A stretch of 64,000 nucleotides of DNA from Planctomycetota bacterium. Lineage in GTDB: Bacteria; Planctomycetota; SZUA-567. The stretch is from NCBI GenBank assembly GCA_031254915.1, contig JAIRTL010000005.1, forward strand, positions 1 to 64,000, written 5' to 3'. Positions 1-64,000 of this stretch are shown in pieces (position 1 is the first letter of the stretch; each line of letters begins with the position of its first letter). A program made the translations under genes and the position numbers. The notes beneath the pieces were generated by a model. That model was not told the origin of the DNA. It worked only from the letters and a program-made list of their open reading frames with translations, and ran no database searches.

Positions 1-1146
1 ACGCCCAAGCGGATACGCCGCGCCATGCTCATCGACGAACTGAAACGGTTGCTCCGCCATTGCGCCGCGCACCGGCGGCTGTTGTACGAGGTGGCGGCGT
101 GTTCCGGCCTTCGGGAAAATGAACTGCGCCAGCTGGAACCGCACATGCTTGACCGCGAAGCCTGCGCCATCCGGATTCCCAAGGAAATCGACAAGGGCCG
201 CAAGGAACGGCTCCAGATGATTCCCGCCGCGCTGATGGCGCGTCTGGTGGCGTTTGTGGACTCGGGAGAGGTCTTTACCCACTACAACAAGGCATACAGC
301 CAGCAGGGCAAGCGGGAAGGCAAGAAGCAGCCTCCGGCCAATCCGCTCCTGTACGTGCCGACCAATTCGGCGACGATGCTGAAAAAGGATTTGCTGGCGG
401 CGGGGATTCCTCCCGTCACCGAGAAGGGCTATCTCGATTTCCACGCGCTCCGCACGGCGTACATCAATTTCGTCCTCGACTCCGGGGCGAATGTGAAAAC
501 GGCGCAGGAACTGGCGCGGCATTCGACGCCGGACATGACGATGAACGTCTACGGTCGGGCGCGGGATGAAAAAATGCGGGAAGCGGTGGAAACGGTCGGG
601 GACATGCTTTTCAATGACAATATCCCGCAGGAAGCGCCGGATCATGGACGCGAAAATAACAGAGCCACGACAGAACGCGAAAAATCATCACCTTTAAACA
701 AAGACGCATCCCTTGTCATTAAAAGGGATGCGTCAAAAAGTAATTGGTGCGGAAGAGAGGACTTGAACCTCCATGCCCTTGCGGGCACTTGGCCCTCAAC
801 CAAGCGCGTCTGCCATTCCGCCACTTCCGCACGGATCGTTTCAGGAGTCGCTAGTGTATTGTTTTCGTTCCGCTTGTCAATCCCTCAAACCAAATGCGTG
901 GAAAATTCCGCGAATCCCGTCGAACGTGCCAAGCCTGCCAAGTCCGCAACGTCTGTCGTGCCCTTCGCGTCATTCGCGCGCGTCGCCGGCGATGCGCGCG
1001 AGAATCGAATGCGTCGTGATGACGCCGACGATCCGCCCGCGTTCCTTCACTGCGACGCGCTGCGCATGTTCCTGTCTGAACCGGAGGAGGATCTCCGGCA
1101 ACGATGCCCCCGACGACACGGTCCCCAGGGACGGAGCGACCTTTGA
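1..1146 (+). CDS. Tyrosine recombinase/phage-type integrase, left end cut by window
   Basis: C-terminal catalytic domain of a tyrosine site-specific recombinase, which cuts and rejoins DNA at an attachment site. The frame is open back to base 1, so the true start lies outside the window. Counting from the ATG at 25, I see the box I arginine in SGLRENELR (R30), the box II HALR (H140, R143), the later histidine in LARHS (H166) and the nucleophile in NVYGR (Y176). The catalytic domain ends near residue 195. The frame then has no stop: it runs antisense through the tRNA-Leu gene (residues from about 241) and into the 3' end of the convergent CBS gene, stopping only at 1144-1146. The last 170 or so residues are therefore probably not functional sequence, though they may be translated. 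Its position against the tRNA 3' end is typical of an integrated element. Confidence 0.8.
   Translation, partial: TPKRIRRAMLIDELKRLLRHCAAHRRLLYEVAACSGLRENELRQLEPHMLDREACAIRIPKEIDKGRKERLQMIPAALMARLVAFVDSGEVFTHYNKAYSQQGKREGKKQPPANPLLYVPTNSATMLKKDLLAAGIPPVTEKGYLDFHALRTAYINFVLDSGANVKTAQELARHSTPDMTMNVYGRARDEKMREAVETVGDMLFNDNIPQEAPDHGRENNRATTEREKSSPLNKDASLVIKRDASKSNWCGREDLNLHALAGTWPSTKRVCHSATSARIVSGVASVLFSFRLSIPQTKCVENSANPVERAKPAKSATSVVPFASFARVAGDARENRMRRDDADDPPAFLHCDALRMFLSEPEEDLRQRCPRRHGPQGRSDL
696..734 (-). terminator. Terminator of tRNA-Leu
   Basis: Perfect 12-bp inverted repeat (703-714 with 723-734, stem GACGCATCCCTT) and an 8-base loop. On the minus strand it is followed by TTTGTTT. It lies 10 bases past the tRNA 3' end, so it fits a Rho-independent terminator for the tRNA. 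It also lies inside the integrase reading frame. Confidence 0.7.
745..790. other. Putative attachment site (att) in tRNA-Leu 3' half
   Basis: Integrases encoded next to a tRNA usually recombine at the tRNA 3' half (known for the family). Here the integrase reads toward the tRNA 3' end and overlaps it, so the element would lie to the left, outside the window. No second att copy can be seen, so the exact core is inference. Confidence 0.35.
745..830 (-). tRNA. tRNA-Leu (anticodon GAG), CCA encoded
   Basis: On the minus strand the sequence folds as a class II tRNA. The acceptor stem GCGGAAG pairs with CTTCCGC. The anticodon stem CTTGG/CCAAG encloses TTGAGGG, with the GAG anticodon at plus positions 795-797. 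A long variable arm TGCCC-GCAA-GGGCA is typical of tRNA-Leu. The T arm has the loop TTCAAGT. The discriminator is A and the CCA end is encoded (745-747). The 3' end faces the integrase gene, the usual arrangement when a tRNA serves as integration target. Confidence 0.95.
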
Positions 1147-1944
1147 TGCCTGATCGGTCGGTGCGCCCGGCGTCTGAATGAGAAGACTGACCGTCACTAT
1201 CCGGTCCGTGATCCTCCCAGCCGAATCGACGAGAAGCGCGAACGATGTCTTGCGTCTCGAAATTTCGCTGGCGGCGCGCGATCTGGTGGTCTTGCCCGGC
1301 AGGACGAGGATCTTTGCCGTAGGCACCATGACGGCCGAGGCGGTTATGCCTTCAAACTCGATTATCCTCTTGGCCATATGGATCTGTTCCGCCGGCAGGA
1401 TATTCTCTGCCGCGCAGGCTTCGAAGTATTCGATCAGTCGGGTGCGCCTGCTTTCCAAAATGTCGCCGTCCCCCTTGATGCGCAACAGGCGGCGAAGGAC
1501 GGCGGATGCGGCGTTCAACGCCCAGACGGCGGGCGCAAACGCATGGCGCATGATGGAAAGCGGCCTGACCGCCGCCAATGCCCAGGAATCCGCGTGATGA
1601 TAGGCGAGCTGCTTGGGCAACGACTCGCCGACGACGAAAAAGAGTGGCGTGACGATGAGGGTGGTCAGCAGTTCGTACTGCGGCGCCCGAAGCGCCATCA
1701 ACTGCGTGGTGAGGAAATAGGTCCCCAGATAGTTGGCGATGTTGTTGCTAATGAGAATTGTGGTGACCAGGCTTTCTATCCGGTTGAGCAACCGGCTCAC
1801 CATGGCCGCCGCCGCCTCGCCGCCGTCTTCGCGGACGCGCAGCCGCACCCGACTGGTGCGGTACAACGCCGTCTCCGATCCGGAGGAGGAAAACGACCAG
1901 GCAAGCGCGGCGATAAAGCCGAGGGCATTGAAGAGTGGGATCAT
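970..1944 (-). CDS. DUF21 (CNNM) membrane protein with CBS pair, short form
   Basis: 324 residues. The N-terminal half is a DUF21/CNNM transmembrane domain with several hydrophobic helices and the family-typical stretch SSSGSETALY. The second half is a CBS-like regulatory module ending in GRIVGVITTHSIL. It lacks the C-terminal CorC/HlyC domain that the neighbouring paralogue has. Proteins of this type are linked to magnesium or other divalent cation transport; the substrate here is not known. Its ATG lies in an ATGA overlap with the stop of the upstream gene (1941-1944), so the two are probably translationally coupled and may form a heteromer. The larger frame upstream of this ATG is a shadow of the preceding gene. 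Confidence 0.85.
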   Translation of the reverse strand: MIPLFNALGFIAALAWSFSSSGSETALYRTSRVRLRVREDGGEAAAAMVSRLLNRIESLVTTILISNNIANYLGTYFLTTQLMALRAPQYELLTTLIVTPLFFVVGESLPKQLAYHHADSWALAAVRPLSIMRHAFAPAVWALNAASAVLRRLLRIKGDGDILESRRTRLIEYFEACAAENILPAEQIHMAKRIIEFEGITASAVMVPTAKILVLPGKTTRSRAASEISRRKTSFALLVDSAGRITDRIVTVSLLIQTPGAPTDQASKVAPSLGTVSSGASLPEILLRFRQEHAQRVAVKERGRIVGVITTHSILARIAGDARE

Positions 1945-3299
1945 GACAGCCCTCCCCCGCCCCCGCAGCCGTCTTTCTTCGCGTCGTCGTGGGCGCTGGC
2001 GGCGTTGTCCATTTCCGGAGAAACCAGGCGAAGCAGAACTTCCGTGACCCTGTTTCGCCACACCGACAGGACGGTCATTTCCATATTGCCGAGCGTGACC
2101 GACTCGCCCCGCCGCGCCGGCCTGCCAAGCAGCGCGGTGACCAGACCACCCACGGTGACGCTTCGCGGCAACGACTCCGAAACGTTGAACCATTCCCGCC
2201 ATTCGCGCACGCTTACGCCACCCGCGACCACATAGCCGCCCTCCTGCTCGCGAATGCGGTCCGGCGGGGCGGCGCCGTAGTCGCCGAAATCGCCGAGCAC
2301 CTCGTCCATGATATCCTGCACCGTGAAGACGCCGACGACGATGCCGCGTTCGTCCACCACCGCCATGATGGCGTCGGGGCGATTTTTCACCGTGCGCAGG
2401 ACCTGGTCGGCGCGGTCGAGTTCGGAAAAATAGGCGAGCGGCTTCACATAGCCGCCTATGGGACCCGCCGTCCCCGCGACGAACAGCTCCCGCACGTCGA
2501 CCCAACCAATGAGGTCGTCTTTTTCCGGTTCGAGGACAGGAAGCTTTGTGTGCCTGCAGATACGAGCGAGCTGGAGCGCGTCCCCGCAGGAGGAGTCGCG
2601 CTTGATCATGATCGCGTCGACGCGCGGAACCATTATGTCGCGAATCTTAACGTCGGGAAGGTCGACGATGCCATCGATCAGCTCGTACTCGTTTTCGCTG
2701 ATAACGCCGTCGCTTCTGCTGAAGTCCATCAGGAGGCGCAGCTCCTCCTCGAGGAGAACCGCGTGATCCGGACGTCCAGCGTCCACCAAGCGTTCAAACA
2801 CTCCGACCATGGCGTTAAGGAAAGACATGGGGCCGGCGAGAAAACGATAACACAACCACACCGGGGGCGAGGTCAGCCTGGCGACGGGAATCCTGGCCGC
2901 GATCGCGATCTGCTTTGGAAAGACTTCGCCGAAAAAGATGAGAACGCACAGGCTCAGGACGCTCCAGAGCACCGCCGCGCCACCGCCGTGGCGCTGGGCG
3001 ATACCGACGCCGATGGCGGCTGATATCGCGAAGATGAACACGTTCACAGCCATATTGCAGAAAAGTATGGTCGGCAGGAGGTGATTGAGGTCGCGAAGGA
3101 GCGAGTCGATTATCCGCGCCACTTTCTCCGAACCGGCGCGGACCCGGTTCTGTTCCGGCGGAGACAGGGAAAACAGGGCGGTTTCACAACCGGAAAAGGT
3201 GGCGGAAAGAAGCAGCAAAAACGCCGACGCGATCAGGGACAGGGCATGGTCGCGCGGAATGGCGAGTAAGGCGTCGAAAAAAGCGGCGGAAGCCTGCAA
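1941..3299 (-). CDS. DUF21-CBS-CorC/HlyC membrane protein (CNNM/CorC family)
   Basis: 452 residues. An N-terminal DUF21 transmembrane domain contains FSGCETALFSL, followed by a CBS pair (RDIMVPRVDAI to GVFTVQDIMDEVLGDFGD) and a C-terminal CorC/HlyC transporter-associated domain (about residues 340-430). Family members are implicated in magnesium/cobalt efflux or its regulation. The frame opens at TTG (3297-3299) behind AAGG at 8-base spacing; no in-frame ATG occurs before the first membrane segment, so TTG is the likely start. It is the first gene of a two-gene operon with the shorter paralogue. Confidence 0.87.
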   Translation of the reverse strand: MQASAAFFDALLAIPRDHALSLIASAFLLLLSATFSGCETALFSLSPPEQNRVRAGSEKVARIIDSLLRDLNHLLPTILFCNMAVNVFIFAISAAIGVGIAQRHGGGAAVLWSVLSLCVLIFFGEVFPKQIAIAARIPVARLTSPPVWLCYRFLAGPMSFLNAMVGVFERLVDAGRPDHAVLLEEELRLLMDFSRSDGVISENEYELIDGIVDLPDVKIRDIMVPRVDAIMIKRDSSCGDALQLARICRHTKLPVLEPEKDDLIGWVDVRELFVAGTAGPIGGYVKPLAYFSELDRADQVLRTVKNRPDAIMAVVDERGIVVGVFTVQDIMDEVLGDFGDYGAAPPDRIREQEGGYVVAGGVSVREWREWFNVSESLPRSVTVGGLVTALLGRPARRGESVTLGNMEMTVLSVWRNRVTEVLLRLVSPEMDNAASAHDDAKKDGCGGGGGLS

Positions 3300-3382
3300 T
3301 TGTATGACCTTGATTGTGCGGTTCCCGTCATCAGGGTCCGTAGGGGCTCACACCTCCAAGCGGGTGCACCCTGCCGGGCACA

Positions 3383-3419
3383 CCAATAAAATCGGCCTTC
3401 CCGTGGCGGGAAGGCCGAT
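3383..3419 (-). terminator. Terminator after rpmA
   Basis: A 13-bp perfect stem (ATCGGCCTTCCCG, 3391-3403, with 3407-3419) and a 3-base loop, followed on the minus strand by TTTTATT. It sits 20 bases past the rpmA stop and closes the rplU-rpmA unit. The remaining 80 bases before the DUF21 gene contain no recognised element. Confidence 0.88.
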
Positions 3420-3438
3420 GGGCAATGCTGGAAAGGCT

Positions 3439-3699
3439 CTACGCTTCGGCGAGGACCAACGCCTCGACATGGACCTTGCGCTTGGTCATCTCGAATTTCA
3501 CGACGCCGTCGGCAAGCGCGAACAGAGTGAAATCGCGGGCCTGGCCGACGTTCTTGCCGGGGTGGAATTTATTGCCCTTCTGGCGGATGATGATGGTTCC
3601 AGGGGTTACAGCTTCGCCGCCAAAGCGCTTGACACCGCGAAATTTCGGTTTGGAATCGCGTCCGTTGCGGCTGCTGCCCTGCCCGACTTTGTGTGCCAT
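3439..3699 (-). CDS. rpmA: Large ribosomal subunit protein bL27
   Basis: 86 residues, the normal bL27 length. It begins [19 protein letters not shown], the conserved N-terminus that reaches toward the peptidyl transferase centre, and contains [14 protein letters not shown]. There is no extended N-terminal leader of the kind cleaved in Firmicutes. It follows rplU by 30 bases, the almost universal rplU-rpmA order, and is followed by a strong terminator. Confidence 0.98.
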
Positions 3700-3729
3700 G
3701 ACAAACTCCTTATAAAATTCCGGGAAGCG

Positions 3730-4050
3730 TCAGCCCGCGGTGATACCGGTGATCTCGACCTGATGATATTTCTGACGGTGACCCTTCGTCGTCATGCTGT
3801 CCTTGCGGTGGCGGAAAAACACGGTGCGCAATTTCTCGCCCTTGACCTCCTTGAGGATCTTGGCGGTAACGGCGGCGCCGTCGACGCGGGGCGCGCCGAT
3901 CTTCGAATCCTTGCCATCCACAATCATGAGAACATCGTCGAACATGACCTCGTCGCCGGAAGTGGCGGAGAGCAACTCCACCTCGATAACGTCGCCGGGG
4001 GCGACGATCGCCTGTTTGCCGCCGGTGCGAATGACCGCTTGCGTGGACAT
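3730..4050 (-). CDS. rplU: Large ribosomal subunit protein bL21
   Basis: 106 residues, the usual bL21 length. Typical sequence includes VIRTGGKQAIVAPGD near the N-terminus and RKGHRQ-like FRHRKDSMTTKGHRQKYH near the end. The ATG at 4050 is preceded by AGGAG at 7-base spacing, which decides it against the longer open frame reaching 4122. A minus-strand TATAAT about 110 bases upstream gives a leader of roughly 100 bases. Confidence 0.97.
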   Translation of the reverse strand: MSTQAVIRTGGKQAIVAPGDVIEVELLSATSGDEVMFDDVLMIVDGKDSKIGAPRVDGAAVTAKILKEVKGEKLRTVFFRHRKDSMTTKGHRQKYHQVEITGITAG

Positions 4051-4162
4051 CTGAACTCCTAAAACATCAAAAATAAATGACCAATTACCGCCGCTTCCAC
4101 GGACTGCGGCATAAAAAACCACTCAGCGGAAACCCAAGGGCCCGCCGAGTCAAGACAAGAGC

Positions 4163-4190
4163 ATTATAGTGAGACCCGTCGAGGTTTCCA
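4163..4190 (-). promoter_or_regulatory. Candidate promoter of rplU-rpmA
   Basis: Perfect minus-strand TATAAT at 4168-4163. The -35 region (CTGGAA at about 17 bases) is weak. The position upstream of rplU fits, giving a leader of about 105 bases. Confidence 0.45.
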
Positions 4191-4226
4191 GAAAAAAACG
4201 GAATAAATAGTTTTTTTGCGGGGTAT

Positions 4227-4275
4227 AGACTTTTGGAGAAAATCAGCCGATCCGCTGTTTGATTTTCTCCAACGT
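4227..4275. repeat. R4 repeat, single hairpin copy
   Basis: A near-palindrome built on GGAGAAAATC...GATTTTCTCC, with GACTTTT on the outside. It shares more than 30 aligned bases with the arms of the element at 5971-6177. The gap from 4051 to 4569 holds this repeat, the rplU promoter and the glmM promoter. A 66-codon open frame at 4342-4542 shows no credible start or homology and I do not call it. Confidence 0.7.
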
Positions 4276-4465
4276 TTTTGGGTTCCACGTTTCATCCGTC
4301 AATGCGGCCTTCTTTGATGCAACGTCATGTAATTCTATCGATTGGCAAAAAGCAAGCAAGGTTCTTTCACAATATATAAGAGGTTGTCTGTCCTTTGCCC
4401 AACAATATCTGGCGTGAGGTCGGATAAAAACGGGAATTCAATTACCCTGTCTTTGATGGTCGCCA

Positions 4466-4494
4466 CTGGATACGCGGATGATTTTCCCTATAAT
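4466..4494 (+). promoter_or_regulatory. Candidate promoter of the glmM-like gene
   Basis: A perfect TATAAT at 4489-4494, 76 bases before the ATG. The sequence at the -35 distance (CTGGAT) is poor, so strength is uncertain. Confidence 0.4.
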
Positions 4495-4569
4495 CGGCAG
4501 CAATTGGCTTTTTTCAGTCTTCACGCGAATACGCCATTGTGATGAAGCGCCACGGGAGAACAACGCGCC

Positions 4570-5925
4570 ATGAGCAAATTAATGATAGGCGTGAGCGGCG
4601 TCAGGGGCGTCGTGGGCGACAATTTGACGCCGGAGCTTTTGGTCAATCTGGGTCAGGCGTTCGGCACCTGGGTGGAAAGCGGCAAGGTGGTGGTGGGCCG
4701 CGACACGCGGACTTCCGGCGACATGGTCAAGCATGCGGTTTTTTCCGGCCTGCTTTCCGCCGGCTGCCGCATCGTCGATGTCGGCGTCTGCGGCACGCCC
4801 TCGGCCGCGATGATGATCAAGGAACTGGGCGCGGACGGCGGCATCGTCATCTCGGCCAGTCATAACCCGATCGAATGGAATGCTCTCAAATTCTTCCGCG
4901 ACGACGGCGTCTACCTCACGCAGGAACAGGGCCGCGAACTCCTTGACATCTATTATGGCGGCGACTCGCGCAAGGTCGGTTACGACAAGCTTCACGCGGT
5001 CGAATTTGACGATCGCGCCAACGAAAACCACCTGTCCCGCGTCATGAAGTTGGTGGATGTGCCGGCGTTGAAGAGGCGCAAATTTCGCGTCGCCGTCGAT
5101 TGCTGCAACGGCGCCGGTTCGCCCCTTGCGCTCGAGTTCATGGACCGGGTCGGCTGCGTCGCGTCGAGCATATACTGCGACCTCAACGGCCTGTTCCTGA
5201 GAAACCCCGAACCGACGCGGAAAAATGTCGTGAAACTGCTGGACGTGGTCAAATCCCACGGCGCGGACATCGGTTTCGCGCAGGACGCGGACGCGGACCG
5301 CATCGCGGTGATTTCGGAAAAAGGCGAATACGTCGGCGAGGACTACAGCCTCGCCTTCGTGGCCAAATACATCCTTTCGCACAACCCGGGACCGGTGGCG
5401 ACGAACCTTTCCACGACGCGCATGCTCGACGACGTCGCGCACGAGTACGGTTGCGAAGTCATCCGCACGCCGGTGGGTGAGGTCAACGTCGCCGAGGCCA
5501 TGATCAAGAGCGGCGCGGTCGTCGGCGGCGAAGGAAACGGCGGCGTGATCGATCCCCGCGTCCATTATGGCCGTGACGCCCTCGCCGGAATGGCGCTCAT
5601 CCTCCAATACATGCTCGAGACGGGAAAAACCGTCAGCCAGCTCGCGGCGGAGATGCCTGTGTATCACATGAGCAAACAAAAGGTGGAATGTTCCCGGCGG
5701 CGGGTCGCTCCGGTGCTCAGGAGGATCGCCGAGGAGGGCGGCGGCAAGGTGGATACGCGCGACGGCGTGAAGCTTGACTTTGAGAGCGGCTGGGTGCATG
5801 TGCGGCCGTCAAACACCGAGCCCATCGTCAGGGTATATTCTGAAGCGGAGACCCAGGCGGAGGCGGACGCCCTCGCCGACCGTTACCGTGAAATGGTCGA
5901 AAAGCTCGTGGAAGACGAGCGTTGA
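4570..5925 (+). CDS. glmM: Phosphoglucosamine mutase / phosphohexomutase
   Basis: 451 residues, full length for the alpha-D-phosphohexomutase family. It interconverts sugar 6- and 1-phosphates; in the GlmM role it makes glucosamine-1-phosphate for UDP-GlcNAc, peptidoglycan and LPS. Visible features: N-terminal GVSGVRGVVG, phosphoserine loop ISASHNPIEWN, magnesium loop DADADRIA, sugar-binding GEGNGGVI, and C-terminal phosphate loop RPSNTEPIVRVYSEA. These four loops are the complete active site. GlmM and phosphomannomutase are hard to separate by eye, so the substrate is less certain than the family. It stands alone, and an R4 repeat follows it. Confidence 0.85.
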   Translation: MSKLMIGVSGVRGVVGDNLTPELLVNLGQAFGTWVESGKVVVGRDTRTSGDMVKHAVFSGLLSAGCRIVDVGVCGTPSAAMMIKELGADGGIVISASHNPIEWNALKFFRDDGVYLTQEQGRELLDIYYGGDSRKVGYDKLHAVEFDDRANENHLSRVMKLVDVPALKRRKFRVAVDCCNGAGSPLALEFMDRVGCVASSIYCDLNGLFLRNPEPTRKNVVKLLDVVKSHGADIGFAQDADADRIAVISEKGEYVGEDYSLAFVAKYILSHNPGPVATNLSTTRMLDDVAHEYGCEVIRTPVGEVNVAEAMIKSGAVVGGEGNGGVIDPRVHYGRDALAGMALILQYMLETGKTVSQLAAEMPVYHMSKQKVECSRRRVAPVLRRIAEEGGGKVDTRDGVKLDFESGWVHVRPSNTEPIVRVYSEAETQAEADALADRYREMVEKLVEDER

Positions 5926-5970
5926 CCCGGACACCATGACGCGATGACGGAAGATAAAAGGATGGAATTA

Positions 5971-6177
5971 CTCAGTGGACTTTTTGGGGAAATCGGGCTG
6001 TCCGCCGCTCGATTTTCCCAAAAATGCTCCCACTTACGGGACAAGGGGTTGATTTTTCGTCAGGTCGGGCGATGCCGTCGACCGTGCAACAATTCCCGGC
6101 GTACAATGGAACGTCAAGAAACATTGGAAAGAATCAAACGGCGGGATGTTTGATTTTCTCAAAAAGTCCACACTCAG
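5971..6177. repeat. R4 MITE-like element with inverted ends
   Basis: About 207 bp bounded by imperfect inverted repeats of about 45 bp. The outermost 10 bp (tggacttttt at 5976-5985, aaaaagtcca at 6161-6170) match exactly, each next to a ctcag. Each arm also carries its own internal hairpin of the GGGGAAATC...GATTTTCCC type. The right end overlaps the stop codon of the HD-GYP gene (TGA at 6174-6176). No transposase is encoded; the short open frames inside are not credible genes. Confidence 0.75.
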
Positions 6178-7316
6178 ACAGCCGCGAGTTTGACCGGCTG
6201 CGGACGAATTTCCGGCTTACCGTCGAACTGGATGGCGATGTCGATGAGTTCCTCCTGGATCTCGAAGAACATATCGGTGAGGTAGGGGTCAAAGTGTCTT
6301 CCCCTGCCTTCGCCGATGATGGCCATGCTTTCCTCGTGGCTGAGAGCGGGCTTGTAGCAGCGCTGGTGGGAAAGTGCGTCGTAGACGTCGGCGAGCGCCA
6401 TAATCCTGGCGGAAATAGGGATGTCGAAGCCGGCGATTCCGTTCGGATAGCCGGTGCCGTCCCATTTTTCATGATGGCCCAGTGCGATCTCCATGCCCAT
6501 GCGGATGAAGTTGTTGTCGGGATGAAGATGATCGACGTCGGCGAGCAGCTTATAGCCGACCGTCGTGTGGGTCTTCATGGTTTCGAATTCCTCGACCGTG
6601 AGCTTTCCCGGCTTCTGCAGGATGAGGTCGGAAACGGCGACCTTGCCGATATCGTGCAGAGGGGCGGCGACACGGATGTTTTCGAGAAATTCGTCCGTGA
6701 CTTCTGCCTCTTTCGGATTGGGGCGTTTTTTAAGGTTGACGGCGAGGAGAAAACAGAATTCCCTTACTCGTTCGAGGTGTTCCCCGGTGTCGAAGTCACG
6801 CGATTCCGCCAGCTTGCACATGGCGAAGATGGTGCCGAGTTGCGCGGCGGTGATTTGTTTCACCTGTTTTTTGACCCGTCCCTCGAGGCGGACGTTCTGC
6901 TCCGCCAGTTGGCGTTGGAGCGCGAGTTCGCGGTCGTGCGATTTTTTTCTGTCGATGCACGACGACAGGCGGGCGCGCAGAACCTGGGCGCGAAACGGCT
7001 TCGACATGTAGTCGGCGGCGCCGTGTTCGATGCAGTAGACTATCTTATCCATATCCGAAAGCGCGGTCACCACAATGACCGGGACTTCTTTCAGCACAGG
7101 ATCGGCCTGCATTTTCTCAAGCAGTTCGGGACCACTCATGACCGGCATCATCAGATCGAGGATGATGCAGTCCGGAATCTTGACCGCCATGTCCTTGAGA
7201 GCCTCGGCGCCGTTCTCGGCCTCGCGAGGTTCATAGCCAAGCTTCTTCACCTGGTCTTTGATAAGACGGCGAATGATGGCGGAATCTTCAACTATCAATA
7301 CCGTTCCTTCGGACAT
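6174..7316 (-). CDS. Response regulator with HD-GYP phosphodiesterase output
   Basis: 380 residues. A receiver domain (about 1-125) has LIVEDSA, the phosphoacceptor in LDLMMPVMSG and the KPF lysine. A short coiled-coil linker follows, then an HD-GYP domain (about 180-360) with HDIGK, GHHEKWDGTGYPNG and DVYDAL. HD-GYP domains hydrolyse cyclic di-GMP, and all key motifs are intact, so activity is likely. The ATG at 7316 (MSEGTVLIVED) fits the receiver family; the frame extends further upstream without homology. It is divergent from proB. Its stop codon lies in the right arm of the R4 element. The GGDEF protein at 13.9-15.7 kb could be an opposing enzyme. Confidence 0.93.
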   Translation of the reverse strand: MSEGTVLIVEDSAIIRRLIKDQVKKLGYEPREAENGAEALKDMAVKIPDCIILDLMMPVMSGPELLEKMQADPVLKEVPVIVVTALSDMDKIVYCIEHGAADYMSKPFRAQVLRARLSSCIDRKKSHDRELALQRQLAEQNVRLEGRVKKQVKQITAAQLGTIFAMCKLAESRDFDTGEHLERVREFCFLLAVNLKKRPNPKEAEVTDEFLENIRVAAPLHDIGKVAVSDLILQKPGKLTVEEFETMKTHTTVGYKLLADVDHLHPDNNFIRMGMEIALGHHEKWDGTGYPNGIAGFDIPISARIMALADVYDALSHQRCYKPALSHEESMAIIGEGRGRHFDPYLTDMFFEIQEELIDIAIQFDGKPEIRPQPVKLAAV

Positions 7317-7423
7317 TCGGTCATCCCGATAGATAAAAACAAAACATTGCCGTGGCAATATTCGTGCTTTTACCGATAATGTTACCTTTTCCCCGCACAT
7401 GATGCAAGAGGCGAAAGAGAACC

Positions 7424-8551
7424 ATGCCCAGAACAGCGATGCAAAAAGCCAAGAAGCTCGTCGTCAAAGTTGGGTCCAGCCTGCTGGCGACGCTTTCCGG
7501 TGGACTTGATACCGCCTTCGTCGCCAAACTTGTCGGCCAGATAACCGCCCTCCGCGACCGCAACCGCACAGTCATTCTCGTCAGTTCGGGCGCGGTCGCT
7601 GCAGGCACAGCCGAGCTCGGTCTTCCGTCCCGCCCCTGCGACCTTCCCGGCATCCAGGCCGCCGCCGCTGTCGGACAGGTCGCACTCATGCAGATCTACC
7701 GCCAGCTCTTCGGATATTACAATATTCATGTCGCGCAAATACTGTTAACCCGCGACAACCTGCATGATCGCCGCCGCTTTCTCCATGCCAGAAACACCCT
7801 CCTCGCCCTTCTCAAGGCCGACGTCCTTCCGGTGGTGAATGAAAACGACGCCGTCGCCGTCGAGGAGCTGCGCCTGAAGATGGGCGACAACGATTCTCTC
7901 GCCGTTTCCGTCGCGCAATTGATAGATGCCGACGCCGTCGTCCTCATGTCTGATGTTCCCGGCCTGTTCGACCGCCCGCCGTCGGAACCGGACGCGAAGT
8001 TGATTCCGGAAGTCCGCGAAGTCACGGACGATATCGTCCGCATGGCCGGACCGGCGGCTTCCGGCGTCGGATCCGGCGGCATGGCGGCGAAATTGAACGC
8101 AGCGCGCGCCGCCGGCGCCGCAAACATTCCTTTGCTTGTGGCGCACGGCAAGTCGGAGAACGTACTCCTTGACACGATGGGGGGAAAAGAAGTCGGAACC
8201 ATCTTCATGCCGCCGGGGAGGCGGGAATCGTCATACCGGCAATGGATCGCTTACGGTCGCGGGCCCGACGGTGCGGTCATCGTCGACGATGGCGCGCGCA
8301 AGGCGCTTATCGAAAAGAAGAAAAGCCTGCTGCCGATCGGCATTCGCGAAGTGAGGGGAGAATTCGACGAGGGCGACACGATCGCCATCCTCGACCTCGA
8401 AGGGCGGGAAATCGCACGCGGCTTGTCCAATTTCGCCACGACGGAAATGCGCCGCATCGCCGGCAAACGATCGGGCGACCTCTCCGCGCTGCTCGGACAC
8501 CATTGCGACGAAACAGCCGTGCATCGCGACAATCTTGTGATGGTTGGTTAG
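7424..8551 (+). CDS. proB: Glutamate 5-kinase with PUA domain
   Basis: 375 residues. It phosphorylates glutamate as the first step of proline synthesis. The N-terminal amino-acid-kinase domain has KLVVKVGSSLL, SSGAVAAG, VNENDAV and the GSGGMAAKL loop. A C-terminal PUA domain begins near residue 285, as in the long form of ProB. The ATG at 7424 follows AAAGAG; a second ATG five codons on is possible. No proA is visible nearby. It converges on hemW. Confidence 0.95.
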   Translation: MPRTAMQKAKKLVVKVGSSLLATLSGGLDTAFVAKLVGQITALRDRNRTVILVSSGAVAAGTAELGLPSRPCDLPGIQAAAAVGQVALMQIYRQLFGYYNIHVAQILLTRDNLHDRRRFLHARNTLLALLKADVLPVVNENDAVAVEELRLKMGDNDSLAVSVAQLIDADAVVLMSDVPGLFDRPPSEPDAKLIPEVREVTDDIVRMAGPAASGVGSGGMAAKLNAARAAGAANIPLLVAHGKSENVLLDTMGGKEVGTIFMPPGRRESSYRQWIAYGRGPDGAVIVDDGARKALIEKKKSLLPIGIREVRGEFDEGDTIAILDLEGREIARGLSNFATTEMRRIAGKRSGDLSALLGHHCDETAVHRDNLVMVG

Positions 8552-8714
8552 CAACGGCAAAATCCCGGAAAGCGACGCAAGGCGCCGGTTGGTCGTTCGA
8601 GCCAGCCGGCGGGGGAATACGGAATACGGTATAACAAATCGTCTCGTCGCCACGTCTTTTTCATCGTATGTTTCGGAAATGCCTGGCCCGGATTTCTTCC
8701 GCGTTACAACCAGA

Positions 8715-9848
8715 TCATGCTAAATCGACCAGGACGCTGTCCGCCACAGGGTAGGCCGCTTTCGTCAAACGGAGGCATTTCCGACCGTTTCGCCTGTACC
8801 ATTCCAGCAATCCGGCCGCCAAAAGATGCGGTAGTTCACGTTCATAGAGTTTTTCAATACGATACCCAGTTTTTTCAGCGAATAAATCGGCTTCTATCCC
8901 TTCAGCCAGGCGAAGCCAAAAAATGGCTGTCTCTTTCGCCTTTTCATATCGCGGCAGGATTTCCCCGCCCTCTGTCGCGTCTTGCCCCTTCGCGATGCAA
9001 TCAAGGTATTGTTCCAGGTTTTCCGTATTCCAGTACCTTCTTCCGCCGACATGGGAATGCGCCGCAAGTCCGATGCCGTAGTATTCCCCGCCCCGCCAAA
9101 TCGCACAGTTATGGCGGCAGTGAAATCCGGGTTTCGCGTAGTTGCTGATTTCGTAATGGTCGAGGCCCGCTTTCCGCATCGCGGTTCCTGTCGCGTCCCA
9201 AAATGAACGCGCCTCATCGTCGCCCGGCATCTTCAAACCATTGTGTTCCATGATCGCGGCCAACCGGCTTTCCGGATGCAGCGTTAGATTGTAACAGGAA
9301 ATATGGGCAACGCCAAGATTTGCACCCGTTGCTATATCCAGCCCAAGCGATTCCAGGGTTTGTCCCGGCCAACCGCAGATAAGGTCGATATTGATGGAGT
9401 GGAAACCTGCTTTTACGGCGTCGGAAATACTCTGTCTCGCCGTATCCGCATCATGCGCCCGGCCAAGCAACCGCAATCCGTGCGGGGAAAACGTCTGGAC
9501 GCCGAACGAAAGACGTGATATCCCTAAATCGCGAAGGAGGACGAGTTTTTCGGTATCGGTTGATTCAGGATTCATTTCAATCGTTGTTTCCGACGCTTCC
9601 ACGATTGGAAGCATGGAAAGCAATCGACGCAATTGCGGTATGGATAAAACCGACGGCGTGCCGCCGCCAATGAAAATGGTCGAAAAGGCGGCGCCCCGCA
9701 AACCGGCGCGTTCATATTCCGCCCACAGCGCTTCAATATACGCGTCGGCAGGCATGGCCGAATACAGGCCGCTTGCGAACGCACAATAACCGCAACGTCT
9801 GGAGCAAAAAGGAATATGAATATACAAGCCGGGACAATTACCCGCCAT
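8715..9848 (-). CDS. hemW: Radical SAM protein HemW (haem chaperone, coproporphyrinogen oxidase-like)
   Basis: 377 residues. LYIHIPFCSRRCGYCAF contains the CxxxCxYC 4Fe-4S motif of the HemW/HemN family, and the HemW-type HNCAIWRGGEYYGIGLAAHS is also present (family consensus HNxxYW). HemW proteins bind haem and act as haem chaperones; they are not genuine coproporphyrinogen dehydrogenases. I chose the ATG at 9848 (MAGNCPGLYIHIPFC) because it begins just before the family core. It overlaps the end of dciA by 11 bases. Third gene of the dnaN-dciA-hemW unit. Confidence 0.9.
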   Translation of the reverse strand: MAGNCPGLYIHIPFCSRRCGYCAFASGLYSAMPADAYIEALWAEYERAGLRGAAFSTIFIGGGTPSVLSIPQLRRLLSMLPIVEASETTIEMNPESTDTEKLVLLRDLGISRLSFGVQTFSPHGLRLLGRAHDADTARQSISDAVKAGFHSINIDLICGWPGQTLESLGLDIATGANLGVAHISCYNLTLHPESRLAAIMEHNGLKMPGDDEARSFWDATGTAMRKAGLDHYEISNYAKPGFHCRHNCAIWRGGEYYGIGLAAHSHVGGRRYWNTENLEQYLDCIAKGQDATEGGEILPRYEKAKETAIFWLRLAEGIEADLFAEKTGYRIEKLYERELPHLLAAGLLEWYRRNGRKCLRLTKAAYPVADSVLVDLA

Positions 9849-10305
9849 GCCGTTTTCCGGGTTGGAATTTGATACGAAGAAGCGGCGTCGCCGCCTGCCA
9901 ATTATCGCGAAGATCCTTGACAACCGACTCGTAATGAAACTGCCGCAATTCCTGGATCAACGCCGAACTAAAAACATCGATCGTCAGGATGCCGCGTGAA
10001 AAGGATACGACTTTACTTTCGCCAGCCACTTCCGCGCCGACGGAGTCTTTCCAAAGGGTGCGAATTATTTGTATATCGGCAATTCGATTCTTGTTGAATT
10101 TCCGCACTTCCTTTGTAAGCCAGGTGGAAATCGGTTCCGGATTGGCTTTTTTTCGGACTCTTGTCTCCCGCCCGCCGTCTTTTTCGATTTCGGCGCTGAT
10201 TCGCTCCGCCGTCTTTCGCCTAGCGCCGTCAAGCCGCCTGATTGTTGTCTCGACGAACCATCGCCGCCATTCCGGATCCGGCTCGTCGCGTATTTTTTTC
10301 GGCAT
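9838..10305 (-). CDS. dciA: DUF721 protein, DciA-type helicase loader
   Basis: 155 residues. The C-terminal half has the DUF721 pattern: IIRTLWKDSVGAEVAGESKVVSFSRGILTIDV followed by SALIQELRQF. DciA is the replicative helicase loader of bacteria that lack DnaC/DnaI, and DUF721 genes often sit near dnaN/dnaA, as here. The N-terminal 60 residues are charged and not recognisable. I chose the ATG at 10305 because AAGGGGA lies 7 bases before it; an ATG at 10311 and a longer frame to 10386 are alternatives. It lies between dnaN and hemW in one operon. Confidence 0.82.
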   Translation of the reverse strand: MPKKIRDEPDPEWRRWFVETTIRRLDGARRKTAERISAEIEKDGGRETRVRKKANPEPISTWLTKEVRKFNKNRIADIQIIRTLWKDSVGAEVAGESKVVSFSRGILTIDVFSSALIQELRQFHYESVVKDLRDNWQAATPLLRIKFQPGKRHGG

Positions 10306-10397
10306 TTCCATTCCCCTTGCATCCGTTATTCGCCCCCTCCTTTCATGGGGATACAGGAAGCCGGGGCTTTTTTTCCGGGCTTTCATGCCTGAATCCG

Positions 10398-11486
10398 TCA
10401 GCGATTGATCGGCATAATGACATACAGAAAATCGCCGTTGTCGATTCTTGCCGGGTTTTCCGCACCATTGTACTGCATTTCAACCGTTTCGTCGTCAATT
10501 GCCTTGAGGGCATCGATAACGAACTGATAATTGAACTTGATTTCGCATTCATCACCCCGCACCTCGGCGTCGAGGATCACAATTCCCTCGCCGTTTTCGC
10601 TTTTGGCGGAAAGCGACAGCGTTCCGGGGGAAACGCCAAAGAGAATGGCCCGCGTTTCCTCTGAAGCGACCAAGCCTATACTGTGGAGGTTTTTGATGAG
10701 TTCGTCGCGATTGACCACGAAGCGGCTGTCGCTCTTCGGCGGGATGACGTCTTGATACCTCGGAAACATGCCCTCCACCCGGCGCACCGCCAACGTGGCG
10801 GTCGGCGTCCGCGCCAAAAGCTCATTCGGGGTGATATTGATTTCAATCACATCCTTGCCGATGGCGAGGCGGGAAAGGATGTTCATACCCTTTGTTAGAA
10901 TAATCCCCTCGGAGACGCTCGCATCGGGATTGCGGATCTTCTTCTTCACCAACGACAACCGGTGCGTATCGGATGCGACAAAATCGCAGATGTTATCCTT
11001 AATATTGAGAAATATGCCGTTCAAGGCATAACGAGTGTCGCCCTTTGCAGTCGCAAAGATGTTTTTTTGCACCGCATCGTTGAAATCGTCGCCATGAATG
11101 AATATCGCGCCCTCGCTCTTGAAATCCGAAATAGCGGGATAATCGATCACGTCGGCACCGGGAAGCTGGAATCGACCGAATTTGGTCTTGACGATCAACT
11201 TGAGATCTTCTATCTCGAGCTTCAGATCGTCGCCGCCAATTCCCTTGACGATGGCGTTGAGCCGCGACGCGGGGAGAAGAACGGATATGGGATCCTTGAG
11301 ATCCGATACCTCCAGATGGATGCGAAGACTGATTTCCAGATCCGTGGCGGAAAGGGTGATTCCAGCTTCGCCGTCGGATTCGAGAAGCAGGTTTTGCAAA
11401 ACCGGTCGAGCCGAACGTTCCGGCACAATGGAGCTGATGAACGACAGCGCTTCGGAAAACATGATTTTGTTGATGGAAAACTCCAT
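10398..11486 (-). CDS. dnaN: DNA polymerase III beta subunit (sliding clamp)
   Basis: 362 residues, full length for three-domain beta clamps. It begins MEFSINKIMFSEALSFIS and ends VIMPINR, the typical clamp C-terminus, with SDTHRLSL in the middle domain. It encircles DNA and tethers the polymerase. The start is fixed by AGGAGG 7 bases upstream. No dnaA or recF is adjacent; instead dciA and hemW follow. Upstream lies the AT-rich gap with parS sites, and genes on its far side read the other way. Confidence 0.97.
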   Translation of the reverse strand: MEFSINKIMFSEALSFISSIVPERSARPVLQNLLLESDGEAGITLSATDLEISLRIHLEVSDLKDPISVLLPASRLNAIVKGIGGDDLKLEIEDLKLIVKTKFGRFQLPGADVIDYPAISDFKSEGAIFIHGDDFNDAVQKNIFATAKGDTRYALNGIFLNIKDNICDFVASDTHRLSLVKKKIRNPDASVSEGIILTKGMNILSRLAIGKDVIEINITPNELLARTPTATLAVRRVEGMFPRYQDVIPPKSDSRFVVNRDELIKNLHSIGLVASEETRAILFGVSPGTLSLSAKSENGEGIVILDAEVRGDECEIKFNYQFVIDALKAIDDETVEMQYNGAENPARIDNGDFLYVIMPINR

Positions 11487-11580
11487 TGAAGCCTCCTATA
11501 AAAAAGATCATGCTCCGCGTCATGATGCGCCAGCGGCGCGTTTAAAAGACCACGGGCATTTGAAGGGGCCTATTATGGTC

Positions 11581-11693
11581 TATACCGCGCGTAACCTAAC
11601 ACTGTGAAAATAGGATTTGGGGGATTGCCTTGTTCCACATTCGCTTCCCGAGTGCGTTGCTCGCCGCATACGGTCCGGGGAATCACGATTTCA
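11581..11693 (+). repeat. R1 dispersed repeat, copy upstream of dnaN
   Basis: Diverged copy of R1. It keeps the ordered landmarks tata, GTGAAAATAGG, TTTGGGGGATTGCC, TTGTTCC and GGGGAATCACGA seen in the better copies at 46.9 and 36.7 kb. It lies between dnaN and the AT-rich tract. Confidence 0.6.
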
Positions 11694-11972
11694 AGATGCG
11701 AGCAGTCCAATAGCGTATTGTAATCGGTATTTTTGGAAAGGCAACATGAAGTCGATGTTTTTTACTCTTAAATAAAGTAAAAATATAATTATGGATCATT
11801 CTTTTGTTAATTGTGATGCAACGTAATTATAACAGATGAGTTACAATAAATTTCCGACAATCGATTCCTTGTTGGTCTTGTTGAAACAACCGGGGTTGTG
11901 CATCCAGAGATCTTCGCGGTATTGTCGTCCCGGTTTCCATTGGTTGACATGGATTCGACAGGAATTCGACAA

Positions 11973-12002
11973 GACGGCATGTTTCACGTGAAACATGCCG
12001 TC
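11973..12002. promoter_or_regulatory. parS: parS site, perfect 30-bp palindrome
   Basis: The core TGTTTCACGTGAAACA (11980-11995) is an exact match to the bacterial chromosomal parS consensus bound by ParB. The flanks extend the symmetry to a perfect 30-bp palindrome (GACGGCAT on the left, ATGCCGTC on the right). It lies 0.5 kb from dnaN. No parA or parB is in the window. Confidence 0.92.
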
Positions 12003-12028
12003 TCCGGCGGTATGGATATTTAGTTCTC

Positions 12029-12102
12029 GGTATCCAGTTGTGATTCCCTTACTATGCGTGAACTGTGCGTGGTCTTGCAATGGCTGGCGCATTTTACCCA
12101 AA
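12029..12102 (-). repeat. R1 tail fragment
   Basis: It matches the outer half of R1 in reverse: CAGTTGTGATTCCCT...ACTGTGCGTGG...AATGGCTGGCGCATTTTACCCAAATG. The same ordered blocks occur at 47040-47100 and 29430-29490. Its end abuts the second parS-like site. Confidence 0.65.
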
Positions 12103-12118
12103 TGTTTCACATGAAACA
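12103..12118. promoter_or_regulatory. parS: Second parS-like site, one mismatch
   Basis: TGTTTCACATGAAACA differs from the parS consensus at one position (A for G at position 9). It lies 123 bases from the perfect site, and such clustering supports function. Its left half overlaps the end of an R1 fragment. Confidence 0.75.
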
Positions 12119-12225
12119 TAGGGAAGAAATACATATACTTATAGGTTTTATAGTATGTCTTGCCGCATCCTCCCGCTCCGTTTTCATTCCGGGATCGGCG
12201 CATGCTTTATCTATGGAGAATCAGA

Positions 12226-13065
12226 GTGCGCACAATCATGTTTTTCTGCCTTTTCTTTATCCTCGCAGCAGTTTCAGCCATCGCCATGGAACGTGGCTTC
12301 TCCTGGACCTATGCGCCTTCCCAAGGCGATACTATCCCGGCAAACCTGGCGTCGTTTTCCTTGTCGAAGTATCTCGAGTCATGCGAGGTGAACCGACCGG
12401 AAATTCTCAACGAAGTGAAGTCGCAGCTTGCGCGAGGGCAGTATTACCGCAAGCGCACCATCGATCAAAAGGGCAAGGGAACGCTGCTTACTATTTATGT
12501 CGATAGCGACAATATCCTGCATATTGTCACCCACCGGAATGAAACCTGTCCCGATTGCAAAGGCACAGGTAAGCGCGGCGAATTGTTCAGCGGCGTACCG
12601 ACGGGGATAACCCGCAATGTCGGAGTCCGCTTCAGATGCCTGAAATGCGACGGCGAGGGCGAATTAAAGAATTACACCAATGAGCGGTATTTCACCCTCT
12701 CGCCGGAGGACTATGAGGACATCGAATCCGCGCGGCGCATGTATGCGCAAAAAGCCTATGAAAACGCGCCGCCGCAATCGCACGAGTGGGTGGAGCGCCT
12801 AGCGTCCAACAATCCACGCGAGCGCCTTGCCGCCTGTGTCTGGCTCGACCAGAATTACGTCAGAGCCGGAACATTCTTTCAGGACATCATGCCGATGCTT
12901 CGGAAGGCCCGCTATCACGAAGCGAATGAAAAGCGGGAAATGCTGGTGTGGCAATTCTGGGCCGGCAAGGATCTTCCCAACGAAAGAAAACGGTATTATT
13001 ATCGCGTATACGCCGACTCGAAATCGGGAAAAATCGTCCGGAAAGGATTCTATCCGGAAAAATAA
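12226..13065 (+). CDS. Secreted protein with CxxCxGxG zinc-binding motifs, function unknown
   Basis: 279 residues from a GTG start. I chose GTG 12226 because GGAGA lies 7-8 bases upstream and it gives a clean signal peptide (RTIMFFCLFFILAAVSAIA). ATGs at 12202 and 12238 are alternatives. In the centre are CPDCKGTGKRG and CLKCDGEGE, a DnaJ-like zinc-binding pair about 30 residues apart. The rest is charged and rich in Tyr and Arg, with no recognised fold. If exported, the cysteine pair may hold a metal or form disulfides in the envelope. It is the first gene reading right from the parS region. No function can be assigned. Confidence 0.75.
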   Translation: MRTIMFFCLFFILAAVSAIAMERGFSWTYAPSQGDTIPANLASFSLSKYLESCEVNRPEILNEVKSQLARGQYYRKRTIDQKGKGTLLTIYVDSDNILHIVTHRNETCPDCKGTGKRGELFSGVPTGITRNVGVRFRCLKCDGEGELKNYTNERYFTLSPEDYEDIESARRMYAQKAYENAPPQSHEWVERLASNNPRERLAACVWLDQNYVRAGTFFQDIMPMLRKARYHEANEKREMLVWQFWAGKDLPNERKRYYYRVYADSKSGKIVRKGFYPEK

Positions 13066-13312
13066 AGCTGTTGCTTGTTGGATTTTTGCGTGTATATTTG
13101 TGCCACACTCGAACTGTTTCAGGTATCCCGTATCTGTAACTCGATGCTCTAAACAGACTTTTCATGAGTGCGTCACTTTGCCCACAACGCCACCATCCAA
13201 TGCCGCGACGGGAAAAAGTGAAACATGACGCTGTAAAATCGTTTGGAGCCAATATCCTTCGCAGGTGATGAAAAGTGGATTTTCCCGTTCGGAAAAGAAA
13301 AAAGGAGAACCC

Positions 13313-13912
13313 ATGTTTGCATTGGCGATCAATGGCAGCCCGAGAAGGGAAGGCAATACGCACGCGCTTCTTGAAGCCGTCCTTGCGCCGTTGCAGCGAG
13401 CCGAGTGGAAGACGGAATTTTTTCAGTTGGGCGGGAAAAATATACGCGGTTGCACCGCATGTGGTAAATGCTTCGAGGCGAAGAATCATTCCTGCATGAT
13501 ACCGAACGATCCATTCAACGGACTGTATGCCAAAATTCTTGAGGCTGAAGCGGTGATCATAGGAACGCCGACCTATTTTTCCGGCGTCAGTCCGGAAGTG
13601 AAAGCGCTTCTCGACAGAACCGGATTCGTCTCCATTGCCAACGGCGACATGCTTCGCGGAAAAATAGGCGCCGCCGTGGTCGCGGTCCGGCGCGGCGGCG
13701 GCATCCATGCTTTTGATACCATCAACCACATGTTTCTAATGACCCAGATGATCGTCCCCGGTTCATTGTACTGGAATCTTGGCTTCGGCCTCGACCGGGG
13801 CGAAGTGAAGGACGACGAAGAGGGATTGGCGAACATGAAGAACCTGGGCGAAACAATCGCCTTGCTTGGACTCGCACTTGTGCCGCTGCGCAATCAATGG
13901 CCGAAACGCTGA
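13313..13912 (+). CDS. NAD(P)H-dependent FMN reductase / iron-sulfur flavoprotein family
   Basis: 199 residues. The N-terminal flavodoxin-like FMN loop is FALAINGSPRREGNTHALLEAV. A cysteine cluster GCTACGKC plus a later cysteine (SCMIPND) resembles iron-sulfur flavoproteins, and GTPTYFSGVSPEVKALLDR is the second FMN-contacting segment. It probably reduces quinones or other small acceptors using NAD(P)H. The ATG at 13313 is fixed by AGGAG 7 bases upstream. The 250-base gap before it has no recognised element. The GGDEF gene starts 19 bases after its stop. Confidence 0.88.
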   Translation: MFALAINGSPRREGNTHALLEAVLAPLQRAEWKTEFFQLGGKNIRGCTACGKCFEAKNHSCMIPNDPFNGLYAKILEAEAVIIGTPTYFSGVSPEVKALLDRTGFVSIANGDMLRGKIGAAVVAVRRGGGIHAFDTINHMFLMTQMIVPGSLYWNLGFGLDRGEVKDDEEGLANMKNLGETIALLGLALVPLRNQWPKR

Positions 13913-13931
13913 CTTTGGCGAAAACGCTCAC

Positions 13932-15746
13932 ATGGAACCGAACCTTCTTTTCAAGAAAATTTTCGAATCGTTGCGCTTTCCGGTCATAGCGTGCCGTAGT
14001 TGCGCCGGTTTGCCGGTGATGTATATGAACGCGGCGGCGAGATTATTCCTTTCGCCCTCCCTCTCTATCCGGAAATTGAAGGGAAAAACCAGGATAGGCG
14101 ATCTTCGCGGTTTTCTGTCCTTCAAACACGAAGACGATTATGCCTTTTTTACAGACGCTGTCCTGAAATCGGGCGTTGTCGACAATTTTCATACCTCCGT
14201 CTATTCCTTTGAAAACGAACCCACGTCCACTACCGTGATCGCCAACTCGGTGGCGCTCGGCGAAGAAGAGTATGCGATAATTTACCTGGTCGAATCGGAT
14301 CTCGAATCCTCGCGGGAGGAAGGCATAACCGAGAAGCTGCTTTCGCAGATTCTTCATGAAGCGTATCACGAAGACAACATCGACAACACAATCCAAACCA
14401 TTCTCGCACTCGCAGGCAGGCATTCGAACGTCAGCCGGACCTATATTTTCGAGGACATTTCACCGGAGATGACGAGAAACACTTATGAATGGTGCGCTCC
14501 CGGCGTCGCGCCGGCCATCCAGGACCTGCAAAACCTGCGCAAGTCGGATTACAATTACGATGTGATCATGAGTACGTCCATGTATATCTACAGCGACACC
14601 CGCGATCTACCGGAGAGTGACCGCGAAATCCTCTATGACATGCAGGGGATCAAATCCATCGCCATTCTGGCGCTGTTTCATCACAACAAACCGCTCGGGT
14701 ATATCGGCTTCGACGATACGGTCAATTTCCGCAAATGGACCAGGAACGATATCCGCATCCTCGAAGGCATCGCCAGCATCGTATCCGCCCTCATCGGCAG
14801 GCGCAATGCGGAACGCGAGATCGAACGCAGCCGCCAGATGATGCAAACCATCACCGACAACCTCGACGACCTTATCTACGTCAACGATCTGGAAACAGGC
14901 GAGTTGAAATTCATCAGCAAATCTCTCGCCCTCATCCTGGGCATGCATCCAAACGATCTTATCGGTGGAAAGTGTTGGGAAGCGCTGCACGAGGGCCAAA
15001 CCGAGCAGTGTCCGTATTGCCCCATCCCCAAGCTGTACGACGAACACGGCAATTTCGTCAAAGAGAGTTACATCTGGGAGTTCCAGAACGTTATTAACGG
15101 CAAGTGGTATATGGTAAAAGACAACATTATTACTTGGATAGATGGCTATCCGGCGCATCTTGCGACAGCGGTCGACATCACCTACCGAAAGCAATACGAG
15201 GAACAGCTCAAATATTCGGCCTCGACCGACGCCATGACGGAAGTCTATAACCGCGAGTGGGGATACAACAAACTCAAGGCGATCATGGCCGGACACGACG
15301 ACGTCGTCTCGACGCAAAACACCCTTGCCTTCATCGATATCGACAACCTGAAAAACGTCAACGACTCCCTTGGCCACCAGATGGGAGATGAACTCATCAT
15401 CAATATGATCCAGAACATTTCCGCCTGCATCCGCAAGGAGGACGTCATTTGTCGCTGGGGCGGCGACGAATTCCTCCTCATCCTGCGATGCGACCTGGAC
15501 GTGGCGGAAAAGGTGATGGAAAAAATCCATTTCGCCATGGATCATTTCAATTATACGGAGGGCAAACCCTACACCCTTTCCGTAAGCGGCGGTCTTGTCC
15601 GCTTCGATCGCGGCGCGGGACTGGACGTGGACGAAATCATCGCCGAGGCCGACAGGCGCATGTACGAATTCAAACGCTTCAAAAAAGAGACGCAAATCGG
15701 CAGTCGCCGCTTTACGCAAATCCATCGCAAGCCAAATCCCTCCTGA
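13932..15746 (+). CDS. Diguanylate cyclase with PAS-GAF-PAS sensor region
   Basis: 604 residues, no membrane segment. Order: a PAS-like N-terminal region (about 1-125), a GAF-like domain (about 150-300), a PAS domain (about 310-430) carrying ECPYC-type cysteines (QCPYCPI), and a C-terminal GGDEF domain (about 440-595) with the intact signature RWGGDEF. It makes cyclic di-GMP. The PAS cysteines might bind metal or sense redox state (inference). The ATG at 13932 has a poor ribosome binding site and may be coupled to the flavoprotein upstream. It could be opposed by the HD-GYP regulator at 6.2-7.3 kb. Confidence 0.93.
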   Translation: MEPNLLFKKIFESLRFPVIACRSCAGLPVMYMNAAARLFLSPSLSIRKLKGKTRIGDLRGFLSFKHEDDYAFFTDAVLKSGVVDNFHTSVYSFENEPTSTTVIANSVALGEEEYAIIYLVESDLESSREEGITEKLLSQILHEAYHEDNIDNTIQTILALAGRHSNVSRTYIFEDISPEMTRNTYEWCAPGVAPAIQDLQNLRKSDYNYDVIMSTSMYIYSDTRDLPESDREILYDMQGIKSIAILALFHHNKPLGYIGFDDTVNFRKWTRNDIRILEGIASIVSALIGRRNAEREIERSRQMMQTITDNLDDLIYVNDLETGELKFISKSLALILGMHPNDLIGGKCWEALHEGQTEQCPYCPIPKLYDEHGNFVKESYIWEFQNVINGKWYMVKDNIITWIDGYPAHLATAVDITYRKQYEEQLKYSASTDAMTEVYNREWGYNKLKAIMAGHDDVVSTQNTLAFIDIDNLKNVNDSLGHQMGDELIINMIQNISACIRKEDVICRWGGDEFLLILRCDLDVAEKVMEKIHFAMDHFNYTEGKPYTLSVSGGLVRFDRGAGLDVDEIIAEADRRMYEFKRFKKETQIGSRRFTQIHRKPNPS

Positions 15747-15878
15747 CGAAGTCCCTTGCCTCGATCGCTGTTTTCTGCGAGAATCCGCTTTCGGGCGCGC
15801 GCCGATCGACACCCTTCGCGCGGCGCGGTTTCGCCTTGTCCGCAAGCGGGCGTTACGGCGGCGAATGCTGGGGCGCGT

Positions 15879-17183
15879 ATGAAAATCCTTTACCTTGTCG
15901 GCGGTAAAAGCGCGATAGGCGGCGGCGCCACTGTCCGCGACGCCATGTTCGTGCGCGGCCTCGCAGACGCCGGCCACGAGGTGGTCGCCCTTTCCGTCAT
16001 GGGTCAAGCCAGGGTGGAAGGTTCGGAAGAGGACTCGCGCCTCTTTACGCCGCTTGTCGGCGGCGGCGTATCGCATTTCTTTCCCGCCTTGTCGCGGATG
16101 CTGTCGGCGCTCGTTTCGTTGTGGCGACATCCCCGGCCGATACGGAGCCTCACCTCCTTCGCCGTCGGCGGCTATGTCGACCGCGCCGGTCCGGCGCTGG
16201 TGGGCATTCTCGCCGGCCGCGACAAAAACCTCCGCGACGATTTCGCGAAATGCATGGAGCAGGTTGAATCGAATCCGCCCAATCCGGACATCGTCGTTCT
16301 TTCCTCTCCGGTTCTTTCCGCCCTCGCCGAACCGTTGCGCGCCAATCTCGGCTGTCCCGTCGTCTGCCTTACGCAGGGCGCCGACAGGCATATGGAGTCG
16401 CTCGAAGAGCCGTTCCGGTCCGACGCCAGGAAGTTGGTGCGGCGCAACGCGAGGAACTTCGCCATCGCCGTGGCGACGAGCCGGCATTTCGCCATCCGCG
16501 CAACCGAATTCATGGCGCTCCCCGCGTCCCGCGTCAAGGTGGTGCCGCCGGGCATCGACGCCGAGGCTTTCGCCAATCCGTCGCCCCGCGTCCGTTCCCC
16601 GTTCGTCATCGGGTATTGCGACGGCATACGTCAGGAAAAGGGCCTCGACACCCTGGTGGACGCGCTCGATCAATTGATCAAAAGCGGCTCGACCGACGTG
16701 GAGCTGCACATTGCCGGAAAAATCGACGATTCCCGTTACTGGCAGCGAATCAAACGCCGTCTTGAATCGCCGTTGTTGAGCGGCAGGCACAAAGTCTACG
16801 GCGAACTCGGCCGCAAGGCGAGAAAGGAGTTCCTCGCCGGATTGAGCGTTTACGCGACGTCGACGCGCGAACCGGAATCGAAAGGACTCGTCATTCTCGA
16901 AGCCATGGCGCTGGGTGTTCCGGTGACCGCGCCCTCGTCCGGCATTATCCCGGAAATTTTCCAGCTCGTGAACGGCGGCCTTCTCGTATCCTCGGAGGCG
17001 CCGGTATGGATGTATGCGCAGGCGTTCGAGCTGCTGGCATCAATGCCGGAGACGGCGGACAGCCTGGGGAAAAACGCCGCCAGGGGCGTGGCGGAACATT
17101 TTTCCATCAGTCGCGCCGCCGAAAGACTGTCGAACATCCTTGTTGCGGCGGTGCGGGCCGGGGAGGCCGCGAAACCCGCATGA
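15879..17183 (+). CDS. Glycosyltransferase family 4
   Basis: 434 residues, GT-B fold. The N-terminal LVGGKSAIGGGATVRDAMF is the acceptor-side glycine loop. In the C-terminal half VVPPGIDAEAF, GIRQEKGLDTLVDAL and the EX7E-type ESKGLVILEAMALGVPVTAPSSGIIPE bind the nucleotide sugar. Such enzymes build LPS, capsule or glycolipid sugars; the sugar cannot be told. The ATG at 15879 begins just before the family core; the upstream open frame is not family-like. It follows the GGDEF gene by 132 bases and precedes the DUF4340 gene. Confidence 0.9.
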   Translation: MKILYLVGGKSAIGGGATVRDAMFVRGLADAGHEVVALSVMGQARVEGSEEDSRLFTPLVGGGVSHFFPALSRMLSALVSLWRHPRPIRSLTSFAVGGYVDRAGPALVGILAGRDKNLRDDFAKCMEQVESNPPNPDIVVLSSPVLSALAEPLRANLGCPVVCLTQGADRHMESLEEPFRSDARKLVRRNARNFAIAVATSRHFAIRATEFMALPASRVKVVPPGIDAEAFANPSPRVRSPFVIGYCDGIRQEKGLDTLVDALDQLIKSGSTDVELHIAGKIDDSRYWQRIKRRLESPLLSGRHKVYGELGRKARKEFLAGLSVYATSTREPESKGLVILEAMALGVPVTAPSSGIIPEIFQLVNGGLLVSSEAPVWMYAQAFELLASMPETADSLGKNAARGVAEHFSISRAAERLSNILVAAVRAGEAAKPA

Positions 17184-17260
17184 CGCGACCGGCGCCCGCA
17201 TGCGGCAAACATGCTCCGCCCGGCCCGGACTTCGGGCCGAAGCGCACAGAGGAGACGTCT

Positions 17261-19651
17261 ATGAAGTATCGCTCCCTCCTTATTCTCGTCGTCATTATGG
17301 CGGCGATCGTCATTCTTGGCGTCAACTTCAAGCCGAAACCTCCGGGCGGCGCGGTGAAAAGCGAACCGCGGCGGAGCGGGAAGACGGCCGAAATCGCCTT
17401 TGCGCCCGCCGTCCTCGAAGCGGAGGGGGTGGATTCAATCGGGATTTTCGATTCCGCCGGCGCGGCCGTGGCGACATTGGCGAAAACGGGCGGCGCGTGG
17501 CGGCTTGTCCATCCACGAGGCATTCCAATCGATTCCGCAAAAGCGGCGCGCCTTGTCGATGATGTTTTCATCGCTCTTGCCGTTCCCGGGACGGTTCCCG
17601 GAGAGAATCCGGAGAAAACCGGCCTTGCCGACGGACAAGGCGTTTCCATTGCGCTCGCCGACACCGAGTCCGGCGTTTCCGATAGCGTGCGGATAGGGTT
17701 TTCCCCTCCCGGCCAGCCTGAAAAAACCTGGGTCATGCGCAGCGACGGAACGGTTGTTCTTGCGCCGGCCGATCTGCGCGGCGATATCGGTTTGTGGAAG
17801 AACGCTCCCGGCGCGAGGCCGAACATCGAGTGGTGGCAGAAGCGCGCCGTGTTCGGCGTCGATCCGGAACGCATCGTCGGGATCGATCTGGAAAGCGCGT
17901 CGCCGCGCCTGACGCTGGCGAAGGAAACGCCGGGCTGGAAGGTCGTCGCCGGCGGGCCGGCGGGCCATGCCGCAAGGCTTGACCAGAGCGCGGCGTCGGA
18001 ATGGATCCGGACGTTGTCGTGGATTGTGCCGGGAACCTCGCTCGCGGACGCGGACGCGCCGAAAACCGGTTCGCGGGGATCGGTCGTCCGCCTGACTCTT
18101 GATGACGGCTCGGTGGTCGAATTCGCCGCCGCGCCCGAAGCCGACGGCTCGGCGCTCGCGACTGTTTCGACCGTTCCGGATGTCGTGTTCCGGATGCCGT
18201 CCTGGCGGTTTGGCCGCTATTTCAACCGGTTTTTCGCGCTTTTCCCCGATGCGGATCCGCGTTTCGATGTGCGCGAAGTCCGCTTCGTCGATCTTCGTGG
18301 CGACGGGGACGGCGTCAAGTTCGCGCTCCAGGGCGGCGCGTGGTCGGCGGTGGGCGTGCGGTATCCGCTGCGCATCGCCAATCTGCGGCGCTGGATCGCC
18401 GCGGCGTCGGACTGGAAGCCCGAGGCGTACATCGGCGGCGACCGCCAGACCGGAGCCGGACAGTTCGCACCGACGTTGGAAATCAGCCTCGCGTCCGGCG
18501 TGGTTCGCCAGTACCGGTTGTTCGGCGGCGACAAGTCCGGCGCGATGCGCCCTGTGCTTGTCGATGGCGCGAATCTGTTTTCAACCCCGGCGGATAAGGC
18601 GGAAAAATTGTTCCCCCCGGCGTCCACGCTGTTTTATCTCGGCGCGGCGATACCCGCCGCCGCTCCGGAAGCTGTGACGGAACTGTCCGTCGCGGGCGCG
18701 GCATTGAAATATCCCGCCCGTTTGCATACCGACGGCACGGGTCGCTTCGTGATTGATACCGGCGATGAAACAGCCGCGATCACGCCGGAGACGGCGGCGG
18801 TTTTGTTTGAAGGACCGCTCTCCTGGCACGTCGCCGATTTCCACCCCGGCGGTCAGTCCGAATTCGCCTCGCCCTACCTGTCCATAATCGTTCGGACCGC
18901 CGACAAATCCCACGGATTGATCCTCGGAGTTCCGGTCGGCGGATATGTCGCCGTCCTTCGCGACGACGGCGTCTCGTTCCGTATCGGCGCAGACAGGGTG
19001 GATGCCTGGCTGTCCGTATTTAAAAATGTTACGCCGGTTGAACCGTTCCAACCCGTCGGTGCGGAGATGGAAGCGCCGTCGCCCGGTCCTTTCGGCGAAC
19101 CGCCGGTTCCAGAACCCGGGGAGCTCGATAGTCTTCCGAACATGATTCTGGAGCGCGACCGGGTAAAGCCTGTAAAGCCTGCGGATTTCGGGGCGGACGA
19201 CTTGCCGGAGGTCATGGAATACACCGGTGAACCGGAAAATCCGGAAGCTCGGGAAACGGCGGAAAGACTGGAAACGCTGGAACCAAAGGATGACTCGACG
19301 GACCAGGACGCGGAAGGTTCTTCATCGGCCGGGGAAATGGAAACAACGGGAAAAATCCTGGAGCTGGAGAATGCCGAAAAGTCTGGCGGCGATGATAGAG
19401 AAGCTGACGCCGCCGCCGCGATTGCGACGTCCGCTGTCGCCGGTCCGTCCGCTGCGGCGGATGAAGGTCCGACCGAAGGGGCGATTGATGCAAAACCGCT
19501 TGCCGATGAGAATCGGAAAGCGGATGCGGTTGCGGCGCCGGAAGCGATCGGGAAAGACGAAACAGACCAGGGAAACGCCGAAGAAGCGGAAGCAGACGCT
19601 TATAATCCGAAACAAGAGACGGCGGAATCTCAAGCGGACGTGGTATACTGA
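17261..19651 (+). CDS. Membrane-anchored DUF4340 protein with acidic tail
   Basis: 796 residues. An N-terminal hydrophobic anchor (about 5-21, SLLILVVIMAAIVILG) is followed by an extracytoplasmic region with repeated DUF4340-like units. The pattern of a glycine-rich W, then P...D...V..L, then GL is clear at about 65-150 and recurs later. From about residue 610 to the end the chain is Pro, Glu, Ala and Asp rich with no fold visible. DUF4340 proteins often accompany GldG-type ABC transport genes, but none is here. The ATG at 17261 has AGGAG at 7 bases. Function is unknown; an envelope role is inferred. Confidence 0.75.
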   Translation: MKYRSLLILVVIMAAIVILGVNFKPKPPGGAVKSEPRRSGKTAEIAFAPAVLEAEGVDSIGIFDSAGAAVATLAKTGGAWRLVHPRGIPIDSAKAARLVDDVFIALAVPGTVPGENPEKTGLADGQGVSIALADTESGVSDSVRIGFSPPGQPEKTWVMRSDGTVVLAPADLRGDIGLWKNAPGARPNIEWWQKRAVFGVDPERIVGIDLESASPRLTLAKETPGWKVVAGGPAGHAARLDQSAASEWIRTLSWIVPGTSLADADAPKTGSRGSVVRLTLDDGSVVEFAAAPEADGSALATVSTVPDVVFRMPSWRFGRYFNRFFALFPDADPRFDVREVRFVDLRGDGDGVKFALQGGAWSAVGVRYPLRIANLRRWIAAASDWKPEAYIGGDRQTGAGQFAPTLEISLASGVVRQYRLFGGDKSGAMRPVLVDGANLFSTPADKAEKLFPPASTLFYLGAAIPAAAPEAVTELSVAGAALKYPARLHTDGTGRFVIDTGDETAAITPETAAVLFEGPLSWHVADFHPGGQSEFASPYLSIIVRTADKSHGLILGVPVGGYVAVLRDDGVSFRIGADRVDAWLSVFKNVTPVEPFQPVGAEMEAPSPGPFGEPPVPEPGELDSLPNMILERDRVKPVKPADFGADDLPEVMEYTGEPENPEARETAERLETLEPKDDSTDQDAEGSSSAGEMETTGKILELENAEKSGGDDREADAAAAIATSAVAGPSAAADEGPTEGAIDAKPLADENRKADAVAAPEAIGKDETDQGNAEEAEADAYNPKQETAESQADVVY

Positions 19652-19760
19652 CAGGAGTCGATACGCGGTTGATTGCCGGCTGGCAATGGGTATACTCGGG
19701 AGGTGAACGGGCGGCGAAACATGAAATTGAGAGTCGCGGCCACTGATCGGGGGTGGGTTG

Positions 19761-21944
19761 ATGGGCGATATAAACCAAGATGACATCGATAAACTGTTGG
19801 CCGGCGCTTTGAGCGACGGCGCCGCCCCCGCCGAGCAGGAGAACGCCGCCGGACCGTCCGCCGGCGAACAGGCGGATGGTCCGGTTGGACAGGACGATAT
19901 CGACGCCATGTTCGCATCGCTCGGCGACGCGCCCGCCGTTCCCGCCCCCGAGCCCGAATCCGCAACGACGGCTCAGGAAGCCGCACCCGGGCATGACGAC
20001 GGCGGAGCCGGTATCGCCAACCAGGACGATATCGACGCGCTGTTCTCCACCATCTGCGGCGACGACGATAGCCCGGCGCCGAAACCCGAACCGCCTTCCG
20101 AACCGACGCCCGAGCCCATGGCCGAAGCCGCTGCGCCGGTTCCCGACGCTCCTGAAGCTCCCGAATTCTCCGATGCCGACGACGCCATGGGCGACCACTC
20201 CGACCTGACCGCGCTGCTTGATTCTCTCGACGCCGATGCGGAAAAGGAGATCAACCGAGGCACAGCGGCGCAGGACGCTCCGGACACCGAAGGTTTGAAC
20301 GGACTTCTGTCCGCGATCGCCGGGAACGCATCGCCGCCCACGCCGTCGTCGGCTTCCGCCCCGCAAGGGACGGCCAGCGACACGGTGCGGGTCGATACGG
20401 TCGATATGGACGAACTCCTGCGCCAGATCAGTTCCGCCGCGCCGCCTGAGGCGGAATTGCCGTCCGCGAAAAATCCAGCCCAGAATGCGTCGCCGGGCTT
20501 GTCGGCGGAACGATTCGATTCCACCGTCGTCCTTCCGCAACCCGCTTTCCCCGATGCGCATGCCGGCGGACAACCACCGGCGGTCGAACCGACTGCGGTT
20601 CCGGCCGCGCCCGCGTCCCCCGCGCCATCGGCGATGGCGGCGTTGCCGTCGTTTGTCCCGCCGGCTTCGCCAGGGCCGGCTCCCGAGAGCCTTTCCGTCA
20701 TGGCGAGCGCCGGCGAAGTCGAGAGCATGGCGGGACAAATCTCAGGTATGCTAGGCCAGCTTTCCGAAAAGACGCAACGCTATATGCAGGCCTGGATCAC
20801 GGCCGATGCGGAGGCGAAAGGCCTGCGCGGCAGGCTTCTGGCCGAAGAACGGCTGCGCGCCGCCGTAGGCGGGGAAAAGGACGCGCTCCAGGCGGAGGTC
20901 GAGCAATTGCGCGGCAACCTCGCCAAATTGGAAGGCGAGAAGCTTGGGCTCGAAGAGGCGCGTCGCAACGCGGAAGCGTCTCTTCATGCGCGCATCCGGG
21001 AGCTGGAATCGCGTGCCTCGATGCTCGATTCCGAGGTCGAATCGCTCAAGGACGAGCTTACCCGCACCCGCACCCAGGCGACGGGGGTCGATATCGAAAG
21101 CCGCCGGTCGCGCTTCGAGGCGGAACGCCTCAAGAACGAGGTGGAATCGGAGCGGATGGAGCGCTTGCGCATGCAGCGGGCGCTCGAAAACCGCGAAAAG
21201 GAATTGCAGGCGGTTCAGGCCCAGGCCTCCGGTCAGGCGTCCTCCCTGTTCATCGACGAGCTTCACCGCTTGGTGCGCAGGCTTGAAAGCGAACTGGACA
21301 GCCGAACGTCGGGCGCGCACGAGGCGCTCAAGCAGCTCGACCGGCTGGATGTTTCCGAAAACATGGTTCCCGCCGTCGCCAATCTCCGCGCCGCCCTGAT
21401 GCGCGCGGTCGGTGCCGACGCCGACGACGCCGACGACGCGATCAAGTCGCTCGGCCGCGAAGCGGCGCGGGTACAGGGCCCCAACGCCCTCGAACCGGGG
21501 AAAACCGAGATGCTCTCGTTCGAGACCGCGCTGTCCACCTACAACCTCGGCGCCGCCCTCGACGTCGCCGGGGCGCTGCTCCGCGAGTTCAAGGCCACGC
21601 CAGGCGCGCTTATGCGCCGCGTTTACCAGTGTCCGGCGTTGCGCCGTCCGGAAGTGTCGGAACATCTCGTCGATCTCGCGCGCCTCCTTGAAGGATTGCG
21701 CACTGTCCAGGAATCGGCCGACCGGACGCGCGGCCGCGAAAGCGCCGAATCGGAGGTGTTTTACGTCCAGATGTTCGACTTCCTCCACAATCTGGTCAGG
21801 CTCAAGATCGTCACCCGGCTGACAGGAGACCCCTGGCGGCTGTTCCTCGATCTTCGCGGCAGGTTCAGCTTCGTCACCTCCGACAAGCAGTGGTCCGAAT
21901 ATCGCGACGGCGTGCTGAATGCGGACAAAACCAGGACGGCGTAA
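19761..21944 (+). CDS. Coiled-coil protein with three FliM-like QDDIDxLL motifs
   Basis: 727 residues. The N-terminal 100 residues contain three copies of a motif (NQDDIDKLL 5-13, GQDDIDAMF 43-51, NQDDIDALF 87-95) closely resembling the SQxEIDALL peptide at the N-terminus of FliM/FliN-type proteins, which in FliM binds phospho-CheY. Looser copies follow (DLTALLDSL, VDMDELLRQI). Long Pro/Ala-rich linkers connect them. A coiled coil spans about 330-500 and a helical domain without recognised homology fills 510-727. A TTG lies just before the chosen ATG; GGGGGTGGG precedes both. No flagellar gene is in the window. It may be a scaffold with several docking peptides (inference). A terminator follows. 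Confidence 0.7.
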   Translation: MGDINQDDIDKLLAGALSDGAAPAEQENAAGPSAGEQADGPVGQDDIDAMFASLGDAPAVPAPEPESATTAQEAAPGHDDGGAGIANQDDIDALFSTICGDDDSPAPKPEPPSEPTPEPMAEAAAPVPDAPEAPEFSDADDAMGDHSDLTALLDSLDADAEKEINRGTAAQDAPDTEGLNGLLSAIAGNASPPTPSSASAPQGTASDTVRVDTVDMDELLRQISSAAPPEAELPSAKNPAQNASPGLSAERFDSTVVLPQPAFPDAHAGGQPPAVEPTAVPAAPASPAPSAMAALPSFVPPASPGPAPESLSVMASAGEVESMAGQISGMLGQLSEKTQRYMQAWITADAEAKGLRGRLLAEERLRAAVGGEKDALQAEVEQLRGNLAKLEGEKLGLEEARRNAEASLHARIRELESRASMLDSEVESLKDELTRTRTQATGVDIESRRSRFEAERLKNEVESERMERLRMQRALENREKELQAVQAQASGQASSLFIDELHRLVRRLESELDSRTSGAHEALKQLDRLDVSENMVPAVANLRAALMRAVGADADDADDAIKSLGREAARVQGPNALEPGKTEMLSFETALSTYNLGAALDVAGALLREFKATPGALMRRVYQCPALRRPEVSEHLVDLARLLEGLRTVQESADRTRGRESAESEVFYVQMFDFLHNLVRLKIVTRLTGDPWRLFLDLRGRFSFVTSDKQWSEYRDGVLNADKTRTA

Positions 21945-21985
21945 TGCCCCCCCCGGCAATGTCGCGGTGCAACCCGATGGTTCCC

Positions 21986-22019
21986 CAAAGCCATCTTCCG
22001 CACGGGAGAGGGCTTTTTT
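21986..22019 (+). terminator. Terminator of the coiled-coil gene
   Basis: Hairpin AAAGCCATCTTCC / GGGAGAGGGCTTT with one G-A mismatch and a 4-base loop, followed by TTTTTT. It lies 41 bases after the stop codon. Confidence 0.75.
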
Positions 22020-22126
22020 CGCGCCTGACCTTTTCATGGCCGCGCACGGCGGGCAAATTTAAAACGCACTGTCGAATGGGGGACGATGCCGTTTATGGGA
22101 TAATCACGCCTCTTTTCAAAATGTGC

Positions 22127-22158
22127 CGGCGGTTTATTTTCCTTTCTCCAAAAGTCCA
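22127..22158. repeat. R4 repeat fragment
   Basis: GGCGGTTTATTTTCCTTTC followed by TCCAAAAGTCCA aligns with the right arm of the R4 element at 6140-6170. The 414-bp gap 21945-22358 holds the terminator, this fragment and a possible -10 (GGATAAT, about 22098); otherwise it is AT-rich with nothing recognised. Confidence 0.55.
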
Positions 22159-22358
22159 TGTTTTGAAAATAGCATTGAATTATCGGAATATGCGCACTTT
22201 TCTTCGCCAATTCCTCCGATTTTAAGAAAGAAACCAGGTGCGACGGGTAAATAAATGGTGCGGCCTGCTTTTTTCGCGGTCACTCCGCGCATGATAAAAG
22301 CGGCGCCGCCCAGGCGATAATCGCCCCGAACGCGGCGGATTCTGATGGAGGAAGCACG

Positions 22359-24836
22359 ATGAGAGGATTTGCGATCAAAACCCTGTTGCTCTTTGCGGCG
22401 CTGGCGGTCGCCATCGGTGGAGACGCCTCTGCCGCAGCGCGCAAAAAGAAACCGCCGCCGGACGCCAGGGCGAACAAGGACAAAGCCTACTCCCTGGACG
22501 ACATCATGAAGGCGCCGGAGCAGTACCTCGAGCAGGAGGTATTTTTCTACTGCCGCTTCGCCACCACCACCTCGCTTTATAAGAAGGTGAACACGCCGTT
22601 CAACCCGAACGAGTACTCGAATTTCGCGGTCTGGCCCGACAAGGCGATTCTCTGGGACAAGGAAGGGGCGAGGAACGTCCTCCCAACCCTGTACGTTTCG
22701 AAGAACGACGCGGAATCGGTCGACATCCTTCGGATGCTCGAAAAGTACGAACTGATCGCCGTCTCGGGAACGGTGAAAAACAAGTACGCCAAATTCCCGT
22801 GGATCCTCGTCGACAAGATCGAGCGCGTCGAATTGCCGCGCGACCGACTCTGCGACACGACCGTCCAGCACATGCAGAACGGCTCCGAAGCGCTTGCCTG
22901 CGGCAACGGCGGCGCGGCGGCGCGGCATTTCGAAACCGCCCTCAAGTTCGGCCTGCCGCCGGAATACTATATCCGCGCCTACGAGCAACTGGCTAAAAGC
23001 TACCTTCTCATCGACGATCTGCCCAAGGCCCAGGAATATCTCCGCCTTGCCACGGAAAAGGGGACCAGCGACGCCGCTCTCCATCTCGCCCTCGCCGACG
23101 TCTGCCTGCGCATGGACGAACCGGAAGAGGCGATCGCCCATTGCGTCTTCGCGATCGAAAAGTCGGGCAAGCTTCCCCAGGTCTACGGCATGAAGGGTGA
23201 AGCAAGGGCGATCATGGGCGATTTCATCACCGCCTTCAATGACCTCAACGTCGCCGCCGGAACGCCGGGGATCACGCCGAGGGAACGCGCCATGGTGGAT
23301 GTGCGCCGCGCCCGCATCTATATCCGCACCGACCGGCACGCCGACGCCGCCCGCGTTTACGCCGCGGTCACGGAGCCGGGAGGGCCGCTCGCGGGCGAGG
23401 CGTGGCTGCATAACGAGGTCGGTCTGTTTTATGAAAGCATCTACATCAACACCGGCGATCCGCGCTATCTCGACAGCGCCTATACCGCCTACGAACAGGC
23501 CGTTTCCCTGAACCGCCTCGAACCCGGCTACATGTACAATCAGGCCGAGGTGGAATTCAGGCGCCAGATCCTGTCGGAAACGCCGAATTTTGAAAAAGTC
23601 CATTCGCTTCTCGAAGAGATCGAACAGGTCGAGCCCGATTACGTGCCCGGCCGAGTCCTCCTCGGCAGAGTGCTGTTTCACGAAGGCAGGGGCGACGAGG
23701 CGGATCAACTGTACCACACTTTCGCGGACCGGATCGGCGACGACCCGATGGCCCTGCTCGCTCTCGCCGAAGCGTACATAGATCAGGGGGACGGAGGTTC
23801 CGCGTCCATGCTCATCGGCCGCGCCTTCGCCATCCAGCCCTGGAATCTGCGCCTTAAAGCGCTTGGCGAAAGCTTGATGACGACCTCGTCGACGGTCAGG
23901 ACGCCGTGGTCGCCCAAGACCGTCCCCGCGCAATCGCGTCAGGCGGTGCCGTACCAGCAGCAGACGCCCTCCCCCGCCGCTCCCATTTCAGCCCCGCCCG
24001 CGCCGGGAATGGCTCCGCAACCGGAAAGCTATTCGGAAGGCTATCCGGAAAGCTATGTCGATTCCAGCGGAGAGGTGATCACCCTCCGGCCGGGCGACGT
24101 AATCCGCATCGAAAGAAACGGCAGGGAAATGACCATCGCCGCCGGCGACCTCCAGGCGTCGGCGCCTCCGGCATCGTACGCGGGAGGCCGCATGGGCGGC
24201 TATCCGGCAGGCGAAGTGTACCTGGATGAATATGAAAACCATCAGAACGCCCGGGAGCAGCCGGTGCGTCCGCTCCAGCAGCGGTATGGCCGGCGGCAGG
24301 GAACGCGCATGCGTCCGGGCGCGTCGCCGCTGGACCTCGGATACTACCCCCGCGAGGAACCGATGGCGCATTCGCAGCTGGACGAGCATGAAATAGGCTA
24401 CGTCGTCTCGGACACGGCCTACGCCTCCGTTCCCGCCGGCGCAGGAACGGCGAACGACAACGCTCCCCGAATACCGCCGCCGTTTTCGTTTACCCCGGAC
24501 GAGTCGCCGGTGATCATCGACGGCTATGTCTCCAGCCCGGGGGACGAACTGGCGGCCATGCCAGTCCGGAACGCGAATCTGCACCGCGGCATCCAGAAGC
24601 GCCGTCCGGCGGAGATCATCGAGGAAGACGCAGTGCATCTCGCGCCGGGAAACGACGACATGTTCGCGATGGCCGCTCCGGCGCCGACCACGGTCCGGGG
24701 CGTCGAATCCGTCCGCCCGCCGCTTCGCGCCGAAGTGGTTTTGCCCCCTCTGGCGCGCGGCATCGGCCAGGACGCCACGCCCCCGTCGGCGCAGTCGATC
24801 ACCTCGGAAAGCGGTCTCCTGACGCCGAGGTGGTAA
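22359..24836 (+). CDS. Secreted TPR-repeat protein with low-complexity tail
   Basis: 825 residues. A signal peptide (1-26, ending GDASAA) is followed by a globular region (about 45-165) and tetratricopeptide repeats (about 170-500), seen as regular helix pairs such as YEQLAKSYLLIDDLPKAQEYLRLA. From about 505 the chain is rich in Pro, Ser, Tyr and Arg without fold, except a short segment VITLRPGDVIRIERNGREMTI that looks like a beta-strand module. It is probably a periplasmic or surface scaffold. GGAGGAAG sits 6 bases before the ATG. The gene stands alone between terminators. No specific function can be given. Confidence 0.78.
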   Translation: MRGFAIKTLLLFAALAVAIGGDASAAARKKKPPPDARANKDKAYSLDDIMKAPEQYLEQEVFFYCRFATTTSLYKKVNTPFNPNEYSNFAVWPDKAILWDKEGARNVLPTLYVSKNDAESVDILRMLEKYELIAVSGTVKNKYAKFPWILVDKIERVELPRDRLCDTTVQHMQNGSEALACGNGGAAARHFETALKFGLPPEYYIRAYEQLAKSYLLIDDLPKAQEYLRLATEKGTSDAALHLALADVCLRMDEPEEAIAHCVFAIEKSGKLPQVYGMKGEARAIMGDFITAFNDLNVAAGTPGITPRERAMVDVRRARIYIRTDRHADAARVYAAVTEPGGPLAGEAWLHNEVGLFYESIYINTGDPRYLDSAYTAYEQAVSLNRLEPGYMYNQAEVEFRRQILSETPNFEKVHSLLEEIEQVEPDYVPGRVLLGRVLFHEGRGDEADQLYHTFADRIGDDPMALLALAEAYIDQGDGGSASMLIGRAFAIQPWNLRLKALGESLMTTSSTVRTPWSPKTVPAQSRQAVPYQQQTPSPAAPISAPPAPGMAPQPESYSEGYPESYVDSSGEVITLRPGDVIRIERNGREMTIAAGDLQASAPPASYAGGRMGGYPAGEVYLDEYENHQNAREQPVRPLQQRYGRRQGTRMRPGASPLDLGYYPREEPMAHSQLDEHEIGYVVSDTAYASVPAGAGTANDNAPRIPPPFSFTPDESPVIIDGYVSSPGDELAAMPVRNANLHRGIQKRRPAEIIEEDAVHLAPGNDDMFAMAAPAPTTVRGVESVRPPLRAEVVLPPLARGIGQDATPPSAQSITSESGLLTPRW

Positions 24837-24875
24837 ACAGGGAAACACTTCATTGTCGATGGTTCGAGACCGAGT

Positions 24876-24914
24876 CGGGCGGGGATCTCCGTAAAGGAGC
24901 CCTCGTCTTTTTTT
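24876..24914 (+). terminator. Possible terminator of the TPR gene
   Basis: CTCC-GTAAA-GGAG stem, extended by GGG/CCC with a bulge, then TCGTCTTTTTTT on the plus strand. The stem is short, so this is moderate evidence. Confidence 0.4.
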
Positions 24915-24949
24915 CACCGGAAAACGCCGACCCCCGCGGCATCATTGCA

Positions 24950-25759
24950 TCAGCGCTTTGTGCCGAACAACATGTCCCGCATATCGTAAAGACCGGGCGC
25001 CTGCGACATGATCCACTTGGCGGCGCGGAGAGCGCCGGCGGCGAAAACGTCGCGCGATTCCGCCGTGTGGGTGATTTCGATGCATTCGTGTTCGCTGCAG
25101 AAATAGATGGTGTGCTTGCCGGTCACCGATCCCATGCGCAGCGCATGCATGCCGATCTCCTTCGTCCGGCGTTTGCCCACCTGTCCGGCGCGGCCATGCA
25201 CCATGTCCCTGTCGAGCTCGCGCCCAAGCTCCCCGGCGACGACCCCGGCTATGCCGAGGGCGGTGCCGGAAGGGGCGTCCACTTTCCGGTTGTGGTGGGC
25301 TTCGACGATTTCAATGTCGCATTCCCCGCCAAGCACCCTGGCGGCCTCGGCGGCAAGCCGGAACATGAGGTTGACCCCAAGCGAATAATTGGGAGCAAAC
25401 ATGACGGGGACGCTCTTGGCCGCGTCCTTGAGGGCATCCGTCTGCGTCTTTTGCAGACCGGTTGTGCCGATCACCAAGCGGACGCCCAGTTCCACGGCGC
25501 GCCTGGCGTTTTGCATCGCGTTTTCGGGAGTGGAAAAATCGACAAGAACGTCGGCGCCGGGGGCGAGCGTATCGGTCCAGCTCACCGTTTTTGCGCGGCT
25601 GGCGAGGACGGCGCGCTGATTGACCGGTTCGCCGAGCTCGGGGAATCCGCTCCATTCGATCGCCTGGACAAGCTCGAAGCCGGCATCATTGTCGGATAGC
25701 GCGAGCAAACGGCGGCCCATGCGGCCGGCTGAGCCGGAAATAGCCAATTTGACGGTCAT
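24950..25759 (-). CDS. dapB: 4-hydroxy-tetrahydrodipicolinate reductase
   Basis: 269 residues, normal for DapB. It reduces the DapA product with NAD(P)H in lysine/diaminopimelate synthesis, supplying peptidoglycan. N-terminal Rossmann loop ISGSAGRMGRRLL, the DVLVDFSTPE segment, and the catalytic EAHHNRKVDAPSGTAL are present. The start overlaps the dtd stop as ATGA (25756-25759). It is the last gene of the rsfS-argC-dtd-dapB run. Confidence 0.96.
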   Translation of the reverse strand: MTVKLAISGSAGRMGRRLLALSDNDAGFELVQAIEWSGFPELGEPVNQRAVLASRAKTVSWTDTLAPGADVLVDFSTPENAMQNARRAVELGVRLVIGTTGLQKTQTDALKDAAKSVPVMFAPNYSLGVNLMFRLAAEAARVLGGECDIEIVEAHHNRKVDAPSGTALGIAGVVAGELGRELDRDMVHGRAGQVGKRRTKEIGMHALRMGSVTGKHTIYFCSEHECIEITHTAESRDVFAAGALRAAKWIMSQAPGLYDMRDMLFGTKR

Positions 25760-26226
25760 TCCGCTTTTCCCTTCCGGGGCCGCAATTCATCGGTATCCAG
25801 CAATATCGTCACCGGCCCGTCGTTGACGAGGCTGACGTCCATGTGCGCGCCGAACACGCCGCGCCCGACCGGAATGCCGAGCGCTTCGAGCTCGCGGCAG
25901 AACTGCATGTACAGCGGTTCCGCCCGTTCGGGCCTGGCCGCATCGATGAAGGACGGACGGTTGCCCTGGCTCGCATCGCCATACAGGGTGAATTGGCTGA
26001 CGACAAGCGCGCCGCCGTTGACCTGGCCAAGCGCCAGGTTCATTTTGCCCGCATCGTCGACAAACACCCTGAGGCGGGCGACCTTCGAGGCGAGGAACCT
26101 CGCCTCCTCCCCGGTGTCCGCCGTGGTCACGCCGAGAAGGACCAAAAACCCGCACCCTATCCCGCCCGTCGTCTTGCCGTCCACGACGACGCGCGCCGAG
26201 GACACACGCTGCACAACCGCGCGCAT
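25756..26226 (-). CDS. dtd: D-aminoacyl-tRNA deacylase
   Basis: 156 residues. It removes D-amino acids mistakenly loaded on tRNA. Both signature motifs are intact: SQFTLYGD and the Gly-cisPro-type NDGPVT near the end. I chose the second of two tandem ATGs because MRAVVQRVSSARV aligns with the family start; GGGAG lies 8 bases before it. Coupled to dapB by a 4-base overlap. Confidence 0.95.
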   Translation of the reverse strand: MRAVVQRVSSARVVVDGKTTGGIGCGFLVLLGVTTADTGEEARFLASKVARLRVFVDDAGKMNLALGQVNGGALVVSQFTLYGDASQGNRPSFIDAARPERAEPLYMQFCRELEALGIPVGRGVFGAHMDVSLVNDGPVTILLDTDELRPRKGKAE

Positions 26227-26255
26227 CATTCAGTCTCCCGCGGGTATTGAGCCGT

Positions 26256-26747
26256 TTACAGGGCGAACAGCGTCTCGAGCATCCCGGTTCCGGCTGCGGT
26301 CTTGAAGATTTTGTCATGGACGCTTTGGATTGCCGGTTTCGCCATGCCGCCTTCGTCGCAGTTGACGAGGAAATCCGCCTCGACAAGTATCCGGTGGTCG
26401 AGGTCCCGGATGTCGGCGTATTCGTGGTGGTGGGCGATGAGCCATTTAACCCGGTCGACGCGTTGCGCCGGGCAGTTGTACGTGGCGAGGATGTCCCCGG
26501 CTATCGGCGGACCCTCGACCTGCTGGTATTGTCCGCCCGGCGAACCGTGTTTTTCAATGCTCGGCTTAATTCCGATGTCGTGAAGGAAGCAGGCGACGCG
26601 CAGCCAGTGCAGATCCTCCGCCGGCATGCCTTCCGCGACGCCAATCAGTTCCGCGTATGAATCCACCTTGAGAAAGTGGTTGGCGCGGCGGCGGTCCGGA
26701 TCGCAGGCGAGAATGTCTTCGAACAAGGATTCAAGGTTCGGGTTCAT
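26256..26747 (-). CDS. Small HD-domain protein
   Basis: 163 residues. HD-superfamily metal-binding residues are visible: an early H in ANHFLKVDSYAELI, FLHDIG, and IAHHHEYAD followed by a late D (LVEADFLV). Such proteins are usually metal-dependent phosphohydrolases; the substrate is unknown. The ATG at 26747 has GAGGA 7 bases upstream and starts 2 bases after the stop of the methyltransferase gene, so the two are co-translated. The long open frame upstream is a shadow of that gene. Confidence 0.82.
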   Translation of the reverse strand: MNPNLESLFEDILACDPDRRRANHFLKVDSYAELIGVAEGMPAEDLHWLRVACFLHDIGIKPSIEKHGSPGGQYQQVEGPPIAGDILATYNCPAQRVDRVKWLIAHHHEYADIRDLDHRILVEADFLVNCDEGGMAKPAIQSVHDKIFKTAAGTGMLETLFAL

Positions 26748-26749
26748 GG

Positions 26750-27628
26750 TCAATCCTCGTAGGGCGCTTCGCGGTCGGGTTCGAGCGGTTCGGCGTCGGG
26801 GTTTTTCTTGTCGCGCCAGGCGACGTTGATGAGCAGGTCGCCGCCATCCAGCCCGAAGCCCGGGTAGGCGCGCGTTTCCAGATGCGCGAAGCCGGCGACG
26901 CGGGTGACGTCCTTCCAGTGCCGCCAGGTCCAGTAGGCGGGACGGCGCAGGGTGGTCGATTCGAGCCGCGCCTCGCCGTTTTCCTCGCTGACGTAGAGCA
27001 TCCGGTCGTCGATGTAGTCCGCCGCCTTGGTGCGCAATTTCACCAGCGTGCAGGTGACTTTCCCTTCCCTGACGAACCATTCCACCTTCTCGGGCGGCCC
27101 CGACGACCAGTCCTTTTCGACCCGGTCGCGGGGGCCGCTTTCCGGTTCGCCTTCCGTCGCGCCCACGAACATGAGGAAACCGCCGGGATTGAGGGCGTGG
27201 TACAGCCCCACGAGCGCAACGCCGAGGTGGTCCCACGACGGCTCGAGGTTGAGGCCGGTGACGAGGATGCCGTCGAAATGGTGCGGCATGTTTTTGGGCA
27301 GTTCGTTCCAGGCGGAGCGGAAAAAGGCGACGGAGGCGTTTTCGTCCCGCGCCAGCTCGCGGGCGTAATTGACCGCGACGCCGGAGATGTCGGACCCGAC
27401 GACGTTCATGCCCTTTTCGGCCAGATACACCGCCCGCCGTCCAAGTCCGCAGGATGCATCCAGCAGCGCCCGCGCGTCCACCATCCGCGCCAGGTCGGCG
27501 AAGGCGCGGGCCGGGCCGCCGCCCTGGCCGTGGATGGCGGTGCGAAAGCCGCTCCGCCAGCGCTCGCGCCTAAACCACTCCCACCGGTGGATGAGGTCCC
27601 AATCGGTCGTGGTGAATTGGCTGCTCAT
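26750..27628 (-). CDS. SAM-dependent methyltransferase, class I
   Basis: 292 residues. The SAM-binding motif I is LLDASCGLGRRAVYLAEKG followed by the acidic MNVVGSDIS (motif II). FDGILVTGLNLEP and LNPGGFLMFVGAT correspond to motifs IV and V. The substrate is not evident. It lies between argC (25 bases upstream) and the HD protein (2 bases downstream). The neighbours give no clear substrate hint. Confidence 0.85.
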   Translation of the reverse strand: MSSQFTTTDWDLIHRWEWFRRERWRSGFRTAIHGQGGGPARAFADLARMVDARALLDASCGLGRRAVYLAEKGMNVVGSDISGVAVNYARELARDENASVAFFRSAWNELPKNMPHHFDGILVTGLNLEPSWDHLGVALVGLYHALNPGGFLMFVGATEGEPESGPRDRVEKDWSSGPPEKVEWFVREGKVTCTLVKLRTKAADYIDDRMLYVSEENGEARLESTTLRRPAYWTWRHWKDVTRVAGFAHLETRAYPGFGLDGGDLLINVAWRDKKNPDAEPLEPDREAPYED

Positions 27629-27653
27629 GGTCGGAGTCCTTCATGCATAGACT

Positions 27654-28712
27654 TCAGGGGTGCGCCGCCGGCCGGTCGAGGCCGAGCGTCTCGGGGTAGC
27701 CAAACATAAGATTGAGATTCTGGACGGCCGAACCGGCCTGTCCCTTGAGCAAGTTGTCGATATGACTGATGGCGCGGAAGGTGCCGGTCCTTTCGTCCGC
27801 GGCGACGGTGACGACGCAGCGGTTGGATTCGCGCACATCGCCGGTGGCGACGGGCGAGGCCGCATCCTTGACGGCGACGAACGGCGACGCGGCGTAAAAC
27901 TCGCGATAGGCGGACAAAAGGCGCTTCTGGTCGATGCCGGGCGCGAGCCGGCCGTACAGGCAGCTGAGGATTCCCCGGCATACGGGCACGACTTGGGGAG
28001 TGAAGGCGACGGCGATTTCGGCGCCGGCGAGGTTGGTGAGTTCGCGCTCCACCTCCATCACGTGCTGGTGACCGGACAGCCGGTAGGCGTTCATGCTGTC
28101 GTAGCGCTCGGGATAATGATGCGACGGCGAAGGCTTTTTGCCGGCGCCGGAAATCCCCGATTTGCAGTCGCAGACGATGCCGGCCCTTTCGACAAGGCCG
28201 TCCCCGACGGCGGGCGCGAGACCGAGAATGCAGGAGACGGCGAAACAGCCGGGATTGCCGACCAGATCGGCGCGGCCGAGTTCGTCGCGGTGCAGTTCGG
28301 CGAGTCCGTACACGGCGCGGGGCAGCAGTTCCGGCGCCTTGTGTTGCGGATCCTTGCCGAGGCGGCGGGCGTACTCGGCGTATAGATCCTCCGAGTTGAA
28401 GCGGAAGTCGCCGGAGAAGTCGAGGAATTTCCGCCCGGCCGAGAGTTCGCGCCCGGCATTGACCATGCCCACGCCGTCCGGCGTCGAGCAGACGACGACA
28501 TCCGCCGGAACGGCGAGGAAATCGGGCGCGTCGGGCGCGTGAAGCGGCAGATCGCAATAGCCTTCGAGGTACGGCCAAACGGCGGACAGGGGTTTGCCGA
28601 CGTCCTGGGTGGCGGCGACGGCGGCGATGCGGAATTCGGGGTGGCGAAGCAACAGTTCGACCATGCCGAGGCCGCCGTATCCGGTGGCACCGATGATTTT
28701 TACGTCAGGCAT
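27654..28712 (-). CDS. argC: N-acetyl-gamma-glutamyl-phosphate reductase
   Basis: 352 residues. It reduces N-acetylglutamyl phosphate in arginine synthesis. KIIGATGYGGLGMVELLLRHPEF is the NADP-binding start, GNPGCFAVSCILGLAP holds the catalytic cysteine, and SHHYPERYDSMNAY plus SGHQHVMEVE are typical of ArgC. The ATG at 28712 has GGAGG 6 bases upstream and overlaps rsfS by 8 bases. No other arg gene is in the window. Confidence 0.96.
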   Translation of the reverse strand: MPDVKIIGATGYGGLGMVELLLRHPEFRIAAVAATQDVGKPLSAVWPYLEGYCDLPLHAPDAPDFLAVPADVVVCSTPDGVGMVNAGRELSAGRKFLDFSGDFRFNSEDLYAEYARRLGKDPQHKAPELLPRAVYGLAELHRDELGRADLVGNPGCFAVSCILGLAPAVGDGLVERAGIVCDCKSGISGAGKKPSPSHHYPERYDSMNAYRLSGHQHVMEVERELTNLAGAEIAVAFTPQVVPVCRGILSCLYGRLAPGIDQKRLLSAYREFYAASPFVAVKDAASPVATGDVRESNRCVVTVAADERTGTFRAISHIDNLLKGQAGSAVQNLNLMFGYPETLGLDRPAAHP

Positions 28713-29142
28713 TCCGATCCTCCGTCGCAAACCGGTCGGGCGTGGCGGTCGGGATATAGCCTTCCATCCAGTCGATCCTCGGCGCATCGCCCCACAGGTC
28801 TTCGAGGCGGTAGAATTCCCGCGCCGCCCTATCGAAGACATGGACGAGGATGTCCCCGAAGTCGACCAGCACCCAGCCGCTTTCGCGGCCCGGCTGGGTG
28901 AGCCGCTTGCCGCCGGACCGCGAAAGCGCCTTCTCCGCCGCCCGGGTCGCGCCCCGCACCTGCGCGACGCTGGCGGCGGAGGCGACGACGAAAAAGTCGG
29001 CGTAATCGACGAGGGTGCGCAGGTCGAGGACGACGATGTCCTCGGCCCGCCGCTCGTACATGGCGCGCGCCGCCAGGACGGCGAGGTCGCGGTTCCGGCG
29101 TTCGGCGTCGCCGGGCGCCGGTTTTTCGATTTTTCCGCTCAT
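28705..29142 (-). CDS. rsfS: Ribosome silencing factor RsfS
   Basis: 145 residues. The family core VVLDLRTLVDYADFFVVASAASVAQVRG is followed by ESGWVLVDFGDILVHVFDRAAREFYRLEDLWGDAP. RsfS binds uL14 and blocks joining of ribosomal subunits under nutrient stress. First gene of the operon running to dapB. A composite R1/R2/R3 repeat lies just upstream. Confidence 0.95.
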   Translation of the reverse strand: MSGKIEKPAPGDAERRNRDLAVLAARAMYERRAEDIVVLDLRTLVDYADFFVVASAASVAQVRGATRAAEKALSRSGGKRLTQPGRESGWVLVDFGDILVHVFDRAAREFYRLEDLWGDAPRIDWMEGYIPTATPDRFATEDRNA

Positions 29143-29164
29143 GCCCCCCGGACTTTCCTTTCAA

Positions 29165-29500
29165 TATATTCCGGGCGCTGCCCGAAATTGTGGGGATGGG
29201 GTATGGGGGTTGCCCGGTTCCATATTTACTTCCCATAGGACGTTTTCGGAAATGAATGGCCTCCCTGTTGCGTTTTCGGGCTCGACTGCGCCGACCAAAA
29301 ACACGCCGGGGAAAGGTCAACAATTTACGAAAACGCCGTGGGGGGGGTGCGAAGTTGAATGGACATCCCATTGCGCATTTCGGTTTGTCCCATCGCATCC
29401 CAAAACGCCAAGTCTTTCGCAACATTCGGCTAAAATGCGCCAGTCGCTTCATGGCCGCGCGCAGTTGAGGCAATCACAACCCCAGACCGTGAACGGTATA
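29165..29500 (+). repeat. Composite repeat: R1 interrupted by R2 and R3
   Basis: The longest repeat in the window. R1 left part about 29165-29236 (GCCCGAAATTGTGGGGATGGGG...GGGGGTTGCCC); R2 about 29238-29337 (CGTTTTCGGAAATGAATGGCC...); R3 about 29341-29410 (GCGAAGTTGAATGGACATCCC...); R1 right tail about 29430-29500 (CAGTTGAGGCAATCACAAC...GAACGGTATA). R2 alone recurs at 55.33 kb and R3 alone at 53.10 kb, which defines the joints. It fills the 420-bp gap between rsfS and hrpA. Confidence 0.8.
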
Positions 29501-29562
29501 ATATTCTAGACAACATCACAAACAGCGCAACGCGGAAATGACCCGCGCGGGAACGGCGCGTT

Positions 29563-32500
29563 TCACTCCTTCCCGGACGCGAGAAAACGACGCCACGCCC
29601 CGTCGATTTTTTTCATGCTTGTCCGCACCTTCTGTCCGCCTTCCTGGGCGAAAAGGCCGATACGCCATTCCTCGGTGAGCCAGCGATACTCGAGAAGCAG
29701 CCGGAAGCGGATCGCGTCCGGATCCTCGGCGGCGGCGAGGTCGTAGCGTTTGCGTAGCGGCAAGAATTCCTGAAGCCGCCGCCGGTCCTTGGCGAGGGCG
29801 TAATTAAGGCGCTCCATCCGCTTTTCCGCCGCCAGCACGTAGCGGGGAAGCTGGCGGATCTGTTCGGCCGAGGCGTACTCCAGCACTTTCGGCGCCAAAA
29901 GCGACTCGACCTGGATCAGAATATCGCGGTACGATTCGGCGTGCGCCGGCGTCGGCGGGCGCTCGAGCCCGAACAGCATCGCCGACGCCGCACTGTACGC
30001 TTCATCGACGGCCCGAGACACCGCCATGCACACGGGATAGAGCTTTTCCTCTCCGGCCGCGACGCGCTCGAGAAAACCATGGTGCGTTCGCGGCGGGTGA
30101 AGCGCGTCCATGGCCTCGTCCACCGCGGCGCGGACGAAATCGTCCGCCAGTTTTCCGCCGCCGCCGAGCGTCCGCGCCACGGCAGCGGCCGGGGCGGAAA
30201 TCTTCACGTCCTTGCGCAATTTGACGAGTTGCCTGTCGAGGGTGAGGTAGACGGCGCGGCGAAATCCCGCCGGCATGGCGAGGTCGGCCTCGCGGCGGGT
30301 GTGGTACAGGCGCACGCCCACCGTTTTGCCCTCGTCCACGAGCGCCGGGAAAGCGGCCGCGCCGGCGCCGGAGCGGATCTCGATGCGTTCCGGAAGGTCG
30401 CCGAAGTCCCAGGCGGTGTGGCCGGTCTTTTCGTATTTATCCTTGTCCATGCCGTCGAAGGCGTTGCGCGCCGCGAGCTTGAGGTCGGCCGCGAGGCCGG
30501 CCAGGTCGCGCCCCCGCCCCACCACCCCGCCGCTCCAATCAAGCGCCCTGACGTTTATGACAAGATACGCCGGAAGCGAAGCGAAATTCCATTCCGTCTC
30601 GGGAATCCTGATGCCGGAAACTTTCCACGCCGCTTCGGAAAGCGCCGCCCGGAACGGTCGGTCGGGCTTGTCGAGGTGCGGCAGGATCGCGTCGGCGGAT
30701 TGCGGGATGGGGGTGAATTCGCGGCGAAGCGACTTCGGCAGGCCGCGAAGCAGTTCCGCCACCTTCGCGCCGAGCAGCCCGGGAACAAGCCAGTCGAGCC
30801 GCCATTCCGGCAGGTTCGGGATGTCGGCGACCGGCACGGTCATGGTCACGCCGTCTTCCGCCGCGCCGGGGTGGAACCGGTAGCTCAGCGGATAGCGGCG
30901 GCCGAGCACATCCAGTTCCGGCGGGAAGCGGTCGGGGGTGATGCCGTGCAGCGGGTGTTCGAGAAGGTAGTCGCGGGTCATGCGGAGCGCGCCTGGATTC
31001 TCCCGCTCTGCGCGGAGCGCGAAGTCGGCGAGCGCCTTGTCGTTATGGACGCCGGCGGGAAGGCGTTCGTCGTAAAAGGCGTGGACGGCGGCGTCGCTGA
31101 CCATCACCGCCTGCCGCGCCTTGTGCGCCAGATCGGCGACTGCCTCCTTCAGCGCCTCGTTTTCCCGGAAAAACGGCGGCTTCGCCCGCAGTTTGCCCTC
31201 GACCAGCGCCTGGCGGATAAACACTTCCCGCGCCCCGGCCGGATTCACGGACCCGTAATGCACCTTTCGGCCGACCACAACCGGCAACCCGTAGACCTCG
31301 ACTTTTTCGCGGGCGCGGACAAAGCCGCCGCGCTCGTCGTAATACGGTTCGGAATAACTTCGTCTGGCGAGCGGCCCGGCGAGTTCCTCGATCCACAGCG
31401 GGTCGATTTCGGCGACGCCGCGCCCGAACATGCGGCTTGTTTCCACCAGTTCCGCCGCCATGACCCACGGCGGCGTCTTGCCTTTTTCGCGCACCATGCC
31501 CGGTTTTTCGCCTGCCTCGCGGCTGGCGGCGCGGCGGTCCCTGGCGGCGCGGGCTAGTCCCGAACCCGGCCAGAGCAGAAATTTGACGCCGCGCGCGCCC
31601 TGGTAATCGCCGTCGTCCGTCCGCTTGCCGGTGCGGCCGAGCAGGCCGGCGAGGAGCGAGCGGTGCAGCCGGGCGTAGCCGCCGTCCTTGTCGCGCCCAA
31701 GGTCCCGTCCCGGTTTGGCGAAACGGTCGGGCAGGCTGGCCATGATTTCCCCGGTCTGGCGGCGGATGTCGCGCCACTCCTGCATGCGAAGATAATTGAG
31801 GAAATTCTGCCGGCAGAATTTCCTCGCCTGCGACTTGGACGGCAGGGTCGCGAGCGCGTCGTCGTAGAATTTCCACAGTTCGAGCCAGGCGAGATAATCC
31901 GACTTCGGATGAAGAAACCGACGGTGCAGCGCGTCCGCCTCGCCCTGCTTGGCCAGAGGCCGTTCCCTCGGATCCTGCACGGACAGCATGGCGACGATGG
32001 TCAGCGCCGGATCGAGGGCGCCGTTGCGCTTGGCTTCGAGAAGAATGCGCGCGAACCTTGGTTCCACGGGAAGGACGGCCATGCGCCGCCCGGACGGCGT
32101 GATGCCGCCGCCGTCCTCGAGCGCGCCAAGTTCGACGAGTTCGCGGTAGCCTTCGCGCACCCGCGCCGGCTGGGGCGGGTCGAGAAACGGGAAATCCTCC
32201 ATCGGGCCGAGGCCGAGATGGCGCAGGCGGAGAATGACGGAGGCAAGGGAGGCGCGGCGGATCTCCGGGTCGGTGTACGGCGGCCGCTTCTCGAAGTCGG
32301 CTTCGCTGTACAGCCTGACGCAGATGCCGGGCGCGACGCGCCCGGCGCGGCCTTTACGCTGCTCGGCCGACGCCTGGCTGATTTTTTCGATCTGAAGGCG
32401 TTCGACCGAAGCGCGGTCGAGCGCCCGACGGACGCGCGCCAGTCCGGAATCCACGACCGCCCTGACGCCGGGGATGGTGAGCGACGTTTCCGCGACGTTG

Positions 32501-33564
32501 GTGGAGAGAATGATTTTGCGAACATCCGGCTGGAAGACGCGCTGCTGCTCCTCCTGCGTCAGCCGCGAAAAGAGGGGAAGAATGCCGAACCCGCCGGGAC
32601 CGGATTTGGCGAGCGTATCCATCGCCTCGCGGATGTCGGCTTCGCCGGGAAGAAAGACGAGAATGTCCCCTTCCGGCAACTCGTTGGCCAGTCCCTCGAC
32701 GGCGCGCAGAACCATCACGGACAGGTCGGGATCATCGTCCTCGTCCTCGGCCGGCGGAACGTAGCGCACTTCCACCGGGTAGGTTCTGCCCTCGATCTCG
32801 ATCGCCGGAGCGCCGTTGTAATACCCGCTGAACCTGGCGGTGTCAAGGGTGGCGGAACTGACGATGAGCCGGAATTCCGGCCGATGGGGCAGAATGCGCT
32901 TGATGCAGCCAAGCAGGAGGTCGGTGTCGAGGTTGCGCTCGTGCGCTTCGTCGAGAATGATCGTGTCGTAGGCGAGAAGGTCGCGGTCGCGCTGGATTTC
33001 GTTGAGAAGAATGCCGTCGGTCATGAACTTCACGAGCGTCGTCGGCCTTGTCTTGGCCTGGAAGCGGACCTGGAAGCCGATTTCCCCGCCGAGGGGAACG
33101 CCGAGTTCGCGAGCGGTCCGCGCCGACACCGACATGGCGGCCAGGCGCCTCGGCTGGGTGACGCCGATCCTGCCACACACGCCCCGTCCAAGGTCGAGAC
33201 AGATTTTCGGAAGCTGGGTGGTTTTGCCGCTGCCGGTGGAGCCGGCGATGATCGTCACCTGGTTGTCGCGGATGGTTCCGGCGATTTCGTCCCGGCGGGC
33301 GCTGATCGGCAGCTCCTCCGGATAGACGATGGCGGGCACAGCGAGGCGGCGGCGTTCGCCAAGTTCGCGCGACGCCTCGAAACGCCGGAGGAGTTCGCCA
33401 GGGGCGTCTCCCGCGTTCAGGCGTTTTTCCGCCATTTCACGCAAACGCACCGCCTCGCGGACAAGCCGAGGGCGATCCTTGATCATGCAAAACCGGATGT
33501 TCTCCAGGACAAGGCCGGGGATGTCCCCGACCGTTTCCGCGTCCCGGTTTTCTTCAACCGCCAT
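29563..33564 (-). CDS. hrpA: ATP-dependent RNA helicase HrpA (DEAH box)
   Basis: 1333 residues, full length for bacterial HrpA. Motif I GSTGSGKTTQLPK, motif II DEAHERN, motif III SSATLD, motif V STNVAETSLTIPGV and motif VI QRKGRAGRVAPG are all present in the first 450 residues, followed by the helicase-associated and OB-type regions and the long DUF3418 C-terminus. HrpA unwinds RNA and rescues stalled ribosomes. The ATG at 33564 has no strong ribosome binding site. An R1 copy lies immediately upstream and may contain or adjoin the promoter. Confidence 0.96.
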   Translation of the reverse strand: MAVEENRDAETVGDIPGLVLENIRFCMIKDRPRLVREAVRLREMAEKRLNAGDAPGELLRRFEASRELGERRRLAVPAIVYPEELPISARRDEIAGTIRDNQVTIIAGSTGSGKTTQLPKICLDLGRGVCGRIGVTQPRRLAAMSVSARTARELGVPLGGEIGFQVRFQAKTRPTTLVKFMTDGILLNEIQRDRDLLAYDTIILDEAHERNLDTDLLLGCIKRILPHRPEFRLIVSSATLDTARFSGYYNGAPAIEIEGRTYPVEVRYVPPAEDEDDDPDLSVMVLRAVEGLANELPEGDILVFLPGEADIREAMDTLAKSGPGGFGILPLFSRLTQEEQQRVFQPDVRKIILSTNVAETSLTIPGVRAVVDSGLARVRRALDRASVERLQIEKISQASAEQRKGRAGRVAPGICVRLYSEADFEKRPPYTDPEIRRASLASVILRLRHLGLGPMEDFPFLDPPQPARVREGYRELVELGALEDGGGITPSGRRMAVLPVEPRFARILLEAKRNGALDPALTIVAMLSVQDPRERPLAKQGEADALHRRFLHPKSDYLAWLELWKFYDDALATLPSKSQARKFCRQNFLNYLRMQEWRDIRRQTGEIMASLPDRFAKPGRDLGRDKDGGYARLHRSLLAGLLGRTGKRTDDGDYQGARGVKFLLWPGSGLARAARDRRAASREAGEKPGMVREKGKTPPWVMAAELVETSRMFGRGVAEIDPLWIEELAGPLARRSYSEPYYDERGGFVRAREKVEVYGLPVVVGRKVHYGSVNPAGAREVFIRQALVEGKLRAKPPFFRENEALKEAVADLAHKARQAVMVSDAAVHAFYDERLPAGVHNDKALADFALRAERENPGALRMTRDYLLEHPLHGITPDRFPPELDVLGRRYPLSYRFHPGAAEDGVTMTVPVADIPNLPEWRLDWLVPGLLGAKVAELLRGLPKSLRREFTPIPQSADAILPHLDKPDRPFRAALSEAAWKVSGIRIPETEWNFASLPAYLVINVRALDWSGGVVGRGRDLAGLAADLKLAARNAFDGMDKDKYEKTGHTAWDFGDLPERIEIRSGAGAAAFPALVDEGKTVGVRLYHTRREADLAMPAGFRRAVYLTLDRQLVKLRKDVKISAPAAAVARTLGGGGKLADDFVRAAVDEAMDALHPPRTHHGFLERVAAGEEKLYPVCMAVSRAVDEAYSAASAMLFGLERPPTPAHAESYRDILIQVESLLAPKVLEYASAEQIRQLPRYVLAAEKRMERLNYALAKDRRRLQEFLPLRKRYDLAAAEDPDAIRFRLLLEYRWLTEEWRIGLFAQEGGQKVRTSMKKIDGAWRRFLASGKE

Positions 33565-33566
33565 AA

Positions 33567-33643
33567 GGGAAACAGACGGGGAACAGGGAAGCCCCCATCC
33601 CCCATTTTCGCAATTTCGGGCCGTGCCCGGGATATGTGGTATA
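33567..33643 (-). repeat. R1 repeat, short copy
   Basis: The inner half of R1 only: CAGGGAAGCCCCCATCCCCC, ATTTTCGCAATTTCGGGCCGTGCCC, then GGTATA. It sits 3 bases upstream of the hrpA ATG, so it must lie in the hrpA leader or promoter. Confidence 0.8.
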
Positions 33644-33704
33644 CAACGCTCCGATTCGCCGACTGCCCATACTCTCTATAGGCGAAATCGACGGCGCGTG
33701 GTCA

Positions 33705-33745
33705 AGAAAAAACCCTCCGGCCGGCCCATACGGCCGACCGGAGGG
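33705..33745 (-). terminator. Terminator of the zinc-ribbon gene
   Basis: A 14-bp stem with one mismatch (33713-33726 with 33732-33745, GGCCGACCGGAGGG on the plus strand), followed by TTTTTTCT on the minus strand. It lies 36 bases past the stop of the zinc-ribbon gene. Confidence 0.92.
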
Positions 33746-33780
33746 TCGAGACTGCGTTGCTTGTGGAGAGAGGAGAAAGA

Positions 33781-34221
33781 TCAGGCCAGCGTCAACTCCG
33801 CAACCACCCAGTCGTGGAGCGTGGTCGGGGGAACGTGGACGTAATATTTTTGTCGCATGCGCTGCGTCGCCTTCTCGAGCGTCATCGCCTGTTTGATGAC
33901 CAGGTCCACGGCGGTGCGGCGGACGCGGTTGGTGAAGCGCCCCGATGGTTGCGCCAGGTGGTCCATGGGGAGCGAGAAGTGTTTCCGGCATTTTTCGCAG
34001 TAGTGTTTCGAGTACGTCACTTCGAGGACGGTCGGTCCGGAAATGCCCACTTCGCGCAGGCGGCGACGGCCGATGGAGTGGCGCTTGGACATCTCGCCGC
34101 ATTTCGGGCACGAGGAAGTTTTGCGGGACATGTTGATCTTGCGGTACTTGGTTCCGCGCGGCACCATCACCTTGGCGGTCGTCATGGTTTTCTCGGTCAC
34201 GGCCTTCTCCTCCGGAAACAT
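33781..34221 (-). CDS. Orphan zinc-ribbon/HTH protein resembling ISL3 transposase N-terminus
   Basis: 146 residues. A four-cysteine ribbon (SCPKCGEM and HYCEKCRKHF) is followed by a helical region with AVDLVIKQAMTLEKATQRM and a final PPTTLHDWV, which reads as a helix-turn-helix. The order (zinc ribbon, recognition of a CPxCG...C..C type, HTH) is that of the DNA-binding half of ISL3-family transposases, but the DDE catalytic part is absent. A strong terminator follows directly and the N-terminus is basic, so it looks like an intact small DNA-binding protein, not an accidental fragment. ATG 34221 has AGGA at 6 bases; a GTG at 34200 behind GGAGGAG is equally good. Confidence 0.7.
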   Translation of the reverse strand: MFPEEKAVTEKTMTTAKVMVPRGTKYRKINMSRKTSSCPKCGEMSKRHSIGRRRLREVGISGPTVLEVTYSKHYCEKCRKHFSLPMDHLAQPSGRFTNRVRRTAVDLVIKQAMTLEKATQRMRQKYYVHVPPTTLHDWVVAELTLA

Positions 34222-34697
34222 ATTTATCCTGACGCGTTCCGGTCGCTTCCCATACCGGGGCCTGCCCCGCCCCGCCTTCCCCCCGACCGGCGCGCGTTCC
34301 AACTAGCGCTGTACAAATGTTATCGGCGAAAGACACGGTCGCGGTTGAGGCGAAATTGCGTTTTTGCGTTTTTTTATGCGTTTCCAAAAACGTCGCGTGG
34401 GGGCGGTTCAATATCGGGAACGCCGTTCCGGGCCGTGAACCGTGAACGATGTATATACCGAAGCCACGTGGAATTTTGGTTCCTTGAACCTGCAGCCGGG
34501 AGTGCGCGCACAGGTTATGAAATTGAAAACCGGATTTCCAGCGCGCTCCGGCATAAACGGCGCGGCAAAGTCCGCGCCGCCGGGACGGTGCAATGTTTTT
34601 CCATCAAAAGAAGCTGACGGTATGGCGTGAATTACCTTCGTTTAGATCATTCTCGAGAACGGACGGTCCGACCGCCAGTCGCCTCGCATTCATGCGG
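34222..34697. other. Intergenic 476 bp with hairpin
   Basis: No gene found. It contains a T-rich tract (about 34358-34390), a trace of the R1 outer end (CCGTGAACCGTGAACG, 34434-34449) and a perfect 8-bp hairpin CGGCGCGG-CAAAGT-CCGCGCCG (34558-34579). On the minus strand the hairpin is followed by TTTATG and could weakly terminate hisC. Confidence 0.4.
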
Positions 34698-35756
34698 TCA
34701 GATCGCCTCCAGAACGTCGCGGAGGGCTTCGAGGAAGCGATCCATGTCAGGGTCGGCGCCGACGGTCACGCGGAGAAAATCGTCCACCCTCGGTTTGGCG
34801 AAATAGCGGACGAGGACGCCGCGATCCTTGAGTCCCTGGAAAGCCAGCTTCGCGCGTTCGGCCGATCCGAAGCCGACGAGCAGAAAGTTCGCGCCGCTCG
34901 GCAAAACGGCGAGGCCCATGCCGGTCAGCGCCGCCGCCGTGCGCTCGCGCGTGGCGACGATTTTCGCTGTCGTCTCGCGCAGCCATTCCCGGTCGCGGAG
35001 CGCCGCTTCCGCTCCGGCTTGGGCGATGCGGTCGAGGTTGTAATAGTCGCGCACCTTGTCGAGCTCGAAGAGCGCGTCCTCGCGCATGAAGCCGAGTCCG
35101 ACGCGCAGGCCGGCGAGGGCGTAACTCTTGGACAGGGTCCGCGCCACGGCGAGGTTGTCGTATTCCCTGATCAACGGTATTGCCGACGTCCCCTCGGGGG
35201 CGAAGTCGGCGTACGCCTCGTCGATCACCACGATCCCGTTCGGCGTCGCCTCGATCAGGCGGCGGATTTCCGACCCGGAAAACACCGTCCCGGTCGGCGC
35301 GTTCGGGTTGGGGAGGAAGACGAGCCTGGCGTCGGTGAGCGGAAGATCGTCCGGCAGCCGGAAATCGTCCGTGAACTGCACGAGCCGGTAGTCGGCGTCG
35401 TACATGGCGGCGAGGGTGGCGTAATAGGTGTAACTCGGATAAAACGCGGCCGCGACGTCGCCGGGGTCGCAATAGCCGTGAAACAACAGACGGAGCATTT
35501 CGTCCGATCCGTTCGTGGTCATCACCTCCTCCGGCCGCACTCCGTACAGTTCGGCCGCCGCCGCGCGCACGCCGACGCTGCTCGACTCCGGATAGGTGCC
35601 GATAGCCGCCGCCTCGCGGCGCATCGCCCCGAGCGCTTTTCCGGACGGAGGATAGCGGGATTCGTTTTGGTTGAGCTTCACCACGTCGGATCCCAGCGCC
35701 GCTTCGCCCGGGACATAGGCGGCCATGCGGGCCACGCAGTCGCGAACCTTGATCAT
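34698..35756 (-). CDS. hisC: Histidinol-phosphate aminotransferase
   Basis: 352 residues, fold type I PLP enzyme. KLNQNESRYPPSGKAL is the HisC N-terminal signature, LPNPNAPTGTVF binds PLP, VIDEAYADFAPEG has the family Asp and Tyr, and TLSKSYALAGLRVGLGF contains the PLP lysine. It converts imidazole acetol phosphate to histidinol phosphate, but HisC-like enzymes also act on aromatic amino acids, so histidine specificity is inferred. The ATG at 35756 overlaps the rbsK stop (ATGA), so they are coupled. No other his gene is in the window. Confidence 0.92.
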   Translation of the reverse strand: MIKVRDCVARMAAYVPGEAALGSDVVKLNQNESRYPPSGKALGAMRREAAAIGTYPESSSVGVRAAAAELYGVRPEEVMTTNGSDEMLRLLFHGYCDPGDVAAAFYPSYTYYATLAAMYDADYRLVQFTDDFRLPDDLPLTDARLVFLPNPNAPTGTVFSGSEIRRLIEATPNGIVVIDEAYADFAPEGTSAIPLIREYDNLAVARTLSKSYALAGLRVGLGFMREDALFELDKVRDYYNLDRIAQAGAEAALRDREWLRETTAKIVATRERTAAALTGMGLAVLPSGANFLLVGFGSAERAKLAFQGLKDRGVLVRYFAKPRVDDFLRVTVGADPDMDRFLEALRDVLEAI

Positions 35757-36667
35757 GCCTTCTCGAACTCCTCCGCGTTGGGGAACGATTTCTGCGTTCC
35801 CGGCCTGGTTGTGGAAATGGCGGCGTAGCGGTTGGCCATGACCATGGCCCTGGCGACGTCCCCGAGGGTGAGGAGATGGCAGGCGAAGCTGCCGATGAAG
35901 GCGTCGCCGGCGCCGGTGGAGTCGACCGGCTTCACCGGATGCGGCGGGACGAGATGGTCGACGCCGTCCGCCAGCCACAGGGAGCCTTTGTCGCCGAGGG
36001 TGACGATGACGTTTTTCACGCCGTGCGCAAGAACGGCGCGGCCGGCCGCCCTGGCGTCATCGACGTCTTTCACCGGCATGCCGGCGAGGACCTCGAGTTC
36101 CGTTTCGTTTGGCACCAGGAAGGCGACCGATTTAACCGCCTTGTAGTCGAGGCGCGCCGCCGGGGCCGGGTTGAGGATAACGGGAATGCCGTTGTCGCGG
36201 CCGAAGGCGACGGCGTAGTAGACGGTGTCCAGGGGCACCTCGAGCTGCAGGACGACGACGCCGCACTTTCGTATATCGTCGGCGGCACGGTCTATATCCG
36301 CGGGCGATAGGTGCCGGTTGGCGCCCTTGACGATGAGGATGGAGTTGTTGGCGTCGCCGTCGACGAAAATGGGGGCGACGCCGTTGGACGCGCCGGGGGC
36401 CGTCTCGACGTATTTGGTGTCGATCCCCTGTTCCGCGAGGTTCTTCTTGTAGCCGGGGCCGAACAGGTCGTCCCCGACCTTGGTGACGAGGAGAACGTCG
36501 GCCCCGAGGCGGGCGGCGGCGACGGCCTGATTCGCGCCCTTGCCGCCGAAACCGAGATCGAAGGATGGCGCTTCGACCGTCTCGCCCATTCTCGGCATCC
36601 GCTCCACCCTGGTGACGAGATCGATCATGTTGCTGCCGATGACGGCAACCTTCGGTTTGTCCGGCAT
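35753..36667 (-). CDS. rbsK: Ribokinase
   Basis: 304 residues, PfkB family. AVIGSNMIDLVTRVERMPRMGET and FGGKGANQAVAAARLGAD form the N-terminal signature; VDSTGAGDAFIGSFA is the C-terminal signature with the catalytic Asp. It phosphorylates ribose to ribose-5-phosphate, which feeds PRPP synthesis. The ATG at 36667 follows GGGGAG at 3-4 bases. Linkage to hisC is unusual; PRPP is a histidine precursor, so a metabolic link is possible but speculative. Confidence 0.93.
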   Translation of the reverse strand: MPDKPKVAVIGSNMIDLVTRVERMPRMGETVEAPSFDLGFGGKGANQAVAAARLGADVLLVTKVGDDLFGPGYKKNLAEQGIDTKYVETAPGASNGVAPIFVDGDANNSILIVKGANRHLSPADIDRAADDIRKCGVVVLQLEVPLDTVYYAVAFGRDNGIPVILNPAPAARLDYKAVKSVAFLVPNETELEVLAGMPVKDVDDARAAGRAVLAHGVKNVIVTLGDKGSLWLADGVDHLVPPHPVKPVDSTGAGDAFIGSFACHLLTLGDVARAMVMANRYAAISTTRPGTQKSFPNAEEFEKA

Positions 36668-36680
36668 TGTCTCCCCTTTG

Positions 36681-36808
36681 CTATACCGTTCACGGCCCGG
36701 AATCGTGACGCCCTCAACTGCGCGCGGCAATGAAATGGACAGAGGAAACAGATGCGGAGCAGGGCAACCCCCATCCCCCATTTTCATAATTTCGGGCCGT
36801 GCCCAGCA
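36681..36808 (-). repeat. R1 repeat, complete copy
   Basis: Reads CTATACCGTTCACGGCCCGG, ATCGTGACGCCCTCAACTGC, GCGCGGCAATG, GCAGGGCAACCCCCATCCCC and TTTTCATAATTTCGGGCCG in order. It fills the gap between rbsK and the glycosyltransferase gene. Confidence 0.88.
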
Positions 36809-36862
36809 TGAACAAGCCAGTGGGCCAGCGGGCGAGTATACCCCGCCCCCGCGCGGGGCGCA

Positions 36863-37945
36863 TCAGGAATTTCGCAGCAACCCGGCGACCGCCATGGCGA
36901 CTTCATCCGGGGCGACGTCGCGCAGCGCCTTTTCCGCCCGTCGGCGCGTGTCGGCGCGGGAAAGGTCGAGCGTCCGCGTTTCGCCCCTGCCCAGGAGCTT
37001 CACGTTCCTGCCGATGGCGCGCGTACGGGTCGGGTTCGTGATCCCGAAGATGACCAGCGTCCGCACGCCGAGCGCGGCCGCGACATGCGCGCCCCCGGAG
37101 TCGCCGCCGACAAACAGACGACATTCGGCGACGAGGCCGACAAAATCCGCGAGCGCCGTCCGTCCGGCGAGGTTGATGCCGCGCGGAACGCCGGCGATGA
37201 TTTCATCGCAGGCCCGGCGCTGGGTTTCGCTTCCCGTGAGAACGGGGATCAGGCCGTGGTCGTTGGCGAGGCGCAGGGCGAGTCGGCGATAATGCTCCCT
37301 TGGCCAGTCCTTCACCGGACCATAGGCGCTCATCGGCGCGAGGACGGCGTATCCGCCTTCGCCGCCGTGCTCGCGGTACAGGCGCGCCGCATTCTCGACG
37401 CCCGTCGCGGGAGCGGTCAATTTTGGCCCGATGAAGGCGTAATCGATGATTGGCGGCGGCATGATCCTGGTCGCGGGCGCCGCGATCATGGCCGCCTTTT
37501 GCGCGATTTCGAGGTAATAGCGGGTGAAGTGGAGCATCTTGACGCGGGCGTCGCAGGGGAGGGGGTCGGTGAGGAGCCGGCGTCTGCCGTTCAGGTTGTA
37601 GCCGGCGCGGCGGCGTGCGCCCAGCCGCCACATCCACAGGGCGGACGAGAGCGAATTCGGAAGAAGCGCCCCGACGAGCGGCGGTTCGCCGTTCCAGTCC
37701 CCGGGGAGCGCGGCTTTTCCGGCGGCGAGGGCGCGAAGAAGCGGGCCGGTGCCGCTCCCGGGGGCGGCCAGCGTCCCGTCTATCCCGGGCTGGGAGCCGA
37801 AGAGGCCGAGAAGCGCCGGGCGCGCCGCCACGTGCAGTCCGATTTCGGGGAGCGTCTCGCGGATATAGCGCAACGCCGGCAACGCCATGACGGCGTCGCC
37901 GAGCCAGTTTGGCAACCGCACCAGCATCCGCGCTTCCGGCCCCAT
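36863..37945 (-). CDS. Glycosyltransferase family 9, LPS heptosyltransferase II-like
   Basis: 360 residues. MLVRLPNWLGDAVMALPALRYIRE is the WaaF-type N-terminus, LLPNSLSSALWMWRLGARRRAGYNLNGRRRLLT follows as in heptosyltransferase II, and the C-terminal half has PMSAYGPVKDWPREHYRRLA and GGDSGGAHVAAALGVRTLVIFGITNPTRT. These enzymes add ADP-heptose to inner-core LPS, implying an outer membrane. I chose the ATG at 37945 with GGAGG 4 bases upstream; a GTG at 37978 overlapping the previous stop is the alternative. Closely downstream of the giant membrane protein gene. Confidence 0.9.
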   Translation of the reverse strand: MGPEARMLVRLPNWLGDAVMALPALRYIRETLPEIGLHVAARPALLGLFGSQPGIDGTLAAPGSGTGPLLRALAAGKAALPGDWNGEPPLVGALLPNSLSSALWMWRLGARRRAGYNLNGRRRLLTDPLPCDARVKMLHFTRYYLEIAQKAAMIAAPATRIMPPPIIDYAFIGPKLTAPATGVENAARLYREHGGEGGYAVLAPMSAYGPVKDWPREHYRRLALRLANDHGLIPVLTGSETQRRACDEIIAGVPRGINLAGRTALADFVGLVAECRLFVGGDSGGAHVAAALGVRTLVIFGITNPTRTRAIGRNVKLLGRGETRTLDLSRADTRRRAEKALRDVAPDEVAMAVAGLLRNS

Positions 37946-37974
37946 GCCGCCTCCGTCCACACGCCTCCCGTCGA

Positions 37975-40900
37975 TCACGCGGCCGGCCGGGCGGCCGGGG
38001 CGTCGGCGCTTTCCCCGTTCGCCCGCTCGCGTTCCCGCTTGCGCCCCTTGAGGAGCGGAACCAGTTCGTTGACGTACGCCGCCTCCTCGACGAGCAGCTT
38101 TTCATCCTTGAAATATTCGGCGAACGCGTTGGCCATCATGAGCGCGTGGTCGAAGTATTCCTTGTCGATGGCGCGGTACACGACCTTGAAATAATGCTGC
38201 TTGCCGGGGAAATGGTCGCGGAAGGCCCCGATCCAGGCCGCGAACGCGTCGAGCGGAATAAGCCCGCAGTAGCTGCCGAAGGTCAGCGCCGCGTCGTCGT
38301 AGAGGCTGCTGTAATCCTTGTCCTTCACCTCCGCCATGGCGGCGCGGTAGAGATCGAGATCGCCGTTCAGGAAGGCGAGCATGAGTTTGCTTTTCGGCAG
38401 GTCGTCGGAGCCGGCGATGTCGGATCCGAGGCCGGCGCCTTTTTCCGCCGCCCGCGCCACGCACTCGAGCAGACGGCGCGCCGTCTCCGGATCGTAGAGT
38501 TCCGGGTTTTCGTCCGGGTCGAGCATTTCCTGCGCGTAGGACAGGTACAGGGTCGGCGCGATCCGCATCCAGGACCAGTCCTCGTCGGTTATCTCGCGGC
38601 CGCGCTTGGTGTGGTCCTTCTGTTCCGTGGGGTACGGCCCGTCCTCGAGCAACCTGGCGAGGGCCGCGTCGCGGCCCTCGCGGGCGACGGCGAAGCGGCC
38701 GAGGAGATAATAGCGCATGATCGTGAGGTTGTAGTAGTCGTCCGCCTTGAACATCGCCCTGGCGGCGCAGGCCTCGAGTTCGCGGCCGATGGCGCGCATG
38801 ACGGACGCGTCCCCGTGGGTGAACGCTCCCTTGCCCTTGCCGGACTGGTTCAGGGAGAGTTTATCGTAGAGGATGACGAGCGTCCTGATGAGCGGGTCCG
38901 AATTGATGTAGCCGCGCTGCCCCTTGGCGGCGTCGACATCGTATTTGAGGATGTCCCAAGCGCGTCCCGGCTCGCCGAGCATCGCCATGTGCATCGCCCA
39001 GTAGGAGCGGAACGACGTGACGCGCATGAACGTGGGCGCGTCCTGGCGTTCGACGATGTCGCGGAACACCGCTTCCATTTCGCCGAGTGCGGCGAGGGAG
39101 GCCTCCTTGTCCTTGGCCTCGAAATGCAGCTGCGCGATCTCGAGCAGGGTGGAGAGGGTGGCCTGAACATCGCCCCGCACCAATCCGAGTTCGCGGCGGC
39201 GGAGTTCGATCGACTTGTCGTACAGGCTCACGCGCTGGTAGAGGGAGCCCAGTTCCTTGATGTTGCCGACCTCCTGGTCGGTCTCGAGCATCTCCTCCAT
39301 CTCGCGGATCGCGGCCGAAAAGACGTATTCGTGCCAGTAGCCCTGGACGCGGATCATCGCCTCGGAGTAGTCGCGGTCGGCGTAGATGCGCGAGGAAAGG
39401 ATGAAGGGCGTGCGCGTTTCCTCGTCCGCGAAGCGGAGGAAGATCGGCACCGCGTCCATGGTCATGTGCGTTTCGCCGCCGCTCCGGTCGAAGGAGCGGT
39501 AGGCGGCCTCGACCGCCTCGTTCAGGGTGGATCCCGTGAACTGCAGCACGTTGCCGGTCTGGAGCACGACGAAGCGGTAGCGGTCCTCCGCCAGCCTGTC
39601 CGCGTAGCCGCAGGCAGCGTGGGCGGGGAGGTTCATGACATGGGACAGCTTGCCCTGGCGGCTGGTGAGGACCTGGAAAAATTCGGCGAGGTCGTCGCAG
39701 TCGCCGATCAGTCTCCCGACCCAGCGCCGTTCGAGCGATTCGTAGACGGTCTGGTGCGTGTCGAGGTGGCCGAAGTGGCTGCCGATGAGGTTGGGCATTT
39801 CCGGCAGCGGCGAGTCGGAGCAGTAGCGGAAGAACTGGTGGAAGATCAATCCCAGTCCGCCCGGGTCCGCGAGGACGCGCGCCGCCTCGTCGAGCCATTC
39901 GTCCTCGGCCGCGCGGCGTTCGTCGGCGTCCCCGATGCCGCCGAAGTCGGGGCTCGGGACAAGGCCGTCGGGCGTCGCGAGGAAGAGCGGATCTCCCTGG
40001 TCGTTCCGGATGAGGACATGAAGCGGGAAGTTCCAGCCCGGCTCTCCGTAGACGGGCGGCAGTTGGCCGCCGACGTCGCTGGCGATGGCGCGCGCCCAGG
40101 CTTCGCGGCTGCCGTCCGCCATGTCGGCGCCGGCGTCGTAGGACGCCGTCAGCCCATGGGTCGCGTGCCACACTTCGACGCGCTCGGGCACGCCGGGAGG
40201 GCGGATGCGGTGTTCGCCATGATAGCGCTCGGCGAGCGAGAAGGCGTAGACGTAGCGCATCGGCAGGGGCGAATAGAAAACGGTCTTTTCGCCTTCCTCG
40301 AGCCGCCATTCGTAGTCGGGGAGGCTTTCGCCGGTGTCGGGATCCTGGTCGTTGGCGGGGGAGGAGAGGGCGGCTTCGTCCTCGAGCCGCGCGGTGGCGT
40401 AGAGCGTGCGCCCGTCTCCCAGGTCGGCGACGAAGACGTCGTACCCGGCCTCGAGCTTGCCGAGCGCCTCGCGGTATTCGGCGAGTTCCGCGCGCCGGGC
40501 CGGCGAAAGCGGCTCGATGAAATAGTCGAGATAGTCGGCTTCGATAAGCCGGCGGCAGAATTCGGTGTCGAGGTAGTCCCTGGGATCGATCGGGAGATAC
40601 GCGCCCATGAGCACCGGCGCCAGGGCCTGGCGAAGCGGCTGGGGGATGGATTCGTCGGCCATGATCCCCTCGTGCAGCCGTTGCGCCGCCTTGCGGAACG
40701 CATCGCCGTGGGCGTCCGCGTCGCCGGGAGGCGGCAGGTCGGTCGCGCGGTGGACGCCGCCGTCGAAATACAGAAGCCGGTCCGGAGCCGAATCGGCCGC
40801 GATGCCGTAGGCGGTCGCGGACGAAACGCCGATGCGCGGCGTGACCGCCGCCAGGCCGCCCGGTCCCTCGACCACCTTCCATTCCGGATATTGTGCCGGA

Positions 40901-43002
40901 TCGACCCCGGACTTGCGCAGGCCGCGCGCGATCCCGGCCAGCCAGGCGAGAGGTTTGTAGAACAGGGGCGACCAGCCGGTATGGAGGGAAAAACCATAGG
41001 CGTCGGCGCGCACCGCAGTCTCGTAATCCTCCTCCGACATCGTCACCCGCAGCGGAACGCCCTGGAAAATCATGTCGACGGTCGAGGCCTTGGGGCCGAA
41101 ATCGGCGGTGCGCGGATCGATCCGCACGCGCGGATCGCCGAAAGCCGGACGGATCAAGCTCCAGGCGATCATCGCGCCCGGGGAGATTTCGCCGCGCCGG
41201 TTTTCCGATTGGAGACGGAAGTAGAGGTCTTCGCGAATCGACAGGAGCAGGTCGGCCTCCATTTCGGCCGCGTCGACGCGTCTGGCCGCCTCGGCGGCGA
41301 GGGCGGGATTGGGCGTCGTTTCCGTGCCCGCCTTTTCCGCCAGGTACTCGAGCGCGCCGTCGATGGGCGCCTCGGCGGACAGGATGCCCCGTGCGAGCGC
41401 CGTCGCCTCGTCGATGATGCCGGTCAATTTCGAGATCTGCTCGATCGCCGGCAGATCGGCTTCGTCCGCCAGCGCGGGAAGATAGGGTTCCTCCGTGTCG
41501 AAAAGGAACGCGTGCAACGTCATGGGGAGCATGACCGCGCGCTCCCGGATGGCGGCGTAGCGGTCGAGGGCGACGCCGCCGCTCTCCCGGCCGAGGGCGG
41601 CAATGTCCGCCAACTCGAAACGGAACTCTTCCCGGAGGCGTTCGCCCTGCCGGTCGATGTTGGCGTCAAGTTCGTTTTCAAGGCGCTCGCGCGCCGGCGG
41701 ATCGAGCAGGGGCGAGAGCCGCGTGAGAACGGTCCGCCCTTCGTTCAACGATTCCTCGGGCGTCGTTTCCCCGGAACTCGCCAGTTCGAGCGCCGCATTG
41801 ACGGCCCGCTCCCCGGCGGCGCGCAAAAGCAGCGGATCGCCGGCGGCGGCGTCGGTGAAGCGCATGAGCGCCGGCGCGATCCCGTCCGGCTCCGCTTCGT
41901 CGACGTCGCGGATGAATTGGTCGAACAGGCGTTCCCGCCGCAGGTGCGCATCGATTTTTTGCTCCGCGTCCCGATAATCGGTCCAGCCCAATTGGGCAAG
42001 GCCGACGCTCGGTGCGATCCCGTTCCACAGGTTTTCGACCGTCTTCATGCCGGAACGGCCGGCCTGTTCGTCCCGAGCCAGCAGGGCTTCGGCGGCGGCG
42101 GCATGGAAGTCGCCGTCGCGGGAGCGGCGGTCCGCCGCGGCCAGCCGTTCGCCGAGGGCGGCCGTGGCCGCATCGAACCGGTGCTGCTGCCATCCGAGGT
42201 ATCCGGCGCCGGCGAGGATCAGCGCCGCCAGGAAAAGGGCGACCGCCGGTCCCTTGCGGCGGCGCGGCTTGCGCCGCGAGGAAGGCTTGGCGTACCTTCC
42301 CGATTCCCACACGGCCCGACCCGAGGTTCCCGTCGCCGGTTCCGGATCGGCGCTTGCGCCGGGTTGGCCCATGGGCGGAGGACCAGCCTGCGCGGCATGG
42401 GGCTGTTCCGCCACCGCGCCGGGCGTGTCGGCGTCGGTGAGCCAATCCCGGAGGGCGGCGCTTTTTCCGGTTTCCGCCATCGTTTGGCCAGGCGCTTTTT
42501 CAGCCGCGGATCCGGAAGCGGCTTCCGTTTGCGGTTCGCGTGCGGGTTCCGGCTCGGGGGCGGGATTCGGTTTCGCGGCGAATTCCGGCGACGGGCCGGG
42601 AGCCGACACGGGTTCGGGCGTCGGCGCCGGTTTGGCGGCTTTGGGCTGCGGTTCCCCGCGTTTCGGGGGATCGCGGAAAAATTCCGTTTTGCGCTCGGAC
42701 ATCTTCCTGTCGATGAAAGGCGCGGCCTGTCCGAGGTCGACGCCTTTTCCCCCGCCCTTGCCGTCGAAAAGGACGAAATCCGCGTCAATGGGTATGTCCA
42801 CAACAGGCGCATAGGCGCCGGTCGCGTATTTCTTCGGCATGACTGGCTGCGTCTTTCTGACCGCCGGAGCCGCTTCCCCCGGCGTCGAGATGGTGATGGT
42901 GACGCGGTGAACCTTTTTACAGGCGGGACAGGTGAACTTCATGTCCATCCGGTCATTGGGGAGATCAAGATAAATGTCTGAATTAGGGCACTTTACACGC
43001 AT
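37975..43002 (-). CDS. Giant membrane protein: zinc ribbon, TM anchor, transglutaminase-like region
   Basis: 1675 residues. The N-terminus MRVKCPNSDIYLDLP...FTCPACKK looks like an MJ0042-type zinc ribbon, although one of its four cysteine positions is occupied by Ser/Asp. A Pro/Glu/Ala linker follows, then a basic stretch and one membrane segment at about 253-272 (AVALFLAALILAGAGYLGW). The long C-terminal part is probably outside the cytoplasm. Near 1100-1130 lies GDCDDLAEFFQVL followed by SHVMNLPAHAACGYAD, a candidate transglutaminase-like Cys/His pair. The last 450 residues are helical and TPR-like. The ATG at 43002 has AAGGA at 8 bases. No function can be assigned. Such one-pass zinc-ribbon giants are frequent in Planctomycetes. 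Confidence 0.7.
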   Translation of the reverse strand: MRVKCPNSDIYLDLPNDRMDMKFTCPACKKVHRVTITISTPGEAAPAVRKTQPVMPKKYATGAYAPVVDIPIDADFVLFDGKGGGKGVDLGQAAPFIDRKMSERKTEFFRDPPKRGEPQPKAAKPAPTPEPVSAPGPSPEFAAKPNPAPEPEPAREPQTEAASGSAAEKAPGQTMAETGKSAALRDWLTDADTPGAVAEQPHAAQAGPPPMGQPGASADPEPATGTSGRAVWESGRYAKPSSRRKPRRRKGPAVALFLAALILAGAGYLGWQQHRFDAATAALGERLAAADRRSRDGDFHAAAAEALLARDEQAGRSGMKTVENLWNGIAPSVGLAQLGWTDYRDAEQKIDAHLRRERLFDQFIRDVDEAEPDGIAPALMRFTDAAAGDPLLLRAAGERAVNAALELASSGETTPEESLNEGRTVLTRLSPLLDPPARERLENELDANIDRQGERLREEFRFELADIAALGRESGGVALDRYAAIRERAVMLPMTLHAFLFDTEEPYLPALADEADLPAIEQISKLTGIIDEATALARGILSAEAPIDGALEYLAEKAGTETTPNPALAAEAARRVDAAEMEADLLLSIREDLYFRLQSENRRGEISPGAMIAWSLIRPAFGDPRVRIDPRTADFGPKASTVDMIFQGVPLRVTMSEEDYETAVRADAYGFSLHTGWSPLFYKPLAWLAGIARGLRKSGVDPAQYPEWKVVEGPGGLAAVTPRIGVSSATAYGIAADSAPDRLLYFDGGVHRATDLPPPGDADAHGDAFRKAAQRLHEGIMADESIPQPLRQALAPVLMGAYLPIDPRDYLDTEFCRRLIEADYLDYFIEPLSPARRAELAEYREALGKLEAGYDVFVADLGDGRTLYATARLEDEAALSSPANDQDPDTGESLPDYEWRLEEGEKTVFYSPLPMRYVYAFSLAERYHGEHRIRPPGVPERVEVWHATHGLTASYDAGADMADGSREAWARAIASDVGGQLPPVYGEPGWNFPLHVLIRNDQGDPLFLATPDGLVPSPDFGGIGDADERRAAEDEWLDEAARVLADPGGLGLIFHQFFRYCSDSPLPEMPNLIGSHFGHLDTHQTVYESLERRWVGRLIGDCDDLAEFFQVLTSRQGKLSHVMNLPAHAACGYADRLAEDRYRFVVLQTGNVLQFTGSTLNEAVEAAYRSFDRSGGETHMTMDAVPIFLRFADEETRTPFILSSRIYADRDYSEAMIRVQGYWHEYVFSAAIREMEEMLETDQEVGNIKELGSLYQRVSLYDKSIELRRRELGLVRGDVQATLSTLLEIAQLHFEAKDKEASLAALGEMEAVFRDIVERQDAPTFMRVTSFRSYWAMHMAMLGEPGRAWDILKYDVDAAKGQRGYINSDPLIRTLVILYDKLSLNQSGKGKGAFTHGDASVMRAIGRELEACAARAMFKADDYYNLTIMRYYLLGRFAVAREGRDAALARLLEDGPYPTEQKDHTKRGREITDEDWSWMRIAPTLYLSYAQEMLDPDENPELYDPETARRLLECVARAAEKGAGLGSDIAGSDDLPKSKLMLAFLNGDLDLYRAAMAEVKDKDYSSLYDDAALTFGSYCGLIPLDAFAAWIGAFRDHFPGKQHYFKVVYRAIDKEYFDHALMMANAFAEYFKDEKLLVEEAAYVNELVPLLKGRKRERERANGESADAPAARPAA

Positions 43003-43120
43003 GGACTCATTCCTTGTCCCGTGGCCGGGCAACCGGGAAACGGCAAAACGGGCATCCGTCCGGATCGGCCCGCGCGCACACGATCAGAATTTCCACCGCA
43101 TTGTCGGTGCCAGTATAAAT

Positions 43121-43250
43121 ATACCGCATCACGGTTCGGAGTTGTGATTCCCTCAACTGTGCGCGGCCATGGAATGACCTGGGGAAACGAAGGTGAAACA
43201 GGGCGTCCCCTCTCCCCTATTTTCATAATTCCAGGCCGTAGCCGGTATAT
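43121..43250 (-). repeat. R1 repeat, complete copy
   Basis: Contains TATACCGCATCACGG, GAGTTGTGATTCCCTCAACTG, GCGCGGCCATGGAATGACC, AACAGGGCGTCCCC, TATTTTCATAATTCC and GGTATATA in the R1 order. It lies between the giant membrane protein gene and the ROK remnant. Confidence 0.88.
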
Positions 43251-43316
43251 ATGCCGCGCGTCCCTCGCCGCCGGACGCGGGCAAGGAATCAATTGTATGA
43301 ATACGCGTCTATGGGT

Positions 43317-43706
43317 GCAATCCTGCTCTTTCGCCTCGTGGCGGATGCGAGCCTGGCCGGCGGCGCCGATAAGGCCCGCATTGCCGCCGAGTTGCGCGGA
43401 AAGGATTTCCATGGTGCGGCCGGGGCGCTTGTTCCGGTCGAGGCGGGTGGAGCGGACGGCGTCGAAAAGCGGCGCTCCGGCCTGGATCATGCCGCGGGAG
43501 ATGACGTAGCGCCCGGGGTTGACCGGTTCCGCCACGTCCGAGGCGGGAACACCGGGGAAGCGGCCCGTCTCCTCGGCGGTTCGCAACGGCGTCGGGTCGC
43601 CGTTTCCGGCGGCGGCGAAAATATCGGCTGGGGTCAGGCCGTCGTCCACGACCGCCGCCCGCAGGTTGGCGCCGCCAAGGTCGACCCCGGCGTAGCGTCC
43701 GGCCAT
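43317..43706 (-). pseudogene. ROK-family sugar kinase, internal deletion
   Basis: An in-frame remnant of about 130 codons. The first 23 residues (GRYAGVDLGGANLRAAVVDDG) are a ROK kinase N-terminus with its phosphate loop. They join directly to a ROK C-terminus (DIFAAAGNGDPTPLR, VNPGRYVISRGMIQAGAPLFDAV, QLGGNAGLIGAAGQA). The 200 or so residues between, including the catalytic Asp and the CxCGxxGCxE zinc motif, are missing. GGGGAGG still precedes the ATG. The frame has no stop at the usual place and runs on through the R1 repeat to 42993. It lies 51 bases after the response regulator gene. Confidence 0.8.
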
Positions 43707-43757
43707 GCGGGCCCTCCCCGGTCCGCTTCGGCGCGGGCGGCTGTTCCGGCTTCCGTG

Positions 43758-45095
43758 TCAGTCGCCGATGCCGAGCTGGCGCATCTTTTCCCACAGGTTT
43801 TTACGGCTGATGCCAAGGGCGGCGGCGGTCTGCGACCGGTTGCCGCCGTGAATGGAGAGCACTTTCCCGATATGCGCCCGTTCCGCCCGCTTGACGGCGG
43901 AGGCGAGGGACAGGTCGCCGTCGCCGCCTGTTTCCGCGCCGGGCGGGAGGAGGTCCCTGGCGCTCAGTTCCTCCGCGCCGCCGCGCAGGGCGAGGGCGCG
44001 GCAAACCGCGTTTTCGAGCTGGCGGACGTTCCCGGGCCAGTCGTAGGATACGATCTCCGACATCGCGTCGGCGCCGATATGCGGAAGCGGCCCCTGGTTG
44101 TGCTTGGCGACGAAGCTCCGCACCAGATCGGGGATGTCGCCCCGTCGTTCGCGCAGGGGTGGCAGGTCGATGCGCAGGACATGGAGCCGGTAATACAGGT
44201 CGGCGCGAAAGCGGCCCTCGGCCGCGAGCGCCCCGAGATCGGTTTTCGACGCGGCGATGACCCTGATGTCCACCCGTCGCGACTCCATGCCGCCGATGCG
44301 GCGAAATTCGCGTTCCTGAAGGACGCGCAAAAGCTTCACCTGCGTGTCAAGGCGCATGTCGTCGATGTCGTCGAGGAACAGGGTGCCGCCCTCCGCCTCC
44401 TCGAAGCGGCCGGCGCGCTCGTTCTTGGCGTCGGTGAAGGCGCCCTTTTCGTGGCCGAACAGTTCGTCGTCGAGCAGCGCCGGCGACAGCGCGCCGCAGG
44501 ATACGGCCACGAACGGCTTGCGCCAGCGGGCGCTTTCCTCGTGGATCGCCTTGGCTATCACTTCCTTGCCGGAGCCGCTCTCGCCGACGATGAGCAGGGT
44601 CGCATCCGTGATCGCCGCCTGGCGGGCGATTCCGAGAATTTTCGCGAAGCTCTCCGACACCCCGCCGACGACCTGCGCGAAGCCGCGCTTGTTCCGTTCC
44701 GGGCCGTCCTCGCCGCGCCAGATGCCGGTCGCGCTCTTGCCGGAGCGTTTTTCGCCGATGCGGTCCAGCACCTTGACGAGCGCCTCGCCGAGGAAGGGTT
44801 TTTCGAGAAAATCGTAGGCGCCGTCGCGCATCGCCTCGACGGCGAGGCCGATGCTGCCGTGGCCGGTGATCGCCACCGCGTCGGCGCCGCTCTTCTTGGC
44901 GGCGCGGATGACCTGAAGGCCGTCGGCGCCGGGCATGCGCAGGTCCGTCACCACGCAGTCGAAGCGGTGGTCCGCGAGTTGCGCCAGCGCCTTGTCCCCG
45001 TCGGAAACGAGGGTCACGGCGTGCCCCGCCTCCTCGAGGTCGTCGCGGAGCGTGATGCGCAAAAGCGCCTCGTCGTCTGCAAGGAGAATCCTCAT
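43758..45095 (-). CDS. NtrC-type sigma-54-dependent response regulator
   Basis: 445 residues. Receiver domain (1-120) with LLADDEA, the phosphoacceptor in VVTDLRMPGADG and EKPF; AAA+ domain (about 145-375) with Walker A GESGSGKEV, Walker B GGTLFLDDID and the arginine finger region RADLYYRLHVLRI; Fis-type HTH at the end (NRSQTAAALGISRKNLWEKM). The sigma-54-contact loop reads GAFTDA, not the standard GAFTGA. It activates genes transcribed by sigma-54 polymerase. The ATG overlaps the histidine kinase stop by 4 bases. Confidence 0.95.
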   Translation of the reverse strand: MRILLADDEALLRITLRDDLEEAGHAVTLVSDGDKALAQLADHRFDCVVTDLRMPGADGLQVIRAAKKSGADAVAITGHGSIGLAVEAMRDGAYDFLEKPFLGEALVKVLDRIGEKRSGKSATGIWRGEDGPERNKRGFAQVVGGVSESFAKILGIARQAAITDATLLIVGESGSGKEVIAKAIHEESARWRKPFVAVSCGALSPALLDDELFGHEKGAFTDAKNERAGRFEEAEGGTLFLDDIDDMRLDTQVKLLRVLQEREFRRIGGMESRRVDIRVIAASKTDLGALAAEGRFRADLYYRLHVLRIDLPPLRERRGDIPDLVRSFVAKHNQGPLPHIGADAMSEIVSYDWPGNVRQLENAVCRALALRGGAEELSARDLLPPGAETGGDGDLSLASAVKRAERAHIGKVLSIHGGNRSQTAAALGISRKNLWEKMRQLGIGD

Positions 45096-46282
45096 GCCCT
45101 GGTTCCTCCGCTTCGCACGCCGGTCGAGGCGGCCAGGGCCGGCTTGATGGCGCGACCGGAGTCCGCGGCAGGCAGCTCGACCGTGGCCTTGGTGCCCTCC
45201 CCTTTGTTGCTGTTCAGGGTCAGGGCGCCGCCGTATCCGGCGACGATGTGGTGGGCGATCGACAATCCGAGGCCGGTGCCTTTCCCGACCGGTTTCGTGG
45301 TGTGAAAATATTCGAAGCTGGCCGACACCTCGTCGAGGGTGAGGCCGGTGCCGGTATCGCGGATCTCCACCACGATCCAGTCCATCACCCGCTCCGTCCT
45401 GACGGTGAGAGTGCCGCCGCGCGGCATGGCGTCTATGGCGTTGATGAGGAGATTCAGGAAAACGTGCTGAAGGTCGCCGGAATCGGCGATCACCCTGAAG
45501 CGGTCCGGCCGTTTCGGGTCGTCCCGCTCCACCTCGTCCACCAGCGTGACGCCGGCGGGTTCGAGCATGTGCCTGATCAGTTCCATCGACTGCCGGACGG
45601 CGAGGCTCGCCGAGGTCGGAGCCACCTCCGGCCGCTTCCGGGAGAAGTCGAGGATGCGTCTGACCGTCCCCCGCATGCGTTTGAGCCCCTCCTCGCAGAG
45701 ATAAAAGTATTCAGCCGACCGTTCGGGGGTGAGACCGCCTTTCTTCAGGCGCGCGAGGGCGTTCATGACGCCGCCGAGGGGGTTGTTGATTTCGTGGGCG
45801 ACGCCGGCGGCGAGTCTGCCGGTGGCGGCGAGGCGTTCCGTGAAGGCGAGATCCTTCTGCGTCTTCTCGATTTCGGCGGTCGCCGCCCTGACCTTGTCCT
45901 CGAGATGGGTGCGCGCCTCGCCGACCTCCGCCGCCATGTAATTGAAGGATTCGGCGAGCTGGCCGAGTTCGTCGCGCCTGCCGGCGACGGGAATGATGGC
46001 GCGCTCTCCCGAAGCGAGTTGGCGGGTCGCGAGGACGATGTCGTCCAGCGGCCCCAGCACCAGCCGCTCGAGCGTCCAATACAGGATCGCGGACATGACG
46101 GTCAGGCCGATGAGGATCGCCGTGGCGATGGCGAAAAGGCCCGGGGCCCAGATGTCGTCGCCACGTTCCGGATTGAAGGCGTCCCCGGACAGGTAGGCGG
46201 CCTCGATCATGATGACCAGCATCAAACCGTTGATCAGCATGAGGCCGATGAAGGAGAAAAGAATTTTTCTGCGTAGAGTCAT
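45092..46282 (-). CDS. Sensor histidine kinase (HAMP, HisKA, HATPase)
   Basis: 396 residues. Two membrane helices (about 6-28 and 48-70) enclose a very short extracytoplasmic loop of about 20 residues, so it may sense within the membrane or through a partner. HAMP follows, then HisKA with AGVAHEINNPLGG (phospho-His) and a HATPase domain with NLLINAIDAM, DTGTGL and GTGLGLSIAHHIV. It phosphorylates the coupled NtrC-type regulator. The pair resembles the NtrB/ZraS class by its AGVAHEINNPL box; the signal is unknown. Confidence 0.95.
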   Translation of the reverse strand: MTLRRKILFSFIGLMLINGLMLVIMIEAAYLSGDAFNPERGDDIWAPGLFAIATAILIGLTVMSAILYWTLERLVLGPLDDIVLATRQLASGERAIIPVAGRRDELGQLAESFNYMAAEVGEARTHLEDKVRAATAEIEKTQKDLAFTERLAATGRLAAGVAHEINNPLGGVMNALARLKKGGLTPERSAEYFYLCEEGLKRMRGTVRRILDFSRKRPEVAPTSASLAVRQSMELIRHMLEPAGVTLVDEVERDDPKRPDRFRVIADSGDLQHVFLNLLINAIDAMPRGGTLTVRTERVMDWIVVEIRDTGTGLTLDEVSASFEYFHTTKPVGKGTGLGLSIAHHIVAGYGGALTLNSNKGEGTKATVELPAADSGRAIKPALAASTGVRSGGTRA

Positions 46283-46459
46283 GTCGTCGTCGGGTGATCT
46301 CGGTTAGAGGATGAAAACAACATCACACTCCGCCCGGAGGCGGAGAGAATCTTTCAGTCCCGCAAGGTTGTCCTGGAAAACGCGTCCTTTATTATAGCGA
46401 TACCCGATCCGCCTGCAAACCTAATGGATAAACCGGGCGCTTTTTTCACGGAACATGTT

Positions 46460-46493
46460 CAGTGAACTTTTGGAAAGAATCGAACAAACCACC
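46460..46493. repeat. R4 fragment, one arm
   Basis: CAGTGAACTTTTGGAAAGAA followed by TCGAACAAACCACC aligns with the left arm of the R4 element (CAGTGGACTTTTTGGGGAAA, 5973-5992). Confidence 0.55.
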
Positions 46494-46508
46494 GTTGGAG
46501 CATTTATG

Positions 46509-46630
46509 CCGTTCACGTTTCGGAGCTGTGATTTCCTCAACTGTGCGCCGCCGGGGAATGACCCAGTGAAGCAAACGCGGAACAGGGCGACCCCCATCCT
46601 CAATTTTCACAATTTCGGGCGGCGGCCGGC
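46509..46630 (-). repeat. R1 repeat, complete copy
   Basis: GCCGTTCACGTTTCGG, AGCTGTGATTTCCTCAACTG, GCGGAACAGGGCGACCCCC, ATCCTCAATTTTCACAATTT, CGGGC in R1 order. It faces the forward copy at 46880, so the two are inverted to each other across about 250 bp. Confidence 0.88.
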
Positions 46631-46879
46631 GAAAACTTCACATTTGGAAAGCGTCGATCCTTCGTTGCGTTTCTCTCTCGGCGTATTTTCGCCAAAAACA
46701 ACGTGAAAATGCCCCTGCCGATCGACACCTTCGGTTGAACGCTTTCTAAACGCAAATTGGGAACGCTCATAGACGCCGCACAGTCATGCCGTCCCCATTC
46801 GGCGCCGATGGCGATCCGGCGCGCCGGTTCGTCATTTTCCATATTGCTTCCCGTCCCCCGAATACGGTAGGATAGTACG

Positions 46880-47112
46880 ATATGCTTGGCGCGGCTCGAA
46901 ATTGTGAAAATTGAGGATGGGGGCCGCCCTGTTCCGCACCTGTTTTCCTTGGGGTGTTTTGCGAAGTTGAATGGACATCCCGTTACGCATGTCGGTTTGT
47001 CCCGCCGCATCCCGGAGGCCGGGTCTTTCGTAGCATTTGGGCACAATGCGCCAGCCATTTCATACCCGCGCACGGTCGAGGGAATCACAACTCCGGACCG
47101 CGCTTGGCATAG
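46880..47112 (+). repeat. R1 repeat with R3 insert
   Basis: The R1 inner half (CGAAATTGTGAAAATTGAGG, CCCTGTTCCGCACC), then R3 (GCGAAGTTGAATGGACATCC to about 47020), then the R1 outer half (CGCACGGTCGAGGGAATCAC, ending near 47112). It matches 29165-29500 except that R2 is absent. Confidence 0.88.
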
Positions 47113-47163
47113 TGTCCGCTCATCATTGAAAACATAAACGCCGTTCGCGGCGGGGAGTCTGGT

Positions 47164-48684
47164 TTGAAATCGAACTTCGTGGCGAAAATCCGGGAATCGG
47201 CGGTATCGGTCATTCCCGTCATGCTGATCGTCGTGGCGCTCCACTTCGCGATCGCCCCCCTCCCCGAGGGGCAATTGACGAAATACATCGTCGGCGGCGT
47301 TCTCCTCATGCTCGGACTGGGCATATTTCTCGTCGGCGCGGACATCGGCATGGTGCCGTTCGGGCAGAAGGTGGGGTCGGCGCTCACGAAGAGGCGCAAC
47401 CTCATCCTCATTCTCGTCGCCGCCTTTCTCATCGGCTTCGCCATCACGATCGCCGAGCCGGACGTCCAGGTGCTGGCGAACCAGGTCCAATCGATCGCGC
47501 CCGACCTGAACAAGTTCTCGCTTCTTCTGATGATCGCGGTCGGCGTCGGCATCTTCCTCGTCATCGCCATGGTCCGCGTCCTCATGCAGTGGCCGCTTCC
47601 CGTGCTCCTGATCGGCTTCTACATTCTCGTCTTTTTCGTCTGCTCCTTCGTCGACCCGGGGTTCGTCGGCGTCGCCTTCGACGCCGGCGGCGCCACCACC
47701 GGCCCCATCACCGTCCCCTTCATCATGGCCATGGGGATCGGCGTCGCGGCGGTGGTCAAAAAGGAGGAGGGCGGCGACAACAGTTTCGGCTACGTCGGCT
47801 TGGCGTCCATCGGTCCCATCGCCGCCGTCGCCGTCATGGGCCTGTTTTCCTCCATCCGGCTCGACCGGATCCCGGAGGAGGCGGTCGCGGACCAGGCGAA
47901 GTCGCTCATCGGCGCTTTCACGAGCGGAATTCCCCACGTCTCGCGGGACATCGCCCTGGCGCTGTCGCCGCTGATGATTATCTTTTTCCTTTTCCAGATT
48001 TTCCTGCTCCGCCTCCCTTCGGAGCAGGTCAAGAGAATGATCCTCGGCCTCGTCTACTCCTTCATCGGCCTCGTCATCTTCATGGTCGGCGTCAACGGCG
48101 GCTTCACGCCGGTCGGGCAGTCCCTCGGGCACCGCCTCGGCGCCATCGCCGGCGGCTGGTGCCTGCTGCCGGTCGGCATGATTCTCGGCGCCGTCGTCGT
48201 CATCGCCGAGCCGGCGGTGTGGGTGCTCACCGAGCAGGTGGAAGAGGTTTCCGGGGGCCACATCAAGCGCTCGATCATGCTTGCGGCGTTGTCCGTGAGC
48301 ATCGCCCTCGCCGTCGCCATGGGCATGCTCAGGGTCGTGACCGGCCTGTCGATCTGGTGGATCCTCGTGCCGGGGTATGTTCTGGCGCTCGGTCTCACCC
48401 GGTTCGCGCCGCCCCTGTTCACCGCCATCGCCTTCGATTCGGGCGGCGTTGCGTCGGGGCCGATGTCCACCACCTTCGTGCTCGCGCTCACGCTCGGCGC
48501 GTCGTTCGCCTGCGGCGGCAATCCCGCCACCGACGCCTTCGGGATGGTGGCGATGATCGCCATGGCGCCGCTCATCACCATCCAGATCCTCGGGCTCGTT
48601 TTCAAGCATGTCGAAAAGCGGCAGGAGGAGGCCGAGGCGGAAAGGAAGCCCCGTCCCGCGACGGAAGGAAACGGCAATGAATGA
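47164..48684 (+). CDS. DUF1538 multi-pass membrane protein
   Basis: 506 residues, roughly 12 hydrophobic helices in two homologous halves. Each half carries the family glycine motif: AFDAGGATTGPITVPF and AFDSGGVASGPMSTTF. The symmetry suggests a transporter with an internal repeat, but the substrate is unknown. The frame opens with TTG at 47164 behind GGGGAG; the first ATG is 19 codons later, inside the first helix, so TTG is the likely start. The end overlaps the PII-like gene by 8 bases, so that protein is probably its regulator. Confidence 0.85.
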   Translation: MKSNFVAKIRESAVSVIPVMLIVVALHFAIAPLPEGQLTKYIVGGVLLMLGLGIFLVGADIGMVPFGQKVGSALTKRRNLILILVAAFLIGFAITIAEPDVQVLANQVQSIAPDLNKFSLLLMIAVGVGIFLVIAMVRVLMQWPLPVLLIGFYILVFFVCSFVDPGFVGVAFDAGGATTGPITVPFIMAMGIGVAAVVKKEEGGDNSFGYVGLASIGPIAAVAVMGLFSSIRLDRIPEEAVADQAKSLIGAFTSGIPHVSRDIALALSPLMIIFFLFQIFLLRLPSEQVKRMILGLVYSFIGLVIFMVGVNGGFTPVGQSLGHRLGAIAGGWCLLPVGMILGAVVVIAEPAVWVLTEQVEEVSGGHIKRSIMLAALSVSIALAVAMGMLRVVTGLSIWWILVPGYVLALGLTRFAPPLFTAIAFDSGGVASGPMSTTFVLALTLGASFACGGNPATDAFGMVAMIAMAPLITIQILGLVFKHVEKRQEEAEAERKPRPATEGNGNE

Positions 48685-49351
48685 CTTTGTGGAACGGCCG
48701 GCGAAAATGCTTGTGTGCATGGTCGGCCGACACCGGGGGGAAAAGCTGGTCGAGGCCGCGAAGGGGGGAGGCGCGCGCGGCGGCACCCTGGCCCTCGGAA
48801 AATCGGTCGGCGACAACCGGTTTCTCCAGGCGCTGTCCCTCGCCGACATCCAGCAGGACGTCGCCTTCATCGTCATGGCCGACGAAGCCCGCGACGTGGT
48901 CAAGGCGGTGAAGGAGGCGGCATTGCGGAACAGGAAGCTGTCGGGGCTCGCGCTTCTCCTGCGGGTTCCCGAACTGTATCTGCGCACGGGTTCCGACAGC
49001 CCGGAACCGAAATCAGAAACCAGAACGAGGAGCAGGAAAATGCCGTCCGGATACAAGCTCATCACCGTCATCGTCAATTCCGGGTACGCCGACGATGTCA
49101 TGGCTGTTTCGCGCAAGGCCGGGGCGGCCGGCGGCACCATCCTCTCGGCGCGCGGCACCGGCACCGAGGAGGACGTGAAGTTCTTCGGCATCACGCTCGT
49201 CCCGGAGAAGGAGATGCTCTACATCGTCGCCGAGCAGGAGAAGTTTCCCGCCATCATCGAGGCGATCAAGACGGTGGAAACGCTCAACGAGCCGGGCGGC
49301 GGCATCATCTACGCCATGGACGTGGAGGAATTCATACCGCTTGGGCGGTGA
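48677..49351 (+). CDS. Tandem PII-like signalling protein
   Basis: 224 residues: two PII/GlnB-like ferredoxin-fold domains (about 9-105 and 122-224) joined by a short basic linker. The second, YKLITVIVNSGYADDVMAVSRKAGAAGGTILSARGTG...VEEFIPLG, is the better match; the first is diverged. Classical GlnB T-loop residues are not seen. PII proteins bind nucleotides and block or open partner channels, so regulation of the DUF1538 protein is a reasonable inference given the 8-base overlap. GGAAGGAA precedes the ATG at 48677. Confidence 0.82.
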   Translation: MNDFVERPAKMLVCMVGRHRGEKLVEAAKGGGARGGTLALGKSVGDNRFLQALSLADIQQDVAFIVMADEARDVVKAVKEAALRNRKLSGLALLLRVPELYLRTGSDSPEPKSETRTRSRKMPSGYKLITVIVNSGYADDVMAVSRKAGAAGGTILSARGTGTEEDVKFFGITLVPEKEMLYIVAEQEKFPAIIEAIKTVETLNEPGGGIIYAMDVEEFIPLGR

Positions 49352-49421
49352 TGGGGGAACGGGTGCGGAACAGGGCAACCTCCATCCCCATTTTCCCAAT
49401 TTCAAACCGACATCGGTATAA
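49351..49421 (-). repeat. R1 repeat, short copy
   Basis: GTGCGGAACAGGGCAACCTC, CATCCCCATTTTCCCAATTT and GGTATA in R1 order, inner half only. Its outer end lies 5 bases before the -35 box of the ilv promoter. Confidence 0.82.
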
Positions 49422-49425
49422 ATTC

Positions 49426-49454
49426 TTGACAGCCGTCCCGTGTGCCGGTAGAGT
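49426..49454 (+). promoter_or_regulatory. Sigma-70-type promoter of the ilv operon
   Basis: Perfect -35 TTGACA (49426-49431), 17-base spacer, -10 TAGAGT (49449-49454). It starts a transcript about 20 bases before the leader peptide. Confidence 0.75.
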
Positions 49455-49481
49455 TTTTGTAATGAAGGAGCGGGGAAAATC

Positions 49482-49562
49482 ATGATTCAGAGCGTCGGAA
49501 TGGTCGTCCTTGTCGCGGTTGGCGAGTCGATTGCGATCGACCATATCCGAATGGAGCCCTGA
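49482..49562 (+). CDS. Leader peptide of the ilvBN attenuator
   Basis: 26 codons. Ten of 26 residues are branched-chain amino acids (5 Val, 4 Ile, 1 Leu), concentrated in VGMVVLVAV and SIAIDHI. GGGG lies 6 bases upstream and AAGGAG 11 bases upstream of the ATG. A terminator hairpin follows 27 bases after its stop and ilvB after that. This is the layout of ribosome-mediated transcription attenuation: scarce charged Val/Ile/Leu tRNA stalls the ribosome and prevents the terminator. The antiterminator pairing was not worked out. Confidence 0.75.
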   Translation: MIQSVGMVVLVAVGESIAIDHIRMEP

Positions 49563-49589
49563 GCTGACGCGTTTTTCGAATCTGTCATC

Positions 49590-49620
49590 AGCCCCGGGCC
49601 TAAAAGGTCCGGGGCTTTTC
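49590..49620 (+). promoter_or_regulatory. ilvB attenuator (conditional terminator)
   Basis: Stem AGCCCCGGGCC / GGTCCGGGGCT (one G-T pair, 5-base loop TAAAA) followed by TTTTC. It lies between the leader peptide stop and the ilvB ribosome binding site, so it must be regulated for ilvB to be expressed. Confidence 0.85.
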
Positions 49621-49650
49621 GTTACCTGGACACAGCGGCAGGAGACGCAT

Positions 49651-51321
49651 ATGAAAGGCACTCGCGCCATCATCGAGGTGTTGAAAAGCGAAGGGGTGGA
49701 CCTGGTGTTCGGCTATCCCGGCGGGCAGATCATTCCCCTGTTCGACGAGTTCTACGACGAAAAGGATGTCCGGCTCGTCATGCCTCGCCACGAGCAGGGC
49801 GGCGCGCACGCGGCCGAGGGCTACGCCCGCGTCACCGGCAAGGTCGGAGTCGTGATCGCCACCAGCGGCCCGGGCGCCACCAACCTCGTCACCGGCATCG
49901 CCGACGCCTACATGGATTCGACGCCGCTAGTCGCCGTCACAGGACAAGTGGTGTCGCAGCTCATCGGCAACGACGCCTTCCAGGAGGTGGACGTCATCGG
50001 CATCACCCGTTCGATATCGAAGCACAACTATCTGGTGAAAAAGCCGTCCGACCTGCCGTCGATGCTCAAGTCCGCCTTCCATATCGCCCGCTCGGGACGA
50101 CCGGGACCGGTGGTGGTGGACATCCCGTCCGATATCCAGAAAACGGAGATCAACGCACCGATCCCGGATTCGGTGCGCATCCCCGGCTACCAGCCGACCT
50201 ACGAGGGAAATCCGCGCCAGATCGACCGCATCGCGCAGATGATCAACGCCTCCGAGCGCCCCGTTCTCTACGTCGGCGGCGGCATCGTCTCCTCGGGCGC
50301 GTCCGAACACCTTCGCGAAGTCGCGCGCCAGGCCAACCTCCCCGTGACGACGACGCTTATGGGCCTCGGCTGCTTCCCCTCGGACGACCCCCTTTCGCTC
50401 GGGATGCTCGGCATGCACGGTTCCGCCTATGCCAACCAGGCGGTGATGGGCTGCGATCTTCTCATCGCCGTCGGCGCCCGCTTCGACGACCGCATCACCG
50501 GCAAGACCGCCGCTTTCGCGCCGCTGGCGAAGAAGATCCACGTCGATATCGATCCGACCTCGGTGTCGAAAAACGTCGGCGTCGATCTCCCCGTCATCGG
50601 CGGCGCCGACAACATCCTGCGCGAACTTCTGCCCAAGCTCGAACGTCGTGAACGGCAAGCCTGGTTCGCCAGGATTGCCGAATGGAAGGCGTCGTCGCCC
50701 CTCGACGTTCCGGAGTACGCCGGCGCGGTCGCGCCGCAGCGGGTTCTCCGCGAGATGAACCGCCTGTCCCGCGACCGCGACCCCGTGCTCGTCACCGACG
50801 TCGGCCAACACCAGATGTGGTCCGCCCTGTACTGGAACCACCAGCGCCCGCGCCGCTGGGTCAGTTCCGGCGGACTCGGCACGATGGGCTTCGGCCTGCC
50901 CGCCGCCATCGGCGCGCAACTGGGCCTGCCGGACAACCTCGTCTTCTGCGTCACCGGCGACGGCGGCATCCAGATGAACATCCAGGAACTGGCGACGGTG
51001 AAGCGCCTCGATCTCCCCGTGAAGATCATCCTCATGAACAACGGCTACCTCGGCATGGTCCGCCAGTGGCAGGAACTGTTCTGGAACAAGCGCTATTCCC
51101 ACACGAATCTTTCGGACAATCCCGATTTCGTCGCCATCGCCGAAGCCTACGGCATCAAGTCGCTGACGCTCGATTCCGGCGACCGGACCGCCGCGACGCT
51201 CGAGGAGGCGATCGACCACCCCGGGCCGGTTCTCGTCGACGTCCGCATCGACCGCGAGGCGAATGTCTATCCGATGGTTCCCGCCGGGGAGCCGCTCGAT
51301 CAAATCATCACCAGGCGCTGA
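49651..51321 (+). CDS. ilvB: Acetolactate synthase, large (catalytic) subunit
   Basis: 556 residues. A thiamine-diphosphate enzyme joining two pyruvates (or pyruvate and 2-ketobutyrate) as the first step of valine, leucine and isoleucine synthesis. FGYPGGQIIPLFDEF, RHEQGGAHAAEGYAR with the catalytic Glu, the FAD-region SGPGATNLVTGIADA and the TPP motif GDGGIQMNIQELATVKRLDLPVK-type sequence are all present. The ATG at 49651 has AGGAG at 7 bases. Regulated by the leader peptide/attenuator upstream. Confidence 0.97.
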   Translation: MKGTRAIIEVLKSEGVDLVFGYPGGQIIPLFDEFYDEKDVRLVMPRHEQGGAHAAEGYARVTGKVGVVIATSGPGATNLVTGIADAYMDSTPLVAVTGQVVSQLIGNDAFQEVDVIGITRSISKHNYLVKKPSDLPSMLKSAFHIARSGRPGPVVVDIPSDIQKTEINAPIPDSVRIPGYQPTYEGNPRQIDRIAQMINASERPVLYVGGGIVSSGASEHLREVARQANLPVTTTLMGLGCFPSDDPLSLGMLGMHGSAYANQAVMGCDLLIAVGARFDDRITGKTAAFAPLAKKIHVDIDPTSVSKNVGVDLPVIGGADNILRELLPKLERRERQAWFARIAEWKASSPLDVPEYAGAVAPQRVLREMNRLSRDRDPVLVTDVGQHQMWSALYWNHQRPRRWVSSGGLGTMGFGLPAAIGAQLGLPDNLVFCVTGDGGIQMNIQELATVKRLDLPVKIILMNNGYLGMVRQWQELFWNKRYSHTNLSDNPDFVAIAEAYGIKSLTLDSGDRTAATLEEAIDHPGPVLVDVRIDREANVYPMVPAGEPLDQIITRR

Positions 51322-51355
51322 ATCGCGCCCGGCACAGCATACGGAGGAAGCGCCC

Positions 51356-51847
51356 ATGCCCCCCAAAGTCCGCCGTCACGTCTTCAGCGCGCTGGTGGAG
51401 AACAAGCCCGGCGTCCTCGCCCGGATCGCGAGCCTCTTCTCGGCGCGCGGCTACAACATCGAAAGCCTCAACGTCGGGGAGACGGACAACGCCGCGACCT
51501 CGCGCATGACCATTTCCGTCCTCGGCGACGACCGCACTCTCGAACAGATACGCAAGCAGTTGTCGAAGCTGATCGACACCCTCAAGGTGACGGAACTTTC
51601 CGACCTCCCCTGCGTCGAAACGGACTTGGCGCTCGTCAAGGTCAAGGCCGCCCCCGACAGGCGAGGGGAGATTCTCAATCTCGTGACTGTCTTCAACGCC
51701 CGCATCGCCGACGTGTCGGAGCGGCATCTTGTCATCGAGATATCCGGGAACGAGGCGAAGCTGCGCTCCTTCCTGTCGCTGGCGGGAACCTACGGCGTGA
51801 CGGAAATGGTCCGCGCCGGCCGCATCGCCATGAAGCGCGGCGACTGA
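51356..51847 (+). CDS. ilvN: Acetolactate synthase, small (regulatory) subunit
   Basis: 163 residues. The N-terminal ACT domain begins RRHVFSALVENKPGVLARIASLFSARGYNIESL, the family signature that binds valine for feedback inhibition; a second ACT-like half follows (FNARIADVSERHLVIEISG). Long (IlvH-type) length. The ATG at 51356 follows GGAGG. 34 bases after ilvB, so co-transcribed. Confidence 0.96.
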   Translation: MPPKVRRHVFSALVENKPGVLARIASLFSARGYNIESLNVGETDNAATSRMTISVLGDDRTLEQIRKQLSKLIDTLKVTELSDLPCVETDLALVKVKAAPDRRGEILNLVTVFNARIADVSERHLVIEISGNEAKLRSFLSLAGTYGVTEMVRAGRIAMKRGD

Positions 51848-51862
51848 CCGGAAGGGAAAGCC

Positions 51863-52669
51863 ATGAAGGACATTCCGCTCGGCGCCATGCTTGAAACAGC
51901 CGTCATGGCGGCCAGGCGCGCCGGCGACATCCAGCGCGACCGCTTCGGCGGCGAGCTGCGCGTCCTCGCCTTGCTGGAGGGCGACATCAAGCTCGAGGCG
52001 GACCAGCTTTGCGAAGCTGCGATCATGGAGACGATACGCTCCCGCTTTCCGGACCACGCCGTCCTGGCGGAAGAGGGGGGCAAAACCGACGGCGCGGAAT
52101 TCATCTGGTACGTCGATCCGCTCGACGGCACGGTGAACTATTATTTCGGGATTCCGCATTTCTGCTCCACCCTCGCCTGCTATCGTCAATCGGCGGACGC
52201 CGCCGGTGGCCTCGGCGTGCCGGTGATCGGCGTCACCTATGCCGTCATGGAAGGGGGGCTGTATTGCGCCGCCGCCGGGCGGGGCGCGACCGCGAACGGC
52301 GTCGCGGCGCGGGTTCGCGAGGAAGAATCGCTCGAGGACGCGCTCGTCATCGCCGCGCTCGGAAATACGCCCGGAAAGCTCGTCTTCACGCGGCAGGTGA
52401 CGCTGGAACTGTCGAAGCGCATCCGCAAGACGAGGAACCTCGGCGCGGCGGCGCTCGACCTGGCGTATGTCGCGTCCGGAAAGGCCTCGGCGTTCGTCGA
52501 ATACGGCGTCAATCCTTGGGATGTGGCGGCGGGCGTCGCGCTCGTCGAGGCGGCGGGCGGCAAGGCGACGGTCCGGCCGATCCGCGGCCGGCTCGCGATC
52601 GTCGCTTCCGGACGAAACATTCACGACGAACTGGTCGACTCGCTGTCGTGGTACGATCCGGAGAAGTGA
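51863..52669 (+). CDS. Inositol monophosphatase family phosphatase
   Basis: 268 residues. Lithium-sensitive phosphatase fold: AEEGG for metal 1, WYVDPLDGTVNYYFGIPHF as the signature, and the late NPWDVAAGVALVEAAGG. It could act on inositol phosphate, fructose-1,6-bisphosphate, histidinol phosphate or 3'-phosphoadenosine phosphates; these cannot be separated by eye. A histidinol-phosphatase role beside an amino-acid operon is possible but unproven. 15 bases after ilvN, so it is probably the third gene of the operon. Confidence 0.88.
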   Translation: MKDIPLGAMLETAVMAARRAGDIQRDRFGGELRVLALLEGDIKLEADQLCEAAIMETIRSRFPDHAVLAEEGGKTDGAEFIWYVDPLDGTVNYYFGIPHFCSTLACYRQSADAAGGLGVPVIGVTYAVMEGGLYCAAAGRGATANGVAARVREEESLEDALVIAALGNTPGKLVFTRQVTLELSKRIRKTRNLGAAALDLAYVASGKASAFVEYGVNPWDVAAGVALVEAAGGKATVRPIRGRLAIVASGRNIHDELVDSLSWYDPEK

Positions 52670-52675
52670 AGCGCC

Positions 52676-52894
52676 ATGGGGAATGAAAAGCGGGGCCCGG
52701 CGCGTTTTTCGCGCTCGTCCTCCATCAGGGTGTTCGTGGATTCGACGCCGGCGAGCGCTTCCGGCGCCTGCGGCATCGGTTCGTACATGGGCGCGTATGA
52801 CGACACGGACGGCATCTTCATCGATCCCGACATCAGCTTCGCCGCTCCCGGGCCCAAGAGTCCGCCCCGATCGGGGGGGCTGCGGCTCCCATAA
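52676..52894 (+). CDS. Small open frame after the phosphatase gene, doubtful
   Basis: 72 codons, starting 6 bases after the previous stop. It is rich in Ser, Pro and Gly with an acidic centre (GAYDDTDGIFIDPDISF) and no recognised family. The close spacing is its only support; the composition would also suit a chance frame in GC-rich DNA. Confidence 0.3.
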   Translation: MGNEKRGPARFSRSSSIRVFVDSTPASASGACGIGSYMGAYDDTDGIFIDPDISFAAPGPKSPPRSGGLRLP

Positions 52895-53096
52895 TTCGGT
52901 TCCCTTCCATCCAGCCGCAAATTCGGTGCGGCTCCGGCGCAGCCGACGCGGCCGCGTTTTCCCGCCGCCGCATCGGCATGGCGAATGTCGGGGCGAGCGC
53001 GTCGCCGGGGTCCGGGAAGGCGAGCCTCCGGCGGCGCATGGCGTCCTTCGACTCGGGCTGGATCCGGCCGTCCGGGGCGCAGAGGTATGCGAGCGG

Positions 53097-53155
53097 TATG
53101 CGATGGGCAAGCCGAAATGCGCAGTTGGATATCCATTCAATTGCGCAAAACGCCC
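53097..53155 (-). repeat. R3 repeat, solo copy
   Basis: Read in reverse it gives TTTTGCGCAATTGAATGGAT, ATCCAACTGCGCATTTCGG and CTTGCCCATCGCATACC, aligned with the R3 blocks at 29345-29400 and 46958-47015. It defines R3 as an independent unit. The rest of 52895-53167 shows nothing recognised. Confidence 0.75.
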
Positions 53156-53167
53156 TATCGGCGTTGC

Positions 53168-53201
53168 AAAAAAAAGAGGGAGACCCTGAAAAAGGTCTCC
53201 C
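53168..53201 (-). terminator. Terminator of the etfBA unit
   Basis: Perfect 8-bp stem GGGAGACC / GGTCTCCC (53178-53185, 53194-53201), followed on the minus strand by TC and eight T. It lies 37 bases past the etfA stop. Confidence 0.93.
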
Positions 53202-53238
53202 CATGCGGCGCACGCCGATGTTTTTACAATAGGCGCCG

Positions 53239-54435
53239 TTACGCTTCGCCGCCGAGCTCGCGGATCATCGCGGGAACGACTTCGAAGACGTCGCCGACGA
53301 AGCCGTAGGTGGCGACGCCGAAGATCGGGGCGTCCCTGTCCTTGTTGATGGCGATGATGCGGTCGGAACTTTGCATGCCGACAAGGTGCTGCACCGCGCC
53401 GGATATGCCGCAGGCGATATAGAGCTTCGGCTGCACCGTCTTGCCGGTCTGCCCGACCTGGTGGCTGTACGGCATCCAGCCGGAGTCGACCGCCGCGCGC
53501 GACGAGCCGACCGCGCCGCCAAGCAGTTTGGCGAGTTTTTCAAGCATCCGGAAGGATTCCGGCCTTCCAAGGCCGCGACCGCCGGACACGATGATGTCGG
53601 CTTCGACCAGATTGACTGTTTCCGACAGCTCGGGCAGCCAGTCGAGGCGCCTGGTGCGCGACGCGGGGAGCTTTCCCTCGGCGCCGAGCTTTTCCACCTT
53701 GCCGCCGCGGCCGCCGTCCTTTTCCGCCGCCTGCATGACCTTGTGACGGACGGTGGACATCTGCGGGCGGTGCTTGGCGCAAAGAATGGAGGCCATGATG
53801 TTGCCGCCGAAGGCGGGGCGGGTCTGGAGAAGAAGTCGGTCGTCAGTGATATCGAGGCCGGTGCAGTCGGCGGTGAGGCCGGTGCGCACGGCGACGGCGA
53901 CGCGCGCCAGGAAACTGCGGCCGATCGCGGTCGCGCCGGCGAGGAAGATTTCCGGTTTTCTCCCGGCGATCAGGCCGGACACCACCTGCGCGTAGGGTTC
54001 GCTGGCGTAGTGCCTGAGTTCCGGGTCGTCGACCTGGATGACGCGGTCGACCGGGTATTCGAGGAGTTCACGGCACTGTTCGTCCATGTCGTGGCCGAGC
54101 ACGAGGACGGAAAGGGGTACGCCGAGCTTGTCCGCGAGTTCCCTGCCCTTGCCGATAAGTTCGTGCACCACACCCTGGACGACGCCGTCGATCTGTTCGC
54201 CGAAGACCCAGACGCCCTTGTAGTCGGCGAGGTTGACGGCGGCCTCTTTCTCCGCCTTGACGAGGGAGATGGCGTCGAACTTGCACGACGGCGCGCAGGC
54301 ACCGCAGAAGGTGCAGTTGACGTTGACGACGGCGAGCTTGCCGTCCATTTCCAGGGCGCCGAAGGGGCAGGTCTTGACGCAGACCCGGCAGCCGACGCAT
54401 TTTTTCGGGTTGATGAGAAGGGCATTGTCGGACAT
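53239..54435 (-). CDS. etfA: Electron transfer flavoprotein alpha with N-terminal 2[4Fe-4S] ferredoxin domain
   Basis: 398 residues. An added N-terminal ferredoxin domain (about 5-60) has two CxxCxxCxxxC clusters (C13, C16, C19, C23 and C41, C44, C47, C51). The normal EtfA follows, with the FAD domain signature SGGRGLGRPESF and SSRAAVDSGWMPYSHQVGQTGKTVQPKLYIACGISG-type sequence in the C-terminal third. Ferredoxin-fused EtfA is known from caffeyl-CoA reductase-type bifurcating complexes of anaerobes. The ATG at 54435 has AAGGAT at 6 bases. With etfB and an acyl-CoA dehydrogenase upstream, this suggests NADH-linked ferredoxin reduction coupled to enoyl-CoA reduction (inference). Confidence 0.93.
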   Translation of the reverse strand: MSDNALLINPKKCVGCRVCVKTCPFGALEMDGKLAVVNVNCTFCGACAPSCKFDAISLVKAEKEAAVNLADYKGVWVFGEQIDGVVQGVVHELIGKGRELADKLGVPLSVLVLGHDMDEQCRELLEYPVDRVIQVDDPELRHYASEPYAQVVSGLIAGRKPEIFLAGATAIGRSFLARVAVAVRTGLTADCTGLDITDDRLLLQTRPAFGGNIMASILCAKHRPQMSTVRHKVMQAAEKDGGRGGKVEKLGAEGKLPASRTRRLDWLPELSETVNLVEADIIVSGGRGLGRPESFRMLEKLAKLLGGAVGSSRAAVDSGWMPYSHQVGQTGKTVQPKLYIACGISGAVQHLVGMQSSDRIIAINKDRDAPIFGVATYGFVGDVFEVVPAMIRELGGEA

Positions 54436-54490
54436 GGAAGATCCTTGGTTTTGTACGTATGCGAAACGAGACAAAGTCGGGGCGCTTCTC

Positions 54491-55279
54491 CTACGCGATC
54501 CGCAGTTCCTTGATTTTCGCGATCAGAATCTTCGCGGCGTCGCCGGCTGTCTCGGCCTCGATCATCTCGCCGCCGGAGCGGCGCGGCGGGCTGAAGATGC
54601 GGTTGACCGCGGTCGGGGATCCCTTGAGGCCGATTTTTTCCGGATCGGCGTCGATCGCCTTTTCGTCCCAGATCGTGATTTCCGCTTTTTTGGCGCGCAT
54701 CTTGCCCTTGAACGACGGCAGGCGCGGTTCATTGATTTCCTTGACGACCGTGAGAACGGCGGGAAGCCGGACCTCGAGCACCTCCTTGCCCGTTTCCATC
54801 AGGCATTCGACGACCGCCCCGCCTTTTTCGATTTCGCGGATCTTCGAGACGTAGCAGGCCTGGGGCCAGTCGAGGTGGCAGGAGATGCCGGGGCCGACCT
54901 GCGCCGTGTCGCCGTCGATCGCCTGTTTGCCGGCGAGGACGACGTCGGGCCGGAGCTTGCGCATGGCCTGCGCCAGCGTCAAGCTGGTCGCCCAGGTGTC
55001 GGCGCCGGCAAAGGCGCGGCTGCAGAGAAGGACGGCTTCGTCGGCGCCGACCGAGATGGCTTCACGGAGCGCGGCGTCGGCCTGCGGCGGCCCCATCGTC
55101 ACCACCGTCACCTTGCCTTCGCCGAGACGCTCCCTGATGCGCACTCCCTCCTCGATCGCGTAGGCGTCGAAGGGGTTGATGATGGATTCGACCCCGTCGC
55201 GCACAAGGGTGTTCGTCTCCGGATTGATCCGGACCTCGGTCGTGTCCGGCACCTGCTTGATGCACACTACGATATGCAA
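54491..55279 (-). CDS. etfB: Electron transfer flavoprotein beta
   Basis: 262 residues from a TTG start. HIVVCIKQVPDTTEVRINPET is the normal EtfB N-terminus; AKGDGKVTVVTMGPP-like GEGKVTVVTMGPPQADAALREAISVGADEAVLL and GKQAIDGDTAQVGP bind the nucleotide/flavin. TTG 55279 is preferred to the ATG at 55294 because AAGGAG lies 6 bases before it and the family starts here. Bifurcating EtfB binds FAD and NADH in this half. Pairs with etfA 55 bases downstream. Confidence 0.94.
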   Translation of the reverse strand: MHIVVCIKQVPDTTEVRINPETNTLVRDGVESIINPFDAYAIEEGVRIRERLGEGKVTVVTMGPPQADAALREAISVGADEAVLLCSRAFAGADTWATSLTLAQAMRKLRPDVVLAGKQAIDGDTAQVGPGISCHLDWPQACYVSKIREIEKGGAVVECLMETGKEVLEVRLPAVLTVVKEINEPRLPSFKGKMRAKKAEITIWDEKAIDADPEKIGLKGSPTAVNRIFSPPRRSGGEMIEAETAGDAAKILIAKIKELRIA

Positions 55280-55328
55280 GGTTGACTCCTTCATCTGGGC
55301 ATCCGTTGGCCGGTTCTCCAGTCATTAC

Positions 55329-55430
55329 GGTGTGTTCGCAAATAGTTGATCTTTCCCCGGCGCGTTTTCGGTTGGCGCAGTCGAGCCCGAAAACGCGACA
55401 GCGAGGCCAATCATTTCCGAAAACGCGCCA
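55329..55430 (-). repeat. R2 repeat, solo copy
   Basis: In reverse it reads GCGTTTTCGGAAATGATTGG, CCTCGCTGTCGCGTTTTCGG, GCTCGACTGCGCC, ACCGAAAACGCGCCGGGG, AAAGATCAAC, matching 29238-29337 over about 100 bases. The 299-bp gap between etfB and the acyl-CoA dehydrogenase gene holds little else. Confidence 0.82.
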
Positions 55431-55578
55431 GGGGCGAAAGCGGGAATCCGCTCCGATCGCCTTGCCGCCGCGCGTAGATAGCCGCGGCGCGGCGGACGCG
55501 GGAGGCGGATCCTGAATGGGAAAAAATCCGCGCCGGCCGACGGGTTCGCGTGGTTCCGGCCGGAAAGAAACAGCCGAC

Positions 55579-56739
55579 TTACTTGCGCGCCGCCTCCTTG
55601 ATGAGCGCCAGGGCGATCTCGTCGCGCTGGATCTGGTTGGTGCCCTCGTAGATCTGGGTGATCTTGGCGTCGCGGGCGTACTTTTCGATCGGGTATTCCT
55701 TGGTGTAGCCGACGCCGCCGAAGACCTGGATGGCGTCGATGGCGACCTTCATCGCCACATCGGAGGCGAAGCACTTGGCCATGGCGGAGGGGCCGGTGGG
55801 GCGTTTGGCGCCGGAATCGATCCAGCGGGCGGTGGCGTAGATGAGGGCGCGGGCGGCCTCGACCTGCATGGCCATGTCGGCGAGCATCCACTGCAAGCCC
55901 TGGTTGGCGATGATCGGCCGGCCGAACTGCTTGCGCTGACGGGCGTATTCGACCGCCAGCTCGAGCGCGCCGGCGGCGATCCCAAGCGCCTGGGAGCCGA
56001 CGCCCGGACGGGAGTTGTCGAAGGTCTTCATGGCGGTCATGAACCCGGAACCCTCGCGGCCGAGCATGTTGGCGGCGGGAACGCGGCAGTCCTGGAAGAT
56101 GAGTTCGCGCGTCGCCGAGGCGCGGATGCCCATCTTGTCCTCCTTTTTGCCGAACTCGAAGCCGGGCATGCCTTTCTCGAGCACGAAGCAGGAGCAGCCG
56201 CGCGCACCCTTGTTTTTGTCGGTCATGGCGAAGATGGAGTAGATTTCCGCCTCGCCGCCGTTGGTGATGAACATCTTCGAACCGTTGATGATGTAGTCGC
56301 CGCCGTCCTTGACGGCGGTGGTGCGCATCGACGCCGCGTCGGATCCGGCGTCGGATTCGGTGATCCCGAAGGCGGCGAGCGTGCCCGAGGCGACCTTGGG
56401 AAGCCAGCGCTGTTTCTGTTCATCGCCGCCGGAGAGGATGATCGGCAGCGTTCCGAGCGCGCTGCCGGCGAAGGCGAGGGAGATGCCGCCGCAGGCCTTG
56501 GAGAGCTCCTCCGTGACCAGGCACATGTTCATGATCGGGGTGTCGCCGGAGCAGCCGCCGTATTCCTCGGGGATGTAGACGCCGGTGAGGTCGGCGTCGG
56601 CGATGGCCTTGAAGACGTCGTTGGGGAAGGTCTGGTTCTCGTCGTACTCGGCGCGCACCGGAACGATCTTCTTTTCGGCGATCTCCTTTGCCGTCTCCAC
56701 CATCATTTGCTGTTCTTCGGTCAGAAAATACTCAAGCAT
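55579..56739 (-). CDS. Acyl-CoA dehydrogenase (butyryl-CoA dehydrogenase type)
   Basis: 386 residues. MLEYFLTEEQQMMVETAKEIAEKKI is a bacterial short-chain dehydrogenase start; FGITESDAGSDAASM and ITNGGEAEIY line the FAD/substrate site; QIYEGTNQIQRDEIALALI carries the catalytic Glu. AGGAG lies 7 bases before the ATG. With EtfAB next to it, the likely role is enoyl-CoA reduction with electron bifurcation, as in butyrate or other fermentations, but beta-oxidation is possible. Confidence 0.94.
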   Translation of the reverse strand: MLEYFLTEEQQMMVETAKEIAEKKIVPVRAEYDENQTFPNDVFKAIADADLTGVYIPEEYGGCSGDTPIMNMCLVTEELSKACGGISLAFAGSALGTLPIILSGGDEQKQRWLPKVASGTLAAFGITESDAGSDAASMRTTAVKDGGDYIINGSKMFITNGGEAEIYSIFAMTDKNKGARGCSCFVLEKGMPGFEFGKKEDKMGIRASATRELIFQDCRVPAANMLGREGSGFMTAMKTFDNSRPGVGSQALGIAAGALELAVEYARQRKQFGRPIIANQGLQWMLADMAMQVEAARALIYATARWIDSGAKRPTGPSAMAKCFASDVAMKVAIDAIQVFGGVGYTKEYPIEKYARDAKITQIYEGTNQIQRDEIALALIKEAARK

Positions 56740-56834
56740 TCGTGTCTCCTCTCGCTGTCGCGTTTCGTTCCGGCCCGTCGGGCGCACCCGATGAATCCGC
56801 GAAAAAAGTCTTTATTCACGCGCTTTCAGTGACG

Positions 56835-56863
56835 CCGCCCGCCGATTCATTCGCGGCGGGCGG
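56835..56863. other. Strong GC hairpin between fabF and the acyl-CoA dehydrogenase gene
   Basis: Perfect 10-bp stem CCGCCCGCCG / CGGCGGGCGG with a 9-base loop. There is no T-run on either side, so it is not a typical Rho-independent terminator. It may stabilise or process the mRNA between fabF and the dehydrogenase. Confidence 0.5.
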
Positions 56864-56912
56864 GTGTATTGTTCAAAATTCCCCAGGCAAGCCGGGCCGA
56901 GGCCCGGGGCGC

Positions 56913-58163
56913 TCAATCCTCGTACCTGCCGAAGCAGATGGTGGCGTTATGGCCTCCGAAGCCGAGGTTGTTGGACAAGGCATACCTGATGTCCCGCCGT
57001 TTCGCCGCGTTCGGCGTGACGTCGATTTCGCACTCGGGATCGGGGACGAACTGGTTGATGGTCGGCGGCACGACGCCGGTGTCGATCGCCTTGACGGTGA
57101 AGATGGCCTCGATCGCGCCGGCTGCGCCGAGCAGATGGCCGGTATGGCCTTTGGTGGAGCTCACCGCCACCTTGATGTCGGGGCCAAACACCTTCTTGAT
57201 GGCCAGGGCCTCGGTGCGGTCGTTGTACAGGGTCGAGGTGCCGTGGGCGTTCATGTAGTCGATGTCGCCCGGAGCGAGGTCCGAGTCGGCGATCGCTTTC
57301 GCGAAGGCGCGCGCCGCGCCGTCGCCCGTTTCCTCGGGGGCGGTGATGTGGAAGGCGTCGTCGGTGAAGCCGTAGCCAAGCACCTCGGCGTAAATGGCGG
57401 CGCCGCGCGTTTTCGCGTGTTCGAGCTCCTCGAAAACGAGACTGCCCGCACCCTCGCCCATGACGAAGCCGTCGCGCTCCTTGTCGAATGGACGGGAGGC
57501 GGTTTTGGGGTCGTCGTTCCTGAGGGACAGGGCGCCCATGGTGGCGAAGGCGCCCAGGCCGAGGATGGAGATCGCCGCCTCGGAGCCGCCGGTGACGACG
57601 ATGTCCGCCTCGTCGTGCTGAATGTGGCGCAGCGCGAGGCCGAGCGCGTGGGTGGCGCTGGCGCAGGCGGAGACGGTGGCGTAGTTGATCCCGCGCAGGC
57701 CGAACTCGATGGCGATCTGGCCGGGGGCGGCGTTGATCATGAGAAGCGGTATCGTGAAGGGACTGATGCGGCGCGGTCCCTTCTTGACGAAGCGCATGTA
57801 TTGTTCCTCGATCGACATGATGCCGCCGATGCCGGAACCATAGACGCAGCCGGCGCGCTCGGAGTCGAACGCCGCGCCGGAAAGGCCGGATTGTTCGAAG
57901 GCCATGCGCGTCGCCGCCATGGCGAAATGCACGAACCTGTCGGCGCGCTTCGCCTCCTTCGCGTCCATGTACCCGGTGGGATCGAAGTCTTTGACTTCAT
58001 TGGCGAAATGAACGTCGAAATCGGCGTGGTCGAACAGGGTGATGACGTCGGCGCCGGCAGAACCGGCGACGATGGCGTCCCAGGTCGTTTCCAGATCATT
58101 GCCGACCGGCGTGACGCAGCCCATACCGGTAACGACGACTCGGCGCTTTGAAGCGTCGGGCAT
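56913..58163 (-). CDS. fabF: 3-oxoacyl-ACP synthase II
   Basis: 416 residues. Elongating condensing enzyme of fatty-acid synthesis. RRVVVTGMGCVTPVGNDLE start; catalytic Cys in VSACASATHALG; His residues in NAHGTSTLYNDRTE and KGHTGHLLGAAGAIE; GFGGHNAT end. All Cys-His-His residues are intact. AAAGGAAA precedes the ATG. Downstream of acpP by about 180 bases of GC-rich sequence with no recognised feature. Confidence 0.97.
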   Translation of the reverse strand: MPDASKRRVVVTGMGCVTPVGNDLETTWDAIVAGSAGADVITLFDHADFDVHFANEVKDFDPTGYMDAKEAKRADRFVHFAMAATRMAFEQSGLSGAAFDSERAGCVYGSGIGGIMSIEEQYMRFVKKGPRRISPFTIPLLMINAAPGQIAIEFGLRGINYATVSACASATHALGLALRHIQHDEADIVVTGGSEAAISILGLGAFATMGALSLRNDDPKTASRPFDKERDGFVMGEGAGSLVFEELEHAKTRGAAIYAEVLGYGFTDDAFHITAPEETGDGAARAFAKAIADSDLAPGDIDYMNAHGTSTLYNDRTEALAIKKVFGPDIKVAVSSTKGHTGHLLGAAGAIEAIFTVKAIDTGVVPPTINQFVPDPECEIDVTPNAAKRRDIRYALSNNLGFGGHNATICFGRYED

Positions 58164-58345
58164 CCGCTATTTCCTTTCCTGAGTGGCTTCGGCGCGATTC
58201 CGGCGCCGGGATGCGCCGGGCGGGCCCGGCACATCCCGGTTCGCGGGAGGCGGCGGGCGCTTGGCGCTCCGGGACGTCGGCTTATGTCGCGACCGTCCGG
58301 CCCGGAGAGCGCGCCCGTCGGATCCAGCCGGGGGGCTCGACCCGA

Positions 58346-58594
58346 TCAGCCATTGACTTTGCCGTAGATGAAATCGACGGCGGCGTTGACAGTGCGGATA
58401 CCCTGTTCGTTCTCGGGAATTTCGAGATCGAACTCGTCCTCGAATTCCATGACCAGTTCGGCGATGTCCAAGGAATCGGCGCCAAGGTCTTCGACGAAAG
58501 CCGATTCATTCTTGACCTGGTCGCGGCTGACCTTCAGCTGATCGCAGGTGATGTCGATGACCTTTTCCTTGATTTCGTCGCGGCTCATGCTCAT
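58346..58594 (-). CDS. acpP: Acyl carrier protein
   Basis: 82 residues, acidic. The phosphopantetheine site is DLGADSLD with Ser41; [20 protein letters not shown] completes the recognition helices. It carries acyl chains between Fab enzymes. AAGGG lies 9-10 bases before the first ATG; a second ATG two codons later is possible. A separate promoter lies upstream, so acpP may be transcribed more than its neighbours. Confidence 0.97.
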
Positions 58595-58714
58595 GACCGT
58601 GTCCCTTCTAAAACCGTAATGTGAACGCTTTCAAGCGGTGAATTGCCTCCGCCCGTCCTGTGACAATTACCCCTCCCATGCCAACGGCGAAGCCGCGCAT
58701 GGATGCGATTCCGC

Positions 58715-58745
58715 TCTATAAAAGCGAAAACGCAAAAAAATACAA
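58715..58745 (-). promoter_or_regulatory. Candidate promoter of acpP
   Basis: Minus strand TTGTAT (58745-58740), about 19 bases of T-rich spacer, TATAGA (58720-58715), in the otherwise GC-rich fabG-acpP gap. Spacing is slightly long. Confidence 0.4.
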
Positions 58746-58787
58746 GCATTTTCCGAAAAGAAATGCCGTCCGCGCGGGACGTACCGA

Positions 58788-59525
58788 TTACATGACCATC
58801 CCGCCGTCGATATTGATAGTCTGTCCCGTGATGTACCGCGCCCTGTCGGAGGCGAGAAAGGCGACCGCGTCGGCGACATCGTCGGGCGTTCCCAGTTCGC
58901 CGAGCGGAATCATGCTTTGCAGCCTGCCGCGCTGCTCGTCCGACAGCTTGTCCGTCATGGCGGTGCGAATGAAGCCGGGCGCGACGGCGTTGACGCGCAC
59001 GCCGCGCGCGGCGAATTCGCGCGCCGAGGTTTTCGTCAAGCCGATGACGCCGGCCTTGGAGGCGGAGTAGTTGGCCTGGCCGGCATTCCCCATGACGCCG
59101 ACGACGGACGCGATGTTGACGATTGAGCCCTTCCTGGCCTTGAGCATGACGCGAGCGACCGCCTTGGTGCAGATCCACACCCCCTTGAGGTTGATGGAGA
59201 GCACCAAGTCCCAATCCTCTTCCTTCATCCGGATAAGCAGTCCGTCGCGGGTTACGCCGGCGTTGTTGACGAGGATGTCGATGCCGCCGAATTCCTTGAC
59301 CGCCGCGTCGAGGGCCGCTTCAACCGACGCTTCCCTCGTCACGTCGGCGGCGGCGCCGAGCGTCTTGACGCCGTGATTCCTGGCGATGGCGTCGGCGGTC
59401 GCCCTGGCCTGGTCCTCGAGAACGTCCCAGATTATGATGTTGGCGCCCATTTTCGCCAGCAGCTTGGCGATCGACTCGCCGATGCCGCGCGCGCCTCCGG
59501 TGATGACGGCGGTTTTTCCCCGCAT
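58788..59525 (-). CDS. fabG: 3-oxoacyl-ACP reductase
   Basis: 245 residues, short-chain dehydrogenase. [19 protein letters not shown] binds [24 protein letters not shown] is the FabG-specific stretch; Ser in [15 protein letters not shown] and YSASKAG supply the catalytic Ser-Tyr-Lys; ends [13 protein letters not shown]. Lies between fabD (45 bases upstream) and acpP in the classic fabD-fabG-acpP-fabF order. Confidence 0.97.
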
Positions 59526-59570
59526 GACGACTCCTTGAACGACAAGTATGAATTACGCATTTTGTTTGTT

Positions 59571-60506
59571 TCACTGGTCCGGGAGCGCCTCGATGTCGGC
59601 GAGGGTGTTGATGGGGGTTGCCCGCGCTTCCGGCGCTATCCGCTTCATGAGCCCTGTCAGCACTTTGCCGGGGCCGATTTCGAAAAAGCGCGTATCCCCC
59701 ATGCCGACGATAAGCCTCGCGCTCTGTTCCCAGCGTACCGGCGACGTGAGCTGCCGGGCGAGCGAGTCGCGGATATCCTCGGGATCGACAAGAGCCTTGG
59801 CGTCGGCGTTGTTCACGAATTTGGCCATCGGACGGCGGAACGAGGTCTCGGCGAGCGCCCTTTCGAGCCCTTCCCGCGCCTTGGCCATGAACGGCGAGTG
59901 GAAGGCGCCGGAAACGTTCAGGCGCATGACCCGGCGCGCGCCAGCCTCCCTGAAGGCGGCCTCCGCCGCGTCGAGGCCGGCGGCGTCTCCGGAGACGGCG
60001 ACCTGGCCGGGGCTGTTGTAGTTCGCGGGGTATACGCGCCCGAGACCGTCGGAAACGATCTTCGCGCACGCCTCCTCCACCGCCGGGCCTTCAAGCCCGA
60101 TCACCGAGGCCATGCCGGTATGTTCGCCGCGCGCGGACGCCTCCATCAATTCCCCGCGCCGGCGGACGAGCCTGACGGCGTCGGCGAAATCGACCGATTC
60201 GAGGGCGGTAAGCGCGGTGTATTCGCCGAGGGACAGCCCGGCCGCGCCGGTGATGCGGATCTGCCGCCGCTCGCGGAGCGCGTCGAGGAGCGCCATCGAG
60301 GCGACGAAAAGCGCCGGTTGGCAGTTCTCCGTTCTCGCGAGCGTCGCTTCGTCCTCCTCGAAGGTCATCCTGGCGAGGTCGAAGCCGAGTATTTCCGACG
60401 CCTCCTCGAACAGCGCGACGGCGTGGCCGCCGGCGTCGTATGCGTCCTTGGCCATGCCGACGACCTGCGCGCCCTGGCCGGGAAACAAAAGAAAACCGTT
60501 AAGCAT
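59571..60506 (-). CDS. fabD: Malonyl-CoA:ACP transacylase
   Basis: 311 residues. NGFLLFPGQGAQVVGMAKD start; the serine nucleophile is in GLSLGEYTAL and the His in GAFHSPFM; QLTSPVRWEQS near the end is typical. It loads malonyl onto ACP. The ATG at 60506 fits the family start; a TTG four codons upstream with GGGAAA before it is an alternative. No fabH precedes it. The 190 bases up to the lipoprotein gene show nothing recognised. Confidence 0.96.
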   Translation of the reverse strand: MLNGFLLFPGQGAQVVGMAKDAYDAGGHAVALFEEASEILGFDLARMTFEEDEATLARTENCQPALFVASMALLDALRERRQIRITGAAGLSLGEYTALTALESVDFADAVRLVRRRGELMEASARGEHTGMASVIGLEGPAVEEACAKIVSDGLGRVYPANYNSPGQVAVSGDAAGLDAAEAAFREAGARRVMRLNVSGAFHSPFMAKAREGLERALAETSFRRPMAKFVNNADAKALVDPEDIRDSLARQLTSPVRWEQSARLIVGMGDTRFFEIGPGKVLTGLMKRIAPEARATPINTLADIEALPDQ

Positions 60507-60698
60507 GGTTAGCGCCAATCAAACTGTTTCCCGCTGAAAGCGTTCCAACGTTCTTCGCGCTTCCCCGCCCACGGCGCCCCGACCGCCCTGGGGGCGATGG
60601 ACGCGGTGGGAGAACGAAAACTTTCAACCGGAATAGGTTGTGAAGCAATCGGCCGGCCGCGCAAGCGGCGCGCGGCGCGCCGAAATATCAGACGCGCG

Positions 60699-60872
60699 TC
60701 AGTTCACCGAGCAATCCGCGCAGTTTCCCGGAAGCGAGCCGCCAGCGCCATAATGCGCCGTGCCGCTTCCGATCGAACCCATGCCGCTTTCCGTTTGCGC
60801 GCCGTCGTCGCATCCGGCGGCGAAAAGAAGAAGAAAACCCAGCGCCAAGACTGTTACGGCGTATTTGATCAT
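60699..60872 (-). CDS. Small predicted lipoprotein
   Basis: 57 residues. A short basic start (MIKYAV), a hydrophobic core and the lipobox LLFAAGC with the lipidated cysteine near residue 19. The mature 38 residues are Gly/Ser rich (SGMGSIGSGTAHYGAGGS) and end with a CADC pair. No family recognised. The ribosome binding site is weak. It lies between fabD and the hpt terminator, so it has its own promoter or is read into fabD. Confidence 0.5.
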   Translation of the reverse strand: MIKYAVTVLALGFLLLFAAGCDDGAQTESGMGSIGSGTAHYGAGGSLPGNCADCSVN

Positions 60873-60981
60873 CGGAAACCGCCAATCGGGAAAACAAGAA
60901 TACGGGACGCACCCCTCCACCGTTTCCGCAATTTGCGAAAACACGGCGTCAATTTTAGCCGAAACTATGGCGAAAGGGAAG

Positions 60982-61016
60982 AAAAAACCGCGATCCGCTT
61001 CGCTTTGCCGAAGCGG
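60982..61016 (-). terminator. Terminator downstream of hpt
   Basis: Perfect 8-bp stem CCGCTTCG / CGAAGCGG (60995-61002, 61009-61016), then ATCGCGG and six T on the minus strand. It lies about 90 bases past hpt. Confidence 0.55.
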
Positions 61017-61106
61017 GCCCTGAGGATGGACGGAAAAGGCGTCGGCCTCCTTTTCCCGTCATGGAACGCCGGATTGGCGGACATGTTGCGGGAATACGGC
61101 GTCAAA

Positions 61107-61646
61107 CTATTTCGTCCGCGCCTCGTAGATTGCGGGCAGCGTGCGGAACCGCTCCGCATAATCCAGGCCGTAGCCGACCAGAAAGCCGTCATGGAGCGTG
61201 AAGCCGACATAGTCGAGCGGCACCTGCGTCTCCCGCCGCGCCAGCTTGTCCACGGCGACGGCGACCTTCACGGATGCGGGATTCCGTTTCTTGAGAAATT
61301 CGATCAGCCAATCCAGGGTCAGGCCGGCGTCGGCGATATCCTCGACGACAAGCACATGCCGGCCGCTGATTTCCTTTTCGATGTTTTTCGTCATCACCAC
61401 TTCGGCGGACGAGGTGTCCTTTTCCTGGTAGCTGGACAGGCGGACGAAGTCGACCTCCACCGGGAGGTCGCCCATGGCGCGCACCAGATCGGCCATGAAG
61501 ATGAACGCGCCGTTGAGGACGCCGACGGCGAGGAGCTGTTCGCCCGGGGCAAGGATCTTTTCGTAATTCTCCCGGACCTGCCTGCCCAATGCCGCCACAC
61601 GGGCGGCGATTTCCGTTTCCGTGAACACCATGGTTTTGTCGGACAT
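61107..61646 (-). CDS. hpt: Hypoxanthine phosphoribosyltransferase
   Basis: 179 residues. Purine salvage: hypoxanthine/guanine plus PRPP to IMP/GMP. The PRPP loop reads HVLVVEDIADAGLTLDWL (the family more often has DTG); VGVLNGAFIFMADLVR and YVGFTLHDGFLVGYGLDYAERFR supply the other contacts. The ATG at 61646 begins 2 bases after the stop of the ketoacyl synthase gene, so the genes are coupled, although their roles are unrelated. Confidence 0.94.
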   Translation of the reverse strand: MSDKTMVFTETEIAARVAALGRQVRENYEKILAPGEQLLAVGVLNGAFIFMADLVRAMGDLPVEVDFVRLSSYQEKDTSSAEVVMTKNIEKEISGRHVLVVEDIADAGLTLDWLIEFLKKRNPASVKVAVAVDKLARRETQVPLDYVGFTLHDGFLVGYGLDYAERFRTLPAIYEARTK

Positions 61647-61648
61647 CG

Positions 61649-62881
61649 CTACGCTCCCTTGCCGACGACAAGCGCCGAATTGATGCCAAGCATGCCGAAG
61701 CTGTTGTTGAGGATGACCCGGACCGGCCGGTCCGCCCTGGCCGTCTCGTTCACGACCAGACGGGGCAACGCGCATTCCGGGTCCAGGTTGTCGATGTTTA
61801 CGGACGGATGGACGAGGCCGTCGTCGAAGGCCGGCAGGTTGCCCGCCAGTTCCAGCGCCGCCGCCGCGCCCATGGCGTGGCCGATGAAGCCCTTGGTCGC
61901 GTTCACGTAGGCGGGGCAGTCGTCGCCGAAGACGGATTTGATCGCCCGCGTCTCGCGCGGGTCGCCCTCGGGGGTGGCGGTGGCGTGGGCGTTGATGAGG
62001 TCCACGTCCTCCGGCCGCAGGCCGGCGCGGTGGAGCGCGAGGCGCATCGCTTCGGCCTGGCGGACAGGATTCGGGAGGACGAAATCGGTCGCGTCCGAGT
62101 TGACCGCCCAGCCGAGGATCTCGGCGACGATGTTCGCGCCGCGCGCCTTGGCGTCGTCGCGGCGTTCAAGCACATACAGGCAGCCGCCCTCGGCGATCAC
62201 GATGCCGGAGCGGTCGCGGTCGAAGGGGCGGCAGGCGCGATTGGGATCCGGATTTCGCGCGAGCGCGTTTTGCGACAGGAAGCTGGCGAAAATGCCGAAG
62301 GTTCGGATCGCCTCCGACACGCCTCCGGCGACGGCGTAGTCGACTTCGCCGAGGATGAGCTGCTGCGCGCCGTAGACAATGCCGTAGTTGCCCGCCGCGC
62401 AGGCGGCGCCGACGGTGCAGTGCGGCCCGGTTATGCCCGCGTTCAGGGTCAGTTCCCCGGCCGGATTGTTGGCGATGGAACGCGGATTGTGGTGGTGCGA
62501 CCAGTACTTGACGTCGTAGTCGTATTCCTTGATGGCCGCGACCTCGTTTTCCGTCTCCACGTTGCCGTGTTCCGTGATGCCGATGAACACGCCCACCCTG
62601 GACGGATCGAGCGCCGCGACGTCGAGCCCGGCGTCGAGAAGCGCCTCGCGGCCCGAGTAGACGGCGATCTGTCCGGCGCGGGTGCCGCGCCTGGCGTCCT
62701 TCCGGGACTGGTGTTTGTTGACCGGGAAGTCGCAGATGCCGGCCGGCCATTCCTCCATGTAGCGCGGGGTGAGAAGGCCGATTTTGGGCGTGCCGGCGAG
62801 GAGTGCGGCGCGGTGCTCCGCGAGGGTGTTGCCGAGGGGCGAGGTCAGGCCGACCCCGGTGATGACGATGCGTGGGTTCAT
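61649..62881 (-). CDS. Beta-ketoacyl synthase, divergent second FabF-like paralogue
   Basis: 410 residues. Condensing-enzyme fold with RIVITGVGLTSPLGNTLAEH, catalytic Cys in GAACAAGNYG, His in NAHATATPEGD and His in KGFIGHAMGAAAALE, so all three residues are kept. It differs clearly from the fabF at 56.9 kb in the sequence around each site and has an extra HHHNPRSIANNPAG segment. It may serve a specialised chain (aryl polyene, lipid variant) or be a standard KAS I/II substitute. Grouped with hpt and a sigma factor; no other polyketide gene is visible. Confidence 0.9.
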   Translation of the reverse strand: MNPRIVITGVGLTSPLGNTLAEHRAALLAGTPKIGLLTPRYMEEWPAGICDFPVNKHQSRKDARRGTRAGQIAVYSGREALLDAGLDVAALDPSRVGVFIGITEHGNVETENEVAAIKEYDYDVKYWSHHHNPRSIANNPAGELTLNAGITGPHCTVGAACAAGNYGIVYGAQQLILGEVDYAVAGGVSEAIRTFGIFASFLSQNALARNPDPNRACRPFDRDRSGIVIAEGGCLYVLERRDDAKARGANIVAEILGWAVNSDATDFVLPNPVRQAEAMRLALHRAGLRPEDVDLINAHATATPEGDPRETRAIKSVFGDDCPAYVNATKGFIGHAMGAAAALELAGNLPAFDDGLVHPSVNIDNLDPECALPRLVVNETARADRPVRVILNNSFGMLGINSALVVGKGA

Positions 62882-62896
62882 GATGCTCCTTGACGG

Positions 62897-63649
62897 TTAC
62901 CTTCTGAGATATTCCTTCAGCGCCTCGATTTCGATGTCGACTTCGGCGTCGGTGGAGACGAGCTCCCTGATTTCGGAGCGGAGAATCTTCTGGAAAATGT
63001 TCCTGCCGCGGTAAAGGAAGTTGGTGACGTCGATTTCGGTGACGCCCAGCTCCTCGCCGATCTCCCGGTAGCTGGGCGGGTTCGGATCGCCGCTCGACTC
63101 GATGTACCGCCGGAAAGCGAGGTAATACTGCCTGCGGCGGCCGTCGGCGCATTCCGCCTCCATCCGCTCCAAGGTCGATTCAAGAAGCGACAGCGCCCAG
63201 CGCCGGTTGAAGTCGTCCTCGGCCGTTTCGCCCGTGGCCAGTTCCTGCAGGGTGATTTCGTCGCCGTTCTTGTCGACGGTGATGAAATTGAGCGACAGGG
63301 CGTGCTCGCGGCGCGCCTTTTTCGCCAGTTGCTTCGAGAGGAAGCGGTTGGCGGTCACGAGCACGAAGGTGCGAAAGCGCCCGCGCTCGCGGTCGGCGAT
63401 GGAGACGTAGTCCTTCTCGAGGAAGGTGGCGAAGTATTCCTGGGTGAGATCGATGGCGTCCTCGTGGTTCAGGCCGCGGCGGCGGATGTAGTAATACACC
63501 GGCTTCCAGTAGTTGCGGCACAGGAAGGACAGGCACTCCTGCCGGTTCGGGCCCGCGTCGGCGTTCTGCGCGCCGAGCACGACCGACCAGGCGGTGGTGC
63601 GAAAATGGCTGAATCCGGAATCGGCGTCGGAGGAGTTCAAGCGGGTCAC
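62897..63649 (-). CDS. ECF-type RNA polymerase sigma factor
   Basis: 250 residues. FRTTAWSVVLGAQ is the start of a sigma family abundant in Planctomycetes and Verrucomicrobia. Region 2: YWKPVYYYIRRRGLNHEDAIDLTQEYFATFLEK and FRTFVLVTANRFLSKQ; region 4: PPSYREIGEELGVTEIDVTNFLYRGRNIFQKIL. The start is uncertain: GTG 63649 and TTG 63652 share a GGAAAG. No anti-sigma gene is adjacent within the window. The TPR gene ends 10 bases upstream and may be its partner. Confidence 0.88.
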   Translation of the reverse strand: MTRLNSSDADSGFSHFRTTAWSVVLGAQNADAGPNRQECLSFLCRNYWKPVYYYIRRRGLNHEDAIDLTQEYFATFLEKDYVSIADRERGRFRTFVLVTANRFLSKQLAKKARREHALSLNFITVDKNGDEITLQELATGETAEDDFNRRWALSLLESTLERMEAECADGRRRQYYLAFRRYIESSGDPNPPSYREIGEELGVTEIDVTNFLYRGRNIFQKILRSEIRELVSTDAEVDIEIEALKEYLRR

Positions 63650-63659
63650 CAACTTTCCG

Positions 63660-64000
63660 TCAAGGGGATGTGTTCACCAAATCGGACATCGAGGGCACGG
63701 TCGGCGGCGGATCGGCCGTGACGCGGTCGGGCAGGCGCTTGGCGTCCTCCTCCCGCGAGGCGATGCGCTGGGCCAGGATCCGCGCCATGTTGTATTCCAT
63801 GAAGATGTGCATCCCGGAATCGAGCGACTGCCGGAAAAAGGCGAGGGCGTTCACCGTCTCCCCGCGCACCCACGACCGCGCCCCGAGATAGAACGCCGTC
63901 TCGCACAGCGCCTCCGGGGCGTCGGCGAGGGCGATCGCCTGGTCCTCGCCGTAGGGATTTTCGCCAAGGTACATGCTGGCGACGAGGGCGAGCCAGGGTT
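63660..64000 (-). CDS. C-terminal end of a TPR/Sel1-like repeat protein, cut by window
   Basis: About 113 residues; the frame is open to the right edge, so the start lies outside. CETAFYLGARSWVRGETVNALAFFRQSLDSGMHIFMEYNMARIL is a tetratricopeptide-type helix pair, followed by a Pro-rich tail. Probably a long, secreted or membrane TPR protein read just before the sigma factor gene. Confidence 0.65.
   Translation of the reverse strand, partial: PWLALVASMYLGENPYGEDQAIALADAPEALCETAFYLGARSWVRGETVNALAFFRQSLDSGMHIFMEYNMARILAQRIASREEDAKRLPDRVTADPPPTVPSMSDLVNTSP

Follow-up and report, generated by a model that had tools for sequence, protein, structure and literature searches.

The 0.67-kb gap that separates the sliding clamp gene dnaN from a divergent gene, here called orf301, very probably serves as both a replication origin and a centromere in a planctomycete whose dnaN locus carries no dnaA. 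We consider it reasonably likely that this region has retained the dnaN side of an ancestral oriC together with its parS sites, that the initiator gene once adjacent to dnaN (dnaA1) has been lost, and that a second DnaA protein (DnaA2) now initiates through a diverged box, TGTYGAAT. The DNA analyzed (the window, 64,000 nucleotides) comprises positions 1-64000 of the 83,653 in contig C15 of G000, a planctomycete MAG of 2.75 Mb in 137 contigs that is 87% complete. Relatives were gathered through DnaN, and all close ones are draft MAGs. Six syntenic genomes were compared: G000, G001, G003, G009, G013, and G015. No relatives were returned when viral contigs were scanned with the family DnaN profile, or by an initial scan of genome contigs with one single sequence. 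The features considered below are as follows.

8715-9923, minus strand: hemW, radical SAM heme chaperone (TIGR00539, E 3.9e-80)
9838-10323, minus strand: dciA, helicase operator/loader (PF05258, E 2.2e-7, ORF read from 10386; syntenic homologues)
10398-11486, minus strand: dnaN, sliding clamp (TIGR00663, E 1.2e-62; three Pfam clamp domains)
11700-11860: AT-rich tract between dnaN and the box doublet, a candidate for the DNA unwinding element
11953-11971, minus strand: candidate initiator-box doublet, TGTCGAAT-TCC-TGTCGAAT, 11-bp register, found by k-mer enrichment
11980-11995: parS site 1, exact consensus TGTTTCACGTGAAACA, at the center of a perfect palindrome (11972-12003)
12103-12118: parS site 2, TGTTTCACATGAAACA, one mismatch
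12160-13065, plus strand: orf301, CxxCxG motifs, start codon uncertain, syntenic homologues
C10 15750-16898 and C20 1-405: dnaA2 of G000, beside dapF

The identities that a sequence-only reading of this DNA had given to the three minus-strand genes are confirmed by the family matches listed. The protein encoded by orf301 matches no family in NCBIfam or Pfam, and its homologues (49-76% identical) occupy the same position in G001, G003, G009, G013, and G015. At this locus, orf301 always diverges from dnaN, across two genera. An ORF on the minus strand at 11841-12203 reads through parS (as FHVKH) and was treated as spurious, and no Rfam families were found at positions 11000-14000 of the window. 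The switch in gene polarity proposed earlier holds on the right, where the ORFs from 12160 to 24836 are all on the plus strand and dapB follows on the minus strand. It does not extend far on the left, where the minus-strand block consists only of hemW-dciA-dnaN and is followed by genes of mixed polarity (proB and glmM plus, L21 minus). The genes dnaA, gyrB, parA, and parB do lie away from the locus, on C20 plus C10, C1, C78, and C111, respectively, and no sequence in G000 scores above the family cut-off for recF.

The centromere is marked by two parS sites whose starts are 123 b apart, and both had been recognized from the letters of the sequence, as had the perfect palindrome around site 1, which spans 32 bp rather than 30. 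A search of the whole assembly for further copies, as had been proposed, returned only these two sites at ≤2 mismatches, and window shuffles yield 0.15 matches at ≤3 mismatches, such that the occurrence of the 16-bp consensus of chromosomal ParABS centromeres is beyond chance. Site 1 is preserved beside dnaN in G001, with near-variants in G003, G009, G013, and G015, while the variant seen at site 2 also adjoins dnaN in G003 and G013. Taken more broadly, parS or parS-like sites are located upstream of dnaN in these five relatives and in G004 and G008. In the genomes of g3, the palindromes have diverged to GGTTCCACGTGGAACA or TGTTTCATATGAAACA, and in the more distant G012, G014, and G011 the dnaN-dciA pair is present without parS in the upstream DNA examined. 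Most relatives have zero to two parS sites. The genome G007 has 13 exact sites, located on C2, C15, C31, C45, C51, C53, C76, C81, C106, and C113, and four of them form a cluster at the C106 end.

The proteins expected to act on these sites are encoded in G000. The ParB on C111 carries PF02195, PF17762, and PF23552, corresponding to the N domain, the HTH, and the C-terminal dimer domain. Alignment to Spo0J/ParB structures indicates that its HTH keeps the arginine (gvSRaqv) and the glycine (lpaGsar) equivalent to Caulobacter R173 and G201, and not the Q and R of Noc. Jalal et al. reported that this R and G are invariant among ParBs that bind parS, whereas Noc has other residues there (PMC7383237). 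By its domains and specificity residues, the predicted protein is of the parS type, and with a Soj-type ParA on C78 (PF13614, E 4.5e-51) the annotated parABS gene set is complete. A genome with no parB, the outcome that had been named as arguing against an origin here, is therefore not what is found. As in other chromosomal ParABS systems, a consensus parS occurs with ParA and a canonical three-domain ParB. A difference is that parA and parB are each on separate contigs, neither of which is the parS contig. A second protein with a ParB_N domain (G000:C36 446-2161, L004; 571 aa) has no recognized ParB HTH and possibly derives from a plasmid or phage. Similar long proteins are present in several relatives.

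Between dnaN and the parS sites lies the AT-rich tract noted previously, whose positions 11751-11850 are 77% AT, the highest value for any 100 bp of the window. By its AT content, this tract is a candidate for the unwinding element of a bacterial oriC. The arrangement is conserved beside replication genes: the block in which orf301 diverges from parS and dnaN-dciA-hemW is kept in five relatives (G001, G003, G009, G013, and G015), whose hemW products are 45-52% identical to that of the window and whose gaps contain parS or parS-like palindromes, from one to several per gap. In G004, dnaA1 is located between dnaN and parS, and the order is dnaN, a TGTTGAAT doublet, dnaA1, canonical boxes, and parS. 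We regard this as the probable state before dnaA1 was lost.

No canonical DnaA box (TTATCCACA) occurs at ≤1 mismatch in 11487-12159, which agrees with the earlier remark that no good box is visible, and the gap holds no canonical cluster of the kind expected of an oriC. That reading had asked whether the initiator-binding site is divergent or elsewhere, and a candidate answer is the diverged TGTYGAAT doublet beside parS. The tandem repeat TGTCGAATTCCTGTCGAAT at 11953-11971 lies 8 bp from parS, with a degenerate third box copy at 11942-11950; two copies and a degenerate one are few for an oriC. K-mer enrichment was conducted de novo on the six intergenic regions, using 459 kb of the same six genomes as background, and produced two families, namely pieces of parS and TGTTGAAT/ATTCAACA. 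The latter occurs 10 times in 5 genomes versus 0.04 expected (~250-fold enriched). The copies are direct repeats in an 11-bp register. The window uses the TGTCGAAT variant only, and both variants occur once in G001.

When 41 whole genomes were searched for the exact doublet TGTYGAATNNNTGTYGAAT, five exact matches were obtained, all upstream of dnaN (G000 C15:11953-11971, G001, G004, G009, and G015). It adjoins a parS-like site at 2-8 bp in four of these five, and in G004 it lies between dnaA1 and dnaN. The rest of the G000 genome contains no further exact doublet, and one-mismatch matches are scattered among the 41 genomes. The word thus appears to be a repeated, lineage-specific box confined to the putative oriC locus. 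Two syntenic genomes, G003 and G013, have no exact doublet and carry looser GTTGAA pairs only. Canonical boxes are present in the noncoding origin region of all four genomes with dnaA1 (two to three canonical-like boxes each at ≤1 mismatch, versus 0.15-0.58 expected) and in none of six without it, whereas TGTYGAAT is present in 6/6 genomes without dnaA1 and in 1/4 with it. These box counts are descriptive rather than a test, given that the motif, region limits, and genome set were chosen after the sequences had been viewed; the doublet search across the 41 genomes provides a more independent check.

At 50-200 bp upstream of dnaN, relatives also share a conserved tract of TAG repeats (TAGTAGTTATAGTAGTAG-like) that resembles DnaA-trios (L125, L126, L127, L129, and L173; genomes G003, G013, G009, G004, and G007). 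DnaA-trio arrays are located ≤16 bp from the boxes and on the right strand (PMC8287927, PMC8235120). The relatives' repeats are far from the boxes and opposite in polarity to the doublet, and we make no claim that they are DnaA-trios. Neither a TAG-repeat tract nor a DnaA-trio array is evident by eye in the window.

The only DnaA in the 87% complete G000 assembly matches residues 1-119 (C20) and 126-506 (C10) of the intact G001 protein, and these two matches represent one gene split by contig ends rather than two separate DnaAs. Its product carries PF11638 (domain I) on C20 and PF00308 (AAA+ domain III) and PF08299 (domain IV HTH) on C10, so domains I, III, and IV are all present and contiguous against the intact protein. 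The gene adjoins dapF in G000, G001, and G004. Four genomes, G004, G007, G008, and G017, additionally have dnaA1 next to dnaN, with the canonical RDHST motif in its product; no dnaA1 was detected in g3 or in the genus of the window. A tree built from 64 planctomycete DnaAs places the dnaA1 of this family inside a phylum-wide canonical clade (100/95) and DnaA2 outside it. Because the tree separates the two in this manner, their duplication is old, and a recent duplication was rejected. Most of 116 planctomycete genomes encode at least two DnaA C-terminal domains.

The base contacts made by Escherichia coli DnaA with its box involve R399, P423, D433, H434, T435, and H439 (PMC7561715). In G000 DnaA2, the corresponding changes are P423A, D433S, T435A, and H439S, with only R399 and H434 kept. 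The DnaA of Thermotoga maritima likewise lacks these residues and uses its own box (PMC10316083), such that an altered recognition motif (here RSH for RDH) is paired with a lineage-specific box in both cases. The two systems differ in box sequence and lineage, and the pairing was proven experimentally in Thermotoga and is read from sequence here. Given the changed contact residues, the co-occurrence of the boxes, and this precedent, we infer that TGTYGAAT is quite probably the DnaA2 box if the region is indeed an origin plus centromere. Diverged recognition motifs, such as GGKNHTTV, GNKNHATV, and GGRNHSTV, are seen in second planctomycete DnaAs across the phylum, which suggests that an altered box specificity of this second protein may extend throughout the Planctomycetota.

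It is also conceivable, if unlikely, that the region is an origin and centromere in which TGTYGAAT serves a dnaN regulator or a nucleoid protein, while DnaA2 uses weak boxes that escape recognition. The window has just two good copies of the word, the assignment to DnaA2 is a deduction from sequence, and the origin gaps of some relatives (G007, G008, and G017) have no TGTYGAAT despite their DnaA2 homologues. However, the doublet is flanked by parS and the AT-rich tract, at 0.3-0.5 kb from where dnaN starts, and its direct 11-bp register is one that tandem DnaA boxes can adopt (PMC8287927). Moreover, the word appears where canonical boxes have been lost and the recognition surface of DnaA has changed.

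Quite improbable, in our view, is an arrangement in which the region comprises merely a parS centromere and the dnaN promoter, and the origin is at dapF-dnaA2 or elsewhere. Origins are often beside dnaA, and the dapF-dnaA2 gap of G000 is AT-rich and ~350 bp long. Also, the GC skew of the window's own contig is not decisive: in this fragmented, weak-skew genome the best break is at 26 kb (p 0.15), there is no significant break at 12 kb, and we consequently set skew aside as an origin locator for G000. The pooled skew of the syntenic relatives is weak as well, and in 17 20-kb stretches sampled from the class relative G024 neither dnaN/parB nor dnaA coincides with a clear switch. In G004, however, the same dapF-dnaA2 linkage exists, while the skew flips from -0.035 to +0.055 at 10 kb of the contig, where dnaN, the doublet, and dnaA1 reside (block-permutation p 0.0005). 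Furthermore, C20 and C10 have no parS, doublet, or canonical box near dnaA2, and in G008, which is strongly skewed, positive values persist throughout the dnaA2 locus. The skew flip in G004, the positive arm at dnaA2 in G008, and the parS sites are the reasons that we favor the dnaN gap as the origin. The original proposal of an origin region at this position is thus supported by parS-dnaN synteny, by ParA and a parS-type ParB, by the AT-richest tract, and by the G004 flip. It is very improbable that dnaA1 has only escaped assembly in incomplete MAGs and that the origin is an ordinary, slightly rearranged one, even for an 87% complete genome whose close relatives are all drafts, given that six genomes have an assembled dnaN locus with orf301 at the position that dnaA1 occupies in relatives, that none of the six has a second full DnaA, that G006 (92% complete) also carries DnaA2 alone, and that canonical boxes vanish in step with dnaA1.

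If the dnaN gap is the origin, then oriC and the ParB centromere would be fused within it. The ancestral order would have been dciA-dnaN, the AT-rich tract with its boxes, dnaA1, and then canonical DnaA boxes with parS, as still seen in G004. Loss of dnaA1 and its canonical boxes would have left the boxes on the dnaN side only a few base pairs away from parS. DnaA2, as the only DnaA left, would bind the 11-bp-spaced doublet, oligomerize toward dnaN, and open the AT-rich tract, after which the helicase would be delivered with the help of DciA. ParB is predicted to load at both parS sites and, with ParA, would segregate the new origin copies.

Such an origin would resemble those of the dnaA-dnaN type (Bacillus subtilis, and the oriC2/basal unwinding system of Helicobacter pylori) in having an AT-rich tract beside dnaN, parS nearby, and tandem boxes in 11-bp register on the far side of the tract. 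It differs in that dnaA is gone from the locus, the boxes are TGTYGAAT-like and not TGTGGATAA, and a correctly oriented DnaA-trio array is not recognized. Candidatus Kuenenia, another planctomycete, has three dnaA genes, and its origin as defined by skew is marked by the one adjacent to dnaN (PMC7709395). Unlike Kuenenia, the lineage described here has lost that gene, and the origin locus appears to persist.

DnaA2 proteins of this family have ~25 extra C-terminal residues, mostly closing in Q-x-x-L/I-F (L005, L065, L071-L079, L082, L084, and G000 C10/C20). The tail ends in RQPSLF in G000 and in QPGLF, QGSLF, QGNLF, QSELF, or QAEIF in others, and is absent from dnaA1 products and from the other planctomycete DnaAs sampled. 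We take this ending to resemble the pentapeptide by which bacterial proteins bind the sliding clamp. Clamp-dependent inactivation in RIDA is mediated by Hda (PMC9690074), likewise a DnaA-family protein with a putative clamp-binding peptide; in contrast to DnaA2, which has domains I, III, and IV plus the C-terminal QxxLF tail, Hda is without DNA-binding domain IV. Our guess is that, if the tail binds DnaN, an Hda-like inactivation could be built into the initiator. Under the terms searched, we found no literature combining DnaA, clamp binding, and planctomycetes. A tentative and rather doubtful extension is an initiator swap, in which the lineage deleted its dnaN-adjacent DnaA and an old paralogue with a TATTCAACA-like word (not TTATCCACA) and a putative clamp-binding tail took over the ancestral origin. 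If so, a single protein could initiate replication and also be inactivated by the loaded clamp, with no need for Hda.

Few regulatory words in bacteria are as conserved as DnaA boxes, and origin finders depend on these boxes as well as on dnaA. In planctomycetes of this kind such prediction would fail, and the locus described here indicates where to look instead. The lineage also offers a natural before-and-after series, from dnaA1 plus dnaA2 to dnaA2 only, across which dnaA1, its recognition surface, and the canonical boxes are lost in concert. Because they are, the co-evolution of initiator and origin should be directly testable in these bacteria.
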